A DNA stretch of 64,000 bases. Origin: Lentisphaeria bacterium (GTDB taxonomy: Bacteria > Verrucomicrobiota > Lentisphaeria > Victivallales > Victivallaceae). Positions 1 to 64,000 of the stretch are shown piece after piece (position 1 is the first letter of the stretch; each line of letters opens with the position of its first letter). Where the stretch lies: NCBI GenBank assembly GCA_017456285.1, contig JAFTJQ010000004.1:62001-126000 (forward strand). The letters run 5' to 3'. The translations under genes and the position numbers were made by a program. Below the pieces are notes generated by a model, which saw nothing but the letters and a program-made list of their open reading frames with translations, ran no database searches and was not told the origin of the DNA.

Positions 1-668
1 TTACGATTTTCAAATGATACAAACCAATCCCGAAAAGCAGATTTTTGAGTTACATGAATTTTAACTCCGCCGCCAATCCCTCCACGCTCCGATTGATACC
101 CCTGTGCCGCCAAGCCACGGTGCTGTCCCGGACGACATCCGGTCGGAATACCGTCATGGGATTTATCAAGTCGGTGATATGCACCGCCGTCATCATGGCG
201 GTTGCAAACAATTATGATAAGTTCATTAACGCCCTTTTTAAGGAGTTTGGTTATCTCATAAGTTGATCCGACTGAATACCCTGTCGTATTACCCGCATAT
301 TTGCCGTTGCAATAAACTGCACAGCCCCACATTGCAGGCCCGATTTGCAAAAAAGCCCGTTCATCCGATGCTAAATCAAGTTCAATCTCCTTGCGGTAAT
401 ATCCGCTTCCGACCATAAATGAACTTGCCGCATGCGGAGTAAGCGACTTTCCCATTGGGAAATGAGGTTTTCGATAATCAGGATTAAATCTGGCAGTAAG
501 TCCGAAAAAATCCTCTTCGTCAAAAAGTTCGTAATGGTCATCCCAATAACCGGGGATTACCATTTTTCCCGAATACTCTTTCAATGCCGGCAAATCACTT
601 TTGCCGACTTCAAACTTTTGCGGATTATAGTAAAAATCCCAAACATCATTCAAAATAATATCACGCAT
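1..668 (-). CDS. Glycoside hydrolase family 2 protein, N-terminal part (cut by window edge)
   Basis: An open minus-strand frame runs from ATG at 668 to base 1 without a stop, about 222 codons, and continues outside the window. The protein begins MRDIILNDVW, has no signal peptide, and resembles the N-terminal jelly-roll sugar-binding domain of GH2 enzymes (beta-galactosidase, glucuronidase, mannosidase): early MVIPGYWDDHY, then SGYYRKEIEL, then YAGNTTGYSVGSTYEIT and LLKKGVNELIIIVCNR. The catalytic barrel is not in the window, so substrate cannot be named. It lies 21 bases after the esterase gene and is the last visible gene of the pseudopilin-led operon. A shine-dalgarno-like AGGAGA precedes the ATG. 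The fold assignment is fairly secure; the specific activity is unknown. Confidence 0.75.
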   Translation of the reverse strand, partial: MRDIILNDVWDFYYNPQKFEVGKSDLPALKEYSGKMVIPGYWDDHYELFDEEDFFGLTARFNPDYRKPHFPMGKSLTPHAASSFMVGSGYYRKEIELDLASDERAFLQIGPAMWGCAVYCNGKYAGNTTGYSVGSTYEITKLLKKGVNELIIIVCNRHDDGGAYHRLDKSHDGIPTGCRPGQHRGLAAQGYQSERGGIGGGVKIHVTQKSAFRDWFVSFENR

Positions 669-689
669 TTTTCTCTCCTGATAAATTAA

Positions 690-2543
690 TTAAATAAATA
701 TCGGCAAATTATCCGATTGATTTCCCTCATTTTCGACGTCCAAAATATCATTGACATCGACAAATCTGCAACAAAATCCCCAGGCATTACCTGCTTTGCC
801 ACTTAAACCCATTGTAAACTCATGCTCTCCTGCTTCAAGTGAAATGTCTTTCATAAACTCATCAGGAATCACGGGATTGGCAACATTTTTTTGCGACAAA
901 AGTTCTTTGCCGTCACAGAAAAGCCGAAAATCGGAGTCACTGCCGAATAAAATACGGCAATTAACTGCTTTTTTGCACAAACACCGCCATTTGACGAATC
1001 GGACATAATCACCCTGCTCCAAAACACGCTCAAATTCCAGATAAGTTTTCGGACTTTTTACTTTGCTGAATTGCAATGAAGCAAGTTTATTTTCATCAAC
1101 ATACAATGCCTCAAAATTATCCTCGCCCATCACCGCTTCTGAAACTTCTACTTCAGCAAGAAGCGGAGTGCTTCTGTAAACATCATGGGAAAACAGTGGC
1201 CCGAATGCAGGCAATGGGCGATTCAAATTGTCATAAACATTGCCGATCGCATTGCAGCCGAAAGCATAAGCAACTTTGCACCCCAAAGTGGAAGAAGATG
1301 TCAAAATAATTTTGTCGCCCTCAAGTTTGCATTTAAAGGGGGGGACGCTTATTTTATTGTCACTTCCTGCTTCATGCAAAGAAAAAGTTGCAGCAAGCGA
1401 CCCTCCGCTATGGAGAGACCCTACTACATTTTTTACCTGAATAATTGTCAAATACTCATGGTATTTCTTATTTTCAACATACTCAATTTTGCCGATTTCG
1501 AGCGGGGGATTTTCATTTTCGATTCCACGGATAAAACAAGCCGCATCCGCCATTCTCCGACCTAAAATCGCCTGGGCGTTTCCGCTTAAATGGATAGAAT
1601 CATCCAACTCCAAATCAACTGTCGACACCATGATACAATTACCAATCAAATTGCCGATTAATCTCTGCTTCTCCCGAATTTTGCTCCACCGATTATCCAA
1701 AGCAAAATCATACGCCGTCGCCGTCCTTGCAAGCTGTGCCAAAACTATCGGGAGTTTTTCGTCGCCGAAATCACGACGCATCGCTCTAAATAACTCCAAA
1801 GTCCTTTGAGTATATAATTCAACATTTTCATCCGGCGAAGAATCACTGCACCCCTGATACCACAAAACTCCGGCAATTTTTGACCCATTCATAATAAATC
1901 GGTCATACATCGCCCCGTAGAGAGAATTTTCGCCTTGCTCTTTCAGTTCGGGATTCCAGAGTTTCATATTCGTTCCGCCGTGGGCTGAAGCAATCAAGCC
2001 CTGCGGCACCCCGGTTTTTTTCGCCATAGCCTGCCCGAAAGCAACTCCCGACCCGACACCTTTTATCGGCACTTCGGGGGCATTATCAAATGCATGATGA
2101 CCGCCATTAATCGTCCAGTGAATCTCCGCACAAGCTTTTTCCATATTATGCAAAGGGTCTTGGGCAACACGCCATTGATTATCCAAATAAAATGCTCTGA
2201 CCTCGTCCGACGAGGGCAATGCCTGATCCATATTGCCGATTCCCTGCATATTGGATTGTCCTGCGAGCATCCAGACATCGCCGACCATTAAATTTGAAAA
2301 AGTTATTTCAGTAACTCCGTCACTTACAGTAATTTGATACGCACCACCTGCTTTTAAACTTCGGAGAATCCCGCAAAATTTTCCGTCACTTGAACTTTCG
2401 CCCAAAATCTCTTTTTCACCATTCGGTAAAATCACGAAAACAGTCTTATTCGGAGTTGCTTCACCGCAAATTTTCTGCATCGAGAAATTATTTGCATCCC
2501 GCTGCATGACCATATTATCAAAAAGTCCGCTGATTATTTTCAT
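690..2543 (-). CDS. Sialate O-acetylesterase-type SGNH carbohydrate esterase
   Basis: 617 aa, no signal peptide, probably cytoplasmic. It matches the sialate O-acetylesterase (SASA, DUF303) family: an N-terminal beta-rich domain, then VGDVWMLAGQSNMQG near residue 90, where the Ser of GQSNM (Ser97) is the expected nucleophile. It also has GVLWYQGCSD, the family W-QG block, and DSIHLSG, which supplies the likely catalytic His. The last 150 residues form another beta-rich domain. Such enzymes remove O-acetyl groups from sugars; sialic acid need not be the substrate. A GAGGGG ribosome site lies just before the ATG. It follows the sugar symporter gene by 26 bases and probably deacetylates imported oligosaccharides alongside the CE7 esterase across the divergent promoter. 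A run of seven C residues (coding strand) lies within the gene at 1338-1344. Confidence 0.8.
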   Translation of the reverse strand: MKIISGLFDNMVMQRDANNFSMQKICGEATPNKTVFVILPNGEKEILGESSSDGKFCGILRSLKAGGAYQITVSDGVTEITFSNLMVGDVWMLAGQSNMQGIGNMDQALPSSDEVRAFYLDNQWRVAQDPLHNMEKACAEIHWTINGGHHAFDNAPEVPIKGVGSGVAFGQAMAKKTGVPQGLIASAHGGTNMKLWNPELKEQGENSLYGAMYDRFIMNGSKIAGVLWYQGCSDSSPDENVELYTQRTLELFRAMRRDFGDEKLPIVLAQLARTATAYDFALDNRWSKIREKQRLIGNLIGNCIMVSTVDLELDDSIHLSGNAQAILGRRMADAACFIRGIENENPPLEIGKIEYVENKKYHEYLTIIQVKNVVGSLHSGGSLAATFSLHEAGSDNKISVPPFKCKLEGDKIILTSSSTLGCKVAYAFGCNAIGNVYDNLNRPLPAFGPLFSHDVYRSTPLLAEVEVSEAVMGEDNFEALYVDENKLASLQFSKVKSPKTYLEFERVLEQGDYVRFVKWRCLCKKAVNCRILFGSDSDFRLFCDGKELLSQKNVANPVIPDEFMKDISLEAGEHEFTMGLSGKAGNAWGFCCRFVDVNDILDVENEGNQSDNLPIFI

Positions 2544-2569
2544 AAATCGCCCCCTCTAAAAATATCCTG

Positions 2570-3928
2570 TTAATCCATAACTTTTCTTTGAGGCGGAATA
2601 TAATTTCGCCCTCCGAGTTTTTTCCATTGCAGATAGACCAAAAGCATCGCAGTCATCGCAATTGAAGTTACCGCAAAGTCCCAGATAAACATTACTCGAT
2701 AGCCGAATAAATCAGTTAAATATCCACCCAAATATGCACCCAAAATTACCACAACCGAATTGACCATGCTATTGGCACTTGCGAATTGACCGAATTTATC
2801 CATGGGAAGCATATTTACCAGCAACGGAGTACCTGCCACACCCTGAATTGCATACATCAAAGCCGTAACAATTCCGATAACTCCGAATGTCAGCGGAGTA
2901 TAGACAAAATAATATCCGAAAATATTGGTAATAATAATCAAAATTCCTCCGTAAATATAGAGAAACATCGGGTGAAATTTATCCATTAATTTACCCATAA
3001 AAAATACTGCAACCATCGCAATTATACTGCCGATTCCCATAATTTTGCCGTAAAGTTCAACCGACACGCCGATATCTTTAGTCGCAAAAAGCACATTGTA
3101 CATCCCGCGGCAAATATTCGATGCCTGATTCAAGCCCGTACTTAAAAACAACAATACATAAATGCGATGCCCGAAACACTCCTTGAAAAAGAGTGTAAAA
3201 TATTCCACACCTCGCACTAATGATGATTTACTCCTGTCAATTTCATCATTTACGGGCGGATATTCACCCTCTTTGACCGTCAGCAAAAGCAAAATGTAAA
3301 CCGCCAAGTACAATATCCCCATAATTGCAAAGGTCAATTTAGTATTTTCGACCGATACTTTCAGAAGGAAAAAATTAAACCCTGCCCCGATCGCTGAACT
3401 GCAAATCGTCGCTACCGCAGTATAACGGCCGATAAAGTTTTTGGGGATAACGTCCGCAACCAAATAATAGACCACCGATCCCGGAAAAAGGAATACCACC
3501 TGAAATACCAGCATCAAAACTGCCAATACCCACAATTCGCCGTTAATATTTGCAAATGACGGCACAACCCGATTAATAAAATCAGTAATCTCCTGATAAT
3601 AAGCAATCATCACCAGCAAAATTGCCAGTATCGGAGCAGAATAGATTAAGTAAGGCATTCTGCGTCCGATTCGACTTCTGGTTTTGTCGCTGATTGTGCT
3701 GATTAAAGGGCAGAGGAAAAATCCGATTGCCTGCGGCAAGGTCGCTAAAATTAATGAAATCTGCCGAGCATTTGCCCCTGCTTTATCCAGCAGAATCGGT
3801 TTAACATTCGGCAATAAATTGTAGCAAACCAGCCCAAGTGTTTGAGTTGCAAGCAGCAGCATAAAGCCGACCAATAAGAGCTGGTAAATATTATATTTTA
3901 AATTTCTGACAGTATAAACTTTTTCCAT
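2570..3928 (-). CDS. MelB/GPH-type sugar:cation symporter (MFS)
   Basis: About 452 aa with some 12 hydrophobic segments. The loop DKTRSRIGRRMPYL around residue 85 matches the conserved cytoplasmic loop of glycoside-pentoside-hexuronide symporters (MelB, sucrose carriers). It probably imports the oligosaccharide or glycoside released outside the cell. Two start codons are possible. An ATG at 3934 overlaps the stop of the upstream gene but has AAGGA only two bases away; the ATG at 3928 has that AAGGA eight bases upstream, so 3928 is preferred. The overlap implies translational coupling with the GH95-like gene. Substrate is unknown; the enzymes nearby suggest an acetylated, possibly fucose-containing glycan. 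Confidence 0.8.
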   Translation of the reverse strand: MEKVYTVRNLKYNIYQLLLVGFMLLLATQTLGLVCYNLLPNVKPILLDKAGANARQISLILATLPQAIGFFLCPLISTISDKTRSRIGRRMPYLIYSAPILAILLVMIAYYQEITDFINRVVPSFANINGELWVLAVLMLVFQVVFLFPGSVVYYLVADVIPKNFIGRYTAVATICSSAIGAGFNFFLLKVSVENTKLTFAIMGILYLAVYILLLLTVKEGEYPPVNDEIDRSKSSLVRGVEYFTLFFKECFGHRIYVLLFLSTGLNQASNICRGMYNVLFATKDIGVSVELYGKIMGIGSIIAMVAVFFMGKLMDKFHPMFLYIYGGILIIITNIFGYYFVYTPLTFGVIGIVTALMYAIQGVAGTPLLVNMLPMDKFGQFASANSMVNSVVVILGAYLGGYLTDLFGYRVMFIWDFAVTSIAMTAMLLVYLQWKKLGGRNYIPPQRKVMD

Positions 3929-3933
3929 AATCA

Positions 3934-6213
3934 TTATCCTTTAGCTAATTCTGCACTCATATTTTTATCCATTGTCAGAACAAAAATTTGCTCAGTAAAT
4001 ATCTCTTGCTTGTTGTTAGAATAATTAACTTGACATTTTTTAGGGAACCACGGGTTTTCAATTTTAATTGTCCCTCCCACTTCAGCAAAAATAGAAATGC
4101 TTTTTACTTCATTGGTTCCTTTTTCTGCACTGATCAAAAATGCTCCATCAGCTCTTAAATTTTTAAATGAAGCACTCTGTTTTTCGGGAATACCTTGAAA
4201 AATTTTTACTGTTCCATTAATGCTGAACATCAACATATCAGCCAATGCACCAACAATTCCAAGAGACTCTGTCCACCCGCCACGATAATTATGTGTCGCT
4301 ACTGTCATCGCTCGCAACATTCCATTTGGAAGTTCCCAACGTTTCAAAAATTTTAACAAATCAGCATACCAAGTATCTTTTTGCCACACACCACTCCTCA
4401 AAAAAATTGAAAATTTATAAGGCATTTGACCAAAATACGCATCATGGAATCTATTACCGACAATAAAGAAATCCGGAAGCTCTCCAGCTTGCGGAACTAC
4501 TCCGTCAAATGCAGAAAATTCCGGATAATTACCACTTTCCAGCATAAAAGTAACTTGCGGAATTTTTTGGCTGATTTCATGCCATTTTTCGGCTCTCTCT
4601 TTATCGAGTCCTAATACATTTGCGGCGTCTGCTGCTGCATGCAATGCAAATGCTCCATGCATAAGGACTTGCATTTTGTCATAAGCCCCTGCCCTGCTAA
4701 ACTCACTTTCGCCTTGATTAGATGGATATGAATGGTAGTATCCATCATTACCCAAATGCAAAAAATTCTCATAAAATATTGCAAATTTTTTAAGTGCAGG
4801 ATAACCATAATCAACTAAAAACTTTTTATCCATTGTTAATTTCCAGCGACGATAAAAATACGCTGCTACCCAACCTGTCATATATGCCATTCTGCCAAGA
4901 GGCAAGTAACCATAACAATCATCTTGCATATCAATTGGATAACCGCAAAGCTGAATAAAACAGCCGCCGTCAATATTATAATAATCACGGGAAATTTTTT
5001 CTCCAAGTTTAACTAATGATTTTATACCCTCAAAATATGCATCTCCCGTCTCAATATGATTAGTTTCATAGTCGCCCAAAAAGATTGATTGATAATTATA
5101 ATTCATGTGGAAATCACCCTTCCACTGAGCATAATCCAATAAAGTTGACGGCATAAATAATCCCGGTGGCAATTTATTTGCTTTCAGCACACATTTTTTT
5201 GCATATAACGAGCCATAAAAACACTTATTCAAAAAGTCGTCTCCCAAATCAACTTCTGACTTACTCATAAATTTTGCAGTTTCAATAGCTGTCAAATCTG
5301 CTGTTGTTTTATAAGATTTATCACCAAGAGCCTTCAACGCATCTTCACGGCTGTCAGTTGAAATTCCAACAAAGAACTCTCCGGACATTGCCTTGCGTTG
5401 AGGAAGTTGCCGCAAAAAGCTATCCGATGAATTGCTATTTGTATTTTCATCTCCACTTAGAGCGAGAAAAAGTTTCCCGCCATCAGGATTTATTTGTTCT
5501 AAAACATTATCCTTTATCTGGGCAGCAGGAAGTGATGGGAAGCCAACATATTGAAAATATCTACACCCATGCTCTAAAAGTTCTTTCTCGGCAAATTCTG
5601 TAATCGAGAGTTCTTTTTCTCTAAAGCAAGTCGCATAAACTAATGGTAAATTCGGGAAACCATGAAAGAAACAATTATATATATTTTCATCAGTATAGTT
5701 TTCTAATTTCCACTTAATTGCCAATTGGTTTAATTCCGGATGAATTACTGCTGACAAAATAAATTTCGCACCATCATAATTAGTATATTCAATTGTTAAC
5801 TCACCATTTTCCATATCCAATTTTTGCAACCATGTACAATCATGCCAATCTGCAGGGATATGAATATATAAGTTACCAGCCCTTTTAGGCATAGGAGCAG
5901 AACATTTTTGAGAATAAAATGATTTACATATCTCTCGTTCCCGTTCTGTTATGTTATCGCCCTTAAGTTGAAAGGTTACACCATCTATTGTTGCCCCTTT
6001 TTCAATTAACTTTTTTAATTCCTCAATATTAGCAGGCTTAGGATTTTGGGAGAAATCAATTCTGCGGTCCCAAAAATCACTTTTGCCCAATTGAAAAACA
6101 ATTTTGCCGGGTTTTTGATAGCAACTTACAGAAAAATCACCATTACCGAGGAGAAGTCCCTCCTCGGCAAGGTAAACTGGTTTATTTATAACTATTGAAT
6201 GATCCTTTTTCAT
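3934..6213 (-). CDS. GH95-like glycoside hydrolase, (alpha/alpha)6 barrel
   Basis: 759 aa without a signal peptide. The start, EEGLLLGNGDFSVSCYQ then KSDFWDRR, resembles the opening of GH95 alpha-L-fucosidases and related barrels, where a GNG-x-G segment leads the N-terminal beta-sandwich. A helical domain with many aromatic residues follows (YAQWKGDFHMNYNYQSIF, GRMAYMTGWVAAYFYRRW, GYYHSYPSNQGESEF) and ends in a small beta domain. This fits an intracellular exo-acting hydrolase. GH95 is the nearest family I can name, but GH65, GH63 or an unnumbered relative are possible, and I did not fix the catalytic residues. It lies five bases after the large secreted protein and its stop overlaps the transporter start codon, so it is part of the operon. 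Confidence 0.55.
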   Translation of the reverse strand: MKKDHSIVINKPVYLAEEGLLLGNGDFSVSCYQKPGKIVFQLGKSDFWDRRIDFSQNPKPANIEELKKLIEKGATIDGVTFQLKGDNITEREREICKSFYSQKCSAPMPKRAGNLYIHIPADWHDCTWLQKLDMENGELTIEYTNYDGAKFILSAVIHPELNQLAIKWKLENYTDENIYNCFFHGFPNLPLVYATCFREKELSITEFAEKELLEHGCRYFQYVGFPSLPAAQIKDNVLEQINPDGGKLFLALSGDENTNSNSSDSFLRQLPQRKAMSGEFFVGISTDSREDALKALGDKSYKTTADLTAIETAKFMSKSEVDLGDDFLNKCFYGSLYAKKCVLKANKLPPGLFMPSTLLDYAQWKGDFHMNYNYQSIFLGDYETNHIETGDAYFEGIKSLVKLGEKISRDYYNIDGGCFIQLCGYPIDMQDDCYGYLPLGRMAYMTGWVAAYFYRRWKLTMDKKFLVDYGYPALKKFAIFYENFLHLGNDGYYHSYPSNQGESEFSRAGAYDKMQVLMHGAFALHAAADAANVLGLDKERAEKWHEISQKIPQVTFMLESGNYPEFSAFDGVVPQAGELPDFFIVGNRFHDAYFGQMPYKFSIFLRSGVWQKDTWYADLLKFLKRWELPNGMLRAMTVATHNYRGGWTESLGIVGALADMLMFSINGTVKIFQGIPEKQSASFKNLRADGAFLISAEKGTNEVKSISIFAEVGGTIKIENPWFPKKCQVNYSNNKQEIFTEQIFVLTMDKNMSAELAKG

Positions 6214-6218
6214 AATTT

Positions 6219-9200
6219 TTACCGATTAAAAATAATTTCATCTTTCAAATATTTGCCGTTATAAAGTTTTACGATAACCTTCTTTGCTCCGTCTTTCAAT
6301 TGGATTTTTAATTCGCCATTGTTAAATTCCAAATTTTCAGGAGGATTTTTGAAAGTATCAACATCATAGATGATTTGACAAGTCATTAACGGCTTATCGC
6401 ATTTAACGGTTAATTCATTACCGTTAATTTCAGCATCCATTGATTTTTTGAAACGGGTAATAACCGCTACACTCTTGTCGGCGACTTCACCTGTGATCAC
6501 GAGTTTGCCATTGCGTTCTTCACAAGCAAATTCATTATCATTATAGAGTTCCACATAGCGGTAATCATCAGAAACTTCGCCGTCAACTGCTAAAAGTTCT
6601 TTTTGAGCTTTGCCTGAACGGTTAAGGAGAGTCCAAACCTTTTTGCTGTCATCTGCACCGCCGAAGTAGTTTGCGAAAGTCCCTTCATTCAAAGTCGGAA
6701 TTAAAGGAGTTCTTTCGCTGCCTTCTGCTTCGGTGCAATCACTGTTTTCTTCCAAAGTTCTGAAAGCCTGAATTGCCAGAGTTGAGGTGCAGGCAAAACC
6801 GCAGGAGTTAAATAAACTCATCAAAATTCCCTCTTGGGTATTAGACGGTCCATGAATCCAAGTTTTAATTTCCGGGAAGTAGAAGTGAGTGAAAACCGTC
6901 ATATATGCATTCAAATTACGGAAGTGTCCCCACTGCGGAGATTCTGAAATCCAGCAGATATTTTCAGCGAAAAATCCGTCGTGATACTGTGAATTGTAAT
7001 CGCTTCCAGAGTGTTCCACTGTAACAATTTTTTCAGGTGAAACATCATAGATTGCCTTGCGGAAAGTTTTTACGGATTCCGCCTGCATTTGCGGATTGAT
7101 AGTACCTCTCAAAGTTCCGTCATAGTGAGCATGTTTATCATTGTAACAAGGTTCAACTCGACTCAAAACGTCCATACGGATACCGTCACTGTCGGTTTCA
7201 GAGACAATTTTTGCCCAAACTTTGCTGAAATGATCCGCCCAGCCTTTTTCCAAATCACAGAAGAACCAACCCATATCGTCCCCGGTATAACTGGTTTTGT
7301 AGTAACCGGGAGCACTCATCATCGCCCAGTCTTCTGATTTGTCATAAATTTCAGTACCTTTAGCACAAGCCTGGAGGAAAGTGTACCAAATAACTCTGCC
7401 CTGTTTTGAATGAATCAAATCAACTTCATTCCGCAAAGCAGGCAAACCTCCTCTGCCCTCATGGTACTTGTAATCACCGAAGTGACGACGATTAATTACC
7501 GGAACACCTGTTTTGCTGAGATCTTCAGTCGGAATATCATATTCAGCAGGGACATCCCAGATATAAGCCATTTCCTGAAGCGTATTTTTCTCCAAGTGAG
7601 TCATTGATTTACCGTAACTGTACTCATTGGCTTTTTTGTTGTAGAAACCGCGAGAGGGAGAACGGCTGTACATCCACAACCCGCTGTGCGGATGTGCAGA
7701 AAGTGCAGAGAATAACTCCATGTACCAGCGTGGAACCTTAATCGGTTTTTCAAACCAAGTATGTACAAAATCTGAATAACTTTTTAACCCTGCCTGCCAA
7801 ATTCCGGAATTAACACCGATTGTAGCATCAGGCAAAGCAAAGTTTGATTTCGGAGCCATCTCTTTATCCAAGTGACGCCAGCCGAGTGAAGTTCCCAAAG
7901 CATTCTGGTTAAAGATTGCTCCCGTACATTCCGGCCATGAGATAATATTGTAACTGTACATTTGAGCATCTTTGCTTGAGCGGTGAGTCAAATGCAGAAT
8001 ATTCGGATAACCGTCACTTGAACGGCTGTAAGCATAAACCCCGCCGCCTGCAACCGGACTCCAGACGCTCATTAACTGCATAAAGCAGGTTTTGCCGTAA
8101 ATCTGGCGTAATTCACAGTCCAAACGACCTGCCATACCTGATTCCATCGGGAAGAAAAATTCATCATCGGTAATTTTTTCACCTACTTGAATTTTATCTA
8201 AAACCGGCACACAGAAACTTACGGTTTGTTTTTTATCAGCCAAGTTGGTAAATTCAGATTTTACTCTGATTTCAGGAGAATTTGCTTCGCCGCTTATTTC
8301 CAAAACTCCGGCAATATTTCTTGTACTGTCTTTAACTTTGATAAGAAGTTTTTCGCCTTGTTTTTCAAAAGACGTTACCGAAAAAGCATTATTCGGCAAT
8401 AAGTTGCCATCGACAAAAGCACCAATAAATCTGCTTGGTTCACGCAAAAGATTTTTGTTGAGAAATTTACTATATAATTCTTTTAATTTCAAACCGCCGT
8501 CATTAGTAAAAGTATAACGGTAGAAACCATTTTCAATTACTGCAGAATTTTGAGAAGCGACAACTTTTACTGCTTCATTTGCATTTGCAACTGCATTAAC
8601 TTTTGCTGCTTTAGGCACGGGGATTTCTACTCTTTTTGCCTTTTTGTCTGCTTGAGTGTTGCGTGCAGGGTGAGTGCTTTTAGCACCGCCTGAAATTTTG
8701 ACGGAATCAAGCGAGAAAGATGCTTCAGTTTTGGAGGTATTCAAAGCACAAAAAAAGGTCAAGTTATCATCGGGATTAGCCTTTGAATCAGTCAATCTGC
8801 CACGAGAAAGTCCGTCAATAAAAAGTTCAACTCCGGTCATATCCCAAACAATTTTAAGTTCATACCACTTTCCCTGCTCCAAACTGCCGGTACGAATACG
8901 CATCAGGTCTTTTTTGGAGATTGAAGTGCCATTTTTTTTCATGTACAAGTGACCATTGCCTGAACCATTGAACATGACCCACGCAGAACTATTGTGCCAC
9001 GGCTTCATTTCGACGAAACCGATATAAACATTGATGCCTGAGCCGATATTATTAAGTCTGATTTTAGCAGTGAAAGTTCCGCTTGAGAATTTCTCTTTTG
9101 AGTACATTCTGACTTCACCGCCGCCGGGACGTGAACCGAGAGTAAGCACTCCGTCAGTACACTTAATCAATCTTTTCGGGCCCTCAAAAATCCACGGATT

Positions 9201-9353
9201 GAGTTCAGGGTGATCCTCAATTGCCACGGTTGAGCGTTCAAGCTGAATTGAGTTGAAATTGTCATTAATTTCAATATTTTTAGCATTTACCTGCGATAAT
9301 GCCGTTGCCGCCAGAAAAAAGGCACAGCAAAGCTTGGATATATATTTTTTCAT
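6219..9353 (-). CDS. Large secreted two-domain protein: LamG-like domain plus probable TIM-barrel hydrolase
   Basis: 1044 aa. The N-terminus, MKKYISKLCCAFFLAATA ending in VNAK, is a signal peptide. Residues about 30-220 look like a concanavalin/LamG-type beta-sandwich (SSGTFTAKIRL, WYELKIVWDMTGVELFIDG). A linker follows, then a beta domain from about 275 (IENGFYRYTFTNDGGLKL) and a long barrel-like part with WYMELFSALSAHPHSG, ETDSDGIRMDVLSR and VTVEHSGSDYNSQYH, in which Asp and Glu are candidate catalytic residues. The architecture recalls DUF6259-type putative glycoside hydrolases of Lentisphaerota, but this is not verified. It is the only clearly exported enzyme of the operon and follows the pseudopilin by 45 bases, so it probably makes the first cut on an extracellular or periplasmic glycan. 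Confidence 0.5.
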   Translation of the reverse strand: MKKYISKLCCAFFLAATALSQVNAKNIEINDNFNSIQLERSTVAIEDHPELNPWIFEGPKRLIKCTDGVLTLGSRPGGGEVRMYSKEKFSSGTFTAKIRLNNIGSGINVYIGFVEMKPWHNSSAWVMFNGSGNGHLYMKKNGTSISKKDLMRIRTGSLEQGKWYELKIVWDMTGVELFIDGLSRGRLTDSKANPDDNLTFFCALNTSKTEASFSLDSVKISGGAKSTHPARNTQADKKAKRVEIPVPKAAKVNAVANANEAVKVVASQNSAVIENGFYRYTFTNDGGLKLKELYSKFLNKNLLREPSRFIGAFVDGNLLPNNAFSVTSFEKQGEKLLIKVKDSTRNIAGVLEISGEANSPEIRVKSEFTNLADKKQTVSFCVPVLDKIQVGEKITDDEFFFPMESGMAGRLDCELRQIYGKTCFMQLMSVWSPVAGGGVYAYSRSSDGYPNILHLTHRSSKDAQMYSYNIISWPECTGAIFNQNALGTSLGWRHLDKEMAPKSNFALPDATIGVNSGIWQAGLKSYSDFVHTWFEKPIKVPRWYMELFSALSAHPHSGLWMYSRSPSRGFYNKKANEYSYGKSMTHLEKNTLQEMAYIWDVPAEYDIPTEDLSKTGVPVINRRHFGDYKYHEGRGGLPALRNEVDLIHSKQGRVIWYTFLQACAKGTEIYDKSEDWAMMSAPGYYKTSYTGDDMGWFFCDLEKGWADHFSKVWAKIVSETDSDGIRMDVLSRVEPCYNDKHAHYDGTLRGTINPQMQAESVKTFRKAIYDVSPEKIVTVEHSGSDYNSQYHDGFFAENICWISESPQWGHFRNLNAYMTVFTHFYFPEIKTWIHGPSNTQEGILMSLFNSCGFACTSTLAIQAFRTLEENSDCTEAEGSERTPLIPTLNEGTFANYFGGADDSKKVWTLLNRSGKAQKELLAVDGEVSDDYRYVELYNDNEFACEERNGKLVITGEVADKSVAVITRFKKSMDAEINGNELTVKCDKPLMTCQIIYDVDTFKNPPENLEFNNGELKIQLKDGAKKVIVKLYNGKYLKDEIIFNR

Positions 9354-9398
9354 AATTTATTCCTTAAAAATTTTTATATATTTTTGATTTTTGCAGAC

Positions 9399-10124
9399 TT
9401 ATTTGAAAGTTCCTGCTACGCCGTCAATCCAAATATTATTACGACTGTTTTTCGCATAATAAGGATAGTTGGAAGCCAAGTCTGCAGGAGTAAATGAATC
9501 TGCATGACCGTCAACAAATCCCATATTAACTCTGCCTGAGTGACCGCAACTGATACGATTATTTTCAGCACTCAAGTTGTAAGTATTCCAGCCTGCATTG
9601 TCATTTCCACCACGGAAAGCCTCGGTACAAACCAATGCTTTGCCTGCATCTTTAAGCGATTTGGTATTCAATGACCAACCATTACCGCTGCCGTATTTAA
9701 CAATTGCATTAGTTACAACGCCATTGTCATCACAGTAGGAGAAGTGTACACTCGGAGCACAAGGCAGAGCAAAAGAGCGATATGCCTCATTCGGATTTGT
9801 ATTGCTCGGACAGCCGGCTGCCTTTAAGTCCATATATTTCTGATCCTCTGCCCAAGCGGTCTGACCATGATTTTTATGAGTAACGATATTCCAGAAGTTA
9901 TCATATCCGCCGCCATTTTGAGCTTGCATAAGGACTTCCCCATTGTGGTCATCAGCATATTGAGCGAAAGTCAAAGCACATTGTTTCATATTGCTGATAC
10001 ATGAAATTGCACGGGCTTTTTCGCGAGCTTTATTGAGTGCGGGAAGCAACATTCCTGCGAGAATTGCGATAATTGCGATTACAACCAAAAGTTCGATAAG
10101 GGTAAAATTCATAATTTTTTTCAT
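9399..10124 (-). CDS. Prepilin-like H-X9-DG pseudopilin, first gene of the glycan operon
   Basis: 241 aa. The N-terminus is a type IV pilin/pseudopilin helix, [18 protein letters not shown], starting at residue 7, with Glu at position 5 of the mature form. The residue before the Phe is Asn rather than the usual Gly, so processing may be unusual. The head contains a Cys after the helix (SCISN), a second block AGCPSN and a C-terminal [13 protein letters not shown] matching the H-X9-DG motif. Proteins of this kind are greatly expanded in Lentisphaerota and Planctomycetota; their role is not settled. It is the promoter-proximal gene of the operon running down to base 1, 45 bases ahead of the secreted hydrolase. 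A good ribosome site, CAGGAG, precedes the ATG. I infer a surface or periplasmic glycan-capture role. Confidence 0.85.
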
Positions 10125-10252
10125 TTTTTAATCTCCTGATTTTTTGTTAATTACTTTACCATCTTTTTGCCGAATTAAAAATTGGCAACTACATTAATTT
10201 TAGTTCAAACTTTCTCTATACCTCCTATAAGTTAAATTGTTTGTAAGTTACT

Positions 10253-10275
10253 TATTTTGTTTTTAACAAAATAAC
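10253..10275 (-). repeat. Perfect inverted repeat in the long leader of the pseudopilin operon
   Basis: TTATTTTGTT, three bases, then AACAAAATAA: a 10-bp perfect stem in the 5' leader, about 130 bases before the pseudopilin start. It lacks a following U-run in transcription direction, so it is not an evident terminator. It could be an mRNA stabiliser or an operator dyad. Confidence 0.5.
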
Positions 10276-10409
10276 TCTTATTATTCCCTAAATAAAGTAA
10301 CCATTAGCAAATTAATAACTCCGTAAATCTTAATTTTCAAGACTTTACAACAACCAAGCATCACAAAAAAACTTCAAAAAAAGCGTCTATTTCGTGTAAC
10401 TTTGCTTAT

Positions 10410-10438
10410 AATATAGCAAATTTTTTCTTGTTTTGCAA
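10410..10438 (-). promoter_or_regulatory. Candidate promoter of the pseudopilin-GH operon
   Basis: On the minus strand TTGCAA (10433-10438) is followed after 17 bases by TATATT (10410-10415). The same -10 sequence recurs ahead of several other genes in this window. Transcription would start near 10403, giving a leader of about 280 bases before the pseudopilin ATG at 10124. Confidence 0.6.
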
Positions 10439-10597
10439 TGTTCATAATGTTTTTCTTATGTCCAAACTGTTTTTTATTTTAAAAAAATCTTATTATCATA
10501 TTTTTTACACCTAAAAAGTCTGATTTACGCTATTTTTATTGCTCAAATATTTTATTTCGGCAAAAATATTTTTTTTGATTTTTTTTAATTAAATCGC

Positions 10598-10625
10598 TTG
10601 AAAAATAATTATTTTATGTTAAATT
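10598..10625 (+). promoter_or_regulatory. Candidate promoter of the CE7 esterase-AraC unit
   Basis: TTGAAA (10598-10603), 16-base spacer, TAAATT (10620-10625), with TG one base before the -10 as in an extended -10 promoter. Start of transcription would be near 10632, about 47 bases before the ATG. Confidence 0.45.
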
Positions 10626-10678
10626 AGTAGAAATCAACCATAAAAATCTGATTTAATTATGAAACAAAAGGAAAAATT

Positions 10679-11962
10679 ATGAAAAAATCCATCATTTCAA
10701 CAATCGTGACACTATTAATACCGATAGTTATCCATGCTATAGAATTACCGAATGCAGTAATTTACGGAACAACCAATAAAGAACCTTTAAGTTATCAAGT
10801 CGGAGAAGAGATGATTTTCAAATTTCAGCTCAAAAATGTTGACAATAACAATTCGAGCAATACCTTTTTCAAATACTTCCGCCGTGGCGATGACGGCAAA
10901 ACTTTTGAGGGCAAAGCTCCGAGCAATGAACCACTGATTTTGAAAACTTCCCTTGATCGTGCAGGATTTGTCGGAATTGATGTTTTTCTCGTTGACAGCG
11001 AGGGCAAAAATGTAACAAGCAACGGCAAAAAAATCGCCTTTTATGCCGGAAGTGCAGTTAATCCCGAATCGCTTACCGACTGCGGCGAGCCTGAAGATTT
11101 TGACAAATTCTGGGCGGAACAGCTCAAAAAACTTGCCGCCGTACCTTTTCGTGATAAAGTCGAGAAAGTCCTGCTTTTTACTAAAGGCACCATGAGTTAT
11201 TACAAAGTAAAAGTTCCCTGCCTCGGCCCTCGCCCGATGACCGCTTACTTGTGCATGCCGAGCAAAGCGGCAAAGCAGAGTTTGAAAGTCGAAGTTCACT
11301 TCTGCGGATACGGCACTTACAAAGTAACTTGTCCGACCCAGTGGCCGAAGCACGACCGCATAACCCTTTTGGTCAATGCACACGGCATGGAATTGGGCGA
11401 ATCCGATGAGTATTACAAAGAATTTTTTGCAAGCCTCAAGTCAAACGGACACAATTACGCATTCGACCCTGAATTAAATAAAAAATTGGAAACATGCTAT
11501 TTTCACGGCATGGCGATGCGTGCTTTGCGTGCAGTGGAATACGCAAAAACCCTGCCCGAATGGGACGGCAAAAACTTAATCGCCATCGGCGGCAGTCAAG
11601 CAGGTTTGCAAACGATGTGGGTAACTGCGCTTGACTCTGATGTAAGTGAAAGTTATCCCTCAATTATCTGGTGCTGCGATATGGCAGGTACAACTAAAAA
11701 ACAGCGTTGCCATGGGGGATGGAGAGTCAAACACACTCCGCTTTTAGATTATTTTGACCCGGTATTCATGGCAAAAAGAATCAAAAATGCTCAAGTTCAC
11801 ATTACCAGAGCAGGTTTAGGTGATTATATCTGTCCGCCGTCAGGCTTGGCAATTTGTTACCGCAACTTGGCAACTCCGCACAAAAAAATTGTCTGGGTGC
11901 AGGGAAGCAGTCATGATTTTACTCCGGCAGATGCAGAAAAGGTAATTTGGGCAAATGAATAA
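10679..11962 (+). CDS. Secreted CE7-family acetyl esterase (acetylxylan esterase / cephalosporin-C deacetylase type)
   Basis: 427 aa with an N-terminal signal peptide (MKKSIISTIVTLLIPIVIHA). After a beta domain of about 120 residues comes an alpha/beta hydrolase typical of CE7: EDFDKFWAEQLKKL near 140, then IAIGGSQAGLQ with nucleophile Ser306, a GLGDYICPPSG segment supplying the acid, and GSSHDF supplying the His. The family deacetylates short xylo-oligosaccharides and other small acetyl esters. The extra N-terminal domain makes it longer than the usual 320 aa. It is divergent from the GH operon and its end overlaps the AraC gene by eight bases. It likely strips acetyl groups from the glycan handled by the neighbouring operon. 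Ribosome site AAAGGA. Confidence 0.85.
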   Translation: MKKSIISTIVTLLIPIVIHAIELPNAVIYGTTNKEPLSYQVGEEMIFKFQLKNVDNNNSSNTFFKYFRRGDDGKTFEGKAPSNEPLILKTSLDRAGFVGIDVFLVDSEGKNVTSNGKKIAFYAGSAVNPESLTDCGEPEDFDKFWAEQLKKLAAVPFRDKVEKVLLFTKGTMSYYKVKVPCLGPRPMTAYLCMPSKAAKQSLKVEVHFCGYGTYKVTCPTQWPKHDRITLLVNAHGMELGESDEYYKEFFASLKSNGHNYAFDPELNKKLETCYFHGMAMRALRAVEYAKTLPEWDGKNLIAIGGSQAGLQTMWVTALDSDVSESYPSIIWCCDMAGTTKKQRCHGGWRVKHTPLLDYFDPVFMAKRIKNAQVHITRAGLGDYICPPSGLAICYRNLATPHKKIVWVQGSSHDFTPADAEKVIWANE

Positions 11963-12815
11963 TTTTATTTTTCCAGTAAGCAGCAATAATTCCTATATCC
12001 CCGATAATTTCAAATGCTGGTCGCTGGACTTATCGCTTCCGGAATTTACCGAATTAGCATTTTCGGGATGCAGCTGCATTATTTTAGTTGAGTGTCCTGC
12101 CGGCTGGAATATCAGCCGTCGGGGGGATTGGGAAGAACGCCATCTCGACTTTTACTTTATAGAATCCGGCAGTTTTACACTCCGCACCAAAGATAAAGTA
12201 ATTCATGCCAAAGCAGGAGAAATACTGCAAATTACCTCATGGGATGACCGCTATTTGGAGCAAACAGCAAGCGGCAGACACGTTTATGTCAGATTCAACA
12301 ATCCAGAAAACTACCCTGCCGTAAGTGCCAGCCGCTGTCATGAATGTAATGCAATCGAAGACTTGAATTTTTATACGACAAAACTTTTGCACCCGAATGT
12401 TAATTTGCCGAATGAGAAACTTTATCGTCAATTTCTTGCTCAATTAATACACATTTTATTGCAAAGAGAATTGCATTGGCTTTCCGATTCGGAGTCCGAG
12501 GAAATTCAAAAACTTCAGCAGATATTAAATGACTCACAACGAAGAAATTTTGAGGTGCTTCCGATTGCCAAGCAGATGGGCATGAGCTTCTCCAAATTCC
12601 GCAATTTCTGTCTGAAAAACTTCGGAAAATCTCCTCGCAAAGTCGTTGAAGATATCCTAATGACCAGAGCCAGAGGCATGCTTAATTACAGCCCGCTGAC
12701 GATTGACGACATCGCCGAGCAGTTGGGTTTCTCCGACCGCTTTGCTTTCTCAAAAGCCTTTGCGAGACACAACAACACCTCCCCTGTTGCCTACCGTAAA
12801 TACTTCAATAAATAG
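11955..12815 (+). CDS. AraC-family transcriptional regulator
   Basis: 286 aa. The N-terminal half is cupin-like and probably senses a ligand (FYFIESGSFTLRTKDKVIHA, AGEILQITSWDD). The C-terminal 100 residues are the double helix-turn-helix of AraC/XylS: LPIAKQMGMSFSKFRNFCLK and then IDDIAEQLGFSDRFAFSKAF followed by SPVAYRKYF. The start overlaps the CE7 esterase by eight bases, suggesting coupled translation. Its position next to the divergent promoter region makes it the likely regulator of both the esterase unit and the pseudopilin-GH operon. Confidence 0.9.
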   Translation: MNNFIFPVSSNNSYIPDNFKCWSLDLSLPEFTELAFSGCSCIILVECPAGWNISRRGDWEERHLDFYFIESGSFTLRTKDKVIHAKAGEILQITSWDDRYLEQTASGRHVYVRFNNPENYPAVSASRCHECNAIEDLNFYTTKLLHPNVNLPNEKLYRQFLAQLIHILLQRELHWLSDSESEEIQKLQQILNDSQRRNFEVLPIAKQMGMSFSKFRNFCLKNFGKSPRKVVEDILMTRARGMLNYSPLTIDDIAEQLGFSDRFAFSKAFARHNNTSPVAYRKYFNK

Positions 12816-12913
12816 AGTAAAAAATTATAAGGCATGGAGACATGGAATATCCGTTAACAGCTCATAAATATTTTTTATTTTATCACATATCTCTATTTTT
12901 TTTAGTTTTCTTC

Positions 12914-12941
12914 TTGACTTTTTCAAAATATGTGGTAGAAT
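12914..12941 (+). promoter_or_regulatory. Promoter of the structured leader RNA / EamA gene
   Basis: TTGACT (12914-12919), 16 bases, TAGAAT (12936-12941). The start site would be near 12948, exactly where the stem of the leader RNA begins. Confidence 0.65.
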
Positions 12942-12947
12942 AATTAT

Positions 12948-13018
12948 AGAAGTCATCATGCTGAATGTGAACTTTAGATCGATTCTAAGGCTGCATTATT
13001 AAATGACTTCATTTTTTT
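12948..13018 (+). ncRNA. Structured leader RNA with terminator-like end, upstream of EamA transporter
   Basis: A transcript from the preceding promoter would begin with GAAGTCAT (12949-12956). This pairs with ATGACTTC (13003-13010), which is followed by a run of seven T. Inside, ATGC pairs with GCAT, and CTTTAGA pairs with TCTAAGG around a UCGAU loop. The whole looks like an RNA of about 70 nt ending in an intrinsic terminator. It could be a free small RNA or a riboswitch/attenuator for the transporter starting at 13091. It does not match a riboswitch class I recognise. Confidence 0.55.
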
Positions 13019-13057
13019 AACAACCATTTATGAATAATTGCCGAAATTATTAAATGA
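12995..13057 (+). repeat. 12-bp direct repeat ATTATTAAATGA, two copies
   Basis: ATTATTAAATGA occurs at 12995-13006 and again at 13046-13057. The first copy overlaps the 3' strand of the leader RNA stem, so the second copy might compete for the same partner strand or be a regulator half-site. Chance is possible in such AT-rich sequence. Confidence 0.4.
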
Positions 13058-13090
13058 TTAAAAATCGGTATCCATAAACAAGGTAAAATA

Positions 13091-13996
13091 ATGAATATTA
13101 ATGCAAAATTATCAGGTTCGATTTTTGGGATTATTTCTGCTGTAACGTACGGCATGAATCCGCTTTTCGGGTTACCGCTTTACCAAAAAGGGATTACCAC
13201 ATATTCGGTATTGTTTTACCGTTTCTTCTTCGCCCTGATTTTATTGGGAATAATCATGCTCATCCGCAAACAGTCATTTAAAATCGAAAAAAAGCAACTA
13301 TTAATGAGCGGAATCGGTGGCATATTACTATCGCTATCCTGTCTCGGACTTTTTTTAAGTTTCCACCATATTGACGGGGGAATAGCAGTCACGATACTTT
13401 TTGTCTGCCCTGTAATCATCTCTTCAATTATGTATCTTTTTTTTCATGTCAAGCAGAGTATATCTACATTGATTGGGATGTTTTGTGCTATGGGAGGAAT
13501 CGCTTTGCTGTCTTTGGGTAAAGGGGTAGAACATTTCAGTTTAACCGGCATTGTTTTGGCGTTTTCCTCTGCCTCGACCTATGCGATCTATATGGTCATG
13601 GTCAAAGTCAGCTGCTTAAAAAACCTATCGTCAGAAACTCTTACTTTTTATGTTATGCTTTTTGGGCTTTCAGTGTTTTTTGTTACCCTGAATTTTGGCA
13701 TAAATTTGCAAATACTTCCTGATATTTTCAGTTTGCTCTGTGCTTTAGGATTGGCATTATTCCCATCATTGTTTTCATTTCTTTTCATGGCGATTGCGAT
13801 TAAACACATCGGGCCGTCCAAAACGGCTATTTTGGGAGTATTAGAGCCGGTAACTGCCTTGCTGATAGGGATTTTAGTTTTCGGAGAATCTTTAAGTTTT
13901 CAGCAAATAATTGCGGTGGCAATCATACTTATTTCCGTATCAATAGTTGTTACGGGGAAACCGCCTGCTACAGTAAAAGCAAAACTCAAATCATAA
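13091..13996 (+). CDS. EamA/DMT-superfamily transporter
   Basis: 301 aa with ten predicted membrane segments arranged as two repeats of five, the layout of the EamA (RhaT-like) drug/metabolite transporter family. The first repeat starts SGSIFGIISAVTYGMNPLFG; the second starts GIVLAFSSASTYAIYMVMV and ends LEPVTALLIGILVFGESL, a typical EamA motif. Such proteins usually export amino acids or other small metabolites. It stands alone with its own promoter and leader RNA, and converges with the cobalamin transporter operon. Substrate is unknown. Ribosome site AAGG lies seven bases before the ATG. Confidence 0.8.
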   Translation: MNINAKLSGSIFGIISAVTYGMNPLFGLPLYQKGITTYSVLFYRFFFALILLGIIMLIRKQSFKIEKKQLLMSGIGGILLSLSCLGLFLSFHHIDGGIAVTILFVCPVIISSIMYLFFHVKQSISTLIGMFCAMGGIALLSLGKGVEHFSLTGIVLAFSSASTYAIYMVMVKVSCLKNLSSETLTFYVMLFGLSVFFVTLNFGINLQILPDIFSLLCALGLALFPSLFSFLFMAIAIKHIGPSKTAILGVLEPVTALLIGILVFGESLSFQQIIAVAIILISVSIVVTGKPPATVKAKLKS

Positions 13997-14041
13997 AAAA
14001 ACTCTTTTATCCTAAAAACTTTTATGAGGGGGGGGGATAGA

Positions 14042-14791
14042 CTAATTAAAAATTATCCCCTTATCGGCAATTATTTCTGCTTTTGAATTATAGACTTGAC
14101 CGATAACTTCACTATTAAGAATGCTTTTCGGTTCACCGCAAGCAACAGTTTCACCGTTTTTCAACAAATACAGTTTATCCGCATATTTCCATGCCATATT
14201 CAAGTCATGGCAGATCATCAAAATACCGATTTTATCGCTCAATTTGCGGAGTATCTCCATGATTTTTTTGGCATTCTCAATGTCTAATGCGGCAGTAGGT
14301 TCATCGAGTAAAAGGAAATCACTTTTTTGCACCAGTGCTTTAGCTAAAAAAACTCTTGCTTGTTCACCGACCGAGAGTTTATTTACCACCCGATCTGCAA
14401 ATTGACTGATTTCAAGTCTATCCATAACCGCCTGACAAATCTCTGAACTCTCTCGATCAATCGGCAAAAATCGACTTAAATAGAGCGATCTCCCCAGCAT
14501 CACCAATTCACTGACAGTAAAATCCAATACGACATTATTTTGCTGTGGAACAACTGCAATTTTTTTCGCCCGTTCCGCCAAAGGGATTTTATTAATATTT
14601 TCACCGTCAAGCAGAACTTCCCCATTGTCGCTTCGATAAAAAGCACTTAAAAGTTTCAAAATTGTCGATTTCCCGCTGCCATTCGGTCCCGAAAGCATTA
14701 CAAACTCTCCACGCTCAAGCGAGAGTGAGAAATCCCTTATAAGCGGAGTTGCTCCGTAACTGAAATTCAAATTCCTTGCTTCCAAACTCAT
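14042..14791 (-). CDS. btuD: Cobalamin-type ABC transporter, ATP-binding protein (BtuD-like)
   Basis: 249 aa, cytoplasmic. Walker A GPNGSGKST at residues 35-43, Q-loop VVPQQN, signature LSVGEQARV, Walker B FLLLDEPTAALD and the switch His in MICHDLN are all present and intact. It belongs to the FecE/BtuD branch serving iron-siderophore or cobalamin importers. Its start overlaps the permease stop by four bases (ATGA). The operon is headed by a cobalamin riboswitch, which makes vitamin B12 or another corrinoid the likely cargo. It converges with the EamA gene across a short gap holding a run of nine G. Confidence 0.88.
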   Translation of the reverse strand: MSLEARNLNFSYGATPLIRDFSLSLERGEFVMLSGPNGSGKSTILKLLSAFYRSDNGEVLLDGENINKIPLAERAKKIAVVPQQNNVVLDFTVSELVMLGRSLYLSRFLPIDRESSEICQAVMDRLEISQFADRVVNKLSVGEQARVFLAKALVQKSDFLLLDEPTAALDIENAKKIMEILRKLSDKIGILMICHDLNMAWKYADKLYLLKNGETVACGEPKSILNSEVIGQVYNSKAEIIADKGIIFN

Positions 14792-15732
14792 TTGAAACTC
14801 CTCTGTTTTCGCAAAATAAAAAGAAATAAAGGCCCCCCGATAAAGGCACTTAAAATGCCGATCGGAATCTCTCGCTCGGTAAATATAACCCTGCTGCCGA
14901 TGTCACAGAGCATAAGAAAAATCCCCCCTGCCCCGAAGGTGCTGACCATAATTTTTCGGTGATCACACCCCCACAAACGGCGAACAATGTGCGGAATTAT
15001 CAGTCCGCAAAAACCGATAATCCCTGCCAAAGCAACAGTCGATGCACTCAAAAAAGCCGCAGCAACCGTAAATAAAATACTCATTTTTCGAGTATCTACC
15101 CCCTGATAAAAAGCACTCTCATCCCCCAAAGAAATTGCATTAATTTCAGACGCAAAATATTGAAAAAACAACACTGCAAAACTTGCATAAATCCCCAAAA
15201 ATAACAGTAATTGCGGATTTACCGCTTGCAAATCTCCGAGCATGAAATAGGTAATACTTGCCAAATCCTGTGCATCAGAAATGCTGATTAGATACATCAG
15301 TAAACTCCCTGCCAAAGTTCCGACAATTATCCCTGAAAGCAGGAGATTTTCACTTGAATAATTGCTTCGGAAACTAATCGCCAAAACTATCGCAAGCACG
15401 ATTAATGACCCAAGCAGTGCCGAAAATGGTACCGCATAAATCGTAATTGAGTGCAATCCCCAAATAAATGCTATCGCCGTGCCGATACTTGCTCCGCCCG
15501 AAATGCCGAGCGTAAATGGTTCGGCTAAAACATTTTTCAATATTGCCTGAAAAATTAACCCCGACAGTGCCAAACTCCCCCCGATAAAAAATGCTCCGAG
15601 CATGCGGATAAACCTTAATTCAGCAATCGGCGATTCCCATAGTTCACTCCAAGTCAATGTGCTTGACCCGAAAAACACCCCAACAATGAGCAAAATAATG
15701 CTTAAAATAAGCAAGAATAAATTTCTTTTCAT
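14788..15732 (-). CDS. btuC: Cobalamin-type ABC transporter permease (BtuC/FecCD family)
   Basis: 314 aa with nine or ten membrane segments. Diagnostic FecCD/BtuC blocks include RMLGAFFIGGSLALSGLIFQ, VLAEPFTLGISGGASIGTA, and GIIGFCGLIIPHIVRRLWGC near residue 240, the coupling helices that meet the ATPase. Slightly short for the family (about 330 aa). It overlaps both neighbours by four bases, indicating tight translational coupling in a btuF-btuC-btuD order. The substrate call rests on the upstream riboswitch. Confidence 0.9.
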   Translation of the reverse strand: MKRNLFLLILSIILLIVGVFFGSSTLTWSELWESPIAELRFIRMLGAFFIGGSLALSGLIFQAILKNVLAEPFTLGISGGASIGTAIAFIWGLHSITIYAVPFSALLGSLIVLAIVLAISFRSNYSSENLLLSGIIVGTLAGSLLMYLISISDAQDLASITYFMLGDLQAVNPQLLLFLGIYASFAVLFFQYFASEINAISLGDESAFYQGVDTRKMSILFTVAAAFLSASTVALAGIIGFCGLIIPHIVRRLWGCDHRKIMVSTFGAGGIFLMLCDIGSRVIFTEREIPIGILSAFIGGPLFLFILRKQRSFK

Positions 15733-16517
15733 TGCAGTGCCTCCAATTTGCTCCTTAATTCCGCTATTCCCTCAAAAATTCTCGGTGCCATGCGGAGTGT
15801 AATATCCTCATTTAAGTCATAAATAATTTTGCCCTTTTTTACCGCAGGAATTTTTTGCCAAATCGGCTTTCTCCACCCATTCGGAGAGCCGCTGTAAATT
15901 ACCACATCAGGATTTTGCTTAATAACCCAATCAAGCGAACACTTGAAATACGGTTGCCCGATATTTTCAGCGATATTTGCCACCCCTGCAAGCTGTAGAA
16001 TTTCATCAGGAAGTGAATTTGCCCCTGCAACCATCAGCGGAGCGTCAAAAATTATCCATAACACCTTGATATTTAATGGCTTATAACGATTTTTCTTAAA
16101 ATCAGCAATTTTTGCAATTTCTTTTTCTGCAAGTGCTTGTTTATTAAAGAGTTGGGATATTTTTTCAACACACTTCTCATAATCATGCAAACTATTGCAT
16201 TGCAACATCAGCACTTCAATTTTCTGTTGCTCAAAAATTGCAATCACACCGGGATTGATCAAATCATTAGTTACAATATGTGTCGGTTTCAATCGAAGAA
16301 TTTTCTCCACATTAGGTTTGGCAAAAGCACCTGCAATCGGGAGATTTTTGACCGATTCCGGATAGTTGCAAACTTCGCTTCGACCGACGAGGTTTTCCCG
16401 TAACCCCAGATGGCAAATAATTTCCGTCATTGCAGGAGAGAGTGAGACAATGCGGAACTCCTCCGCATTGCTCAATATTGCAACAAATATTAAAAACAGT
16501 TGTAAAAGTTTTTTCAT
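15729..16517 (-). CDS. btuF: Periplasmic cobalamin-binding protein (BtuF-like)
   Basis: About 262 aa. An upstream ATG at 16538 lies inside the pseudopilin gene end and would add seven residues before the signal peptide; the ATG at 16517 places the signal MKKLLQLFLIFVAILSNA at the start and is preferred. The mature protein shows the class III binding-protein fold: RIVSLSPAMTEIICHLGL, LVGRSEVCNYP, a long connecting helix, and a second lobe with QLAGVANIAENIGQPYFKCS and NPDVVIYSGS. NYP with the preceding R-x-E-x-C resembles the BtuF site region. It binds corrinoid in the periplasm and delivers it to BtuCD. Confidence 0.87.
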   Translation of the reverse strand: MKKLLQLFLIFVAILSNAEEFRIVSLSPAMTEIICHLGLRENLVGRSEVCNYPESVKNLPIAGAFAKPNVEKILRLKPTHIVTNDLINPGVIAIFEQQKIEVLMLQCNSLHDYEKCVEKISQLFNKQALAEKEIAKIADFKKNRYKPLNIKVLWIIFDAPLMVAGANSLPDEILQLAGVANIAENIGQPYFKCSLDWVIKQNPDVVIYSGSPNGWRKPIWQKIPAVKKGKIIYDLNEDITLRMAPRIFEGIAELRSKLEALQ

Positions 16518-16521
16518 AATT

Positions 16522-17337
16522 TTACCAACTTGGATCAAACATATAATTTCTGTCGCTTCCGCTCTTTTTTTCGCCGATAAAGCCTAAAAAATATTCATTC
16601 TCAAGTTCATCTGTGCTTGCACCCGAATAGCCTGCTTGAGTAAAACCCCATTCCGCAGATTCCGCATGCCCATCCGCAAAAAGCGTATTGCAACGCTTAT
16701 TGTGCCGAAAGTGCATACTGGGTGTAGAGTCACCGTACCCATTGTCAGGAGCGTAAATTGAGGGGGATTCCTGCATGACCCCCGAACTTAAAAGCGAACT
16801 ATCTGCGAAAGCAACTTTAGCCGCAACGTTTTTAACAGATGAAATTCGATATTGCTTTTCCTGCATAGTTGCCCAATCGAAAAAGCCCAGAAGTTCATTG
16901 TAACCGTATCCGCCTGAACCTGCATTGTATTGAGTTTTGTCAGTGTATTCGGCTAAAGAGGGGCAACTTTTTATTTTTTTGCTGCTGCCTAAATATGGGA
17001 TTAAACCGCCCTCCGCTTCCCAGTTGTCAGCACCTTTTCTCAAGCCGCACCAATACTGAACAGAGGCTTGGTCATAAGCAAGTACACAATAGTCATCATT
17101 GTCATTAGTGTACATCAAAAAAGCCATGCCGAGCTGTTTAATGTTGCTGATACAATTTGCGGAACGTCCCTTTTCACGGGCTTTATTGAGTGCAGGCAGC
17201 AGCATCCCTGCCAAAATGGCAATGATGGCAATAACCACGAGCAATTCAATGAGAGTGAAGCGAGATTTTTTGACGGCAGGAGTTACCATGCGATTGCAGA
17301 AAACTCCACAATAAAATTGAGTAAAAATTTTTTTCAT
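16522..17337 (-). CDS. H-X9-DG pseudopilin under cobalamin riboswitch control
   Basis: 271 aa. After a basic leader of about 26 residues comes [19 protein letters not shown], the pilin-type helix; the -1 residue is Arg, not Gly. The head carries a Cys after the helix (NCISN), a KSCPSLAEY block, GYGYNELLG, and [13 protein letters not shown], an exact H-X9-DG. It lies just downstream of the cobalamin riboswitch and four bases ahead of btuF, so it is the first gene of the B12 uptake operon. That position suggests a role in corrinoid capture or passage to BtuF. The start at 17337 has a weak AAGAAAG ribosome site; the ATG at 17289 is an alternative but its GGAG is 14 bases away. Confidence 0.88.
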
Positions 17338-17368
17338 TTTGATTACTTTCTTGTGTTACGCGCACAAA

Positions 17369-17512
17369 TTAAGCGATTTTTTCATCCAAAGGTCGGGATC
17401 TGACTTAAAATTAATGGTTCGGTACATTAACTTCTCACAGTTACGCGATAGTTCCGGATTTGCACCGGATTCACCGATATTGCTTTGAATACTTTTTTAA
17501 TATACCGCTTAA
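17369..17512 (-). promoter_or_regulatory. Cobalamin riboswitch
   Basis: Read on the minus strand, this leader contains the B12 aptamer core: GGTGAATCCGGTGCAAATCC, then GGAACTATCGCG, then AACTGTGAGAAG, and the box AAGTCAGATCCCGACC. The outer P1 stem is exact: TTAAGCG (plus positions 17506-17512) pairs with CGCTTAA (17369-17375). Downstream, a TTGTG/CACAA hairpin (17351-17367) abuts the weak ribosome site of the pseudopilin gene, and no U-run follows, so translational control is more likely than termination. High cobalamin is expected to repress the pseudopilin-btuFCD operon. Confidence 0.93.
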
Positions 17513-17537
17513 GTGAAAGTTTTTCAAATGAAATAGA

Positions 17538-17849
17538 TTAAATTTTTAATTTTTTTGCTAAATCATCAGCACTCATGTATCCGACTAATTTCTGAGTTGC
17601 TTCACCATTCTCATAAAAAAACATGGTCGGGACGGTATTGATTCCCAAACTGATTGCTAATTCTCTGCACTCATCGACATCGATTTTGCCGACAATTATT
17701 TCAGGGTGAGCGGCCGCTAATTTATCCAATTCAGGTGCAAGCATTTGGCACGGGCCGCACCAAGTTGCTCCGAAATCGATTAAAACTTTCTTCTCTTTTT
17801 GGTTAGTTAATTTCTCGTATGATTCCTGATTCAAGTGCAAAACTTCCAT
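17538..17849 (-). CDS. trxA: Thioredoxin
   Basis: 103 aa, the usual thioredoxin length. The active site TWCGPCQM (Cys31, Cys34) and the cis-proline segment NTVPTMFFYENGE are intact, and the start VLHLNQESYEKL and end GYMSADDLAKKL fit the family. It reduces disulfides in the cytoplasm. It follows an FTR-like small iron-sulfur protein by 34 bases, which could supply its electrons. It ends 25 bases before the cobalamin riboswitch. Confidence 0.93.
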   Translation of the reverse strand: MEVLHLNQESYEKLTNQKEKKVLIDFGATWCGPCQMLAPELDKLAAAHPEIIVGKIDVDECRELAISLGINTVPTMFFYENGEATQKLVGYMSADDLAKKLKI

Positions 17850-17883
17850 AATTTAATTCTCCTATTTTTGATTATATGATTTT

Positions 17884-18102
17884 TTATTTTTCCTTGTAGT
17901 ACAAGTGACAATGGCAATATCCGCTGAAATTTTCATCCGCAATTTGCTGTTGAAACTCCTGACAAATACACAGGTTTTCCGGGATATGCTGAAGTCGGCA
18001 GGGACAATATCCGCCGTTTTTTGCCATAACAGCCTCCAGTTTGGCAACAAAATTCTCATCGGGATTAATTTTAATATTTTCAGGCAACTTATCTTTTTGC
18101 AT
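17884..18102 (-). CDS. Ferredoxin-thioredoxin reductase catalytic-chain-like protein
   Basis: 72 aa from ATG at 18102. An ATG at 18117 would add five residues, but GGAG lies inside that extension nine bases before 18102, so the second start is chosen. Cysteine pairs CPC (33-35), CIC (45-47) and CHC (63-65) with NGGYCPCR and YCHCHLY identify the FTR beta-chain type, which holds a 4Fe-4S cluster beside a redox disulfide. Spacing is CPC-X9-CIC-X15-CHC rather than the plant CPC-X16-CPC-X8-CHC. No variable (alpha) chain is nearby. Its pairing with thioredoxin suggests thioredoxin reduction from ferredoxin. Confidence 0.8.
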   Translation of the reverse strand: MQKDKLPENIKINPDENFVAKLEAVMAKNGGYCPCRLQHIPENLCICQEFQQQIADENFSGYCHCHLYYKEK

Positions 18103-18138
18103 AGTAAAATTCTCCATATTTTAATTTATTACAAGAAT

Positions 18139-18166
18139 AATATAATAAGTTTCCTGATATTTTCAA
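18139..18166 (-). promoter_or_regulatory. Promoter of FTR-like/thioredoxin genes
   Basis: Minus strand TTGAAA (18161-18166), 16 bases, TATATT (18139-18144). Transcription would begin near 18132, about 30 bases before the chosen start codon. Confidence 0.65.
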
Positions 18167-18247
18167 ATCAAATTTAAATTTTTTAAGAATATTCATTTGA
18201 CAACAAAGATTATCAAAAATAAATTTAATATTTTTTTATTTTTTCAT

Positions 18248-18275
18248 TTGCATTTATTGTTATAACGTATATATT
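18248..18275 (+). promoter_or_regulatory. Promoter of the nusA-infB operon leader
   Basis: TTGCAT (18248-18253), 16 bases, TATATT (18270-18275). Start near 18282, leaving a leader of about 200 bases before nusA that includes the hairpin at 18407-18447. Confidence 0.6.
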
Positions 18276-18406
18276 ATTGAAGTAGGTAGTAAATACTTAA
18301 AAAAGAAAAGTTTTATTTATGTAGTATAATATAAAAAATTGGGAATAACTTAACTATATTGATTGCAGTAGAAATTAACAGCGAAGCAATTATAATACTG
18401 AGAGGG

Positions 18407-18447
18407 AAAGTGGGCGTGAAAATTATACCCCCGCTTTTTTCTTTTTT
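18407..18447 (+). terminator. Terminator-like hairpin (possible attenuator) before nusA
   Basis: AAAGTGGG (18407-18414) pairs with CCCGCTTT (18430-18437) with one G-U pair, followed by an almost unbroken T-run to 18447. No plus-strand gene precedes it, so it would stop transcripts from the nusA promoter itself: either an attenuator or the end of a short RNA of about 165 nt. Confidence 0.55.
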
Positions 18448-18483
18448 ATGAATTAAAAAATTTAACAAAGGAGTTGAAAAAAT

Positions 18484-19725
18484 ATGAACAATGAATTATT
18501 GGTAATGCTCGACTATATCGAGCGTGAGAGAGGCATCAAAAGAAGCAGAATTGTGACTGCTTTGGAAACTGCTATTTTGTCCGCCTCCAGAAAAAGTATC
18601 CACCCGGCAAAAAATCTTTCAGTCAAAATCAACGGCAGCAACGGCCATATTGAAGCTTGGGCAAAATTAGAAGTTGTTGAGAGCAAACCGAATAATGATC
18701 AAATTCTGCTTGAAACTGCGATTGAAAAATATCCTGATGTGCAACTTGGAGACATTATTGATTGGGAAGTTACTCCGAAAGATTTCGGACGCATTGCGGC
18801 TCAAAGTGCAAAGCAGGCAATTGCAAATGAACTCAAAAAAGCCGAAAAAGAGAGCATTCTTGAGGAATACGAGTCAAGAATCGGAGAGATTATCACCGGT
18901 CAGGTTCACACAATTGAACGCAATGGAGATATTATAATTGATTTCAACAAAACCGAGGGTATTTTGCCGCGTCGTGAACGAATTTTTGATGAGCATTTCG
19001 GACCCGGCGATATGATTAATGTGCTTTTGCTTGATATCGGCGTAGAGGAAAAAGATAAGGACAAAAACAAAGCTCCGTCCTTGATTTGCTCTCGCAGCAA
19101 TCCTGACTTCGTAAAGAAACTTTTTGAGCGTGAAGTAAGCGAAATTCATGAGGGTATCGTTCAGATTATGGGAATCGCCCGTGAAGCAGGTTCCAGAACT
19201 AAAATTGCGGTCAAAAGCAATGACGAGCGAGTTGACCCCGTCGGTTCATGCGTCGGTGTCAAAGGCATCAGAGTTCGCAATATCACCAATGAATTAGGGG
19301 CGGAAAAAATCGATATTATCCCCTACAGCGACGATATTGCTCAATACACTATCAATGCTTTGCAGCCGGCTAAAGTTCAATCTGTCGAAGTCAGAGATGA
19401 ACAGAATGAGGTAATTGTACACGTCAGTGAGGATCAATCAAAACTTGCTTTCGGCAAAAAAGCACAGAATGTGCGACTTTGCTCAAAATTGATTAATCGT
19501 GCGGTCAATTTGCAAACCGAGAATCCGCTCGAAGCTAAAATTGTCGAAGCCGCAAATAAACTTGCCAGAGACTTCGGAGTTTCAGTCGGCACGGCAAATA
19601 AATTGGTTCGTGCAGGCTATGTGACTTTGGACGGAATCCGTGAAGCAGGACTTGAACAGCTCCTCGAAATTGAAAAAATTAATGCACCAGAAATTACTGC
19701 CGCTTTTGAAAAGATTGATGCTTAA
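18484..19725 (+). CDS. nusA: Transcription termination/antitermination factor NusA
   Basis: 413 aa. N-terminal RNA-polymerase-binding domain (LLVMLDYIERERGI, with AAQSAKQAI near 115), S1 domain around 130-205 (GEIITGQVHTIERNGDIIID), KH1 and KH2 from about 210 to 345 (AREAGSRTKIAV, DPVGSCVGVKGIRVRNITNE, LGAEKIDIIPY, KLAFGKKAQNVRL), and a short helix-hairpin-helix tail. It lacks the long acidic repeats of the enterobacterial protein (495 aa). Binds nascent RNA and RNA polymerase. Head of the conserved operon with infB 27 bases downstream. Strong ribosome site AAAGGAG. Confidence 0.96.
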   Translation: MNNELLVMLDYIERERGIKRSRIVTALETAILSASRKSIHPAKNLSVKINGSNGHIEAWAKLEVVESKPNNDQILLETAIEKYPDVQLGDIIDWEVTPKDFGRIAAQSAKQAIANELKKAEKESILEEYESRIGEIITGQVHTIERNGDIIIDFNKTEGILPRRERIFDEHFGPGDMINVLLLDIGVEEKDKDKNKAPSLICSRSNPDFVKKLFEREVSEIHEGIVQIMGIAREAGSRTKIAVKSNDERVDPVGSCVGVKGIRVRNITNELGAEKIDIIPYSDDIAQYTINALQPAKVQSVEVRDEQNEVIVHVSEDQSKLAFGKKAQNVRLCSKLINRAVNLQTENPLEAKIVEAANKLARDFGVSVGTANKLVRAGYVTLDGIREAGLEQLLEIEKINAPEITAAFEKIDA

Positions 19726-19752
19726 AGCGACTTGAAAAAAGGGAGGTAAACC

Positions 19753-21753
19753 ATGAAAAGCATAAAAGTTAAAACTATCGCTCAGAGATATGACGTCTCT
19801 GAAGCAGAAATTTATGATGAACTCGAATCACAGGGATTCTCTATCAGCAAAAAATCAGGAGAAATCCCTGCTGATGTAGCGGAACTGATCGAGGAATTTT
19901 TTGAAGACCTCTTCGCTAATAAAAAGGCCTTCGCTCAAGCAAAAAAACATCGCAAAAATGCCGAAGAACTCGTTATCGATTCTCCCGTAATTGTGAAAAA
20001 CCTTGCCGAAGCTCTGAATAAAAAGCCGAATGTCATTATCAGCGATTTGATGAAACTCGGCGAATTGGCAAGCATTAATCAGGCAATCAGCGATGCAACT
20101 GCTAAAAAACTTTGCAAAAATTACGGTATCGAACTCGTAATTGCTAATGAGAAAGTAGTCAGAGAGCCGAAGAAAAATCATGTCACTGCTAAAACCGAAG
20201 TCAGTAAATTTGATGTCGAAGAAGCAGATGACGAGAAAGATTTGCTTGAACGTCCGCCGGTAGTAACTTTTTTGGGTCACGTTGACCACGGCAAAACCTC
20301 TTTGCAGGATGCCGTCCGCAAAACCAACATCGTTGCAGGCGAATCAGGCAGAATTACTCAACACATCGGGGCTTCAACTATTACTTACAATGACAAAATG
20401 ATTACTTTTATTGATACTCCCGGACACGCCGCTTTTACCAGCATGCGAGCCAGAGGTGCAAATGCTACGGATATTGCGATTTTGGTAGTCTCTGCAAGTG
20501 AGGGCTTCAAAGCTCAAACCGTCGAGGCGATGAATCACGCTCTGGCGGCTAAAGTCCCGATTATCGTGGCAATGAATAAAATTGACCTGCCCGATGCTGA
20601 TCCGAATAAAGTCCTGCTCCAAATGCAGCAGAATAATCTTATGAGTGAAGACTGGGGCGGTGAAGTCGGTACTGTGAAAGTCTCTGCCAAAACCGGTGAG
20701 GGCTTAAATGATTTGCTCGACCGTATCCTGCTTGAAGCTGAAATTCTGGAACTTAAAGCTAATCCGAAGGCAAAGGCTCGAGGGATCGTCCTTGAATCAA
20801 ATATGGAATTCGGTTTGGGTGCAGCGGCAAGCGTGCTTGTTCAGAAAGGCACTCTGAAAGTCGGCGATCCGATTCTCTGCGGTACAACTTACGGCAAGGT
20901 CAAAACTATGATTGACGATAAAGGCAAAAGAGTTAAAGTTGCTCCGCCGAGTACCCCCGTTAAAATTATCGGACTTAATGCCGTTCCCGAAGCAGGCGAC
21001 AAATTGATTGTCTGCGATAATGAGAAAGAAGCCCGCCTCGAAGCAGAACGCCGAATTGCCGAGAAACGCAATTCTCAACAGGCTTCAAGCTCAATTACTT
21101 CAGCGGAAGACCTTTTCAGCAAGCTCAACAGTTCATCAATTGAAACTTTGGACATCATTATCAAATCTGACGTCCGCGGTTCAGGTGAAGCTATTGCCCA
21201 GTCGCTGGAGAAAATTCCGTCTGACAAAGTTAAATGCAATGTTGTGGCAAATAGTGTCGGTGCAATCAGTGAAAATGATGTTATGCTGGCAGCCGCTTCA
21301 AATGCAATTCTCGTCGGGTTCCACGTCAGAGTCAATCCGGGCGTAAATGATTTAGCGAAACGTCAAGGAGTTGAAATTCGTCTTTACAATATCATCTATG
21401 AGTTGCTTGAGGATATTACCGATGCTCTTGCCGGTAAACTTGAGCCTGAAAAGCGTGAAGTATCGCTCGGCGAAGCCAAAATTCTTCAAATTTTCAACCT
21501 CTCAAAGGGTGGAAAAATTTGTGGCTGCATGGTTGAATCAGGAGCAGTTAAAGTCGGCTCAAAGGCACGAGTTTTCCGCAATAACGAACTCATTTACAAT
21601 GGTGAAGTCGCTTCGCTTAAACGCTTCCAGGATAATGTAAAAGAGGTCAAAGCAGGTTTGGAATGCGGTATTAAACTTGATAACTTTGTCGATTTCGAGG
21701 AAGGCGACTTGATTGAAATTTTTGAAATTGAACTCAAAAAAGCAACTTTATAA
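19753..21753 (+). CDS. infB: Translation initiation factor IF-2
   Basis: 666 aa. Two short IF2-N-like helical segments (residues 1-50 and about 75-135) are followed by a charged linker and the GTPase domain from about 165: GHVDHGKTSL (G1), DTPGHAAFTSMRARG (G3), NKIDLPDADPNKV (G4) and SAKTGEGL (G5). Domain II and the C-terminal fMet-tRNA-binding domain (KVGSKARVFRNNELIY) are complete. The N-terminal extension is much shorter than in Escherichia coli. It positions initiator tRNA on the ribosome. The gene is 27 bases after nusA and 24 before rbfA. Confidence 0.97.
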   Translation: MKSIKVKTIAQRYDVSEAEIYDELESQGFSISKKSGEIPADVAELIEEFFEDLFANKKAFAQAKKHRKNAEELVIDSPVIVKNLAEALNKKPNVIISDLMKLGELASINQAISDATAKKLCKNYGIELVIANEKVVREPKKNHVTAKTEVSKFDVEEADDEKDLLERPPVVTFLGHVDHGKTSLQDAVRKTNIVAGESGRITQHIGASTITYNDKMITFIDTPGHAAFTSMRARGANATDIAILVVSASEGFKAQTVEAMNHALAAKVPIIVAMNKIDLPDADPNKVLLQMQQNNLMSEDWGGEVGTVKVSAKTGEGLNDLLDRILLEAEILELKANPKAKARGIVLESNMEFGLGAAASVLVQKGTLKVGDPILCGTTYGKVKTMIDDKGKRVKVAPPSTPVKIIGLNAVPEAGDKLIVCDNEKEARLEAERRIAEKRNSQQASSSITSAEDLFSKLNSSSIETLDIIIKSDVRGSGEAIAQSLEKIPSDKVKCNVVANSVGAISENDVMLAAASNAILVGFHVRVNPGVNDLAKRQGVEIRLYNIIYELLEDITDALAGKLEPEKREVSLGEAKILQIFNLSKGGKICGCMVESGAVKVGSKARVFRNNELIYNGEVASLKRFQDNVKEVKAGLECGIKLDNFVDFEEGDLIEIFEIELKKATL

Positions 21754-21777
21754 TTTCTCAAAATAAGGATTTTTATT

Positions 21778-22143
21778 ATGGCTGAAGTTGATAGACTTAC
21801 TCGGGTAAATGAACTTCTCAAAAGAGAAATTGCCACTATTCTGGAGAAAAGACTCCTTGAGCGTGGAAATGCTTTTGTATTGTTATCAGTAACTGAAGTT
21901 AATACCAGTGTCGATTTGAGAAATGCCACGGTTTACATCAGCATTTTCGGCAATGACAATGCCATGAAGCATAAACTTATGAATGAAGTGGAAAAATCCC
22001 GAATTCAGATTCAAAAAGATATTGCTAAAAACTTGAAATTCAAACACACTCCGGTTTTGAATTTCAAGTTGGATACTCGACTTGAGAGAGGCGATATGGT
22101 GCTTGAATTATTAAATAAATCTGAAGAAGAGACGGAAAACTAA
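21778..22143 (+). CDS. rbfA: Ribosome-binding factor A
   Basis: 121 aa, the normal length. The KH-like fold is seen in RVNELLKREIATILEKRL at the start, SVTEVNTSVDLRNATVYISI in the middle and LKFKHTPVLNFKLDTRLERG near the end. It acts in late maturation of the 30S subunit. It sits between infB and nrnA in the standard order, three bases before the next start codon. Confidence 0.95.
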   Translation: MAEVDRLTRVNELLKREIATILEKRLLERGNAFVLLSVTEVNTSVDLRNATVYISIFGNDNAMKHKLMNEVEKSRIQIQKDIAKNLKFKHTPVLNFKLDTRLERGDMVLELLNKSEEETEN

Positions 22144-22146
22144 AAA

Positions 22147-23139
22147 ATGCAAGCAATTATCGATATTCTGAAAAATAATAATTCTTTTATCGTCGTTGCC
22201 CATGAAAAGCCTGACGGAGACGCAATCGGCTCCGTTACGGGTTTGACCGCTTTTTTGAATGATAACGGCAAAAAAGCAACTGCACTTTTAGTAGATGATA
22301 TTCCAACTAAATTTGAGGATATTATCAGTTGTCCTCTTACCCGTATGATCAGTGCAAATGAGATTAATTCTGCGGACATCCTGATTATCCTCGATAGTGC
22401 CAGAAGTTCCAGAATCAATCTCCCAAGCAATATCAACATTGATGAGATAAAAATTCCGATCGTCAATATTGACCACCATATTGATAATAATGTCAACGGC
22501 ACAGTTAATTATATCAATTCTGCCGCAGGTGCAACTGCGGAAATTATTGCTGATTTGGCAAAAAAAATGGAAGTGTCAAATCATTGGATTGTAAGCCGAA
22601 ATTGTGCAGAAATGCTCTATTTGGGAATTGTAACTGATACCGGGTCATTCAAATTCACCAATACTACTTGCAATACATTTCAAGCGGCGGCTTATCTCCT
22701 GAGCAAAGGAGTGGATATTAATAAAATCAATAACGCCGCATATTTCTCAAAAGCATTGAATCAACTGCTTTTTGAAGCGGAGATGATTAATAATCACTTG
22801 AAATGCGACTTCGACGGCCGCTATGCACATGCAATCATTCCGCAATCGCTTTTTGATAAATATCAATTCAACATGAAAGACGGCGAAACGGTTATTGAAT
22901 ATCTGCGTGAAATCAATACTGCCGTAATTGCGGCATTGCTTTACCCCAAAGATAGTGCGGTCAAAGTATCGCTTCGAAGCAAAAACTCCGCCTACCCCGT
23001 CGGTCCGATTGCCCGCAAATTTAATGGTGGGGGGCATGAAATGGCAGCTGGAATAACATTTGAAAATAAGTCTTTTGAAGAAGTTGACAAACTTTTGTAC
23101 GATGCAATAAAAGAGGTTTTAGAGAAAAATGAGATATAA
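22147..23139 (+). CDS. nrnA: DHH-family phosphoesterase, NrnA-like oligoribonuclease/pAp phosphatase
   Basis: 330 aa. DHH-domain motifs: VVAHEKPDGDAIGS (motif I), ILIILDSARSSRI (motif II), NIDHHIDNN (the DHH motif), LYLGIVTDTGSFKF (motif IV); the DHHA1 domain ends in KFNGGGHEMAAGI. These are the manganese-binding and substrate residues of NrnA/RecJ-like enzymes that degrade nanoRNA and pAp. It follows rbfA and overlaps truB by 11 bases, a neighbourhood common for nrnA in many phyla. Confidence 0.9.
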   Translation: MQAIIDILKNNNSFIVVAHEKPDGDAIGSVTGLTAFLNDNGKKATALLVDDIPTKFEDIISCPLTRMISANEINSADILIILDSARSSRINLPSNINIDEIKIPIVNIDHHIDNNVNGTVNYINSAAGATAEIIADLAKKMEVSNHWIVSRNCAEMLYLGIVTDTGSFKFTNTTCNTFQAAAYLLSKGVDINKINNAAYFSKALNQLLFEAEMINNHLKCDFDGRYAHAIIPQSLFDKYQFNMKDGETVIEYLREINTAVIAALLYPKDSAVKVSLRSKNSAYPVGPIARKFNGGGHEMAAGITFENKSFEEVDKLLYDAIKEVLEKNEI

Positions 23140-23878
23140 CCCTAAAAAACACCATCTGCCGCCATTCAAAATGGACGGGATTCTTTTAGTAAACAAACCG
23201 ACTGAATGGACAAGTTTTGATGTAGTAAATTTTTTACGAAATCGCTTCAATATTCCGAAAATCGGGCACTGCGGCACACTTGATCCTGCCGCTACGGGTT
23301 TGCTGGTAATTGTGATGGGCAAATTCACGACCTTGAGCCAAAAATTCAGCGGAGAGGACAAAACCTACGAGGCTGAAGTTCTGCTCGGGCAAACTACCAC
23401 CACAGAAGACATGGAGGGCGAAATTACCTCAACTGCCGATACTTCGCATCTAACTCAAGCAGCCGTTGAGGAGGCAATTAATTCATTCCTCGGCAAGTCA
23501 AAGCAGATTCCGCCGATGGTTTCCGCCATTAAAAAAGACGGAAAAAAACTTTACGAACTTGCTCGTCAGGGAATCGAAATTGAACGTGAACCGAGAGATA
23601 TTGAAATTTCTGAAATCAAAATTCATTCAATTAATATCCCCGAATTTCACTTTACCGTAAAATGTTCCAAAGGCACCTACATCCGCACTCTCGCTGCGGA
23701 CATCGGTGCAAAACTCGGAGTCGGCGGCACTTTGAAGTCACTGCATCGCACCCAGAGTGGTATTTTCACTGTCGATGATGCAGTAACTATTGAGGAATTA
23801 AAGGAGATGGAACAGCCTGATTTATTGATAAAAATGAGAACTTTTTTAACAAAGGTTTTAGATAGTAAATTAATTTAA
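23129..23878 (+). CDS. truB: tRNA pseudouridine(55) synthase TruB
   Basis: 249 aa. The catalytic block GHCGTLDPAATGLLV contains Asp52; the start DGILLVNKPTEWTSF and the later KCSKGTYIRTLAADIG and RTQSGIF are typical TruB motifs. Makes pseudouridine 55 in the T-loop of tRNA. The C-terminal PUA domain is reduced compared with longer homologues. It overlaps the 3' end of nrnA by 11 bases and precedes pyrF by 26 bases. Confidence 0.95.
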   Translation: MRYNPKKHHLPPFKMDGILLVNKPTEWTSFDVVNFLRNRFNIPKIGHCGTLDPAATGLLVIVMGKFTTLSQKFSGEDKTYEAEVLLGQTTTTEDMEGEITSTADTSHLTQAAVEEAINSFLGKSKQIPPMVSAIKKDGKKLYELARQGIEIEREPRDIEISEIKIHSINIPEFHFTVKCSKGTYIRTLAADIGAKLGVGGTLKSLHRTQSGIFTVDDAVTIEELKEMEQPDLLIKMRTFLTKVLDSKLI

Positions 23879-23904
23879 CTTTTAATATAAAATGAGGTGA
23901 AACT

Positions 23905-24717
23905 ATGAATTTTTATGAAAAACTTAATGCCATTTGGGCAAAAAACAACTCTTTTGTCTGTGTCGGATTAGACCCTGACTTGAACAAACTTCCTGCTTGC
24001 GTCAAGGACAAGGAATTTCCGATTTTTGAATTTAATAAAGCAATCATTGATGCAACCAAAGATTACGTCTGTGCTTACAAACCGCAGGCAGCTTACTACG
24101 CAGGTCAAGACCGTGATGCTGAACTCAAAATGACCATTGACTATATCAAAGAAGTCGCCCCCGAAGTCCCCGTGATTCTCGACGTAAAACGCGGCGACAT
24201 CGGCTCAACTGCCGACATGTATGCCAAAGAAGCCTTTATCCGCTACAATGCCGATGCCGTAACCGTCAATCCCTACATGGGATTTGATACATTAAAACCC
24301 TTTTTGGACTACGCGGACAAGGGTGTAATCATTCTCTGCCGCACCTCTAACCCGAATTCAGGCGATTTGCAGAATCTCGTTGCTGACGGAAAAATGATTT
24401 ACCAGCATGTCGCTCTGCTTGCCAAAGACAAGTGGAACTACAATAACAATATCGCTCTCGTTATCGGTGCGACCTACCCCGAAGAACTGAAAGAAGTCCG
24501 CACCCTCTGTCCGGAATTGCCTTTCCTCGTTCCCGGTGTCGGGGCTCAAGGCGGCGATGTAGAGAAAGTTGTAAAAAACGGTACTACTGCGGCAGGCACA
24601 GGTTTAATTATCAACTCTTCACGCGGCATTATTTATGCAAGCAAAGAGGATGACTTCGGAGTTAAAGCAGGCGAAAAGACTCTTGAACTTCGTGATTTGA
24701 TTAATTCATTCCGTTAA
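23905..24717 (+). CDS. pyrF: Orotidine 5'-phosphate decarboxylase
   Basis: 270 aa. FVCVGLDPDLNKLP binds the substrate; VILDVKRGDIGSTADMYAKEAF contains the catalytic Lys95 and Asp set of the long (group 2) bacterial form; the end VPGVGAQGGD and GLIINSSRGI bind phosphate. Final step of UMP synthesis. It is the last gene of the nusA operon and is followed by a strong terminator. Ribosome site GAGGTG. Confidence 0.95.
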   Translation: MNFYEKLNAIWAKNNSFVCVGLDPDLNKLPACVKDKEFPIFEFNKAIIDATKDYVCAYKPQAAYYAGQDRDAELKMTIDYIKEVAPEVPVILDVKRGDIGSTADMYAKEAFIRYNADAVTVNPYMGFDTLKPFLDYADKGVIILCRTSNPNSGDLQNLVADGKMIYQHVALLAKDKWNYNNNIALVIGATYPEELKEVRTLCPELPFLVPGVGAQGGDVEKVVKNGTTAAGTGLIINSSRGIIYASKEDDFGVKAGEKTLELRDLINSFR

Positions 24718-24736
24718 TAATCCATAAAAAAATAGA

Positions 24737-24767
24737 GGCTATTACGAATAACGTAATAGCCTTTTTT
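24737..24767. terminator. Bidirectional intrinsic terminator
   Basis: GGCTATTACG (24737-24746), loop AATAA, CGTAATAGCC (24752-24761), then six T. On the minus strand the same stem is followed shortly by seven T. It separates the converging pyrF and MFS genes. Confidence 0.9.
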
Positions 24768-24782
24768 ATATCGAAAATTTAA

Positions 24783-26069
24783 TTATTTTTTTAGTCCTCT
24801 TCTTTGCTCAAACTGCCGATAAAATATTACAGCAATTAACAGCATGAGAAAAATCGGAATCAAAAGTAATCCAAAATAGGAACGGAATAATGGCGAATAA
24901 TTAGTCGCACCATAAATATTTTCACAAATTTTATAGACAAACATCGCACCGAATGACCCGAGGAAAAGCCCGCCGCTTCGGCACATGTTATAAGCAGAAA
25001 CGTAATAATTTTCGCAACCCTTGCGAGCTAATTTGCTCCCTGCCCCCATCTCGGTCGCATTCATCCAAGCACCGACAATTGACACTCCGCTGCCATCCCA
25101 ACTAATCAACCAGAAAAGCAAAAGTACCCAAACATTATTCCAACAAATACAGAATAATGCAGTTGCTGCAAAAATAATTGCCGTTTGAATAAAAAAAACT
25201 TTATGGAAACCATGCTTATCGGCAATTTTACCGCCGAATGGCAAAGTAATATTTGCCACTATGCCGATAACACTTATCAAAATCACAATAATTGACATTT
25301 TCCAATTCAGAGTCAACATCAAATAAACCACCAAATACGCCCCTAAACTGCCACAAGTCACTCCATGCAGCATCGTAATTACGGCAATAAGTGAATAATT
25401 TTTGTCCCGATACGGAATTAAAATATCCTGAAGTCGAATACTTTTCTTTTTAGGCGGCGACATCACATGCAATTTAACTTGCTTCATTGCCCTAATCGCA
25501 GGATATTCAGGCAAAATACAAATTGCCTGAATCAAAAAATATACCCAATAAAATGTTTGGTTACTGCTATTTTCAAAAAGATCCATAAAAATCGCCATCG
25601 GTACACCCAATATATTTGCAGGCATGCACAAAAGCATCAACATCGTATTGCTGTATTTATTAAATGATTCAGGAGGCAATGCTCGGCGATAGATAACCAT
25701 TAAACTATTATTGGCAAAGGTCGCAGTCATCATTCCGATCGGCAGAATTATCGCACTGGCAATCGTTAAAATTCCGACATTATCGGTAAAAAGTGCAATC
25801 AACGGCAATAAACACGGTACAGATACCCTTGCTAAATAGCCATACATACAAATTTCACGGTCAATCTCTTTTTTCTGGAGCCACGGGGCAAGGATAAAAT
25901 AACTTACCGCAGGCAGGAGGTACATCAAGCCTTTAATAAACCCGAATGCACTCAAATCAATATTCGCCCGCAAGAAAAATTTATCCATGAATACCACATT
26001 GGCACAATTCATAATCGCCAATGAGATAAATGAATTATAAATATAAAGCAGTTTTACATTGCTATTCAT
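24783..26069 (-). CDS. MFS transporter of a sugar-acid or glycoside cluster
   Basis: 428 aa with about 12 membrane segments. Start MNSNVKLLYIYNSFISLAIM; the central loop LQDILIPYRDKNYSLIAVI separates two six-helix halves; GGKIADKHGFHKVFFIQ is the MFS loop after helix 8, and there is a matching WLQKKEIDREIC in the first half. It is the last gene of a five-gene minus-strand cluster with two amidohydrolases and an aldolase and likely imports the compound they degrade. Substrate unknown. Confidence 0.75.
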   Translation of the reverse strand: MNSNVKLLYIYNSFISLAIMNCANVVFMDKFFLRANIDLSAFGFIKGLMYLLPAVSYFILAPWLQKKEIDREICMYGYLARVSVPCLLPLIALFTDNVGILTIASAIILPIGMMTATFANNSLMVIYRRALPPESFNKYSNTMLMLLCMPANILGVPMAIFMDLFENSSNQTFYWVYFLIQAICILPEYPAIRAMKQVKLHVMSPPKKKSIRLQDILIPYRDKNYSLIAVITMLHGVTCGSLGAYLVVYLMLTLNWKMSIIVILISVIGIVANITLPFGGKIADKHGFHKVFFIQTAIIFAATALFCICWNNVWVLLLFWLISWDGSGVSIVGAWMNATEMGAGSKLARKGCENYYVSAYNMCRSGGLFLGSFGAMFVYKICENIYGATNYSPLFRSYFGLLLIPIFLMLLIAVIFYRQFEQRRGLKK

Positions 26070-26087
26070 TCAAATTACCGATTAAAA

Positions 26088-27053
26088 TTATTTTGAAAAC
26101 TTAAAAAATTCCGCTGCATTGCCATAGAAAAATTTCTCAATATCAGCAGTAGTTACACCTGCCATATCAGCGGCTTGCTTGGTTGCACGCAAATTTTCAT
26201 AGCAAACCAGTGTGGCATCAGGGCGGCAATGCGGTACATCCATGCCGCGGAAATACTGCCAGCCTTTACCCCAGGTGATATACTTCGCATGAACTCCGCC
26301 TGCAACAATATTGTCAGTTCCGAACATTATGCGTGAAATATCTTCATGCTTAAAAAGCAGATAAATACTTCTCGCATCACAAACTGCAGAACTGTCATAA
26401 TAGATATTCGGCATATCTCGCAAAACAAAAATATTTTTCTCCAAAGTAAATGGGTTAAATGCTCTCGCACAATGAGCCAAAATCCAACGGACATTTTTGT
26501 ACTTCTTTGTAAAATACTGAAAATCCGCCAAATTATCAGGGTCTGCAATACCGTCAAATCTCGACATGTGCATGGTAATGCTGAGTTTATACTCGTCGGC
26601 AACCTCGATCAAATCCTCCCCGAAGTAATCAGTAATTCGGCAATTTGCAGGGTCTTTCGCCATAATTCTATAGGGTTTAAGTCCGGTAAAGTGATACTTC
26701 TCAATCGCATCAGCCAACCGCTTCGGAGTAACATCGGGAGTGATGATTGTACAACCGACATGGTTGCGAGTTTTTGCGATTTCTCCTGCCATGAACTCAT
26801 TTTGCTTATCAAAATCAAGTCCGAGGTCAGGCATAATGATTAATTGATAATCAAGTTCACGATTCGGAAAAACCTCTTTTGACCAACTGTCAAGCACGGC
26901 AAAATCGTGATCTTTGTATTTTGTCGGGGTTTTGCAGCAATTTTGATTCCACAAGTGTGTGTGTGCATCAAAAACTTTTGCAGGCACAAACTCCTCTAAT
27001 TCTTCCGCCCAAATTTCTCTATCAAAATCAGTTAATTTCTCGTAAAGTTCCAT
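26088..27053 (-). CDS. Amidohydrolase-family (amidohydrolase 2) metal hydrolase, copy 1
   Basis: 321 aa. TIM-barrel amidohydrolase motifs: VFDAHTHLWN (HxH metal ligands, about residue 30), SITMHMSRFDGIAD, RWILAHCARAF (His) and ISRIMFGTDNIVAGG (Asp). The family includes decarboxylases, lactonases and hydrolases of aromatic or sugar acids; I cannot choose. It is a close paralogue of the adjacent upstream gene, two bases away, and probably arose by tandem duplication. Both likely act on related intermediates in the pathway that includes the NanA-family aldolase. Confidence 0.75.
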   Translation of the reverse strand: MELYEKLTDFDREIWAEELEEFVPAKVFDAHTHLWNQNCCKTPTKYKDHDFAVLDSWSKEVFPNRELDYQLIIMPDLGLDFDKQNEFMAGEIAKTRNHVGCTIITPDVTPKRLADAIEKYHFTGLKPYRIMAKDPANCRITDYFGEDLIEVADEYKLSITMHMSRFDGIADPDNLADFQYFTKKYKNVRWILAHCARAFNPFTLEKNIFVLRDMPNIYYDSSAVCDARSIYLLFKHEDISRIMFGTDNIVAGGVHAKYITWGKGWQYFRGMDVPHCRPDATLVCYENLRATKQAADMAGVTTADIEKFFYGNAAEFFKFSK

Positions 27054-27055
27054 TT

Positions 27056-28039
27056 TTATTCAATCCCAAAAAATTGTTTAGCGTTTCCGTAAAAAATGTC
27101 TTGTAATTCATCATTGGTAATTCCTGCCATATCCGCCGCCTGTTTGGTTGAACGCAAGTTCTCGTAGCAAACCAGTGTGGCATCAGGACGGCAATGAGGA
27201 ACATCCATACCGGGGAAAAACTGCCAGCCTTTGCCCCAAGTAATATATTTCGCATGAACTCCGCCTGCGTCAATATTATCAGTACCGAACATCAAACGGC
27301 TCTTGTTTTCATGCTTAAAAAGCAAGTAATGAGTTCTGCTGTCGCAAACTGCTGAAGTGTCATAATAAATATTCGGCATATCACGCAGAACAAAAATATT
27401 TTTCTCTAAAGTGTATGGATTAAATGCTCTTGCACAATGTGCCAAAATCCAGCGGACATTTTTGTATTTACTTGTAAAATATTTGAAGTCCGCCAAATTC
27501 TGCTCATCAGCGATACCGTCAAATCTCGACATGTGCATGGTAATGCAGAGTTTATACTCGTCGGCAACTTCGATAAAACTCTCAGGCAGATAATCGGTAA
27601 TACGGCAATTTGCAGGGTCTTTTGCAAATAAGCGATAGGGTTTCAGACCTCTGAAATTATATTTTTCGATAGAATTCGCCAGTTCTTCAGGAGTTATTTC
27701 CGGAGTAACCACGGTACTACCGATTTTGCTCGGAGACTTGGCAATTTCTTCGCCCATAAATTCAGTATAACCTTTTAACTCTGTTCCGGGAAATGGAGTT
27801 GCCAAAAGCAAATAATCAATTTCACGATTCGGGAAAATTGTTTTTGAAAATTTATCCAAAGTTTCAAAATCGGTATTGATATACGGTGTCGGCTTGCCAT
27901 TCGCATAGCGGTTGTGCCACAAGTGTGCATGCGCATCAAAAATTTTCGCCGGCACGAAGTCCTCTAACTCCTCGTACCAAATCTCTCTATCAAAATCACT
28001 TATCGGATTATTTAAGTCTATAATTAAATTTTTGTGCAT
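27056..28039 (-). CDS. Amidohydrolase-family metal hydrolase, copy 2
   Basis: 327 aa, sharing most of its sequence with copy 1, including IFDAHAHLWHN, CITMHMSRFDGIAD, RWILAHCARAFNPYTLEKN and SRLMFGTDNIDAGG. The two differ most between residues 45 and 110 (FPGTELKGYTEFMGEEIAK here), a barrel region that can set substrate choice. Metal ligands are intact in both. It lies 16 bases after the small SMR-like membrane gene. Likely a divergent paralogue, not a redundant copy. Confidence 0.75.
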   Translation of the reverse strand: MHKNLIIDLNNPISDFDREIWYEELEDFVPAKIFDAHAHLWHNRYANGKPTPYINTDFETLDKFSKTIFPNREIDYLLLATPFPGTELKGYTEFMGEEIAKSPSKIGSTVVTPEITPEELANSIEKYNFRGLKPYRLFAKDPANCRITDYLPESFIEVADEYKLCITMHMSRFDGIADEQNLADFKYFTSKYKNVRWILAHCARAFNPYTLEKNIFVLRDMPNIYYDTSAVCDSRTHYLLFKHENKSRLMFGTDNIDAGGVHAKYITWGKGWQFFPGMDVPHCRPDATLVCYENLRSTKQAADMAGITNDELQDIFYGNAKQFFGIE

Positions 28040-28055
28040 TTTCTATTCCTTTTTT

Positions 28056-28391
28056 TTATTTTGCAAATGCAAAAAGTACAACACCTGAAAAAATTAAGGC
28101 AATCGCAATCCAACCAATCATCGAAATCGGTTGACGGAATGCGAGAAATAATGCTATCTGACATGCCAAAAAAGCTGAACCCGCACACAAAGCCTGTGCA
28201 ACTGAACCTGGCAATGATTTATAAATATTAATAAGAAGCGGTGTGGCAAGGACATTCAAAACATTCAAAATCACTACCCCCCACCAATAGCGACTCGGTT
28301 CATTACCGCTCCACTTGGAGCAGACCGCCGAAGCTGCCTGTGTCAATAAAAATAGCGGCAAATTAATCGCCAATAGCAACATATTACTCAT
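28056..28391 (-). CDS. Small four-helix membrane protein, SMR/EamA-like
   Basis: 111 aa with four hydrophobic segments (about 5-22, 33-52, 60-85, 90-108), the size and shape of small multidrug resistance or half-EamA proteins; VAQALCAGSAFLACQIALFL and AIALIFSGVVLFAFAK resemble SMR helices 3 and 4. The Glu in the first helix typical of EmrE is not seen, so a carrier of the catabolic substrate or a member of a heterodimer is more likely. It precedes the amidohydrolases in the operon. Confidence 0.65.
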   Translation of the reverse strand: MSNMLLLAINLPLFLLTQAASAVCSKWSGNEPSRYWWGVVILNVLNVLATPLLINIYKSLPGSVAQALCAGSAFLACQIALFLAFRQPISMIGWIAIALIFSGVVLFAFAK

Positions 28392-28432
28392 AGATCATTT
28401 CCCTTTTTCTATTATCCATATATGTTATTACT

Positions 28433-28484
28433 AAAAAAAAGGGAGTCAAAGAAAGCATAATTACTACTTTTCCCAACATCCCTT
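28433..28484 (-). terminator. Probable terminator or attenuator after the aldolase gene
   Basis: On the minus strand AAGGGA (28479-28484) pairs with TCCCTT (28439-28444), with a further imperfect stem inside, and is followed by a run of T. It separates the NanA-like gene from the SMR-amidohydrolase-MFS genes, so read-through may be partial. Confidence 0.6.
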
Positions 28485-28584
28485 ATTATTTCAAAACTTT
28501 ACACAAAAAATGTGTAATCAATTCAATATGAGTAAATTAACGAATTTGCTCACATTGAACTATATCAGAATAACTTTTTTGAAA

Positions 28585-29493
28585 TTACTTTCTGAAAACG
28601 TATCCTGCAGCTTCCAATTCAGCTTTCAATTTAGCATACTGCTCAGGAGTGTAATCACGAGCCGGAGCAACTGCTTTGCCTGCTTCAAATCCATTGAGGG
28701 TCAAAGCCGCTTTTACTGAACGGATAATATCGCCATCTGCCCAACGGATGAATACGCTGATAAGTTTATTCAATTTTTCCTGAACAGCCTGTGCACCTAC
28801 AATGTCACCTGCTTTGAATTTATTGTACATTTCAACGAAAAGACCCGGCATAATGCTGTAAGTTGAACCGATACCACCGTCAGCACCTACTGAAAGACCG
28901 CAAAGCAACATTTCATCAGGGCCGTTAATAACGTTGATGTCACCGCCGTTGATGTGCTTCAAAGCCCACATAGCGAAGTAGTTAGCACGAGTATCTTTAG
29001 CACCGCAGATGTTGTCGATTTTGAGAAGTTCAGCCATCATAACATTTACATCAACTGCTGAACCTGACTGCTGGCTTGCATAAACCAAAACCGGTTTATC
29101 GGTATTGTCTGCCATTTCTTTGTAGTAATCAACTGTTTCTGCCAAGTTAAACTTGAAATAGAATGACGGAGGAACAGAAGAAATACCATCAGCACCTGCT
29201 TTAGTTGCATAACGGGTAAGTTCCATAGATTCAGCACAATTGATTGAACCGGTGTGGATAATAATCTGACCGCGACCTGCACTTGCTTCGATAGCAGCAT
29301 CGGTCATTTCCATACGCTGAGCCGCACTCAAAACGGGACCTTCGCCTGTACCGCCGGTAACGTAGAAACCTTTAACTCCGGCTGCGTAGTTGTCGTCCAT
29401 CAATTCTTTGACTGCCTTTTTATTGACGTGACCGTTTTTGTCCAACGGAGTGATCAATGCGGGCATGATTCCAGTAAACTTAATTCTTGACAT
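28585..29493 (-). CDS. N-acetylneuraminate lyase / dihydrodipicolinate synthase family aldolase
   Basis: 302 aa from ATG at 29493, preceded by AGGAAGGA. An upstream in-frame start at 29607 would add 38 residues without family resemblance and is rejected. Class I aldolase barrel: GIMPALITPLDKNGHVN, FYVTGGTGEGPVLSAAQR (GTGE binds the keto acid), and DNICGAKDTRANYF with the Schiff-base Lys of GAKDT. YASQQSG replaces the usual YN-P-TG with its Tyr region, typical of lyase-like members. It cleaves or forms a 2-keto acid; sialic acid is possible but not proven. First gene of the cluster reaching 24783. Confidence 0.82.
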   Translation of the reverse strand: MSRIKFTGIMPALITPLDKNGHVNKKAVKELMDDNYAAGVKGFYVTGGTGEGPVLSAAQRMEMTDAAIEASAGRGQIIIHTGSINCAESMELTRYATKAGADGISSVPPSFYFKFNLAETVDYYKEMADNTDKPVLVYASQQSGSAVDVNVMMAELLKIDNICGAKDTRANYFAMWALKHINGGDINVINGPDEMLLCGLSVGADGGIGSTYSIMPGLFVEMYNKFKAGDIVGAQAVQEKLNKLISVFIRWADGDIIRSVKAALTLNGFEAGKAVAPARDYTPEQYAKLKAELEAAGYVFRK

Positions 29494-29663
29494 TTGTCTA
29501 TTCCTTCCTTTTTTATGGTTTATAAGTGTTGTTAAAAACGTCAAATTCTCTGCAATCAAACACAATTTTCGGTAATTTACTGTGCATTTTTTGAAAAGCT
29601 TTTCCATTTATCAAGCTTTTTCTGCAAAAAACATACAAAAAATTGCATTTTTTTGTTTTATAT

Positions 29664-29691
29664 AATATACTCTATTTTTTTGTCTATGCAA
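29664..29691 (-). promoter_or_regulatory. Promoter of the aldolase gene
   Basis: Minus strand TTGCAT (29686-29691), 16 bases, TATATT (29664-29669). Start near 29657, which lies downstream of the rejected upstream extension only by choice of frame; the 29493 start is well supplied by its own ribosome site. Confidence 0.6.
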
Positions 29692-29762
29692 ATATTTTTT
29701 CACCAAAACTCAAAAAATATCCACATTTTTTAATACAAAATACGCTCTTTGGTCGAAAGTTT

Positions 29763-29801
29763 AAAAAAAATGCAGTGTGAATTATTGATTTATCACACTG
29801 C
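29763..29801 (-). terminator. Intrinsic terminator of the ion-transport operon
   Basis: Minus strand GCAGTGTGA (29793-29801), 12-base loop, TCACACTGC (29772-29780), then a run of eight T (29763-29770). It ends the operon running from 35326 to 29837. Confidence 0.9.
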
Positions 29802-29836
29802 CTGAATCCCCCAAAAACTCTTTTTTCTTACAATTT

Positions 29837-30370
29837 TTACACAGTTTGAGACTTTTTTTGTTGTTTTTTCAATGCTCTTTTTGCCCTGCGTGCTTCCTTA
29901 ACCTTTCGATAATTAACCACCAATTTTTTGACCACAAAATAGGTCAATGGGGTCATTATCGCCGCCCAAAGGAAACCGCCGAGAAAAAATGCCGCCACCA
30001 GATCCCAGCCCATTTGCATCATCGAATCAATTGTCTGCTCTTTGAGCATCTCATTTACTGCCTGCTTCGCCCCCGCATAGGAGAGTGAACCACCGAGGAT
30101 GTGATTGCCGACATAGCACTGAATCGGATAGATGATGAATATAGTTACGGGATTGGTCAGAAGTGTACCCAAACTTGCTCCGATTTTGCTCCCTTTAAGC
30201 AAGAACGAAGTCGGGATTGACAGCATCAACTGAAATCCGAATGGGATAGTACACCCATAAAACATCCCGATTGCCCAACCTCGGGCAATATACGAGGGAG
30301 ATGCTTTTTCGTGAACTATCTTATTGTAGAGTTTATATGCTTTTCGTTTAATGTAAGATTTTACCGACAT
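29837..30370 (-). CDS. DUF2062-family membrane protein
   Basis: 177 aa. The segment IARGWAIGMFYGCTIPFGFQ, then LKGSKIGASLGTLLTNPVTI, matches the DUF2062 signature, with two or three membrane helices and a strongly basic C-terminal tail (KEARRAKRALKKQQKKSQ). Function of the family is not established. It follows the Na/Pi cotransporter by six bases and is the last gene before the terminator. Confidence 0.8.
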   Translation of the reverse strand: MSVKSYIKRKAYKLYNKIVHEKASPSYIARGWAIGMFYGCTIPFGFQLMLSIPTSFLLKGSKIGASLGTLLTNPVTIFIIYPIQCYVGNHILGGSLSYAGAKQAVNEMLKEQTIDSMMQMGWDLVAAFFLGGFLWAAIMTPLTYFVVKKLVVNYRKVKEARRAKRALKKQQKKSQTV

Positions 30371-30376
30371 AAGTAT

Positions 30377-32062
30377 TTACGCCTCCTCAAATGTTTTGCC
30401 GACACAAGATGATGCACGTTCTGCAATATTCTCAAAGTGTCTTGATACCTTCAAAAATTCTGCAACCAGCTCGAGATAGAAAAGGCTGTTTTCGGCTTTG
30501 CAAAGACCTTTTTTCAAGCGGTCAATATGATTTTTCTCACTTTCAGCACAAAGAAGTTTCATTTTGCCGCTGAGTTCGAAAGTTTCGCCCATTTTCTCAA
30601 GTGAGAAGTTCTCAAGCAATTCCATAGTGCTGCTTGCCTGTGATTGTAATGTTGCAAATAAGTTATTAAATTCCGCATTGGAATCTTCACTCAAGGTTGC
30701 ATTTTTCTTGAAGAAAGACTCCATCATATTGCGAATAATCAGTGCATGGTCGCCGATTCGCTCTGCATCGTTAGTACAATGAAGCAAATTCGGGATACGT
30801 TCAGTCTGCTCATAAGTCAAATGTCTCCGCATTAATTGAGAGAGATACGCGGTAATATCCTGCTGATAGAGGTCGACTTTCTCCTCTTTTTCTTCGAGGG
30901 TTTTCAAAACTGCCTGATTTTTTTCATCATTCTGATTGTAAATTTTGAATGCCGCATTGACCATAGTCCATGATTTTCTCACCATTCTCTGCAAAGCAAA
31001 AACGGTTTGGTTAAGAGCAATTGCAGGAGTATCCAGCAAATGCGGTTCCAATTTTTTGAACTTAATTTTATCTTTGCCGAGCGGAATAATTCGCTCACAG
31101 ATTTTTGCCAACAACGGGATAAAAGCAACTAAAATCAAGGTAGTGCAAACATTGAAAATTGTGTGTGCATTAGCGATTTTACGAGGCAAATCGCCGCCTT
31201 TGGAAAACCATTCAACCAACTGAAAAAATACCGGCATGGGATTATCTCCGATATGCCACCAGAATGTCGCACAAATCAGCAGCACACCGATTGCATTAAA
31301 TAATGTATGTGCCAAAGCCGCCTGTTTCGCAACTCTATTAGCAGTTAATGATGCTAATTGTGCAGTCGCAGTCGACCCGATATTTGAACCTAAAATCAAA
31401 GCGACTGCGGTGTAAATATTGATTAATCCGCTTGAACCTAAAGCAATAACAATTACCGAAACCGCCGAACTGCTTTGAGTAATTACAGTTGCAATTATGC
31501 CAATGCAGATAGCACCTAACAATGCCACCAAAGGCATACTGCCGTCAATCGGAGCACAATCAAAGGTTTGAAATGCCTGCAAGAATTTTGGGTTATTCGC
31601 GAGAGTTTTTAATTCTCCGCTCATTAGCCCCATTCCGTAGAATAACAAGCCTAACCCCAAAATAGTATCGCCCCACCCTTTAATTACGGGATTTTTAATG
31701 AAAGTCATCACCAATCCGAGAATAATTGACGGCATGATGATACAACCAATATCAAATGCTACCAATTGTGCAGTTACTGTCGTACCAATATTCGCTCCGA
31801 AAATAATTCCCAGTGCTTGAGTCAAATTAAGCAACCCGGCATTAATGAAGCCAATCACCATCACGGTTGTCGCACCTGATGATTGAACTACTGCGGTTAC
31901 AACCGTACCTGACAGAATTGCCACAAATCGATTTGCAGAGAAAAACTGCAAAACTTTCTGCATTTTCTGACCTGCTACTGCTTGCAAACCATTACTCATT
32001 AATTGCATGCCGAAAACAAAAATCGCCAAGCCGCCGAAAACATTCATCAATAACGAATACAT
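30377..32062 (-). CDS. Na/Pi cotransporter with PhoU-like domain, copy A
   Basis: 561 aa. Residues 1-310 are the Na/Pi cotransporter domain with two inverted repeats; residues about 345-555 are a PhoU-like helical domain. The first repeat motif, normally QSSSA, reads QSSGA (residues 60-64) here, while the second repeat keeps QSSSA. Because these Ser residues bind substrate, activity may differ from copy B. The C-terminal half is almost identical to copy B. Predicted to move phosphate with sodium across the inner membrane. It is 108 bases after copy B in an operon with a Ca/Na-type antiporter. Confidence 0.88.
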   Translation of the reverse strand: MYSLLMNVFGGLAIFVFGMQLMSNGLQAVAGQKMQKVLQFFSANRFVAILSGTVVTAVVQSSGATTVMVIGFINAGLLNLTQALGIIFGANIGTTVTAQLVAFDIGCIIMPSIILGLVMTFIKNPVIKGWGDTILGLGLLFYGMGLMSGELKTLANNPKFLQAFQTFDCAPIDGSMPLVALLGAICIGIIATVITQSSSAVSVIVIALGSSGLINIYTAVALILGSNIGSTATAQLASLTANRVAKQAALAHTLFNAIGVLLICATFWWHIGDNPMPVFFQLVEWFSKGGDLPRKIANAHTIFNVCTTLILVAFIPLLAKICERIIPLGKDKIKFKKLEPHLLDTPAIALNQTVFALQRMVRKSWTMVNAAFKIYNQNDEKNQAVLKTLEEKEEKVDLYQQDITAYLSQLMRRHLTYEQTERIPNLLHCTNDAERIGDHALIIRNMMESFFKKNATLSEDSNAEFNNLFATLQSQASSTMELLENFSLEKMGETFELSGKMKLLCAESEKNHIDRLKKGLCKAENSLFYLELVAEFLKVSRHFENIAERASSCVGKTFEEA

Positions 32063-32170
32063 AACTTATTCTTTCTTCTTTTATCCCTTTTATTGTTTAT
32101 TACCTTATTATTAAGCTCATTACGAGCAAAATTTATTTTAATTACCTATCTTCACGCATAATTACTTGAT

Positions 32171-33856
32171 TTATGCCTCACTGTAAGTTTTGCCAACGCA
32201 AATACTTGCACGTTCTGCAATATTTTCAAAATGTCTTGAGACCTTCAAAAATTCTGCAACCAGCTCAAGATAGAAAAGGCTGTTTTCTGCCTTGCAAAGC
32301 CCTTTCTTTAAGCGGTCAATATGATTTTTCTCACTTTCAGCACAAAGAAGTTTCATTTTCCCACTGATTTCAAAAGTTTCACCCATTTTCTCAAGCGAGA
32401 AATTCTCAAGTAATTCCATAGTGCTGCTTGCCTGTGATTGTAATGTTGCAAATAAGTCATTAAATTCTGCATTTGAATCGTCGCTCAAGGTTGCACTCTT
32501 TTTGAAAAAATTCTCCATCATGTCACGAATAATTAACGCATGGTCACCGATACGCTCTGCATCATTAGTACAATGAAGCAATTTCGGGATACGATCAGTC
32601 TGTTCAGGACTTAAATGTCTTCGCATTAATTGAGCGAGATAATCAGTAATATCCTGCTGATAGAGGTCGACTTTCTCCTCTTTTTCTTCAAGAGTTTTCA
32701 AAACTGCCTGATTTTTTTCATCATTCTGATTGTAAATTTTGAATGCCGCATTGACCATAGTCCATGATTTTCTCACCATTCTCTGCAAAGCAAAAACAGT
32801 TTGGTTAAGTGCAAGTGCCGGAGTATCCAGCAAGTGCGGTTCCAATTTTTTGAACTTGATTTTTTCTTTGCCAAGCGGAATAATTTTTTCACAAATTTTC
32901 GCTAAAATCGGAATAAAAGCAACCAAAATCAAGGTAGTGCAAACATTGAAAATTGTATGTGCATTAGCGATTTGACGAGGCAAATCGCCGCCTTTGGAAA
33001 GCCACTCGACAACTTGGAAGAAAATCGGCATGCCGCTATCACCGGGGCATAACCAGAAAGTTGAGCAAATCAAAATCACTCCGATAACATTAAATAATGT
33101 ATGTGCCAATGCCGCCTGCTTCGCAACTCTATTAGCGGTCAATGATGCCAATTGAGCGGTTACAGTAGTTCCGATATTTGAACCCAAAATCAAGGCAACT
33201 GCGGTATAGAGATTAATCAAACCGCCTGCCCCCAAAGCAATTACGATACCGGAACAAGCAGAACTGCTTTGAATAATCATGGTCGCAAGCACCCCGATAC
33301 AAATTGCTCCAATCAATGCCCCTAAAGGCATACTACCGTCAATCGGAGCGCAATCAAAGGTCTGAAATGCTTTCATAAAGGCAGGATGACTTGAAAGTTT
33401 TTTCAATTCTCCGCTCATAATTCCCATTCCGTAAAAAAGCAGTCCGAAGCCCAAAATAGTAGTACCCCAGCCTTTAACTGATTGCTTTTTGAAAAAAGTC
33501 AAAATCAATCCTAAAATAATCGCAGGCATAATAAGCCAGTCGATATCAAATGCTACCAACTGTGCGGTAATAGTCGTACCGATATTCGCTCCGAAAATAA
33601 TCCCCAATGCCTGTATCAAATTAAGCAAACCGGCATTAATAAAGCCGATTACCATGACAGTTGTCGCACTTGAAGACTGGACAACTGCGGTTACTACAGC
33701 ACCTGACAGAATAGCGACAAATCGATTTGCCGAGAAAAATTGCAGAACTTTCTGCATTTTCTGACCTGCCACCGCATTTAAGCCGTCGCTCATAAGCTGC
33801 ATGCCGAAAACAAAAATCGCCAAGCCGCCGAAGACAGTCATTAACAATGAATACAT
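32171..33856 (-). CDS. Na/Pi cotransporter with PhoU-like domain, copy B
   Basis: 561 aa, the same length as copy A and clearly a tandem paralogue. Both signature repeats keep the canonical serines, QSSSATT at 60-66 and QSSSACS near 200. Divergence is concentrated in the membrane domain (for example FDIDWLIMPAIILGLILTFF here against FDIGCIIMPSIILGLVMTFI), while the linker and PhoU-like part are nearly the same. Predicted phosphate:sodium symporter. It lies 25 bases after the antiporter gene. Confidence 0.9.
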   Translation of the reverse strand: MYSLLMTVFGGLAIFVFGMQLMSDGLNAVAGQKMQKVLQFFSANRFVAILSGAVVTAVVQSSSATTVMVIGFINAGLLNLIQALGIIFGANIGTTITAQLVAFDIDWLIMPAIILGLILTFFKKQSVKGWGTTILGFGLLFYGMGIMSGELKKLSSHPAFMKAFQTFDCAPIDGSMPLGALIGAICIGVLATMIIQSSSACSGIVIALGAGGLINLYTAVALILGSNIGTTVTAQLASLTANRVAKQAALAHTLFNVIGVILICSTFWLCPGDSGMPIFFQVVEWLSKGGDLPRQIANAHTIFNVCTTLILVAFIPILAKICEKIIPLGKEKIKFKKLEPHLLDTPALALNQTVFALQRMVRKSWTMVNAAFKIYNQNDEKNQAVLKTLEEKEEKVDLYQQDITDYLAQLMRRHLSPEQTDRIPKLLHCTNDAERIGDHALIIRDMMENFFKKSATLSDDSNAEFNDLFATLQSQASSTMELLENFSLEKMGETFEISGKMKLLCAESEKNHIDRLKKGLCKAENSLFYLELVAEFLKVSRHFENIAERASICVGKTYSEA

Positions 33857-33881
33857 ATTTTATTTCCCTTTTATCCTATGT

Positions 33882-34835
33882 TCACATATTTGCTATTAGA
33901 TACCAGGTGTAAGCAATAAATGACGCGAGAAGTATTACACCCTCAAGTTGCGAAATTTTTCGACGTGTAAGCATCATAATCATAACAAGAATTGACACTC
34001 CTATCATCATTCCGAAATCTAAACTTGTCAAAGTTGCTCCCTGCAAGGGAGAGATCAATGCAGTAACACCCAAAATACAGAAAATATTGAAAATATTTGA
34101 ACCGACTACATTGCCGATAGCAATATCATCTTCATGCTTAATAGCCGCAACCACACTGGTTGCAAGTTCGGGCAAACTCGTTCCTGCCGCCACAATCGTC
34201 AAACCGATAACCGCCTCAGGCATATTGCAAAGTTTAGCAAGATAAATTGCTCCCCACAAAAAACATTTTGCTCCCAAAACCAATCCAGAGAAACCGAGAA
34301 TTGTTAAAGCTAATGCTTTGTAAATATTCATGATTTTTTCTTCTTTTTCATCGCTTGAATCTGCATTATTCTGGTTCTCTTTACGGGAAGCAACGATACT
34401 CCAGAGCGTATAAATCACAATACAGGCAAAAAGTATTAAACCCTGCCAGCGATTCAAACTGTGATTTTGAAAATAGAAGAAAGTTAATAAAACAGTAGCA
34501 AAAATCATAATCGGGCCATCGAATTTCACTGATTGAACTTGGACACGAATCGGATTAATAATGGCTGATAACCCCAAAATGACCGCAATATTAAAGATAT
34601 TTGAGCCAACTACATTGCCGAGAGCAATTGATGATTTATTGTCCAGTGCGGCACTGACACTAACAACTAACTCAGGTGCGCTCGTTGCGAAAGCAACCAG
34701 AGTTAAGCCTATAACTAATGGCGACACCCCTGCCCGACGGGCGATGGCAACTCCGCCTGATACTAAAAAATCAGCTCCGAAATACAAACACGCCGAGCCG
34801 AAAATCAGATAAAAAATATTCAAACACAAATCCAC
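33882..34835 (-). CDS. Calcium/sodium antiporter (CaCA family, YrbG-like)
   Basis: 317 aa with ten membrane segments and two inverted alpha repeats: TSAPELVVSVSAAL with GNVVGSNIFNIAVILG in the first half, and TSLPELATSVVAAI with GNVVGSNIFNIFCILG in the second. The acidic residues of both repeats are present. The central loop is acidic (SSDEKEEK). It begins with GTG at 34835, GGAG being 11 bases upstream, and overlaps the preceding gene by 16 bases. Exchanges Na+ or H+ for Ca2+ or a related cation; it shares an operon with two sodium-phosphate carriers. Confidence 0.9.
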   Translation of the reverse strand: MDLCLNIFYLIFGSACLYFGADFLVSGGVAIARRAGVSPLVIGLTLVAFATSAPELVVSVSAALDNKSSIALGNVVGSNIFNIAVILGLSAIINPIRVQVQSVKFDGPIMIFATVLLTFFYFQNHSLNRWQGLILFACIVIYTLWSIVASRKENQNNADSSDEKEEKIMNIYKALALTILGFSGLVLGAKCFLWGAIYLAKLCNMPEAVIGLTIVAAGTSLPELATSVVAAIKHEDDIAIGNVVGSNIFNIFCILGVTALISPLQGATLTSLDFGMMIGVSILVMIMMLTRRKISQLEGVILLASFIAYTWYLIANM

Positions 34836-35326
34836 TTTAAAAATATCTCCTCTTTTATATCATTCTTTGTGTTAAAATCAATTAAAGTTACTCCTTTCCC
34901 CGCATTTGGTCCTGCTCGGCAAGGGATAGAACTTTTTATATATATCTGATAAAAAAACTTGAATAAATAATTTTTCTTTCTGCTGACAACAAAAATCGTA
35001 TAAAAAAGTGTTGCCGCAAAAAAATACTGTCCGGCTAAACGAAACCTGAAAAGCAAATCAAGCTGGAACAATCGATTAAAATTAAGATTTTGCAAAATTG
35101 TCACGCTCGAACTGCTCTGTCGGGCGTCGCTGTAACTTTGAGCTTCTACTGAACTGATAATGCAAGTGCTGAAATTATCAAATTTATACGCATTTGTGCG
35201 GATAGAATCATGACTGATAAAAAAGAGTAAAAGAACCAATACCCCCAAAAAACTGATAGTTAGTTTATTTGACGGCATTTTAAGCAATTTTTTGAAATAA
35301 TCATTTTTTTCGTATTCTAATTGCAT
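34820..35326 (-). CDS. Small membrane protein of unknown function
   Basis: 168 aa. Two hydrophobic helices (about 25-42 and 100-117) flank a polar, Ser-rich region likely outside the cytoplasm. The start is well supported: GGAG lies six bases before the ATG and a consensus-like promoter just upstream. The last 35 residues, after the basic NYLFKFFYQ segment, look less protein-like (IPCRAGPNAGKG), so a frameshift or recent loss of the true end is possible. It overlaps the antiporter start by 16 bases and leads that operon. No family recognised. Confidence 0.5.
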   Translation of the reverse strand: MQLEYEKNDYFKKLLKMPSNKLTISFLGVLVLLLFFISHDSIRTNAYKFDNFSTCIISSVEAQSYSDARQSSSSVTILQNLNFNRLFQLDLLFRFRLAGQYFFAATLFYTIFVVSRKKNYLFKFFYQIYIKSSIPCRAGPNAGKGVTLIDFNTKNDIKEEIFLKWICV

Positions 35327-35344
35327 AAAAAACTCCAGTTCGAT

Positions 35345-35372
35345 AATATAGCATCATTTGGCAATTTTTCAA
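35345..35372 (-). promoter_or_regulatory. Promoter of the ion-transport operon
   Basis: Minus strand TTGAAA (35367-35372), 16 bases, TATATT (35345-35350). Transcription would start near 35338, so GGAG at 35333-35336 sits almost at the 5' end of the message. Confidence 0.7.
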
Positions 35373-35432
35373 GTCTTACAAGGTAAAAAACAGAATAACT
35401 AAACAGATTTTCTGCATATTTACTTTCAGAAC

Positions 35433-35460
35433 TTGACTTTTTCGAATATTGAATTATATT
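35433..35460 (+). promoter_or_regulatory. Promoter of the NifX-like gene
   Basis: TTGACT (35433-35438), 16 bases, TATATT (35455-35460); start near 35467, about 39 bases before the ATG with AAGGAG as ribosome site. Confidence 0.7.
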
Positions 35461-35505
35461 ATCCGACACAAAAAACAAAAATCAAAAAATTAAGGAGAAT
35501 TTATT

Positions 35506-35889
35506 ATGAAAATTGCAGTTACATGCGAAAACCACCAGGTTTTTCAACACTTTGGACACACCCCCGAATTTGCAATCTTTGAGATTGAAGAGGGCAAAAT
35601 TATTGACGAAAAAATCATCTCTTCAGGGGAAGAAGGTCACGGTGCTTTAGCTCAAGTGCTTGCCAATGAAGCAGTTGACACTCTTATTTGCGGCGGAATC
35701 GGCGGCGGTGCAATAAATGCTTTAGCTCAAGCCAATATTCAAGTTATCGGCGGTGCAGAGGGCGATGTACGGGAAGTAATCGAAGCACTCATTAACGGTA
35801 CTTTGGAAGTCCGTAGTGATTTCCATTGCAATCACCACCATGACCACGAAGAAGGACACACCTGCGGACACGGTTCCTGCGGACACTAA
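35506..35889 (+). CDS. NifX/NafY-type Fe-Mo-cofactor-binding-like protein with metal-binding tail
   Basis: 127 aa. The fold of the dinitrogenase iron-molybdenum cofactor biosynthesis family is clear: MKIAVTCENHQVFQHFGHTP, then ICGGIGGGAINALAQANIQV and EVIEALINGTL. The last 25 residues are rich in His and Cys (CNHHHDHEEGHTCGHGSCGH), suggesting metal binding. No nitrogenase genes are in the window; stand-alone members occur in many anaerobes and may handle iron-sulfur or other metal centres. It is monocistronic between its own promoter and a bidirectional terminator. Confidence 0.85.
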   Translation: MKIAVTCENHQVFQHFGHTPEFAIFEIEEGKIIDEKIISSGEEGHGALAQVLANEAVDTLICGGIGGGAINALAQANIQVIGGAEGDVREVIEALINGTLEVRSDFHCNHHHDHEEGHTCGHGSCGH

Positions 35890-35919
35890 AAAACGTATTT
35901 TTCATTCAGACTAAATAAA

Positions 35920-35958
35920 AAAATCGGATAGAAACTGCTTTTTTCTATCCGATTTTTT
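35920..35958. terminator. Bidirectional intrinsic terminator
   Basis: AAATCGGATAGAAA is mirrored by TTTCTATCCGATTT (about 35942-35955), with A and T runs on both outer sides. It separates the NifX-like gene from the converging ligA unit. Confidence 0.9.
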
Positions 35959-35987
35959 CTTATACTGCAAATTAAATTCTCAATCAA

Positions 35988-36293
35988 CTACAACTCATCA
36001 GGACGAATTTGTGCAATAATTCCTGACGCCTGCACTCGTGGAGTGCCAAGCTTAAAAATTCGTTGCCAAAAAGTCGGTTTAGGACTGTATTTGAACTTGA
36101 TAATCGCATTACCGCCGACATTGCAAGCAACTTCCGACATCTCCTCCATAACATCATCGAGAGTTGTTAATTGATTGCGATTTGGGAAATTTTTATTTTC
36201 CGTAGAAATTCCATCAATAAACTCATATTTATCAGGAGTTCCCTCGATAAAATAGATTCCGTTATAGATTAAAATTTCAATATCATTCTTCAT
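35988..36293 (-). CDS. Small protein, possibly YbjQ/DUF74-like
   Basis: 101 aa from ATG at 36293, with AAAGGG seven bases upstream; an upstream TTG at 36317 overlapping the ligA end is less likely. The middle, EMSEVACNVGGNAIIKFKY, and end, VQASGIIAQI, recall the alternating pattern of YbjQ/UPF0145 proteins (GANAVVG then GTAV), but similarity is weak. Soluble, no signal. It follows ligA by about 20 bases. Function unknown. Confidence 0.55.
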   Translation of the reverse strand: MKNDIEILIYNGIYFIEGTPDKYEFIDGISTENKNFPNRNQLTTLDDVMEEMSEVACNVGGNAIIKFKYSPKPTFWQRIFKLGTPRVQASGIIAQIRPDEL

Positions 36294-36313
36294 AAAATTA
36301 CCCTTTCCATTCT

Positions 36314-38209
36314 TCAAAATAATTCAAGTTGTTCCGCTTGTTCGCTTTGTTTGAGATTAGCAGGTATTTCAACTTGCTCAAGCCAAGTTGCCAAAGCAAT
36401 TGCTTTTACCCCCAATTTTTCTGCTTTGGCAAGTTTGGTGCTTTTTTCATTTAAGTCATTGGCAACCAACAAGTTCAAACTCGAATTGACATCGTCGGCA
36501 ATTTCATAATTATTTGCTCTGGCAATCGTCTCATAATACGACCGTTTTTCGGGCATTTTACCGGTAAAACAGATTTTCGGTTTCTCAATCCCGCCTTGAG
36601 TTGATTCGACGAAAAGCGCCTCTTTGAATTCATTGATATACTCTTTATTTGAGGCAAATTCCGCCACCAAAGCTTTTGCCCGCTCAGGTCCGATCCCTTT
36701 GATATTGCAAAATTCCTCTTCCGTCATCTCAAAAATTCGGTCAAGCGGATACTCTTTCAAAAGCAATTTCGCCATATTGATTCCGACATGCGAAATATTC
36801 AATGCCGCAAGCAATTGATAATCTTTGATATTTCTTGCCCTTTGAAGTTCATTGAATAAATTATTTATTTTTTTACTTTTGAAGCCGGGGAGTCTCTCCA
36901 AATCAGCTTTAGTCAGGTCAAAAATATCTTTCAAATTTTTAACATTCAAAATGGTCATCATATTGCGAATATTAGGAAGTCCGAGTTCTTCAATGCCGAT
37001 GCTTTTTACTGAAGCACCCAGCCGCTGCAAATTACTCTCAAAGCAATCACGATTTACACAGCAAATTTCAGGGCCTTTCCGCACCAATGTACTGCCGCAG
37101 GATGGACAATTTGTTATTAACGGCGACTCACGCAGCAGCCCCGGGGTAGATTCTTTGATGTACGGAATAACGTCCCCTGCCCGCTCAACCAGAACCGTAT
37201 CGCCGATTTGAATATCACGGTCAAGCACATTCTGATAGTTGTGCAAAGTAGCATGCTTAATGGTAATTCCGCCGATATCTATCGGCTCAATTTCCGCCAC
37301 GGGAGTCAAACAATTTTTTCCGAAACTCCAAACCACATTGACAAGCGTGCTTTCTTTAGCAACATTCTGAAACTTAAAAGCAATTTCTCCCCGCGGGTGG
37401 TGAGCAGTATTACCGAGCGACTTGCAATATTCCTTGTCTGCAAGTTTGACAACAATCCCGTCAAGCGGATAAGGGAGTTTCTCAAACTCGCTGATTATAG
37501 ACTCCCACTCTTGCTCAATTTCACCCAAAGCAACTTCAATTGAAAAAAGGTCGTAGTCAACCAACGTCAAAAACGCATTCAAATTCTTCATCGCAAATTC
37601 GAGCTGCGAAATATATTTTTGCTCTTTCAAAACCATAAATCCCGTCAAAATATTTCTGGAATTTTTGTAGGTAATCCCATTCGGACGAATTGAATTTTGG
37701 AGAGTAGCAAAACGGTCTTTTCTAACTAAAATCTCCCCTCTGGCATTGCGGTCAAGTTTACCCGTATAATTCGGACACTCAAGTTCAATCAGAGGAATTT
37801 TATCAGAGATATTTTCACCCTGAAATCCATCGCCTCTGGTAGATAACACACCATTTTCAAATTTAGCAGAGATTCCGTCATACTTCGGTTCAATCAAAAA
37901 TGCCTCATCTTCAGTTCTGGCATATTTTTTTGCCCATTCCATAACCTCATTAAGCGAATACGCTTTATCCAGTGACAGCAACGGTTCAGAGTGATTCACA
38001 CTCCCCATAGACGAAACATGGGGGGTATAAATTGCACTTATCAGTTCATTATCTGGATCAATTTCACGCAATTTCTGCATTAATGAATCATATTTCACAT
38101 CACTGATTTCAGGTGCGCCTTTTTCCCAATACGCCTGATTGTGATATTTTATCAATTGCTCCAAATCTGCTTTGCCGAGTTTGTCGGCATCAAAATTTTT
38201 ATAGTCCAT
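36314..38209 (-). CDS. ligA: NAD-dependent DNA ligase
   Basis: 631 aa, a little shorter than the common 670. Domain Ia YHNQAYWEKGAPEISDVKYD binds NAD; the adenylation motif FLIEPKYDGIS carries the nucleophile Lys109; an OB-fold follows, then a four-Cys zinc finger (CPSCG, later ICCVNRDC), helix-hairpin-helix repeats (LERLPGFKSKKINNLF, FCNIKGIGPERAKAL) and a BRCT domain near 545-620 (KICFTGKMPEKRSYYE). Seals nicks in DNA replication and repair. It has its own promoter, divergent from asd. The sequence is somewhat unusual, so a second ligA elsewhere is possible. Confidence 0.92.
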   Translation of the reverse strand: MDYKNFDADKLGKADLEQLIKYHNQAYWEKGAPEISDVKYDSLMQKLREIDPDNELISAIYTPHVSSMGSVNHSEPLLSLDKAYSLNEVMEWAKKYARTEDEAFLIEPKYDGISAKFENGVLSTRGDGFQGENISDKIPLIELECPNYTGKLDRNARGEILVRKDRFATLQNSIRPNGITYKNSRNILTGFMVLKEQKYISQLEFAMKNLNAFLTLVDYDLFSIEVALGEIEQEWESIISEFEKLPYPLDGIVVKLADKEYCKSLGNTAHHPRGEIAFKFQNVAKESTLVNVVWSFGKNCLTPVAEIEPIDIGGITIKHATLHNYQNVLDRDIQIGDTVLVERAGDVIPYIKESTPGLLRESPLITNCPSCGSTLVRKGPEICCVNRDCFESNLQRLGASVKSIGIEELGLPNIRNMMTILNVKNLKDIFDLTKADLERLPGFKSKKINNLFNELQRARNIKDYQLLAALNISHVGINMAKLLLKEYPLDRIFEMTEEEFCNIKGIGPERAKALVAEFASNKEYINEFKEALFVESTQGGIEKPKICFTGKMPEKRSYYETIARANNYEIADDVNSSLNLLVANDLNEKSTKLAKAEKLGVKAIALATWLEQVEIPANLKQSEQAEQLELF

Positions 38210-38250
38210 AATCTACCATTTTTCCGTCAAAATTAATTGTTCTTTATAGA

Positions 38251-38278
38251 AATATATAAATATAATTCATTTTTTCAA
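38251..38278 (-). promoter_or_regulatory. Promoter of ligA
   Basis: Minus strand TTGAAA (38273-38278), 16 bases, TATATT (38251-38256). Start near 38244, about 35 bases before the ligA ATG. Confidence 0.65.
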
Positions 38279-38288
38279 GTTTTTTAAT

Positions 38289-38316
38289 GGAAATTTTGAA
38301 AAATTATGCTAAATTA
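38289..38316 (+). promoter_or_regulatory. Possible promoter of asd
   Basis: TGGAAA (38289-38294), 16 bases, TAAATT (38311-38316) with TG one base before the -10, the same extended form as at 10598-10625. The -35 is weak. Confidence 0.35.
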
Positions 38317-38384
38317 ATAGGCGATAACGTTTTTTGTATCAGAAAATAGAATAATTTATAAAAATTTTAACAAGGATTATGAAA

Positions 38385-39389
38385 ATGGCTAAAGAATTTA
38401 ATGTAGCAGTAGCAGGTGCAACCGGTGCAGTCGGTGTCGAAATGCTTAAAACTTTGGAAAAACGCAATTTCCCGATTAAAAATTTGAAACTTTTGGCTTC
38501 AGCCCGTTCAGCTGGTCAAGTCGTTGAGTTCAAGGGCGAGAAACTCGTTATCGAGGAGATGACTGAAAATTCATTCAAAGGCGTTGACATCGCTCTTTTC
38601 AGTGCCGGTGGAGACATCTCTAAACAATTCCGCAAATCAGTCGTTGACGCAGGTGCGGTAATGATTGACAATTCAAGTGCTTTCCGTATGGAAGCAGGCG
38701 TACCGCTGATTGTCCCCGAAGTCAACCCCGAAGATATTAAAAATCACAACGGCGTAATTGCTAACCCCAATTGCTCAACCATTATCATGTTGGTCGCAGT
38801 TGCTCCGCTCCACCGTGCAAAGAAACTTAAACGCCTCGTCGCAGCTACCTATCAGGCAACCAGCGGTGCAGGTGCTAAAGGTATGAGTGAAATGCTCACC
38901 CAGACCCAGCAAGTTCTTAACGGAGAAGCAATCAATCCGCAAGTTTTTGCACACCGAATTGCTTTTAACTTGATTCCGCACATTGACGCATTCACCGACA
39001 ATGGTTACACCAAAGAAGAACTCAAAATGCTCAATGAAACCAGAAAAATGCTCCATGATGACAGCATTAATATCTCATGCACCTGTGTTCGTGTGCCGGT
39101 TATGAGAGCCCACAGCGAAGCATTGAATTTGGAATTTGCTGATGATATTACTCCGGAAGAAGCCAGAGCAATTCTCGCAACTGCTCCGGGCGTAACCGTA
39201 GTTGATGATATTGCTAACAAGGTATACCCGATGCCGGTTGACGCAACCGAGCAGTACAATGTCCTCGTCGGTCGTATCCGTCAGGATATTTCACGCAACG
39301 ACAAAAAAGGTTTGGATATTTTCGTTGCCGGCGATCAGGTACTTAAGGGTGCAGCTTTGAATGCAGTTCAGATTGCTGAATTGTTATAA
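38385..39389 (+). CDS. asd: Aspartate-semialdehyde dehydrogenase
   Basis: 334 aa from ATG at 38385. An ATG two codons earlier (38379) lies only two bases from the AAGGA site, so the second is favoured. NADP loop VAVAGATGAVG, catalytic Cys130 in ANPNCSTI, YQATSGAGAKGM, and the substrate His/Arg region VPVMRAHSEAL are all present. Converts aspartyl phosphate to aspartate semialdehyde for lysine, threonine, methionine and diaminopimelate synthesis. Monocistronic, followed by a terminator-like hairpin. Confidence 0.95.
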   Translation: MAKEFNVAVAGATGAVGVEMLKTLEKRNFPIKNLKLLASARSAGQVVEFKGEKLVIEEMTENSFKGVDIALFSAGGDISKQFRKSVVDAGAVMIDNSSAFRMEAGVPLIVPEVNPEDIKNHNGVIANPNCSTIIMLVAVAPLHRAKKLKRLVAATYQATSGAGAKGMSEMLTQTQQVLNGEAINPQVFAHRIAFNLIPHIDAFTDNGYTKEELKMLNETRKMLHDDSINISCTCVRVPVMRAHSEALNLEFADDITPEEARAILATAPGVTVVDDIANKVYPMPVDATEQYNVLVGRIRQDISRNDKKGLDIFVAGDQVLKGAALNAVQIAELL

Positions 39390-39401
39390 TTGATAAGTTT
39401 C

Positions 39402-39460
39402 AAAACGGAATTCCGTCCGAATTGGGTAAAATCTCAAAAAAGTGCGGTGTTCCGTTTTTT
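39402..39460 (+). terminator. Probable terminator after asd
   Basis: AAAACGGAA (39402-39410) pairs with TTCCGTTTT (39450-39458) across a long loop; the strand ends in a T-run. The inner CGGAATTCCG is itself palindromic. Confidence 0.65.
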
Positions 39461-39497
39461 CTTATTTTCTTAAAGGAATGGTGATTTTTTATAAAAA

Positions 39498-40340
39498 ATG
39501 AATGATGTAAAATACTTTTTTTCACAAACAATTAACATGCTTTACTCACTGATTGCAGTAAATGCGATATTGTGTATTTTCGATATTCGCATGCCGTTAT
39601 TGAGTTACGATATTAATTGGGTAAATTTGGTCGGAGCGATTTTTTCGCATGCGACTTTCAGTCATTTAATTTTTAATATGATAGGAATGTATATTTTCGG
39701 TACTTTGCTGCTTAAAGCATTGAAGCCGTGGCAATTTCTGCTGCTTTACTTTTTCAGCGGAATAATCGGCAACTTAATTTTCATTGCATTTTTTCAGGGA
39801 CAACACTATATCCTCCTCGGAGCAAGCGGAGCGGTTTTCGGAATTATGACTGTTGCGGCGATGGTTGAGCCGGATCAGAGATTCATGCTGATTTTTCTCC
39901 CCTTTATGCCGTTAAAAACTAAAACTTTGGTAATAGTTTATACTATTATTGAACTTTTAAGTCAGGCAAGCGGTTCAAGCAACGGCACTGCACACTTGGC
40001 ACACTTGGGCGGAATTTTAGGGGGTTACATTTTTGCTGAAATTTTCATTCGCCGAGAGATTCGTTGGGAGCCGCTGGCATTTTTGAAGAAGCCGAAAGTC
40101 AAAGTGCAAACTTTTGAATCGCCGTTCAAAGAAAAATCAAAAAATGACAAGTCGAACAACCAAAGTTTCGGCATCCCTTTTTTGCAGCCTGTAAGTCAGA
40201 AAGAATTAGATTACCTTTTAGACAAAGTTTCTCAAGGCGGAATCAACTCATTAACTCCCGAGGAATTAGCACGTTTGCGGCAAGCGCGTGAGCAAATTAT
40301 TTATCAACAGAAATTCAAAGATAACGAAAGAAATAAATAA
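39498..40340 (+). CDS. Rhomboid-family intramembrane serine protease
   Basis: 280 aa with six membrane helices. HATFSHLIFN (His51, His56, Asn60) lines the oxyanion site, GASGAVFG holds catalytic Ser110, and HLAHLGGILGGY holds catalytic His169. The last 80 residues form a soluble tail. Cleaves membrane proteins inside the bilayer. A stop codon at 39492-39494 fixes the start at 39498 even though AAAGGA is about 20 bases away. Its stop codon shares a base with the queA start, so the two are coupled. Confidence 0.9.
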   Translation: MNDVKYFFSQTINMLYSLIAVNAILCIFDIRMPLLSYDINWVNLVGAIFSHATFSHLIFNMIGMYIFGTLLLKALKPWQFLLLYFFSGIIGNLIFIAFFQGQHYILLGASGAVFGIMTVAAMVEPDQRFMLIFLPFMPLKTKTLVIVYTIIELLSQASGSSNGTAHLAHLGGILGGYIFAEIFIRREIRWEPLAFLKKPKVKVQTFESPFKEKSKNDKSNNQSFGIPFLQPVSQKELDYLLDKVSQGGINSLTPEELARLRQAREQIIYQQKFKDNERNK

Positions 40341-41428
40341 TGACTCTTGCTACTAATTTATTTGATTACGTTCTTCCAGAGGAGTTGATAGCCCAATATC
40401 CTGCCGATAAGCGTGGCGACTCAAAAATGTTGGTGCTTGACCCCAATGACGGACATTGCGAAATTCACCCTTTTGCCGATATTGTAAATTATCTGAATGC
40501 CGATGACGTCATGGTCTGCAACAATACAAAAGTGCTTCAAGGCCGCATGTACGGAATCAAAAACGGCGATGTTGACGGTGCTAAATTTGAAATGCTGTTA
40601 GTCGCAAATATCGACAAAAATAATCCAAAACGCTGGTCGGCTTTGCTTAAACCGGGGAAACGGGCAAAAGCAGGAACATTTGTTCAATTAACTGATTCAG
40701 ATGGTTCATTAAATAGTAACGGCGACGGCTTTACGGTGCTTGGTCGTTATGATGATGACACCTTTGAAATTGAATTTAATCGTGATGATGTCGAGTCCTT
40801 GCAGAAAAAATACGGTCACATTCCCCTGCCGCCCTATATCCGCCGCGGCGATAGTGCGAGCGATTATGACCGCTATCAAACGCTTTTTGCCTCCGAAGCA
40901 GGTGCTGTTGCCGCTCCGACGGCAGGATTGCATTTTTCGGATAAAATTTTAACGGAAATTGACCGCAAGGGGGTAATCAGAAAAGAATTAACCCTCCATG
41001 TCGGGCCGGGAACATTCAAAACCGTCAGCGTCGATGATGTAACTAAGCACAAAATGCACTTTGAAGAGTATTTTTTCCCGAGCGAAACGGCTGAAATTAT
41101 TAATCAAGCAAAAAAAGAAGGGCGAAATGTTTTAGCAATTGGGACAACTACCGTCAGAACCTTGGAGAGTTGCGTAAATCAAAAAACTTCTCTCCTTGAG
41201 GCAAAAAGCGGTAAAACCGATATTTTCCTCTATCCGCCGTATGAAATTAAAGGCTGCAACATGCTTTTAACTAATTTTCATTTGCCGAAAAGCACCTTGC
41301 TTATGCTCGTAAGCTGCTTTGTTGATCGGGAAGTTATGCTTGAAGCGTATGAATTTGCTAAAGCAAACAAACTGCGTTTTTACAGTTACGGCGACTGCAT
41401 GCTGATTTTGCCGAAGAAAAAAAATTAG
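40340..41428 (+). CDS. queA: S-adenosylmethionine:tRNA ribosyltransferase-isomerase QueA
   Basis: 362 aa, complete. Typical blocks: FDYVLPEELIAQYPADKRGDSKMLVLD, VMVCNNTKVLQGRMYG, PLPPYIRR, FASEAGAVAAPTAGLHF and FHLPKSTLLMLVSCF. Transfers ribose from SAM to preQ1 in tRNA to make epoxyqueuosine. It starts on the last base of the rhomboid gene and is followed directly by a lipoprotein gene. Confidence 0.96.
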   Translation: MTLATNLFDYVLPEELIAQYPADKRGDSKMLVLDPNDGHCEIHPFADIVNYLNADDVMVCNNTKVLQGRMYGIKNGDVDGAKFEMLLVANIDKNNPKRWSALLKPGKRAKAGTFVQLTDSDGSLNSNGDGFTVLGRYDDDTFEIEFNRDDVESLQKKYGHIPLPPYIRRGDSASDYDRYQTLFASEAGAVAAPTAGLHFSDKILTEIDRKGVIRKELTLHVGPGTFKTVSVDDVTKHKMHFEEYFFPSETAEIINQAKKEGRNVLAIGTTTVRTLESCVNQKTSLLEAKSGKTDIFLYPPYEIKGCNMLLTNFHLPKSTLLMLVSCFVDREVMLEAYEFAKANKLRFYSYGDCMLILPKKKN

Positions 41429-41433
41429 TGATA

Positions 41434-42558
41434 ATGAAAAAAATTTTAGTTGAAACAATTATTTTTTTAAGTCTTGCCCTAATTTGCGGGTGCAGCAGTT
41501 TCGTATCAAGGAACAATAGCAATACCCACGATTTTGACATTGTTTGGCAAAAAACTCTCGATGCCTCACTGGCAATCAAAAAAGATGCAATTAATTCTGA
41601 ATTTACAAATGAGTTTAACTACGGGGAAAGCAGTTCCAGATTGCATAATTTAACTTTGCTGTTGGCAAATAACAACTACTCTGAAGCCGAAAAAAGTGAA
41701 CTTATTATCGAGAGTCTGGAGCGGGGAATCCTATACAATATTCTGGCATTTAATTTCGACAAAAGAGCTGAAATCATAGATTTTTATGCCCAAAGAGAGT
41801 TAAAACGTGAACTGTACAAAATTCTATACAGCTACTTTTTTTATCACCGCTTGCTTGAGGAATTGAAACAAAAAAACTTACTCACTTCAAAATTGCAGGA
41901 TAAATTAAATCAGGAACTCCAAAGTTTAGATTTACTCTTCATCGCTTTGACTAATGAAAACGGCAAAACTTTGGAGAAAATTTTACCAAAATTGCCGAAA
42001 AACTTCTATAAAATGCCGAAAAATCCTTTGCTTGAAGCAGTAAATTCCAATATTGGATTAGCAACAACTTACAATCAGGATTATATCAAAATCGCCGATG
42101 CGGTTTCCGAACAATTACCGCCATACGCCACCATGTTCGACAAGGCTATCAAATTTAATGAATTACTCTTTCAAGCCCCGAAAACTCTATATCAAAAATA
42201 CTCTAATGAACTTTTTATCCAGTCGGATTGCAGCAAAATTTTCGGCATTATCGGAATTGATTGCGAATTAGAGTTAATTCAAAGCAATTTGAAAAAACTC
42301 GAACTTGATTACGCAATCAAGCATAATGAATATATGCTGTCAGAGAAAAATGCAGATTCAGACGCAGGCGAAAAATTTTTGGAATTAAAAAAAATCGAAC
42401 TTGCGAGATTCAAAGCATTTCTCTTCCTCTATTTTTTGGTGCATGAAAATAATCCGGCATCAGTGAATAACGATCAGCAAATCCCATCAAACATCCGATT
42501 TTTGTTAGAAAAAACCATTCTTGATATTGTCAAAGAAAATCTATTTGCCGCTCAATAA
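41434..42558 (+). CDS. Outer-envelope lipoprotein, alpha-helical, function unknown
   Basis: About 374 aa from ATG at 41434 (a GTG at 41428 would add two residues). MKKILVETIIFLSLALICGC ends in a lipobox-like ICGC, so lipidation is predicted. The rest is almost entirely helical with Leu/Lys/Glu-rich stretches (ELKQKNLLTSKLQDKLNQEL, IQSNLKKLELDYAIKHNEY), suggesting coiled coils; the two long helical halves recall TolC-type proteins but the resemblance is weak. It follows queA by a few bases and is the last gene of that unit. Confidence 0.6.
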   Translation: MKKILVETIIFLSLALICGCSSFVSRNNSNTHDFDIVWQKTLDASLAIKKDAINSEFTNEFNYGESSSRLHNLTLLLANNNYSEAEKSELIIESLERGILYNILAFNFDKRAEIIDFYAQRELKRELYKILYSYFFYHRLLEELKQKNLLTSKLQDKLNQELQSLDLLFIALTNENGKTLEKILPKLPKNFYKMPKNPLLEAVNSNIGLATTYNQDYIKIADAVSEQLPPYATMFDKAIKFNELLFQAPKTLYQKYSNELFIQSDCSKIFGIIGIDCELELIQSNLKKLELDYAIKHNEYMLSEKNADSDAGEKFLELKKIELARFKAFLFLYFLVHENNPASVNNDQQIPSNIRFLLEKTILDIVKENLFAAQ

Positions 42559-42730
42559 TACCCTCATTAAGGAGTCATGGCAACATAGATGGAATCATGA
42601 CATTCAATTTGTGTTGTACTTTGTGGGGGGAACTAATAACATATAAAAAATATTTCAATAATATTTTTACTTCACATACAAATTCAGAAACTAAAATAAT
42701 ATAATTTTCACTAATAATTTGATAAAACAG

Positions 42731-42759
42731 TTGCATTCTCCACAATAACTTATTATAAT
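42731..42759 (+). promoter_or_regulatory. Distal candidate promoter of the AraC gene
   Basis: TTGCAT (42731-42736), 17 bases, TATAAT (42754-42759). Start near 42766, leaving a leader of about 136 bases. Confidence 0.55.
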
Positions 42760-42852
42760 ATAACTCTATATGAGCGATTTCTAAAAAAAAATAATTTACG
42801 CCGTTTAGTTTCTATTTTTATAAAAAGATTTTATTATTATATCCTTTAAGTA

Positions 42853-42881
42853 TTGTTATTTTTATCACAATAATGTATAAT
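42853..42881 (+). promoter_or_regulatory. Proximal promoter of the AraC gene
   Basis: TTGTTA (42853-42858), 17 bases, TATAAT (42876-42881). The message would start near 42888 with AAGGAG at 42891-42896, a very short leader. Confidence 0.6.
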
Positions 42882-42902
42882 AGATTATAAAAGGAGCAAA
42901 AC

Positions 42903-43712
42903 ATGCTGACAGATTTTTTACAACTTATAAAATCAAGAATGGGGATGCCACGTCAATTAATCTCGATTGACGGACATGAAAAAATTGCATTTTCCAATTT
43001 AGGAGCCCCGCACGTACATACAGAATGGGAACTTAAATTCAAATACAATGACTCTGATGAATTGATTCAACCGGGTCTGATTCATTACACCAGCAATGTT
43101 CATAATCATGCCTCTTTTTTCTGCGGCACTCAAGTTTTTTCTATAAGTATGTACCAGCAAATCCTTGTTCAGGAAAAACCGCCGCAAAAAATTTGCGAGC
43201 AATTAATTAACTTTATGGAACTTTTCAATAAAAGCCGTACCGATGATACAGATTACAGAAAACATCTTTACTACATCATTCTCCATACCATATATGAAGC
43301 AGTTAAAAATTTTCAGGAACAACCGCAAAATCTTGTCGATTTACCTTCGACAATATACAATCGTGCCATAACTTATATTCTGGAATACTATTACCGCCCC
43401 GAATTAAGTGTAACCGATATTGCGGATTATGCAGGAGTTTCGCCCCAGTATTTGAATAAAGTTTTTCACAAAATGGGCAAAGGAAGTATCAAAAGCGAAC
43501 TCTTAAATACCAGAATGGGACACGCCTACAAACTGCTGTCAACGGGGGAATACTTTGTCGGCGATGTTGCGAAATTAACCGGATGGCGAACCCAATTTTA
43601 TTTCAGCAACGCCTTCAAAAAATATTACGGATTTTCTCCAATGGAGATAAGAGACAAAAAAAACAAAGGCAAATTTAATGAAATGCCTATTATCACCCAA
43701 AATATAAAATAA
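42903..43712 (+). CDS. AraC-family transcriptional regulator of the second glycan locus
   Basis: 269 aa. A cupin-type N-terminal half (HVHTEWELKFKYND) precedes the DNA-binding region: VTDIADYAGVSPQYLNKVFH and then GDVAKLTGWRTQFYFSNAFK with YYGFSPMEIR. Lies directly upstream of and parallel to the pseudopilin-led operon, which it probably controls. Two promoters and an AAGGAG site precede it. Confidence 0.9.
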   Translation: MLTDFLQLIKSRMGMPRQLISIDGHEKIAFSNLGAPHVHTEWELKFKYNDSDELIQPGLIHYTSNVHNHASFFCGTQVFSISMYQQILVQEKPPQKICEQLINFMELFNKSRTDDTDYRKHLYYIILHTIYEAVKNFQEQPQNLVDLPSTIYNRAITYILEYYYRPELSVTDIADYAGVSPQYLNKVFHKMGKGSIKSELLNTRMGHAYKLLSTGEYFVGDVAKLTGWRTQFYFSNAFKKYYGFSPMEIRDKKNKGKFNEMPIITQNIK

Positions 43713-43868
43713 GAAAGGAGGATTTTTACCCTGATAAAATTTTTATTAAAAACAAAAAGTCAATTCTATTGCAAACAACAATAGATAATGACAAAAAATC
43801 AAGAGGCAATTTATCGCTATTGTCTCAAAACAAGAACAAAATTAACTAAAACAAGGAAAAAACAAAAA

Positions 43869-44618
43869 ATGAAAAAATCACTTTATTTTACTTTAATCGA
43901 ATTGTTGGTTGTTATCGCAATTATCGCAATTTTGGCAGGTATGCTTTTGCCCGCACTTAACAAGGCCCGTGAAAAAGCCCGTGCAATTTCATGCACAAAC
44001 AACATGAAACAATGCGGTTTGGCTCAAACTTTGTACAGCAATGATTACAATGGATTTCTGGTTATTAACCGCAACACCACAGGCTTAACTATCGAAACTG
44101 AATACACCAATGATTACGGCAATGCCTGCTGGTTTGCTACCTTGATGAATGAGGGTCATTTACCTGTCGGCGGCAAAGTTCATTTTTGCCCGTCAGGCAA
44201 AGCTCCGACTTCAGACGAAACTGCAGAGGGTTACGGTATGTATCACAACTGGGCAAGTGCCAAAGGACACATCTACAAGCCGTCACTTTTCACTGCCACA
44301 ACCGGAAATACCTTTATCGGTATCAATACCAAAGCAATGCAAAATGCTGCTTCTACCGGTATCATTTTTGACAGTAACGACAAAAGCAACGGCAAACAAA
44401 CTTTTTGGTTGAATAACGAAAATGCTGTCGGTACTGCGGTTGCCCGTCACGGCGGCAAAATGAATATTGCTTTCGCTGATGGTCACTGTGAGTCTTTAGA
44501 TCCGAAAGGATTTTATGAAAATTGTTTCAAAAACAACTCTGACAGTGCTTATTCAACCAGAACTGTTTGGTATTATTGCGAAAACGATAGCGATACAACT
44601 CACAAGTATTTGCAGTAA
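43869..44618 (+). CDS. H-X9-DG pseudopilin, first structural gene of the second glycan operon
   Basis: About 249 aa from ATG at 43869. An upstream ATG at 43788 would add 27 basic residues and is less likely; AAGGA precedes 43869. [19 protein letters not shown] is the pilin helix with Tyr at -1. The head has [24 protein letters not shown] and [13 protein letters not shown] (H-X9-DG). It is homologous to the proteins at 9399-10124 and 16522-17337 and stands 58 bases ahead of the secreted protein gene, matching the gene order of the first locus. Likely a substrate-related surface or periplasmic protein. Confidence 0.87.
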
Positions 44619-44676
44619 TTACGCGACACGAGTTTTAAGCAAAAAAACTACTTAAAATTCTTAAAGGAATAAAAAA

Positions 44677-46374
44677 ATGAAGAAACTTATTTTGCTCATT
44701 GTGCTTATCGGCACAATCGGGTTGGGAGATCTTTACGCCTCAAATGACAGGGTAATTGTAAGTACTACTCTCGATTTTCTGGATATTGCCATGCAATCAA
44801 AATGCCCGGAGGGTTATTTAACTCTCGAAGCATACGAGGCACTTATCAAACGCTTGGCAGATGCAGGAATTACCCGAATTAATCTGCGTACCAATGTCAT
44901 CGGTGTCGTATTCCACAACTCAAAATACACTATCAAATACGGCGAAAACGGTGCTTGGCACTACTATAATCAGGCATGGTCAAAACGTTTAATTGAGACC
45001 TTGAAACACTATGACCCATTGGCTGAAACAATCCGACTCGGACATAAATACGGCATGGAAGTTTGGTGCTGGGAAAATATCACTGATGAGGGCGGTTTAA
45101 GCAAATACGATCCTGCAACAGTGCCTGCAAATGCCCAAAAAGACAATAAACTTACAGGCGGCTACCCTTTGGTTGATCCTTTTTTCCGCACGCATCCAAG
45201 CTGCTGGGCGACAACTAAACCATTTGATTACGCCGAAGTTGCCTCAAAAAACTTTAAGGCACAGCAATATCCGATTGCAAAAATCGTTATTACTTCATAC
45301 CGTACTGACCGTCCGCCGATTAAATTCAAAAAATCAGACATCGACCTCTATTACAGTTACGACAACAAGTCTTACATGAAGTATGAAAAAGATTTTGAGT
45401 TTATTGCTGAAAGAATCAACGGCCATAATCAATTAACCCTTAAAGGTTTGTCGATTCATGCTCCGTATATCAAAATGGCGCCCAAAACTGTTTATGACTC
45501 AACTCGCCTCTACACTTTTGCGGTCAAAGGCCACTACGATAGCGGCAAAGCATACAACACCAAAGGCAAAGAAGTTCCGATTTACTGGGGGCATAATGAC
45601 CCAAGAGGCGTAAAATTACCTGCTAATTTCCAGTACAATACTTCTATTTTCTTCCACTCCATGCCGTCAATTGCGATTGACCACGGTCAGCGTCAAATCG
45701 GTTTTTATGTAGGCGAAGTAGTCGGAGAAAATCACCTCGTGGGCGTAGTTGAATTTTGTGACCCGGTGGCATTACAGCACAAACTCAATAAATTCAGTGA
45801 ACTTGCTGCCTACGACTTTGACGGATTCAGAATGTCTATGAATTGCCACAGCGATGCGGATAATCCCGACCGCTTCAGTTATCACCCTGCTCTGCGTGAG
45901 AGATTACTCAAAAAAACCGGTAAAGACATCTGGGCGGATGAACTCCCCTTGAAACGCATTGTCGAAGAACGTGCGGAGGGTTTCGTTGATTACATCAAAG
46001 GCTGCAAAAAATTAATCGGTGACCGTCCGCTCTATATCTACGGCTGGCGACCGGGAGATAAAGAATTTTTTATCAGCCACGGCAGAACCAATATGGGAAC
46101 ATTAAATTGGCCCTACAAACGTATGATTCAAGAAAATATCATTGACGGGATCTGCATGTACGAAGATTTCTCAAACTATTTCACCCCGGAGATTACAGGC
46201 GGCAAGGATCTTCACTTGTCCTTGTACCGTTGTTTGGAATCAGGCAGACGCTCCAAAGTTATGGAGCTTGACAAAGTTACTCAAAACAAAGCTCTTGACG
46301 AAGTTGAATACTACGGAACCATCGAATTGAGTCAACAAATTTGGCAGATGATTAAAAATTACACCGGGAAATAA
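44677..46374 (+). CDS. Secreted protein, putative TIM-barrel glycoside hydrolase
   Basis: 565 aa with signal MKKLILLIVLIGTIGLGDLYA. From residue 45 the pattern ALIKRLADAGITRINLRTNV and LGHKYGMEVWCWENITDEGG is typical of barrel hydrolases that track successive beta strands; later AAYDFDGFRMSMNCHSDADN, RPLYIYGWRPGD and DGICMYEDFSNYF give possible active-site Asp, His and Glu. A beta-rich insertion lies at about 190-300. No numbered family can be assigned with confidence. It takes the same place after the pseudopilin as the 1044-aa secreted protein of the first locus. Confidence 0.5.
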   Translation: MKKLILLIVLIGTIGLGDLYASNDRVIVSTTLDFLDIAMQSKCPEGYLTLEAYEALIKRLADAGITRINLRTNVIGVVFHNSKYTIKYGENGAWHYYNQAWSKRLIETLKHYDPLAETIRLGHKYGMEVWCWENITDEGGLSKYDPATVPANAQKDNKLTGGYPLVDPFFRTHPSCWATTKPFDYAEVASKNFKAQQYPIAKIVITSYRTDRPPIKFKKSDIDLYYSYDNKSYMKYEKDFEFIAERINGHNQLTLKGLSIHAPYIKMAPKTVYDSTRLYTFAVKGHYDSGKAYNTKGKEVPIYWGHNDPRGVKLPANFQYNTSIFFHSMPSIAIDHGQRQIGFYVGEVVGENHLVGVVEFCDPVALQHKLNKFSELAAYDFDGFRMSMNCHSDADNPDRFSYHPALRERLLKKTGKDIWADELPLKRIVEERAEGFVDYIKGCKKLIGDRPLYIYGWRPGDKEFFISHGRTNMGTLNWPYKRMIQENIIDGICMYEDFSNYFTPEITGGKDLHLSLYRCLESGRRSKVMELDKVTQNKALDEVEYYGTIELSQQIWQMIKNYTGK

Positions 46375-46377
46375 AAA

Positions 46378-47316
46378 ATGAATAAGTTGTATAAAATATT
46401 TTTTACTTTTACATTATCATTCTTTGTTTTCCAGTCAGGATTCGGAGAAAGTTTCTCCGATTTCCTGAACAACCCAAAGATTAAAGACTTTACCGGCTGT
46501 ATGGCATATTCAAAAATTGAAAAGCAGAAACGTCGTGATATTTATTTAATCAATTTCAGTCAATTATATGCAAACTACGGTGATAATGTCGATTTTACCT
46601 TACGGGAAAATGCAATTTTGCTCGACAAAGCCAATATGGAGTTAATGTACGGCAACTCATCAGTTCCGCCATGTCGCTACCCAAAGGGCAGTCGCCCGAT
46701 TTTGGAAGCCGTTGTCGAAAAATGCCGAGGCAAAAACGATCAGGAAACAGCACTCAATTTCATGCGTTTCTGCCGTGATTTGCATAAAAAACGCACTCCG
46801 AATCAGGAGTGTGTCTATGGCGGATTTGAGGAGGAAATGATTGACAGAGGCGAGATTCTTTGCGAAGAATTGGCTCGTTTAATTGTCGCATTGGGGGAAA
46901 TTGCCAATATCCCCGGACGCATCATTCTCCATACCGTCGGCGGACATTATACTGCTGAACTTTATATCGACGGAGCATGGGCTTACTTAGACCCGAGGAT
47001 GGGAATTTATTTCTTGAAAAAGGACGGCAAAATCGCCTCTGTCAAAGATTTGCTGGCTGATCCCGAACTCGTTTACCAACAGAGTGAAGCGGTAAAAAAT
47101 GAGGTGGTTGCCTATACAACTTGGGATGTCAGAGCAAAAAAATGTCATGACATATACTTTCAGGATGTGGAACTTAATTGCATGAGTTACTATTCACTTG
47201 CTGATCAAGAAAAATATAATTTCAATAAATTATCACTTCAGGAAGCAACCGACCGAGGGTTATTTTACTACAATAAATTCTATGGACAATTAATAAAAGA
47301 ATTAACTCAAAAATAG
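46378..47316 (+). CDS. Secreted transglutaminase-like (Cys-His-Asp) protein
   Basis: 312 aa with an N-terminal signal (LYKIFFTFTLSFFVFQSG). The transglutaminase-like core is recognisable: GEILCEELARLIVALGEIAN with the Cys, GRIILHTVGGHYTAELYIDG with the His, and WAYLDPRMGIYF with the Asp. The fold serves as protease, peptide N-glycanase or cross-linking enzyme. Its place three bases after the putative hydrolase suggests release of glycans from protein or peptide, or modification of a surface protein; this is inference. Followed by the symporter gene after 23 bases. Confidence 0.7.
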   Translation: MNKLYKIFFTFTLSFFVFQSGFGESFSDFLNNPKIKDFTGCMAYSKIEKQKRRDIYLINFSQLYANYGDNVDFTLRENAILLDKANMELMYGNSSVPPCRYPKGSRPILEAVVEKCRGKNDQETALNFMRFCRDLHKKRTPNQECVYGGFEEEMIDRGEILCEELARLIVALGEIANIPGRIILHTVGGHYTAELYIDGAWAYLDPRMGIYFLKKDGKIASVKDLLADPELVYQQSEAVKNEVVAYTTWDVRAKKCHDIYFQDVELNCMSYYSLADQEKYNFNKLSLQEATDRGLFYYNKFYGQLIKELTQK

Positions 47317-47339
47317 TTAAGAAAGGTCTTATAAATTCT

Positions 47340-49115
47340 ATGTTGCATTTATCTGAAAACTATATTGACTACTCAATTGTGGCATTGTATATGCTCGCAG
47401 TTGTAGGCATAGGAGTTTATTTCTCACGGGATAAAAAAAATGCGGAAACGTATTTGCTGGGGGGCCGTGCACTGCCTGCCTGGGTGATCGGTATTGCCTG
47501 TATGATGTCTATGTTAAGTTCAATTTCCATGGTCAGCGGACCGGGTGAAATTTTTAATTACGGGTGGACTCTCGGTTTTCTGGGATCAATTTTCTATCCC
47601 TTGCTTTCAATTCCCGCCTATTTTCTTTTTGCTAAATTCTATTTTAAGTTAGGAAGTTTCACCCCCTACGAATATCTAGAATACCGCTATGATAAAGGGA
47701 TTCGCGGAGTTGTAGCATTTTCTTCATTTTATCTGCGGGTCATCTATATCGGCATGGTTCTCTATACCTCGGCAAAAATTTTTGAGGGTGCATTTAATTG
47801 GCCTGCATGGTTTTCAATTATTCTGACTGCACTTATCGGGATTGCCAGTTGCTTTATGGGCGGAAGCAAAGCAGTTGTCTGGACAGATGTTTTTCAGGCA
47901 TTTTTGACCTTCGGAGGGCTTTTAACCGTAATAATTATTGCCTGCTGGAAAATTGACGGCGGACTTTTTACCGCGGTTGATACAGCTTTGGCGGACGGAC
48001 ATGGGATACCGCATTTCAGTCAGGCGGATTTTTATAAATTTCACCCGTACGAGCGATTGCTTTTCTGGATGCTGCTTTGGAATGTAGTCAATAATGTTCT
48101 GGTCGATGCTTGCAGCAATCAAGTAACAATTCAGCGAATTTTGAGTTGCAAAAACTTTTGGGAAGGCTTAAAAAGTCAACTTTACTCTAATGGGTTGGCC
48201 ATGTGCAGTTCATTATTGCTTCTGCTTATCGGCTGGTCGCTTTACAGTTTCTATAAATTCAATCCGACCCCGGAAATTGTGCAGGGCAAAGGTGATTTGG
48301 CTTTGTTTTACTTTATAAAGCACTATGTTCCTCAACCATTTTCCGGACTCTTCATGGCGGCAATGTTTGCAGCAATTATGAGTACAATCAGCGGAGTAGT
48401 CAATTCCATGGCAGGGGTCTGGGTCAAAGAGTTTCATATCCGATTTATCAATAAAAATGTTACTCCGGAGAAAGAGTATCAGCTTCTTCGCACTTCAACT
48501 TTGGTAATCGGGGCTATCGGTATTACTCTGGCATTGGCAATTGACTTTGCAGGGAAATGGTTATCACAAACCGTTTCGGAAGTCGGAACAATTTTCTATC
48601 TGCTCGGCTCGGCGATTTTACCTGCTTATCTTTTTGCGGTGCTTTCCAGAAGGGCAAATTCCAAACTCATCTGGGCGACCACTCTTTTTGCATTCGGCGA
48701 GGGAATCAGCAGCAATGTCTGGTACACGCTATCCCGTCATTCACGGCAAGTATGGGAAGCCGACCATTCAGCAGGATTCGGCTGGGCGGGGGCATTGGAA
48801 TTCAAATATATTATTCCCTATATCGCAATTACGGTTATTTTTTCCTTGCCTTACATCATCAAAACTACTCGCAAGTATCTGATTTCCAAAATCATGGTAT
48901 TAATCGGTTTAATGGCGGCAGGAGCAACGGCAGGAATGTTAGTGTGGTATATTTTCAGCAATGCGATGATTACCGATGAACCGCTGGCAAGAAGTTTTGC
49001 CTTTACTTTCCCGGTGCCGTTTATATTGAGTTGTATTATTTTGCGGTTCTGCCCGATTCAACCTGAAGCAAAATGGCGAGGCTTATGTTTATCGGACTTG
49101 AAAAATTCAAAGTAA
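47340..49115 (+). CDS. Sodium:solute symporter (SSS family)
   Basis: 591 aa, 13-14 membrane segments. DYSIVALYMLAVVGIGVYFS and AETYLLGGRALPAWVIGIACM match the SSS opening; GVVAFSSFYLRVIYIG, LFMAAMFAAIMSTISGVVNS and the late GTIFYLLGSAILPAY are core helices, with the SxxS-type sodium site near MSTIS. It probably imports the sugar or oligosaccharide that the following GH94-like phosphorylase splits. Inner membrane. Confidence 0.88.
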   Translation: MLHLSENYIDYSIVALYMLAVVGIGVYFSRDKKNAETYLLGGRALPAWVIGIACMMSMLSSISMVSGPGEIFNYGWTLGFLGSIFYPLLSIPAYFLFAKFYFKLGSFTPYEYLEYRYDKGIRGVVAFSSFYLRVIYIGMVLYTSAKIFEGAFNWPAWFSIILTALIGIASCFMGGSKAVVWTDVFQAFLTFGGLLTVIIIACWKIDGGLFTAVDTALADGHGIPHFSQADFYKFHPYERLLFWMLLWNVVNNVLVDACSNQVTIQRILSCKNFWEGLKSQLYSNGLAMCSSLLLLLIGWSLYSFYKFNPTPEIVQGKGDLALFYFIKHYVPQPFSGLFMAAMFAAIMSTISGVVNSMAGVWVKEFHIRFINKNVTPEKEYQLLRTSTLVIGAIGITLALAIDFAGKWLSQTVSEVGTIFYLLGSAILPAYLFAVLSRRANSKLIWATTLFAFGEGISSNVWYTLSRHSRQVWEADHSAGFGWAGALEFKYIIPYIAITVIFSLPYIIKTTRKYLISKIMVLIGLMAAGATAGMLVWYIFSNAMITDEPLARSFAFTFPVPFILSCIILRFCPIQPEAKWRGLCLSDLKNSK

Positions 49116-49141
49116 AATTTTAATAATTTAAGGTATATTTT

Positions 49142-51433
49142 ATGAAACAAAAAATAGATGAGACTCAATGGAGTTATTTTTCAAGTGATTATTCAACACT
49201 GAATATCACTAACCAAAATACTCCGCATGTCTGGAACAACTATATTTACGATAAAACAGGGCGTTTTTATGCTCTGGTAAGTCAAAAAGGGCATGGCAAA
49301 GTTTCCTATAATTACGAACAGAATTTAGTATCAGAGGGGCGTGACTATTTCTTGCGTTCAGGTGATCAAATTTGGTCGCTTAATGGGGCTGCAGCTCCCT
49401 GCAAAGCGGAAAAATCTCTCTGCAAAATGATTCCGGGAAAATCTGTTTTCGAAGTTGAAAATTGCAAAATTTCAACCAAATTAAGCGTCACTATCGACCC
49501 AAATAGTTTTACTGAAGTGAACATGCTTGAAATCAAAAACAACAGCAAAAACACTTGCGAACTTGATTTGACGGCAGTCATGCACACCTTGCTTTTAGGT
49601 GAAGACAATACCCAGCAGCTTGACAGCAACTATTTTTCAGTTGAATCTAATGCAGTTATCATGCGTAGATACCATAGCGAATCAGCCCCAAATAAATACG
49701 CCTCATTTTTCTGTGCCGATTATCAGGCATCTTCATGGTGCGGTTCTCGCTTGGACTTTATCGGTGCTGACAAATTATTTTGCGAAGCAGATTCGCTATT
49801 CAGTGATGAATTAAATAATGGTGCCGCCTGTGCTTTGGCTGACCCCTTGTCGGCATTAAGATTTCATCTGTCGCTTAAAAGCGGCGAATCGGTAATGCTC
49901 CATTTGGCAATGGGGATTTGCGATACAGAAAAAGAAGCACTTGAACAAGCCGAAATTTGGAAAAATCCGCTTCAAGTGCAAAAAGCTTTTGCAAATAATT
50001 CCCGTTTCTACAAAAAACTCCTGAAAGGAAATTTAATTCAAACCCCTGATCAGAGGATTAATGCCGCTTTGAATATCTGGACTAAACTTCAATTAACCCA
50101 CCAGAATTTAAGCGGAAGAGACGGCAAAAGTTATAATTGGCGAAATAATTTGCAGGACTCAATGGGATTTCTCCATATTAATACAGAATATTTGCGTTCC
50201 CGCTTAATCGGCATGGCTCCGCATACATTCAAAGACGGATTCGTCCCCAGAGTTACTCTGAAAATTGACGGCAACAAAAAATCCACTGCACACAAACTCC
50301 GACACAATGATATTGGCTGTTGGTATGCGATTGCGGCAAGTTATTACATCAGAGAAACCGGTGATTTGTCGGTGCTTAATGAGGAAATTTATAATAACGA
50401 CCGGGAAAAAATCATCACTGTCGGACAAGCAATTTTCGATGGGTTAATGTGGACTTTGAGCAACCGCGGAATCAATGGCTTAATCCGTTTCGTGGACGGC
50501 GACTGGAGTGACCCTTTAGAGAAAGCAGGCCGCCGTGGTATCGGAGAATCAGTCTGGACGGCAATGGCAGTTGTGCTTGCCTGCAAATCATACGCTCCGC
50601 TTTTGCGTGAAATCGGGCAAACTCAAAAAGCAGAAAGGCTTCTCTATGGAGCGAAAGATGTTGAAACATGTATTGTCAAAAATGCCTGGGACGGCAAATA
50701 TTTTGTGCGTGGTATAACTGATGACGGAGTTAAATTCTGCAAATCTGATGATGTCGATGCTCAAATCAGTATGCTGGTTCAAGCATGGGCAGTTTTGGCG
50801 GAAGTTGGTTCAGTTGAGCAACGCTCCTCCGCAATGGATGAAGTCAAAAATCGCTGTCTTACTGAATTTGGACCGATGCTTTACGGTCCGCCATTCCTTA
50901 CTGAACGCGAAGGAATCGGCAGAGAATCAGCTAAACGGCCGGGCTGCGGAGAAAATGGCTCATGCTACACTCATGGTGCAATGATGTACGCCTCGGCTTT
51001 GATTAAACACGGTAAAATCGATGACGCTTTGGAAATTATGCAAAAAGTCATGTTTCCGATGATGCCTGAAATTTATCAAATTCGTTGCGGCAGTCCCTTA
51101 TGGTGGGCAAATTATCTGCAAGCACCCTATGCTGCTCATCCGGGGCGAAGCAGTAACATTATCTCCAGCGGCGCACCTGCTTGGTTTTACCTGAATATCC
51201 TTGAGGGATTCTGTGGAATTAAGCCGACTTTGCAGGGGTTATTAATTTCTCCTGCCCTGCCAAGTTGCTGGAACGAAGTTTTTGTCGAAAGGTCTTGGCG
51301 TGGAGCAACTTACAAAATTTCCATCAAAAGAACGGGTAAATATTTATTAAAACTTGATAATCAAGAACTTAAAACCAATATCATACCAATTCCAACTGAA
51401 AAGAGAGTTTATGATGTGCAAGTTGAATTTTAA
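49142..51433 (+). CDS. GH94-like glycoside phosphorylase
   Basis: 763 aa, cytoplasmic. GH94 features in order: an N-terminal beta-sandwich with YIYDKTGRFYALVSQKGHG and RSGDQIWSLNGAAAPC, then an alpha barrel with RFVDGDWSDPLEKAGRRGIG and ESVWTAMAVVLA. The DWSD Asp corresponds to the GH94 acid in DWND. Near the end, GSPLWWANYLQAPYAAHPGR fits the phosphate and sugar site. Splits a disaccharide with phosphate to a sugar 1-phosphate. Exact substrate (cellobiose-like or other) unknown. It is followed by a terminator. Confidence 0.78.
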   Translation: MKQKIDETQWSYFSSDYSTLNITNQNTPHVWNNYIYDKTGRFYALVSQKGHGKVSYNYEQNLVSEGRDYFLRSGDQIWSLNGAAAPCKAEKSLCKMIPGKSVFEVENCKISTKLSVTIDPNSFTEVNMLEIKNNSKNTCELDLTAVMHTLLLGEDNTQQLDSNYFSVESNAVIMRRYHSESAPNKYASFFCADYQASSWCGSRLDFIGADKLFCEADSLFSDELNNGAACALADPLSALRFHLSLKSGESVMLHLAMGICDTEKEALEQAEIWKNPLQVQKAFANNSRFYKKLLKGNLIQTPDQRINAALNIWTKLQLTHQNLSGRDGKSYNWRNNLQDSMGFLHINTEYLRSRLIGMAPHTFKDGFVPRVTLKIDGNKKSTAHKLRHNDIGCWYAIAASYYIRETGDLSVLNEEIYNNDREKIITVGQAIFDGLMWTLSNRGINGLIRFVDGDWSDPLEKAGRRGIGESVWTAMAVVLACKSYAPLLREIGQTQKAERLLYGAKDVETCIVKNAWDGKYFVRGITDDGVKFCKSDDVDAQISMLVQAWAVLAEVGSVEQRSSAMDEVKNRCLTEFGPMLYGPPFLTEREGIGRESAKRPGCGENGSCYTHGAMMYASALIKHGKIDDALEIMQKVMFPMMPEIYQIRCGSPLWWANYLQAPYAAHPGRSSNIISSGAPAWFYLNILEGFCGIKPTLQGLLISPALPSCWNEVFVERSWRGATYKISIKRTGKYLLKLDNQELKTNIIPIPTEKRVYDVQVEF

Positions 51434-51456
51434 TTGATTAAAGTTCGCAGTTTTTT

Positions 51457-51494
51457 AGAGAAAGAGAATTAAAATATTTTCTTTCTCTTTTTTT
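51457..51494 (+). terminator. Intrinsic terminator after the GH94-like gene
   Basis: AGAGAAAGA (51457-51465) pairs with TCTTTCTCT (51480-51488), then a T-run to 51494. It divides the second glycan locus into two transcription units. Confidence 0.85.
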
Positions 51495-51505
51495 ATCTCA
51501 AAAAC

Positions 51506-51534
51506 TTGCTTTTTAGGCAATTTTGAGGTATATT
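51506..51534 (+). promoter_or_regulatory. Promoter of the dehydrogenase-GH36 unit
   Basis: TTGCTT (51506-51511), 17 bases, TATATT (51529-51534), directly after the terminator. Confidence 0.6.
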
Positions 51535-51584
51535 ATTAATAGAATTTCTATATGCTCAAAAAATTAAAACTATGAGGCAAAAAT

Positions 51585-52628
51585 ATGGCAAGTGTGAAAA
51601 CTCTCGCAACCGTAATTGAACGCCCTTATGAGGCGAATTTCCGTGAAGTAACTTTAACTCCTAAACGTGATGATACTGTCGTTTGTCAAACTATTTTCAG
51701 TTCAATTTCAACCGGAACTGATATGAAAACTTACAAGGGACTCCAACATGCAACTTCCTGCTACTATCCATTAGTCCCGGGTTACGAAAATATGGGCGTA
51801 ATCCTCGAAGAGGGTGAATACGCTCAAGGTCTCAAAAAAGGCGACCGTGTGATGATTAATGAGTGCCGCAAATACCTCGACGCCTGCTCCGCTTGGGGCG
51901 GTGGTACTCACATTGTCCACAAGGACTTGGGCAATGCCAGTGCCGGACTTGACCGTTTAGTGAAAATTCCTGATAATGTGACTGATGAACAGGCGGTTTT
52001 GGCTTACTTGGCAAATGTCTCACTCAAGGGTGCTGAACGCTTTAACTTCCGTGAAAATGAGTTTATTTTGGTTTTCGGTTCAGGCATGATCGGGGTCGGA
52101 GCGATGCAGGTACTTAAAATTTTGAATCCCTCTGCCACAATCATTTGCGCCGAAGTACACCCGTATCGTCAGGAGATTGCTAAATTATTTGCCGATCATG
52201 TCATCACCCCCGATGAAGCAGGATTGAAAAAACTTGCCGACATCACTAATGGCAGACGTGCTGACAAAATTATGGAGTGTTCAGGAAATCCCGCCGTGCC
52301 GGGAACTCTTTATAAATATTTAAAAGACGGCGGCTGGGGCGACCTCGATGAACCCGGACACATTCACTTGCAGGGAGATTATCCGTCAAATTTAATTTTT
52401 GATGCCTACAATTTGTGGTTCAACCGCAATGCGACTATTACCATGAGTTGTGCAGGTAAACGCCGCTGCAAGGAGCAGATTCTCCAATGGATCAGCGAGG
52501 GTAAATTCAAAACCGACGGTCTCCCCTACGAAGTTTGGGAAGCAGGCAAAGCCAAAGAAGCCTTTGAATACCAGCACAAAAAAGGCATGGAATGCTTCAA
52601 AATTCTTTTTGACTGGAGAAATGTCTGA
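51585..52628 (+). CDS. Medium-chain (zinc-type) dehydrogenase family protein
   Basis: 347 aa. GroES-like N-domain (SSISTGTDMKTYKGLQ, PLVPGYENMGVILEEG, LKKGDRVMI) and Rossmann domain with the NAD loop VFGSGMIGVGAMQVLK; ECSGNPAVPGTLYKYLKDGG is typical of the family. The catalytic zinc Cys/His of ordinary alcohol dehydrogenases is not obvious: the second Gly-His-Glu motif reads GYENMG. Probably oxidises or reduces a sugar or polyol. Paired with a GH36 enzyme 26 bases downstream under a separate promoter. Confidence 0.72.
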   Translation: MASVKTLATVIERPYEANFREVTLTPKRDDTVVCQTIFSSISTGTDMKTYKGLQHATSCYYPLVPGYENMGVILEEGEYAQGLKKGDRVMINECRKYLDACSAWGGGTHIVHKDLGNASAGLDRLVKIPDNVTDEQAVLAYLANVSLKGAERFNFRENEFILVFGSGMIGVGAMQVLKILNPSATIICAEVHPYRQEIAKLFADHVITPDEAGLKKLADITNGRRADKIMECSGNPAVPGTLYKYLKDGGWGDLDEPGHIHLQGDYPSNLIFDAYNLWFNRNATITMSCAGKRRCKEQILQWISEGKFKTDGLPYEVWEAGKAKEAFEYQHKKGMECFKILFDWRNV

Positions 52629-52653
52629 TTTTTAGAACTTAAGGAGCAAAAAA

Positions 52654-54402
52654 ATGTTAGTTAAATTGCATGATAATACAAATTTGGAAATTAAAGCAGA
52701 TTTAGGGAATTGGCAACTTTCAACTTCCGATAATTTTGACAATGGAGTTGAAACTCTTAAAATTACTTTGCAAAATAGCGAGAATGCCCCCTACCCTCAA
52801 ATCCGACTCAAGTGGAAAAGTCCGAAAATCGATATGCAATATTTTTGGCATGAGAGCAAAATTTTTGACAGCCATATTCCGCCGAATTGGTGGGGATTTT
52901 GCGAGTCAAATATCGCAAATTCGATTCCGATCATGCAATTAAGCAACCAGCAATGCCAAAATCGCTATCTGGTTGCTGTCGGCGAACCCTTGAGAAGCGT
53001 TAAAATGAAAGCAGGTGTTTACGAGGAGGACAATAACATCGAATTTGACATCATGCTTTTCTGCGACCCTGAAGCCCCTGCAAACTTCTATGAACTGGAA
53101 ATTCGAATCGATAAACGCAACATTTTCTATGCCGATGCCATCAATGATGCAATGGAGTTTCTCAAAAAAAATAACCCTGCAAAAAAAGTTCCCGAAAGTG
53201 CTTTTTTGCCGATTTACTCAACTTGGTACAACTTCCACCAAAACCTTTTCGCCCACGAACTCGAAGCAGAATGTGAGGCGGCAATCAACTACGGAATTAA
53301 AGGAATCATCGTCGATGACGGCTGGCAAACTGATGACAATAATCGGGGGTATGCTTTCTGCGGTGACTGGCAGCTTGCAAAACGCCGATTCCCTGACATG
53401 AAAGCACATGTCAAAAAAATCCATGATCTCGGAATGAAGTATTTAATGTGGCTTTCTGTACCGTTTATGGGCGAAAAAAGCAGTAACTTTGATAAGTTCA
53501 AAAATATGCTTCTTCATACCGGAGCAACTAAAAATACCGGTGTGCTTGACCCCCGATTCGCGGAAGTCAGAGAGTTTCTGATTTCAACTTATATCCGAAT
53601 GGTGAAAGATTTTGACTTGGACGGACTGAAACTTGACTTTATCGACTGGTTCACCTTTAAGGGCGAAGATCCTGCCGTCAAAGATAATTATGCGGGGCGA
53701 GATATAAAAAGTTTGCCGTCAGCAGTCGACCTTTTGATGACTACAATCACCAATGAACTCACAAAAATCAAGCCCGATATTTTAATTGAATTCCGCCAAA
53801 CCTATATCGGTTCGGCAATCCAAAAATACGGTAACATGCTTCGAGCAGCAGACTGCCCGAATGACAGTTTAAGTAATCGTGTCCGCACTCTGCGGCTTCG
53901 CTTGTGCTGCGGAGAAAATGCCGTCCATTCCGATATGATTGAGTGGCATAATAACGAAAGTGTCGAATTTGCGGCATTGCAATTTATTAATATCATCTTC
54001 TCGGTACCGCAAATTTCAGTTAAACTATCAGAACTGAATGAAGCTCACAAAAAGATGCTCAAATTCTACCTCGGTTTCTGGAATGAACATCGTGCAACAC
54101 TGATGTTCGGGAAATTGCGTCCCTACCAAATGGCAGATAACTTTCCATTGGTTACCGCCGAGAATGAAAATGAGAAAATCATTGCCGTTTACGGTGCAAA
54201 TCAAGTAATTAATTGCGATTTTTCAGGGAAAGTCTATGTCGTTAATGGTTCAGGCGATACGGCATTAGTCTTTGACAATCTAAAAATCGGACGCAAAGCA
54301 ACAATTTTCAACGCCATGGGCGAAAAAGTTGCAGAAGTTACAAGTTCTGCCACCTTGCAAAAAATCGCTATTCCCCTCTCCGGAATGATTGTAATTGAGT
54401 AA
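52654..54402 (+). CDS. GH36-family alpha-galactosidase-like hydrolase
   Basis: 582 aa, cytoplasmic. After a beta domain, the barrel shows INYGIKGIIVDDGWQTDDNN, FPDMKAHVKKIHDLGMKYL, and FDLDGLKLDFIDWF where the Asp of KLDF is the expected nucleophile; RAADCPNDSLSNRVR supplies the likely acid/base Asp. The C-terminal beta domain ends at 54402. Shorter than typical GH36 (about 720 aa). Releases terminal alpha-galactose or a related sugar. Terminal gene of the second glycan locus. Confidence 0.78.
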   Translation: MLVKLHDNTNLEIKADLGNWQLSTSDNFDNGVETLKITLQNSENAPYPQIRLKWKSPKIDMQYFWHESKIFDSHIPPNWWGFCESNIANSIPIMQLSNQQCQNRYLVAVGEPLRSVKMKAGVYEEDNNIEFDIMLFCDPEAPANFYELEIRIDKRNIFYADAINDAMEFLKKNNPAKKVPESAFLPIYSTWYNFHQNLFAHELEAECEAAINYGIKGIIVDDGWQTDDNNRGYAFCGDWQLAKRRFPDMKAHVKKIHDLGMKYLMWLSVPFMGEKSSNFDKFKNMLLHTGATKNTGVLDPRFAEVREFLISTYIRMVKDFDLDGLKLDFIDWFTFKGEDPAVKDNYAGRDIKSLPSAVDLLMTTITNELTKIKPDILIEFRQTYIGSAIQKYGNMLRAADCPNDSLSNRVRTLRLRLCCGENAVHSDMIEWHNNESVEFAALQFINIIFSVPQISVKLSELNEAHKKMLKFYLGFWNEHRATLMFGKLRPYQMADNFPLVTAENENEKIIAVYGANQVINCDFSGKVYVVNGSGDTALVFDNLKIGRKATIFNAMGEKVAEVTSSATLQKIAIPLSGMIVIE

Positions 54403-54567
54403 TTTTTTTATGGAGCGCTGAATTTGGAATGCGAGAAGCATGGAGTACCCGACAAATCTGACAAGTGCGTAAGCGTGATAAGATGCGAAAAATCCGGCAT
54501 ATTTTTTGTCGCACTTCATCGTGCGACACCTTATGCTTCACCAAAAAAATCGGAAGTAAGTTGAGTA
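54403..54567. repeat. Intergenic segment with perfect hairpin, possible interspersed repeat
   Basis: Between converging GH36 and Sir2 genes. TGTCGCAC (54507-54514), loop TTCATC, GTGCGACA (54521-54528) is a perfect 8-bp stem without a T-run. Its base composition is less AT-rich than other gaps. It may be a copy of a dispersed element, but there is no second copy in this window. Confidence 0.35.
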
Positions 54568-55326
54568 CTACAACTTGAAATAGGAAGTAGCTGAATTGCA
54601 AAATTCAGCGATGTCCGGAAAAGTAAATTCAGCGTATTTATCGTAATCGGTTTCTTGAGCATTAACGATGATTAACTTTTTATGATTCACTCTGCCCGCC
54701 ATCGGCAAAGTCGATACCGGCGTAACCGTCAAACTGCTCCCCAAAATTAAGGCAACATCCGCCCTCTCGAAGTCCGCAAATGCCATATCCAGCAGCTCTT
54801 CATCCAAATTTTCCCCGTAAAAAACTACCTTCGGCTTGATCAAGCCTCCGCAACTGCAATATGGCACTTCGCCTTTTGCCGATTTTTCAACTATTTCGCT
54901 AATTGAAAAATCACTTTTACCGCACTCAAGGCAATAATGCTCCACCAAATTGCCGTGGAGTTCATAGGCGATTCCGCCTGCTTTGGTATGCAATCGGTCA
55001 ATATTTTGGGTATAAATATGTCGGCAGATTCCTCGCTGCTGCATTTTAGCGAGGGTAATATGGGCAACTGACGGAACTTTATTCAACATAGGGTACAGGA
55101 ACTCATTCGCGAACCCATAAAAAAGGTCAGGATAGCGTTTGAAAAATCCCAGACTCAAAAGCGTTTCCATCTCGAAGCCACCGTACTTGGTATTTGAAGT
55201 ATAAAATCCGTTTTGTCCTCGAAAATCAGGGATGCCTGATAATGTCGATACCCCTGCTCCTGTCAAAACTACTACATTCTCCGCACAATCAAGCAACTCA
55301 AAGCACTTTTCGTATTTTTCAACCAT
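54568..55326 (-). CDS. cobB: Sir2-family NAD-dependent protein deacylase
   Basis: 252 aa. GAGVSTLSGIPDFRGQNGFY binds NAD, YTQNIDRLHTKAGG and ELHGN contain the catalytic Asn, Asp and His, and a four-Cys zinc site is formed by CLECG and CSCGG. ALILGSSLTVTP and IIVNAQETDYDKYAEF complete the Rossmann part. Removes acyl groups from lysine using NAD. Stands between the GH36 and CDF genes with small gaps. Confidence 0.93.
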   Translation of the reverse strand: MVEKYEKCFELLDCAENVVVLTGAGVSTLSGIPDFRGQNGFYTSNTKYGGFEMETLLSLGFFKRYPDLFYGFANEFLYPMLNKVPSVAHITLAKMQQRGICRHIYTQNIDRLHTKAGGIAYELHGNLVEHYCLECGKSDFSISEIVEKSAKGEVPYCSCGGLIKPKVVFYGENLDEELLDMAFADFERADVALILGSSLTVTPVSTLPMAGRVNHKKLIIVNAQETDYDKYAEFTFPDIAEFCNSATSYFKL

Positions 55327-55372
55327 GACAAATCATTCCTTTTTCGCTTCAAAAAACACTCGGTTGAACGCT

Positions 55373-56542
55373 CTACACATAGGAATTCATAAATTCAATT
55401 TGCAGCTCAAGCTGTCCTGAATACTCCTGCATAGCTTCGCTCAAGGACTTTTGAATTTCTCCGCAACTTAAGTAATAATTCCTCGGTATCAACATGTGGA
55501 AATTCAAAATTATCCGCTCTTCAGATTTCCGCAACCGAAAATCATAAACCTTGAATTTATTATCAAACTCGGCAACTTTCTGCTCCAACTTCACTCGCCA
55601 CGAACTTATTTCCGGGTCAAATGTATTGCAGGGGTCACAATGGAGCAGCAAATGCACCGGCATCTCCTGCCCAATCATCACTTCCGTACTCTCCAATAAA
55701 TCATGTACCGCCAACAAATCTCCGTCCAAATCAACTTCCGCATGTGCCGTCGCAAAATACTGATTAGGCCCGTAATTGTGAATGATTATATCATGCACCC
55801 CGGTAATGCCTTTGACACTCAAAATTTTTGCTCGCAACTCGGAAACGAACTCACTTGACGGCGGCTCTCCGAGCAAGGGATTAATGGTATCTCGAAGCAC
55901 TTTCACTCCGCCAAAAAGCAACAATATTGACACCAGACCTCCTGCATAACCGTCGATGCCGATCCCCCAAAATTTTTCAACTGAAATCGCTAAAATTATC
56001 ACCGAAGTTCCCAGCATATCACTCAAACTGTCAAATGCCGCAGCAATCAACGCCTGCGAACTGATTTTTTTGCCGAGATAGCGGAAAAAGAAAAACAGCC
56101 ACGCTTTGAAAAGTAATGAACTTCCGACCACCCCAAGCATAATCCAACTCATATTCAAACTGTGCGGCTTAAATATTCTCATAATTGACTCTTTGAGGAA
56201 ATCAAACCCCATTGAGATAATGATTATTGATACCACCACCCCGGCAATGTATTCAACCCGTCCATGACCGAATGGGTGGTCGCTATCTGCCGGTTTACCT
56301 GAAATTTTGAAACCGATAATGGTTACAATTCCGCTCCCGGCATCGGACAAATTATTGATCGCATCGGCGGCAACCGAAACGCTTCCCGACAAAATTCCGA
56401 CACTTAACTTCAACAGAAAAAGCAAAAAATTGACACAAATTCCGACATATCCGCCCAAAATTCCATAATTTAATCGGACTTCAACATTGGTAATTGCTTC
56501 ATAATTGCGAACAAATCTTTTTACTAAAAATTGGGTAAGCAT
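55373..56542 (-). CDS. Cation diffusion facilitator metal efflux transporter
   Basis: 389 aa with six membrane helices then a cytoplasmic domain. VAADAINNLSDAGSGIVTII contains the Asp pair of the zinc site; PADSDHPFGHGRVEYIAGV is the CDF signature. In helix 5, AAAFDSLSDMLGTSV gives further metal ligands. The C-terminal domain is extended by about 90 residues beyond the usual ferredoxin-like fold (VHDIIIHNYG). Exports Zn2+, Mn2+, Fe2+ or similar. It lies about 46 bases upstream of Sir2. Confidence 0.92.
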   Translation of the reverse strand: MLTQFLVKRFVRNYEAITNVEVRLNYGILGGYVGICVNFLLFLLKLSVGILSGSVSVAADAINNLSDAGSGIVTIIGFKISGKPADSDHPFGHGRVEYIAGVVVSIIIISMGFDFLKESIMRIFKPHSLNMSWIMLGVVGSSLLFKAWLFFFFRYLGKKISSQALIAAAFDSLSDMLGTSVIILAISVEKFWGIGIDGYAGGLVSILLLFGGVKVLRDTINPLLGEPPSSEFVSELRAKILSVKGITGVHDIIIHNYGPNQYFATAHAEVDLDGDLLAVHDLLESTEVMIGQEMPVHLLLHCDPCNTFDPEISSWRVKLEQKVAEFDNKFKVYDFRLRKSEERIILNFHMLIPRNYYLSCGEIQKSLSEAMQEYSGQLELQIEFMNSYV

Positions 56543-56600
56543 TTTTCACTCCGTCAATAAAAATAATTTTTCTTAAATCTCTCTCAAACAAATCTGTAAA

Positions 56601-57449
56601 TCAATCATCAAGTGCCGCTCGCATCAAATCAATCGGTGCTTGCAATCCTGTCCAAATTTCAAAGGATTTTGCCCCCTGATAGACCAGCATATCTTTGCCA
56701 TTGGTGTAGTCAAATTGATTTTTTTCGGCAAAGTTAAGCAACGGTGTTGCATGATAAATTAAATCCACTACCTTAATTTTTTTATTCAAAAAAAGCAACT
56801 CAAAATCAAACGGCGCCGCATCACTCTCCTTTAACCCCAACGAGGTCGCCTGAATTATTACATCACTCACTTGAATTGCCTGTCCAAGTCGTTCAGTATC
56901 AGCAAGAAGTGATGTAACTATTTCAATATCGGGATAATTTTGCTTTATCGCACTTCCAAGCGATTCCGCACGCTCGATAGAGCGGTTAATGAGATAAAGT
57001 TTTTTCACCCCCAGCGAGGCAAAATGCCACGCAATCGCCTGTGCCGCTCCGCCAACTCCGACGAAAATCACTGATTTACCGCCGACAGTCATGCCGAAAT
57101 TCTCTCGCAAAGAATTCTCAAGCCCGAATCCGTCAGTCGAATAACCATATAATTTGCCGTTTTTGTTGAGAATGGTATTCACACTTTTTGCCTGCAATGC
57201 AAGTGGATCAATTTCATCGACAAAGGGCATTATCGCCTCTTTGAATGGCACGGTAATATTGCAGCCTTTGAGATTTTTTCGGAGGAACTCAGCAAATTCG
57301 CCCAATTCCTCTCGCTCCAACAGCAACTTGCCGTATGGTCTCCCCAACTTATGATACTCAAACGCCGCATTCTGCATTTGCGGTGACTTGCTGTGGCAAA
57401 TCGGATTTCCGATAACCAAATATTCAATATTTTTATCTACAATATCCAT
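56601..57449 (-). CDS. aroE: Shikimate dehydrogenase
   Basis: 282 aa. LVIGNPICHSKSPQMQNAAF binds shikimate; CNITVPFKEAIMPF carries the catalytic Lys; LDEIDPLA and NTILNKNGKLYGYSTDGFG are typical; the NADP loop is FVGVGGAAQAIAWH. Makes shikimate in aromatic amino acid synthesis. Follows tyrS by 54 bases with a terminator between, so it needs read-through or an undetected promoter. Confidence 0.93.
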   Translation of the reverse strand: MDIVDKNIEYLVIGNPICHSKSPQMQNAAFEYHKLGRPYGKLLLEREELGEFAEFLRKNLKGCNITVPFKEAIMPFVDEIDPLALQAKSVNTILNKNGKLYGYSTDGFGLENSLRENFGMTVGGKSVIFVGVGGAAQAIAWHFASLGVKKLYLINRSIERAESLGSAIKQNYPDIEIVTSLLADTERLGQAIQVSDVIIQATSLGLKESDAAPFDFELLFLNKKIKVVDLIYHATPLLNFAEKNQFDYTNGKDMLVYQGAKSFEIWTGLQAPIDLMRAALDD

Positions 57450-57463
57450 GATTTTCTCAAAAT

Positions 57464-57493
57464 AAAAAGCCCCCTTTTTAACGAAAAGGAGGC
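57464..57493 (-). terminator. Terminator after tyrS
   Basis: Minus strand GCCTCCTTTT (57484-57493) pairs with AAAAGGGGGC (57469-57478) with one G-U pair, then a T-run. Ends tyrS just before aroE. Confidence 0.75.
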
Positions 57494-57503
57494 GAATTTT
57501 TAA

Positions 57504-58796
57504 TTAAACAAGTTTTACTTCTTTGAAAGCCTTTTTACCTGCTTTAAGCATGAAATCGGCAGAATTAACTTTTTCCAGAGTAACACTGAAACTCGGATCG
57601 GTAATTTTTTCACCATTGATTGAGACAGCACCGCCGGTAACTAATCTGCGACCGTCACTTGTTGACTTGACCAAACCTGCTTCCTGCAGGAGTTTACAAA
57701 TCCAAATACCATCATTTTCAAAAACACTCTTTGCCAATGAGACACTCGGCACTTCCGCTGAAACCGCCTTTGATAAATCGACTTGCGCAATCGGACTGGT
57801 AGTTTTTACTCTGCCATCGGGATCAGCGAAACCGAATTTAGAACCTGCCGCCAAGTAGGCTTCGGTTGCGGCATCTTTGCCATGGGCAAGCATAGTTGCT
57901 TCAAATGCGAGAATCTCTTTTGCACGGTTGATATTTGCGGAATCCGCAAGAATTTCGTCAATTTCCTCAACACTGATTGCACTGAAGTAGCAGAGAAGTT
58001 TGCGAAGTTGTGAATCATCACAATTACGCCAGAACTGGTAATAATCAAAAACACTGGTTCGCTCGGTATCAAGCCAAACATTTTTGCCACCCGCAGTTTT
58101 GCCAAACTTCTGACCGTTTGAATCCATAAGCAAAGGAATTGTGAGGCAGTGAACTTCACGCTTCTCATCAGACATTTTGCGAACCAATTCTGTACCTGCG
58201 ACCATATTTCCCCACTGATCCTGACCGCCCATTTCCAAGGTACAATTCAGATTTTTATTCAGAGTATAGAAATCGTATGCCTGCAAAATCGAGTAGTTAA
58301 ATTCCAAAAATGACAAACCATTTTCCAAACGGCTTTTTACTGAATCCTGTGCAAGCATGCGGTTAACGCTGAATTTACTGCCGATGTCACGGAGAAAGTC
58401 AATATACTTAACCTCGCCGAACCAATCAATATTATTCACAAAGTGGCATTTACCCTCTTCCATAGTGATAAAACGGCTCAATTGTTTTTTCAAACACTCG
58501 GCATTATGGGCAACAACTTCCTTGCTGAGGATGTTACGAGCAACCGATTTGCCTGACGGATCGCCGATCTGTCCGGTAGCACCGCCGACCAAAACAATCG
58601 GGGTATGTCCTGCTTTCTGCAAAAGACGCATCGCCATCACGGGCAGCAAGTGTCCAACGTGCAAACTATCACCTGTCGGGTCAAATCCGACATAAAAAAC
58701 GACATTCTCAGTTGATAATTTTTTCTCAATCGCCTTTTCATCTGTCTGCTGATAGATGAAACCACGCTTTACTAATTCCTGATAAACATTGCTCAT
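57504..58796 (-). CDS. tyrS: Tyrosyl-tRNA synthetase
   Basis: 430 aa, full length. VGFDPTGDSLHVGHL holds the HVGH form of the class I HIGH motif (46-49); LNCTLEMGGQDQWGN binds tyrosine; QKFGKTAGG is the KFGKS-type loop; the C-terminal 75 residues form an S4 RNA-binding domain (GRRLVTGGAVSINGEKI). Charges tRNA-Tyr. Own promoter upstream. Confidence 0.96.
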   Translation of the reverse strand: MSNVYQELVKRGFIYQQTDEKAIEKKLSTENVVFYVGFDPTGDSLHVGHLLPVMAMRLLQKAGHTPIVLVGGATGQIGDPSGKSVARNILSKEVVAHNAECLKKQLSRFITMEEGKCHFVNNIDWFGEVKYIDFLRDIGSKFSVNRMLAQDSVKSRLENGLSFLEFNYSILQAYDFYTLNKNLNCTLEMGGQDQWGNMVAGTELVRKMSDEKREVHCLTIPLLMDSNGQKFGKTAGGKNVWLDTERTSVFDYYQFWRNCDDSQLRKLLCYFSAISVEEIDEILADSANINRAKEILAFEATMLAHGKDAATEAYLAAGSKFGFADPDGRVKTTSPIAQVDLSKAVSAEVPSVSLAKSVFENDGIWICKLLQEAGLVKSTSDGRRLVTGGAVSINGEKITDPSFSVTLEKVNSADFMLKAGKKAFKEVKLV

Positions 58797-58849
58797 AATA
58801 CGTAAATCCTTAAAAATAATTACATTAACTTATAAAATCATCATTAGGT

Positions 58850-58877
58850 AATATAGCACATAAAAATTTCTTTTCAA
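58850..58877 (-). promoter_or_regulatory. Promoter of tyrS
   Basis: Minus strand TTGAAA (58872-58877), 16 bases, TATATT (58850-58855), preceded by TG as in an extended -10. Start near 58843; leader about 45 bases. Confidence 0.65.
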
Positions 58878-58935
58878 GTAAAATAACTAATAGATATTAA
58901 ACAAAATATGGCACCATCGAGGCGTAAAAGAGAGA

Positions 58936-60516
58936 TTATTTTACTTTAACTTGAGAAGGAGTAATAACTTTTACTTCGCCGTTGCGGTAGGCCTCAACTT
59001 CAATAAGCCCGTAAGCACAAGGAATTTTGCCTTTAGCGTACTCAAGATCGCCCAAGTCAGGTTTAACCTCAATCAAACTCCCTCCCGGTTCAAGAAATTT
59101 CACCCCCAGCACTCTTTCACTCAAAAACGGAGCCGCTCCGCAACTCCAGCCGTGGCTCAAAATGTGACGCAATCCTTTATAGCAATAATTGCCGAAATCC
59201 GCATGTAAATCGGCTTTGCCCTCAATCGGAAATTCATCGATTCGGCAGGCGTTTTTCACCCAATCCAAGTCAAAATCTTCCCAGAAACTCGTTGCCCCAT
59301 AGTCAAGCATTGCCCCCCAATATTTACGGATTAGATTCAATGCCGGCACTGTATCTTTGGCAAGAAGCATATAAAATCCGTAGAATGTACTAACATCTTT
59401 GAATGGTTCACTCTCCAAAACATCACGTCTGTCGGCAAGGTGAGTAATTGTTTGCAATGCCGCAGGGGCTTTGCGATTATCGCAATCAGGCACATGTCGG
59501 CGGAGCAACTCAATTTTTTGCAGAAGCATTGAATTATTTACGCCCAAAACCTTAAAAATTTTCGCTCCGCTCTCAAGCATCCAAACTAAAAGTGCCTGAA
59601 TCCCTGCATGCTTCGACTGCGGATTGTCTTCATTGGGCCAGTCCAGAAACTTCCAATCAGGTATAATTTCCGCACCGTCATCACCGACAAATTGTGCATA
59701 ATTTTCAACAACACCTTGAATATAATCTTTATGAATAAGCAAAAACTCTTTGTCCCCACTTGCCATATAATAATCATACAGGCAGATTATAAACCAGCAG
59801 CTGTAAGTCCAAATTCCATTCATCGGCTTGCCAAGCGGTGTATCTTTGATTTTGTACTCCAGACTTTTCCTTGCCAATGAATAATCAGAATAAGCACAGA
59901 ACATCCCACGCAATTCCGGGTGCATGTCGCCCATCCAAATTAATCGGTCTCGCTTCGCTCCATCATAGATATAATCCTGCAAGCACAAGTGAAGTGTGCG
60001 AATTGCAGTTTTCCAGATTTGATTAAGTTTCTCATCTGAACACTCAAAACTTCCAGTAACCTCTAAATCTGACTCTAATGCAACAGCAATTAAATTGACC
60101 AAGGCTATTTCATTTTCGCTTAAATTAGTCAATTTGACAAATCGAAAAACGGTACTGCCAAACTCATACATTCCCATGTAAGGAATTGCCAAATCAGTAT
60201 TGATAATTGAATGGTCTTGATTTGCTTCACCGATTAACTCGCTCACTGATTCCCCGAAACGCAAATTAACTTTGCCTGCTTTCGCCCTTCCAACAATGCG
60301 GACTCCTCCATGAATAGCCATGCCGTAATCAACATAAATTGAACCATTCGGCGGAATTATGGTTCTTTCGCCGCCATATCCGCAAAACATTTGAATTTCT
60401 TGATTGCCAACGAGTTGAGAACTATTTTTCACATCTCCGTCAATTCGCAAAATTCTCTGTATCGGCAGATAATAACGTCGTCTATCATCTTTAATTGCTT
60501 GTTCAAGGAATTTCAT
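58936..60516 (-). CDS. GH78-like alpha-L-rhamnosidase-type hydrolase
   Basis: 526 aa, no signal peptide. After an N-terminal beta domain (residues 1-150) the six-hairpin barrel begins; GAKRDRLIWMGDMHPE corresponds to the GH78 motif around the catalytic acid (DCPxRDRLGWTGD). GIWTYSCWFIICLYDYYMAS, IPDWKFLDWPN and ATSFWEDFDLDW follow, and LSHGWSCGAAPFL near the end gives the usual late His. Shorter than most GH78 enzymes, which carry extra modules. Intracellular removal of rhamnose or another deoxysugar is likely. Last gene of the third cluster; ten bases after the epimerase. Confidence 0.75.
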   Translation of the reverse strand: MKFLEQAIKDDRRRYYLPIQRILRIDGDVKNSSQLVGNQEIQMFCGYGGERTIIPPNGSIYVDYGMAIHGGVRIVGRAKAGKVNLRFGESVSELIGEANQDHSIINTDLAIPYMGMYEFGSTVFRFVKLTNLSENEIALVNLIAVALESDLEVTGSFECSDEKLNQIWKTAIRTLHLCLQDYIYDGAKRDRLIWMGDMHPELRGMFCAYSDYSLARKSLEYKIKDTPLGKPMNGIWTYSCWFIICLYDYYMASGDKEFLLIHKDYIQGVVENYAQFVGDDGAEIIPDWKFLDWPNEDNPQSKHAGIQALLVWMLESGAKIFKVLGVNNSMLLQKIELLRRHVPDCDNRKAPAALQTITHLADRRDVLESEPFKDVSTFYGFYMLLAKDTVPALNLIRKYWGAMLDYGATSFWEDFDLDWVKNACRIDEFPIEGKADLHADFGNYCYKGLRHILSHGWSCGAAPFLSERVLGVKFLEPGGSLIEVKPDLGDLEYAKGKIPCAYGLIEVEAYRNGEVKVITPSQVKVK

Positions 60517-60525
60517 AAAGCAAAA

Positions 60526-61710
60526 TTATTTTTCAAAAGTTTTCATCTTTTCAGCAGCAAAAAGCAAGCATCTCGGCACATGGAAGAAAGTTTTCCACTT
60601 ACCGCCCTTTAATGTATGAGTCAACTCTCCCTTGCGGTTACAATATGCAAACCACTCGCCGTATTTCGGGTCGGCAAAGTGTTTCCACATGAATTTATCA
60701 ACCTTTTTGAACCAATCAACAAATTTCTTATCGCCTGAAACCCCGTAAGCGTACAAGCAAGCCAAAGTTGCTTCATTGTGAACCCACCAAAGTTTCATAT
60801 CATGCTGCAACTCCAAGTGCGGTTTACCGAGGGCATCCATAAAGTAATAGATCCCACCGTATTTTTTGTCCCAACCGAAGTTGAGGGTATTTTCGATAAT
60901 TTTCAAAATCGCATTGATTTTGTCCTGATTTTTCTCCTTGTCCTGTTCAAGGTAGTTAATCAAAAACCACATTGCCTCAAGGACGTGCCCCGGATTCATC
61001 TGACGCCCGATACTGCTCGATAAATCAGGTTTATCGCTATCCATCGGCATATTTTCAAAGACTAACCCAAACTCCGGCGAATAGAATTTATTAAGCACCA
61101 TATCAACTGCGACATCCATAGCATCGTCAAATTCATTGGTATCCAAACACTCTTTCATAATCAAGCCCAAATTCGCCATCATCATATAGTGACCAAGTGA
61201 ATAATATGGAGTTTTGCCCTCAAGTGATTTATTCCACTGCAAAGCACTATTGCCTGATTTGGCTCGCTCAACGTAACTTTTCATCGCTGCCACTGCCGCT
61301 TCAGCGTGAAGTTCCTTGCCGCTGATTTTATAGAGTTTCGCTGCTCCCATTGCCGCAAAGCAATCAGAGAAAAGACTGTATGGAGCCATTGCGGGTACTC
61401 CTGCTTGATTCAAAGCAAAGTAATATCTGCCATTCTCATCTTTGCCCTTATTGTAAAGAAAGTCAAAACCCTTTTCGGCAATTTCCACATAAGAATCTTT
61501 CTTATGACCTGCCAAATAAATTTCAGCAAACATATAGACAATACGCCACTGCATCCACATATACTTCATGGTGTCGTAAACTTTGCCATCACGCTCAAAT
61601 GAGGTAAAATATCCGCCGTATTGCTCGTCAACGCAATTTTTTTCCCAAAAAGGAATTACTGAATTAAGGAGTTCATCCTCATATCGCTTCGCACATTTCT
61701 GCCAATTCAT
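60526..61710 (-). CDS. AGE-family epimerase (N-acylglucosamine or cellobiose 2-epimerase type)
   Basis: 394 aa. The (alpha/alpha)6 fold of this family is marked by VIPFWEKNCVDEQYGGYFTSF, MKYMWMQWRIVYMFAEIYL, MNPGHVLEAMWFLINYLEQD and WDKKYGGIYYFMD, with WWVHNEATLACLYAYGVSG close to the end; conserved His in GHVLEA and HNEA are catalytic in relatives. Such enzymes interconvert glucose and mannose units at C2. Beside a GH2 beta-mannosidase this suggests processing of mannosides. Sits three bases after the DUF4434-like gene. Confidence 0.85.
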   Translation of the reverse strand: MNWQKCAKRYEDELLNSVIPFWEKNCVDEQYGGYFTSFERDGKVYDTMKYMWMQWRIVYMFAEIYLAGHKKDSYVEIAEKGFDFLYNKGKDENGRYYFALNQAGVPAMAPYSLFSDCFAAMGAAKLYKISGKELHAEAAVAAMKSYVERAKSGNSALQWNKSLEGKTPYYSLGHYMMMANLGLIMKECLDTNEFDDAMDVAVDMVLNKFYSPEFGLVFENMPMDSDKPDLSSSIGRQMNPGHVLEAMWFLINYLEQDKEKNQDKINAILKIIENTLNFGWDKKYGGIYYFMDALGKPHLELQHDMKLWWVHNEATLACLYAYGVSGDKKFVDWFKKVDKFMWKHFADPKYGEWFAYCNRKGELTHTLKGGKWKTFFHVPRCLLFAAEKMKTFEK

Positions 61711-61713
61711 AAT

Positions 61714-62640
61714 CTATTTTTCCTCTTTCTGACTTGCCAAATACTCCTGATAACGCTTATAAAGTCCATGTGCCGCATGGTAGCATGAATTAGGACTCAT
61801 AAAGTGCGAAAACTCAAAGGTCAAAGCATTTGAGATACCTGCTGACTCCGCCGCCTGAAGTTTCCACCATAGTTTATCCCACTTAATCGGCAAAAACTTA
61901 ATCGGCATATCACGGTCAAAAGTCTCGGCATTTGTCCAGCAATCCATACCGTATTTGTCGCAAAGACGCTTATTGATTTTGAGGAATTTCGGCAGTTCTT
62001 CAAATTGAACGTGTCCGTCCTGAAAGGCGATAATATCAATTAAACCCTGCAATTTAGACAAAATTCGCTCCCACTGCTCCTCATGGAGTTTCGGGTCGAC
62101 AGTAATTTGACCTGCAACCTTTGAACCACGCATAAAGGGAGAAATAATAATCGGCAAATTATTGGTTTTTTCTTTCAAACGCTTCGCCACATCACGGTAA
62201 CAATCCGCCGCACGATAGCCGTCGCCTGCAATCTCCTGTGCTAAATACCAACCAGAAAATGCAGGGTGTTTGCTGTATCGCTCAATAATTTCATCATTGA
62301 CTTCTTTGATAACTTTTGCCTCTGCATCGGGATCGTAATTGGGGTCAATTGCAGAGATACCGAAGTCGTAAGTTCCGCAGAAAAACTTCATATCATGCTT
62401 CTGTGCCAAATCCAAAAACATCTGAATCAAATCGGTCGAGGGAGTGAAGCAGGACTGTTCACGCTTTAATACTTCACTTGGGAATGTCATCTGACGGCGA
62501 AGTCCGCAACGAATGAGTACCACCATGTCAATACCGACTGCTTTCATTGCCTGAAAGTCTTTGTCCCACTCCTCTACACCCCAGTTCTGGTGAGGAATAT
62601 CATAACTGATTTCATCTAAAAAAGTTGCTTTAATTTTCAT
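61714..62640 (-). CDS. DUF4434-like TIM-barrel protein, putative glycoside hydrolase
   Basis: 308 aa, cytoplasmic. ATFLDEISYDIPHQNWGVEEW, MKAVGIDMVVLIRCGLRRQM, FSGWYLAQEIAGDG and DIIAFQDGHVQFEELPKF match the pattern of DUF4434-type barrels. Glu of AQEI and Asp of FQDG are candidate active-site residues. Function of this domain is not established. Between the beta-mannosidase and epimerase genes, it is likely part of the same pathway. Confidence 0.6.
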   Translation of the reverse strand: MKIKATFLDEISYDIPHQNWGVEEWDKDFQAMKAVGIDMVVLIRCGLRRQMTFPSEVLKREQSCFTPSTDLIQMFLDLAQKHDMKFFCGTYDFGISAIDPNYDPDAEAKVIKEVNDEIIERYSKHPAFSGWYLAQEIAGDGYRAADCYRDVAKRLKEKTNNLPIIISPFMRGSKVAGQITVDPKLHEEQWERILSKLQGLIDIIAFQDGHVQFEELPKFLKINKRLCDKYGMDCWTNAETFDRDMPIKFLPIKWDKLWWKLQAAESAGISNALTFEFSHFMSPNSCYHAAHGLYKRYQEYLASQKEEK

Positions 62641-62663
62641 TCAATCTTCTCCTTTTTTATAAA

Positions 62664-64000
62664 TTAAAACTTTTTGAACTTTTTTAATTTAGGATAAAAT
62701 TCTGACATAACTCGAACATATTTTTCACTGTCAAACGGCGGAATACCTGCTTGATAATGGTTAAAATATGTTTCGCCATTGCAATTCCATTTAATAATGT
62801 AAATTTCACCATTGCGGAGTTTAACTTGCGGAAGTTTCTGCAAGGTATTTTCGCCGACGGCAAATTCGCCCCGTGCCACTTCCTCTTTGGTATCGCCATT
62901 ATAAATTGTGTAATCTCCACTCAAAGCAACGGAACTATCATTAACCGCTACAACCGTATGAGAAATACCGTCAATTTCAGGTTCTCTGATACCGATAATA
63001 AGCGGCTGCTGGATATTTTTGATATAATCAAATGCCAATTTTTTGCTGAAATAATAATCAACTACCGAATCAGAAAATTGCGGCCAGCCGTCAATCATAT
63101 TCCACCAGATAAGACCACTGCGGCGATCTCTGGTCAAACGGAAATTCTCAATAAAAAACTTCTTCGCTTCAGCCTGTACAATCTGCGATGCTCCGACAAA
63201 AGTTTCAACATCATCAGGCATATAACCGAAAACATTTTTTACCTGCTTATCCATAAGTTCATTTCTGAATGCCCAAGGTCCTTTGACATCTCCGCAAGGT
63301 TGTGAAGCGTGACAAATCCAGCCTAAATCATTATTAGCTGCACTCTTTGACTTCAGAGTTGACTTATCAACAAATTTCTCCAAACTTTCAAAATTCGGCA
63401 TTCCGTGATAACCGATTTCACTTGCAAAAAGTGCCGCAGGATCGATGTAATAACGGCTTTTGTAATAATCACGGGGACCCCACAAGTGATTTTCAGGCGC
63501 TTTGTCACCGATGTCATCATACAAAACATTGAGTGACGGTGGAAAATACGGTGAACTTGGCAGATAATCTCTTGCTGTATCATACAAACGCAAAACTTCC
63601 GGCAATACTTCACGGGTAATTCGGTTTTTCTCCGGCGAAAAACGCTTTCTCAAAGTGTGTGACCATGAGATAAATACATCTACCTCATTATCACCGCACC
63701 AAAGTCCCAAAGACGGGTGGTGTCTCAACTTTTTAACCACCGCTTCAGCCTCAATTTTTACACGGGAGAGAAATTCATCATCCTGCGGATTAAATGCACA
63801 GGCAAACATAAAGTCCTGCCAAATCAAAAATCCCATCTCATCGCAAAGGTCAAAAAATTCATTGTCTTCGTAAACTCCGCCGCCCCAACAGCGAATCACA
63901 TTTGAATTTGATTCCTTGAATAACTCCAAAATTGCACGGAATTTTTCGCTTGTTTCTTCTCCATGTAATGCCTCGGTCGGCACCCAATTTGAACCTTTGA
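62664..64000 (-). CDS. GH2 beta-mannosidase-type enzyme, C-terminal part (cut by window edge)
   Basis: At least 444 codons; the frame is open to base 64000, and its 5' part is outside the window. KGSNWVPTEALHGE, SNVIRCWGGGVYEDNEFFDL and LGLWCGDNEVDVF are beta-mannosidase motifs; the Glu of GDNE is the expected acid/base, and Glu of FASEIGYHGMPNF the nucleophile. The C-terminal 150 residues are the Ig-like domains. Hydrolyses terminal beta-mannose. A GTG at 63983 is internal and should not be taken as the start. Confidence 0.88.
   Translation of the reverse strand, partial: KGSNWVPTEALHGEETSEKFRAILELFKESNSNVIRCWGGGVYEDNEFFDLCDEMGFLIWQDFMFACAFNPQDDEFLSRVKIEAEAVVKKLRHHPSLGLWCGDNEVDVFISWSHTLRKRFSPEKNRITREVLPEVLRLYDTARDYLPSSPYFPPSLNVLYDDIGDKAPENHLWGPRDYYKSRYYIDPAALFASEIGYHGMPNFESLEKFVDKSTLKSKSAANNDLGWICHASQPCGDVKGPWAFRNELMDKQVKNVFGYMPDDVETFVGASQIVQAEAKKFFIENFRLTRDRRSGLIWWNMIDGWPQFSDSVVDYYFSKKLAFDYIKNIQQPLIIGIREPEIDGISHTVVAVNDSSVALSGDYTIYNGDTKEEVARGEFAVGENTLQKLPQVKLRNGEIYIIKWNCNGETYFNHYQAGIPPFDSEKYVRVMSEFYPKLKKFKKF

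Follow-up and report, generated by a model that had tools for sequence, protein, structure and literature searches.

What is the short hairpin that lies, with a promoter and a terminator of its own, ahead of a transporter gene in a gut Victivallales bacterium? The initial annotation proposed either a riboswitch-like attenuator that senses the cargo of the transporter or a free small RNA of ∼70 nt. We read the element, hereafter E1, as a ∼70-nt self-terminating small noncoding RNA gene, one of two in the species, and judge the chances of this reading to be about even.

Locus and Genome Setting

The window is a stretch of 64,000 nt (positions 62001-126000 of contig C3) in a 2.42-Mb genome of 92 contigs. 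E1 is located in a 275-nt intergenic region between an AraC-type regulator gene and eamA, both on the plus strand, and eamA starts 80 nt downstream of the E1 closing stem on the same strand.

11955-12815, plus strand: AraC-type regulator gene, bordering the intergenic region on the 5' side
12914-12941, plus strand: sigma-70 promoter TTGACT-16-TAGAAT, 10/12 consensus, extended -10
12914-12919, plus strand: -35 TTGACT, read from the sequence
12933-12934, plus strand: extended -10 TG, read from the sequence
12936-12941, plus strand: -10 TAGAAT, 16-nt spacer from the -35
12949-13019, plus strand: E1, predicted ∼70-nt self-terminating RNA (minimum free energy -18.6 kcal/mol)
13091-13996, plus strand: eamA, EamA/DMT-family transporter gene (Pfam PF00892, EamA, E 5e-30)
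14042-16538, minus strand: BtuF/BtuC/BtuD-like transporter operon

The EamA protein is nearest to proteins of gut Victivallales metagenome-assembled genomes (62% and 59%), followed by those of other Lentisphaeria and Bacteroidales (∼41-51%). The AraC-type regulator upstream of eamA has no ortholog among 40 relatives. A promoter scan found no consensus promoter between the E1 stem and eamA, and because eamA lacks one of its own, it may also be fed by readthrough from the E1 promoter. A perfect 12-nt direct repeat, ATTATTAAATGA (12996-13007 and 13047-13058, 51 nt apart), flanks the T-run of E1. Elsewhere in the window, a cobalamin riboswitch (17374-17525, minus strand, 37.9 bits) lies upstream of a pilin-like gene and the Btu-like operon.

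Promoter, Hairpin, and Terminator of E1

The promoter that had been proposed is present and also carries an extended -10 TG. As expected of a small RNA gene, it is placed for a start at the 5' end of the RNA. The stem begins 7 nt past the -10, in agreement with the annotated start at the stem; the start itself, at ∼12948-12949, is predicted from the -10. Transcription from this strong extended -10 promoter would thus begin at the base of a rod-like hairpin. Partly similar promoter-like sites occur ahead of other genes in the genome (e.g., L006), with parts of the spacer in common. A minus-strand promoter-like site, TTCACA-17-TATAAT (11/12; 12943-12971), overlaps the AT-rich -10 region, and a bidirectional promoter is possible.

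The partition function yields an unbranched rod of three helices with no aptamer-like junction.

12949-12956, plus strand: P1 5' arm GAAGTCAT, closing and terminator stem (pairing probability 0.87-1.0)
12964-12969, plus strand: P2 5' arm AAUGUG, pairing with 12992-12997 (0.43-0.99)
12972-12978, plus strand: P3 5' arm CUUUAGA, pairing with 12984-12990 (0.92-1.0)
12984-12990, plus strand: P3 3' arm (TCTAAGG), from the partition function
12992-12997, plus strand: P2 3' arm UGCAUU, from the partition function
13003-13010, plus strand: P1 3' arm ATGACTTC, from the partition function
13012-13018, plus strand: T7 tract of the intrinsic terminator, one A after the stem
12958-13002, plus strand: 14-codon open reading frame (ORF) MLNVNFRSILRLHY followed by a stop, within the hairpin

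The annotated long-range stem is recovered as a perfect 8 bp, GAAGTCAT (12949-12956) paired to ATGACTTC (13003-13010), as are the seven T at the end of the element (13012-13018). Of the two helices said to be enclosed, CTTTAGA/TCTAAGG (12972-12978/12984-12990) stands and closes a UCGAU loop, whereas ATGC/GCAT has a pairing probability of 0.0: the structure that contains it reaches -14.8 versus -18.6 kcal/mol, and GCAU pairs in AAUGUG/UGCAUU instead. The 8-bp stem (probability near 1) and the T7 tract are predicted to constitute an intrinsic terminator at the 3' end. The closing stem and T-run would thereby double as terminator, and with its 5' and 3' ends paired, the RNA would end itself. No alternative antiterminator fold competes by energy. 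On fold alone, the signal is modest (z = -3.1, with 1 of 200 shuffles equally good).

The arrangement is more distinctive than the fold. A promoter followed 3-12 nt later by an 8-bp stem and a T-run is expected ∼0.05 times per 64-kb strand (1 match in 20 simulated strands of Markov controls) and is seen twice on the plus strand of the window, in E1 and in the leader of nusA (18369-18440). In the latter, a promoter-like site stands directly before a hairpin and T-rich tract upstream of nusA, possibly an autoregulatory attenuator. A looser scan for promoter-terminator units, covering 423 kb of the genome, found 39 versus 9-16 in controls, several of the 39 being tRNA genes or resembling 3' terminators.

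The 14-codon ORF is probably not a real leader peptide. An ORF of equal length occurs in 9% of shuffles, its Shine-Dalgarno pairing is no better than at random sites, it has no repeated regulatory codon run, and it has no counterpart in the second RNA described below. These results speak against a leader-peptide attenuator.

A Second Predicted RNA behind an Identical Promoter

The 28-bp promoter of E1 recurs once in the genome, on contig C30 (G000:C30:4734-4761, minus strand), where 28/28 positions are identical; it was absent from 60 relatives with up to three mismatches allowed. Behind this copy is a second predicted RNA, E2.

G000:C30:4656-4761 (L002 1435-1540), minus strand: E2 with the identical promoter
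C30:4656-4724, minus strand: E2 RNA, with the same offset from the promoter, length, and helix order as E1

E2 has a closing stem, GTAGTTGATT/AATCAATTAC, and inner helices ATTGCTG/CAGCAAT and CCTACC/GGTAGG, followed by TTTTTT. It folds more stably than E1 (minimum free energy -30.8 kcal/mol, z of -5.6 to -6.9), again with no alternative antiterminator fold. It is divergent from a RimO/MiaB-like gene and precedes not a transporter gene but an orphan 64-aa ORF, which starts 88 nt after the stem and has no recognizable family or relatives.

Several comparisons bear on whether the two RNAs are related. A covariance model built from E1 places E2 full-length at the spot defined by the promoter (17.6 bits, E 0.043 in 9.2 kb), but genome-wide this model does not single out E2, as two chance matches score higher (22.5 and 18 bits). 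Of the 21 pairs in the model, 19 are retained in E2, one is mismatched, and one is gapped, and 14 of the 21 differ on both sides; 97.6% of pair cells in the alignment are standard. Because the structure guided the alignment, these counts call for caution: two hairpins of the same length with no common origin would do about as well. Judged without regard to structure and with gaps allowed, a global alignment of the two transcribed regions is better than 99.5% of shuffles, whereas ungapped identity is borderline (P 0.06). The sequences have diverged, and no loop sequence is common to both. E1 and E2 are likely of common descent. An identical promoter does not by itself prove it: an unrelated contig (MT837695.1) carries a near-match to the promoter, so that this spacer can evidently arise elsewhere, and other promoter-like sites of the genome have parts of the spacer in common. 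That contig, an apparent "phage" match, is unannotated, has MinD- and HisS-like ORFs indicative of bacterial DNA, and matches in the promoter alone; it was discarded.

A third terminator-closed element resembles E1 and E2 in architecture only.

G000:C37:30521-30415 (L161 10521-10415), minus strand: E3, orphan small RNA candidate with promoter TTGACA-16-TATACT

E3 has a 16-bp closing stem that is also its terminator, an inner GTGGTT/AACCAC hairpin, and an unpaired C-rich loop, ACACCUCCCCCUCCC, which by its sequence could bind Shine-Dalgarno sequences. Flanked by a glycosyltransferase gene and the convergent pgk, it is free-standing and has no relatives in 80 genomes. E3 demonstrates that this genome also carries such a plan where no gene lies downstream.

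Distribution among Relatives

That the class was not recognized at first is borne out: no Rfam family matches E1 at the gathering threshold or at E<=10, and the permissive search returned only sub-threshold chance matches, mostly to snoRNA and miRNA models. The ykkC covariance models, searched at the same two thresholds, also gave no match. BLASTN of the element against 99 relatives produced nothing but short AT-rich chance pieces, and the model built from E1 alone found it in 0 of 148 other genomes. No match turned up in plasmids, and the exact promoter sequence was not found in viral contigs. The model trained on both RNAs (R2), which gives E1 85.4 bits with E1 in the training set, recovered E1 and E2 only, whether in a close search of 40 genomes or across 137 genomes of the order.

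An element of this kind, had it served the transporter, was expected near transporter genes in relatives; the E1 covariance model found none at ∼90 EamA ortholog loci (94 sources). In the 62% ortholog (L056), eamA overlaps a MarR-like gene, leaving no room for a leader. Terminators occur within 250 nt upstream of 20 of 103 EamA orthologs, versus 7-15 in controls, and plausibly belong to the upstream genes. Ahead of the 59% ortholog (L030), a hairpin and T7 lie 86 nt before the start, with no recognizable promoter and no sequence match, and were not counted. E1 is a real, single-copy feature of an ordinary kind, lineage restricted and outside recognized families.

Competing Explanations

The main rival to a small RNA is an attenuating or limiting leader of eamA, in which most transcripts stop at E1 and a signal (a ligand, a protein, or a ribosome translating the 14-codon ORF) permits readthrough. 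The position of the terminator, 80 nt upstream of eamA on the same strand with no consensus promoter between, is what such a leader would show; E2 is likewise followed by an ORF after 88 nt, and EamA genes in general are known riboswitch customers, as with ykkC subtype 2d (PMC7266159). We nonetheless regard this account as doubtful: neither RNA has an antiterminator fold, the E2 hairpin is very stable, the 14-codon ORF is of chance length, lacks a Shine-Dalgarno sequence and is absent in E2, and the EamA ortholog loci are without such an element, the 62% ortholog even overlapping its neighbor. The vmlR leader, where ribosome-mediated attenuation controls a resistance gene (PMC9226507), likewise combines a short ORF with an intrinsic terminator upstream of a gene. 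It differs in that E1 has no antiterminator or anti-antiterminator and no Shine-Dalgarno sequence for its ORF, which E2 does not share. That eamA is controlled by a true metabolite riboswitch belonging to a new class, as the location before a transporter gene and the lack of an Rfam family might suggest, is highly improbable. The distribution and fold led us to reject this reading, and they do not support the sensing of cargo by an attenuator: E1 is an unbranched rod with no antiterminator, no conserved aptamer was found upstream of related genes (148 relatives, ∼90 EamA loci, and Rfam), and its diverged sister precedes a different gene, not a transporter gene, and shares none of its loops. 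The ykkC subtype 2d orphan riboswitch (PMC7266159) also precedes EamA-annotated transporters, but E1 has neither a match to it in Rfam nor a branched aptamer.

E1 could also be incidental, a promoter with an unregulated terminator or degenerate hairpin that insulates or is left over and has no RNA function. The lack of conservation in the genomes searched and a fold z of only -3.1 are consistent with this, as is the frequency with which AT-rich DNA produces a hairpin and T-run (19 and 30 long-loop terminator-like sites on the two strands of the window versus ∼14 in controls). We consider it unlikely, as the hairpin coincides with a strong promoter and a second unit stands behind an identical one. 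The small RNA reading has evidence against it as well: E1 was found in no other genome searched, and the co-directional gene that follows it has no clear promoter itself. Given that E2 does not precede a transporter gene, that neither RNA has an antiterminator, and that the ORF is at chance level, a self-terminating small RNA is the simplest account. The free ∼70-nt RNA of the initial annotation, a predicted transcript, is favored by its anatomy and by the second RNA.

Proposed Small RNAs in the Species

As a small RNA, E1 would act in trans through its unpaired loops, by base-pairing or by binding a protein. We infer its transcription, the efficiency of its termination, and its common descent with E2. 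It is like other intergenic, intrinsically terminated bacterial small RNAs in having its own sigma-70 promoter, a 5' end at a stem, a length of ∼70 nt, and a hairpin and U-run at its end. It is unlike them in that the whole RNA lies within the closing stem, which doubles as the terminator, and in being lineage restricted with no known seed or chaperone. Escherichia coli ChiZ and IspZ are short, leader-derived RNAs with independent functions (PMC7815308); like E1, they end within gene leaders, and IspZ probably does so through intrinsic termination, whereas E1 is a rod hairpin and has no known sequence relation to them. Among the open-access papers searched, Lentisphaerae, small RNAs, and riboswitches are named together in only one.

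We tentatively suggest, with rather low confidence, that E1 and E2 form a young small RNA family: one duplicated promoter-terminator cassette whose promoter has stayed unchanged (28/28) while the transcripts diverge toward distinct targets, keeping length, helix plan, and terminator. If the family is real, its identical promoters and diverged hairpins would offer a clean example of how small RNAs are born and diverge. E1 is also a warning against naming every structured leader before a transporter gene a riboswitch.
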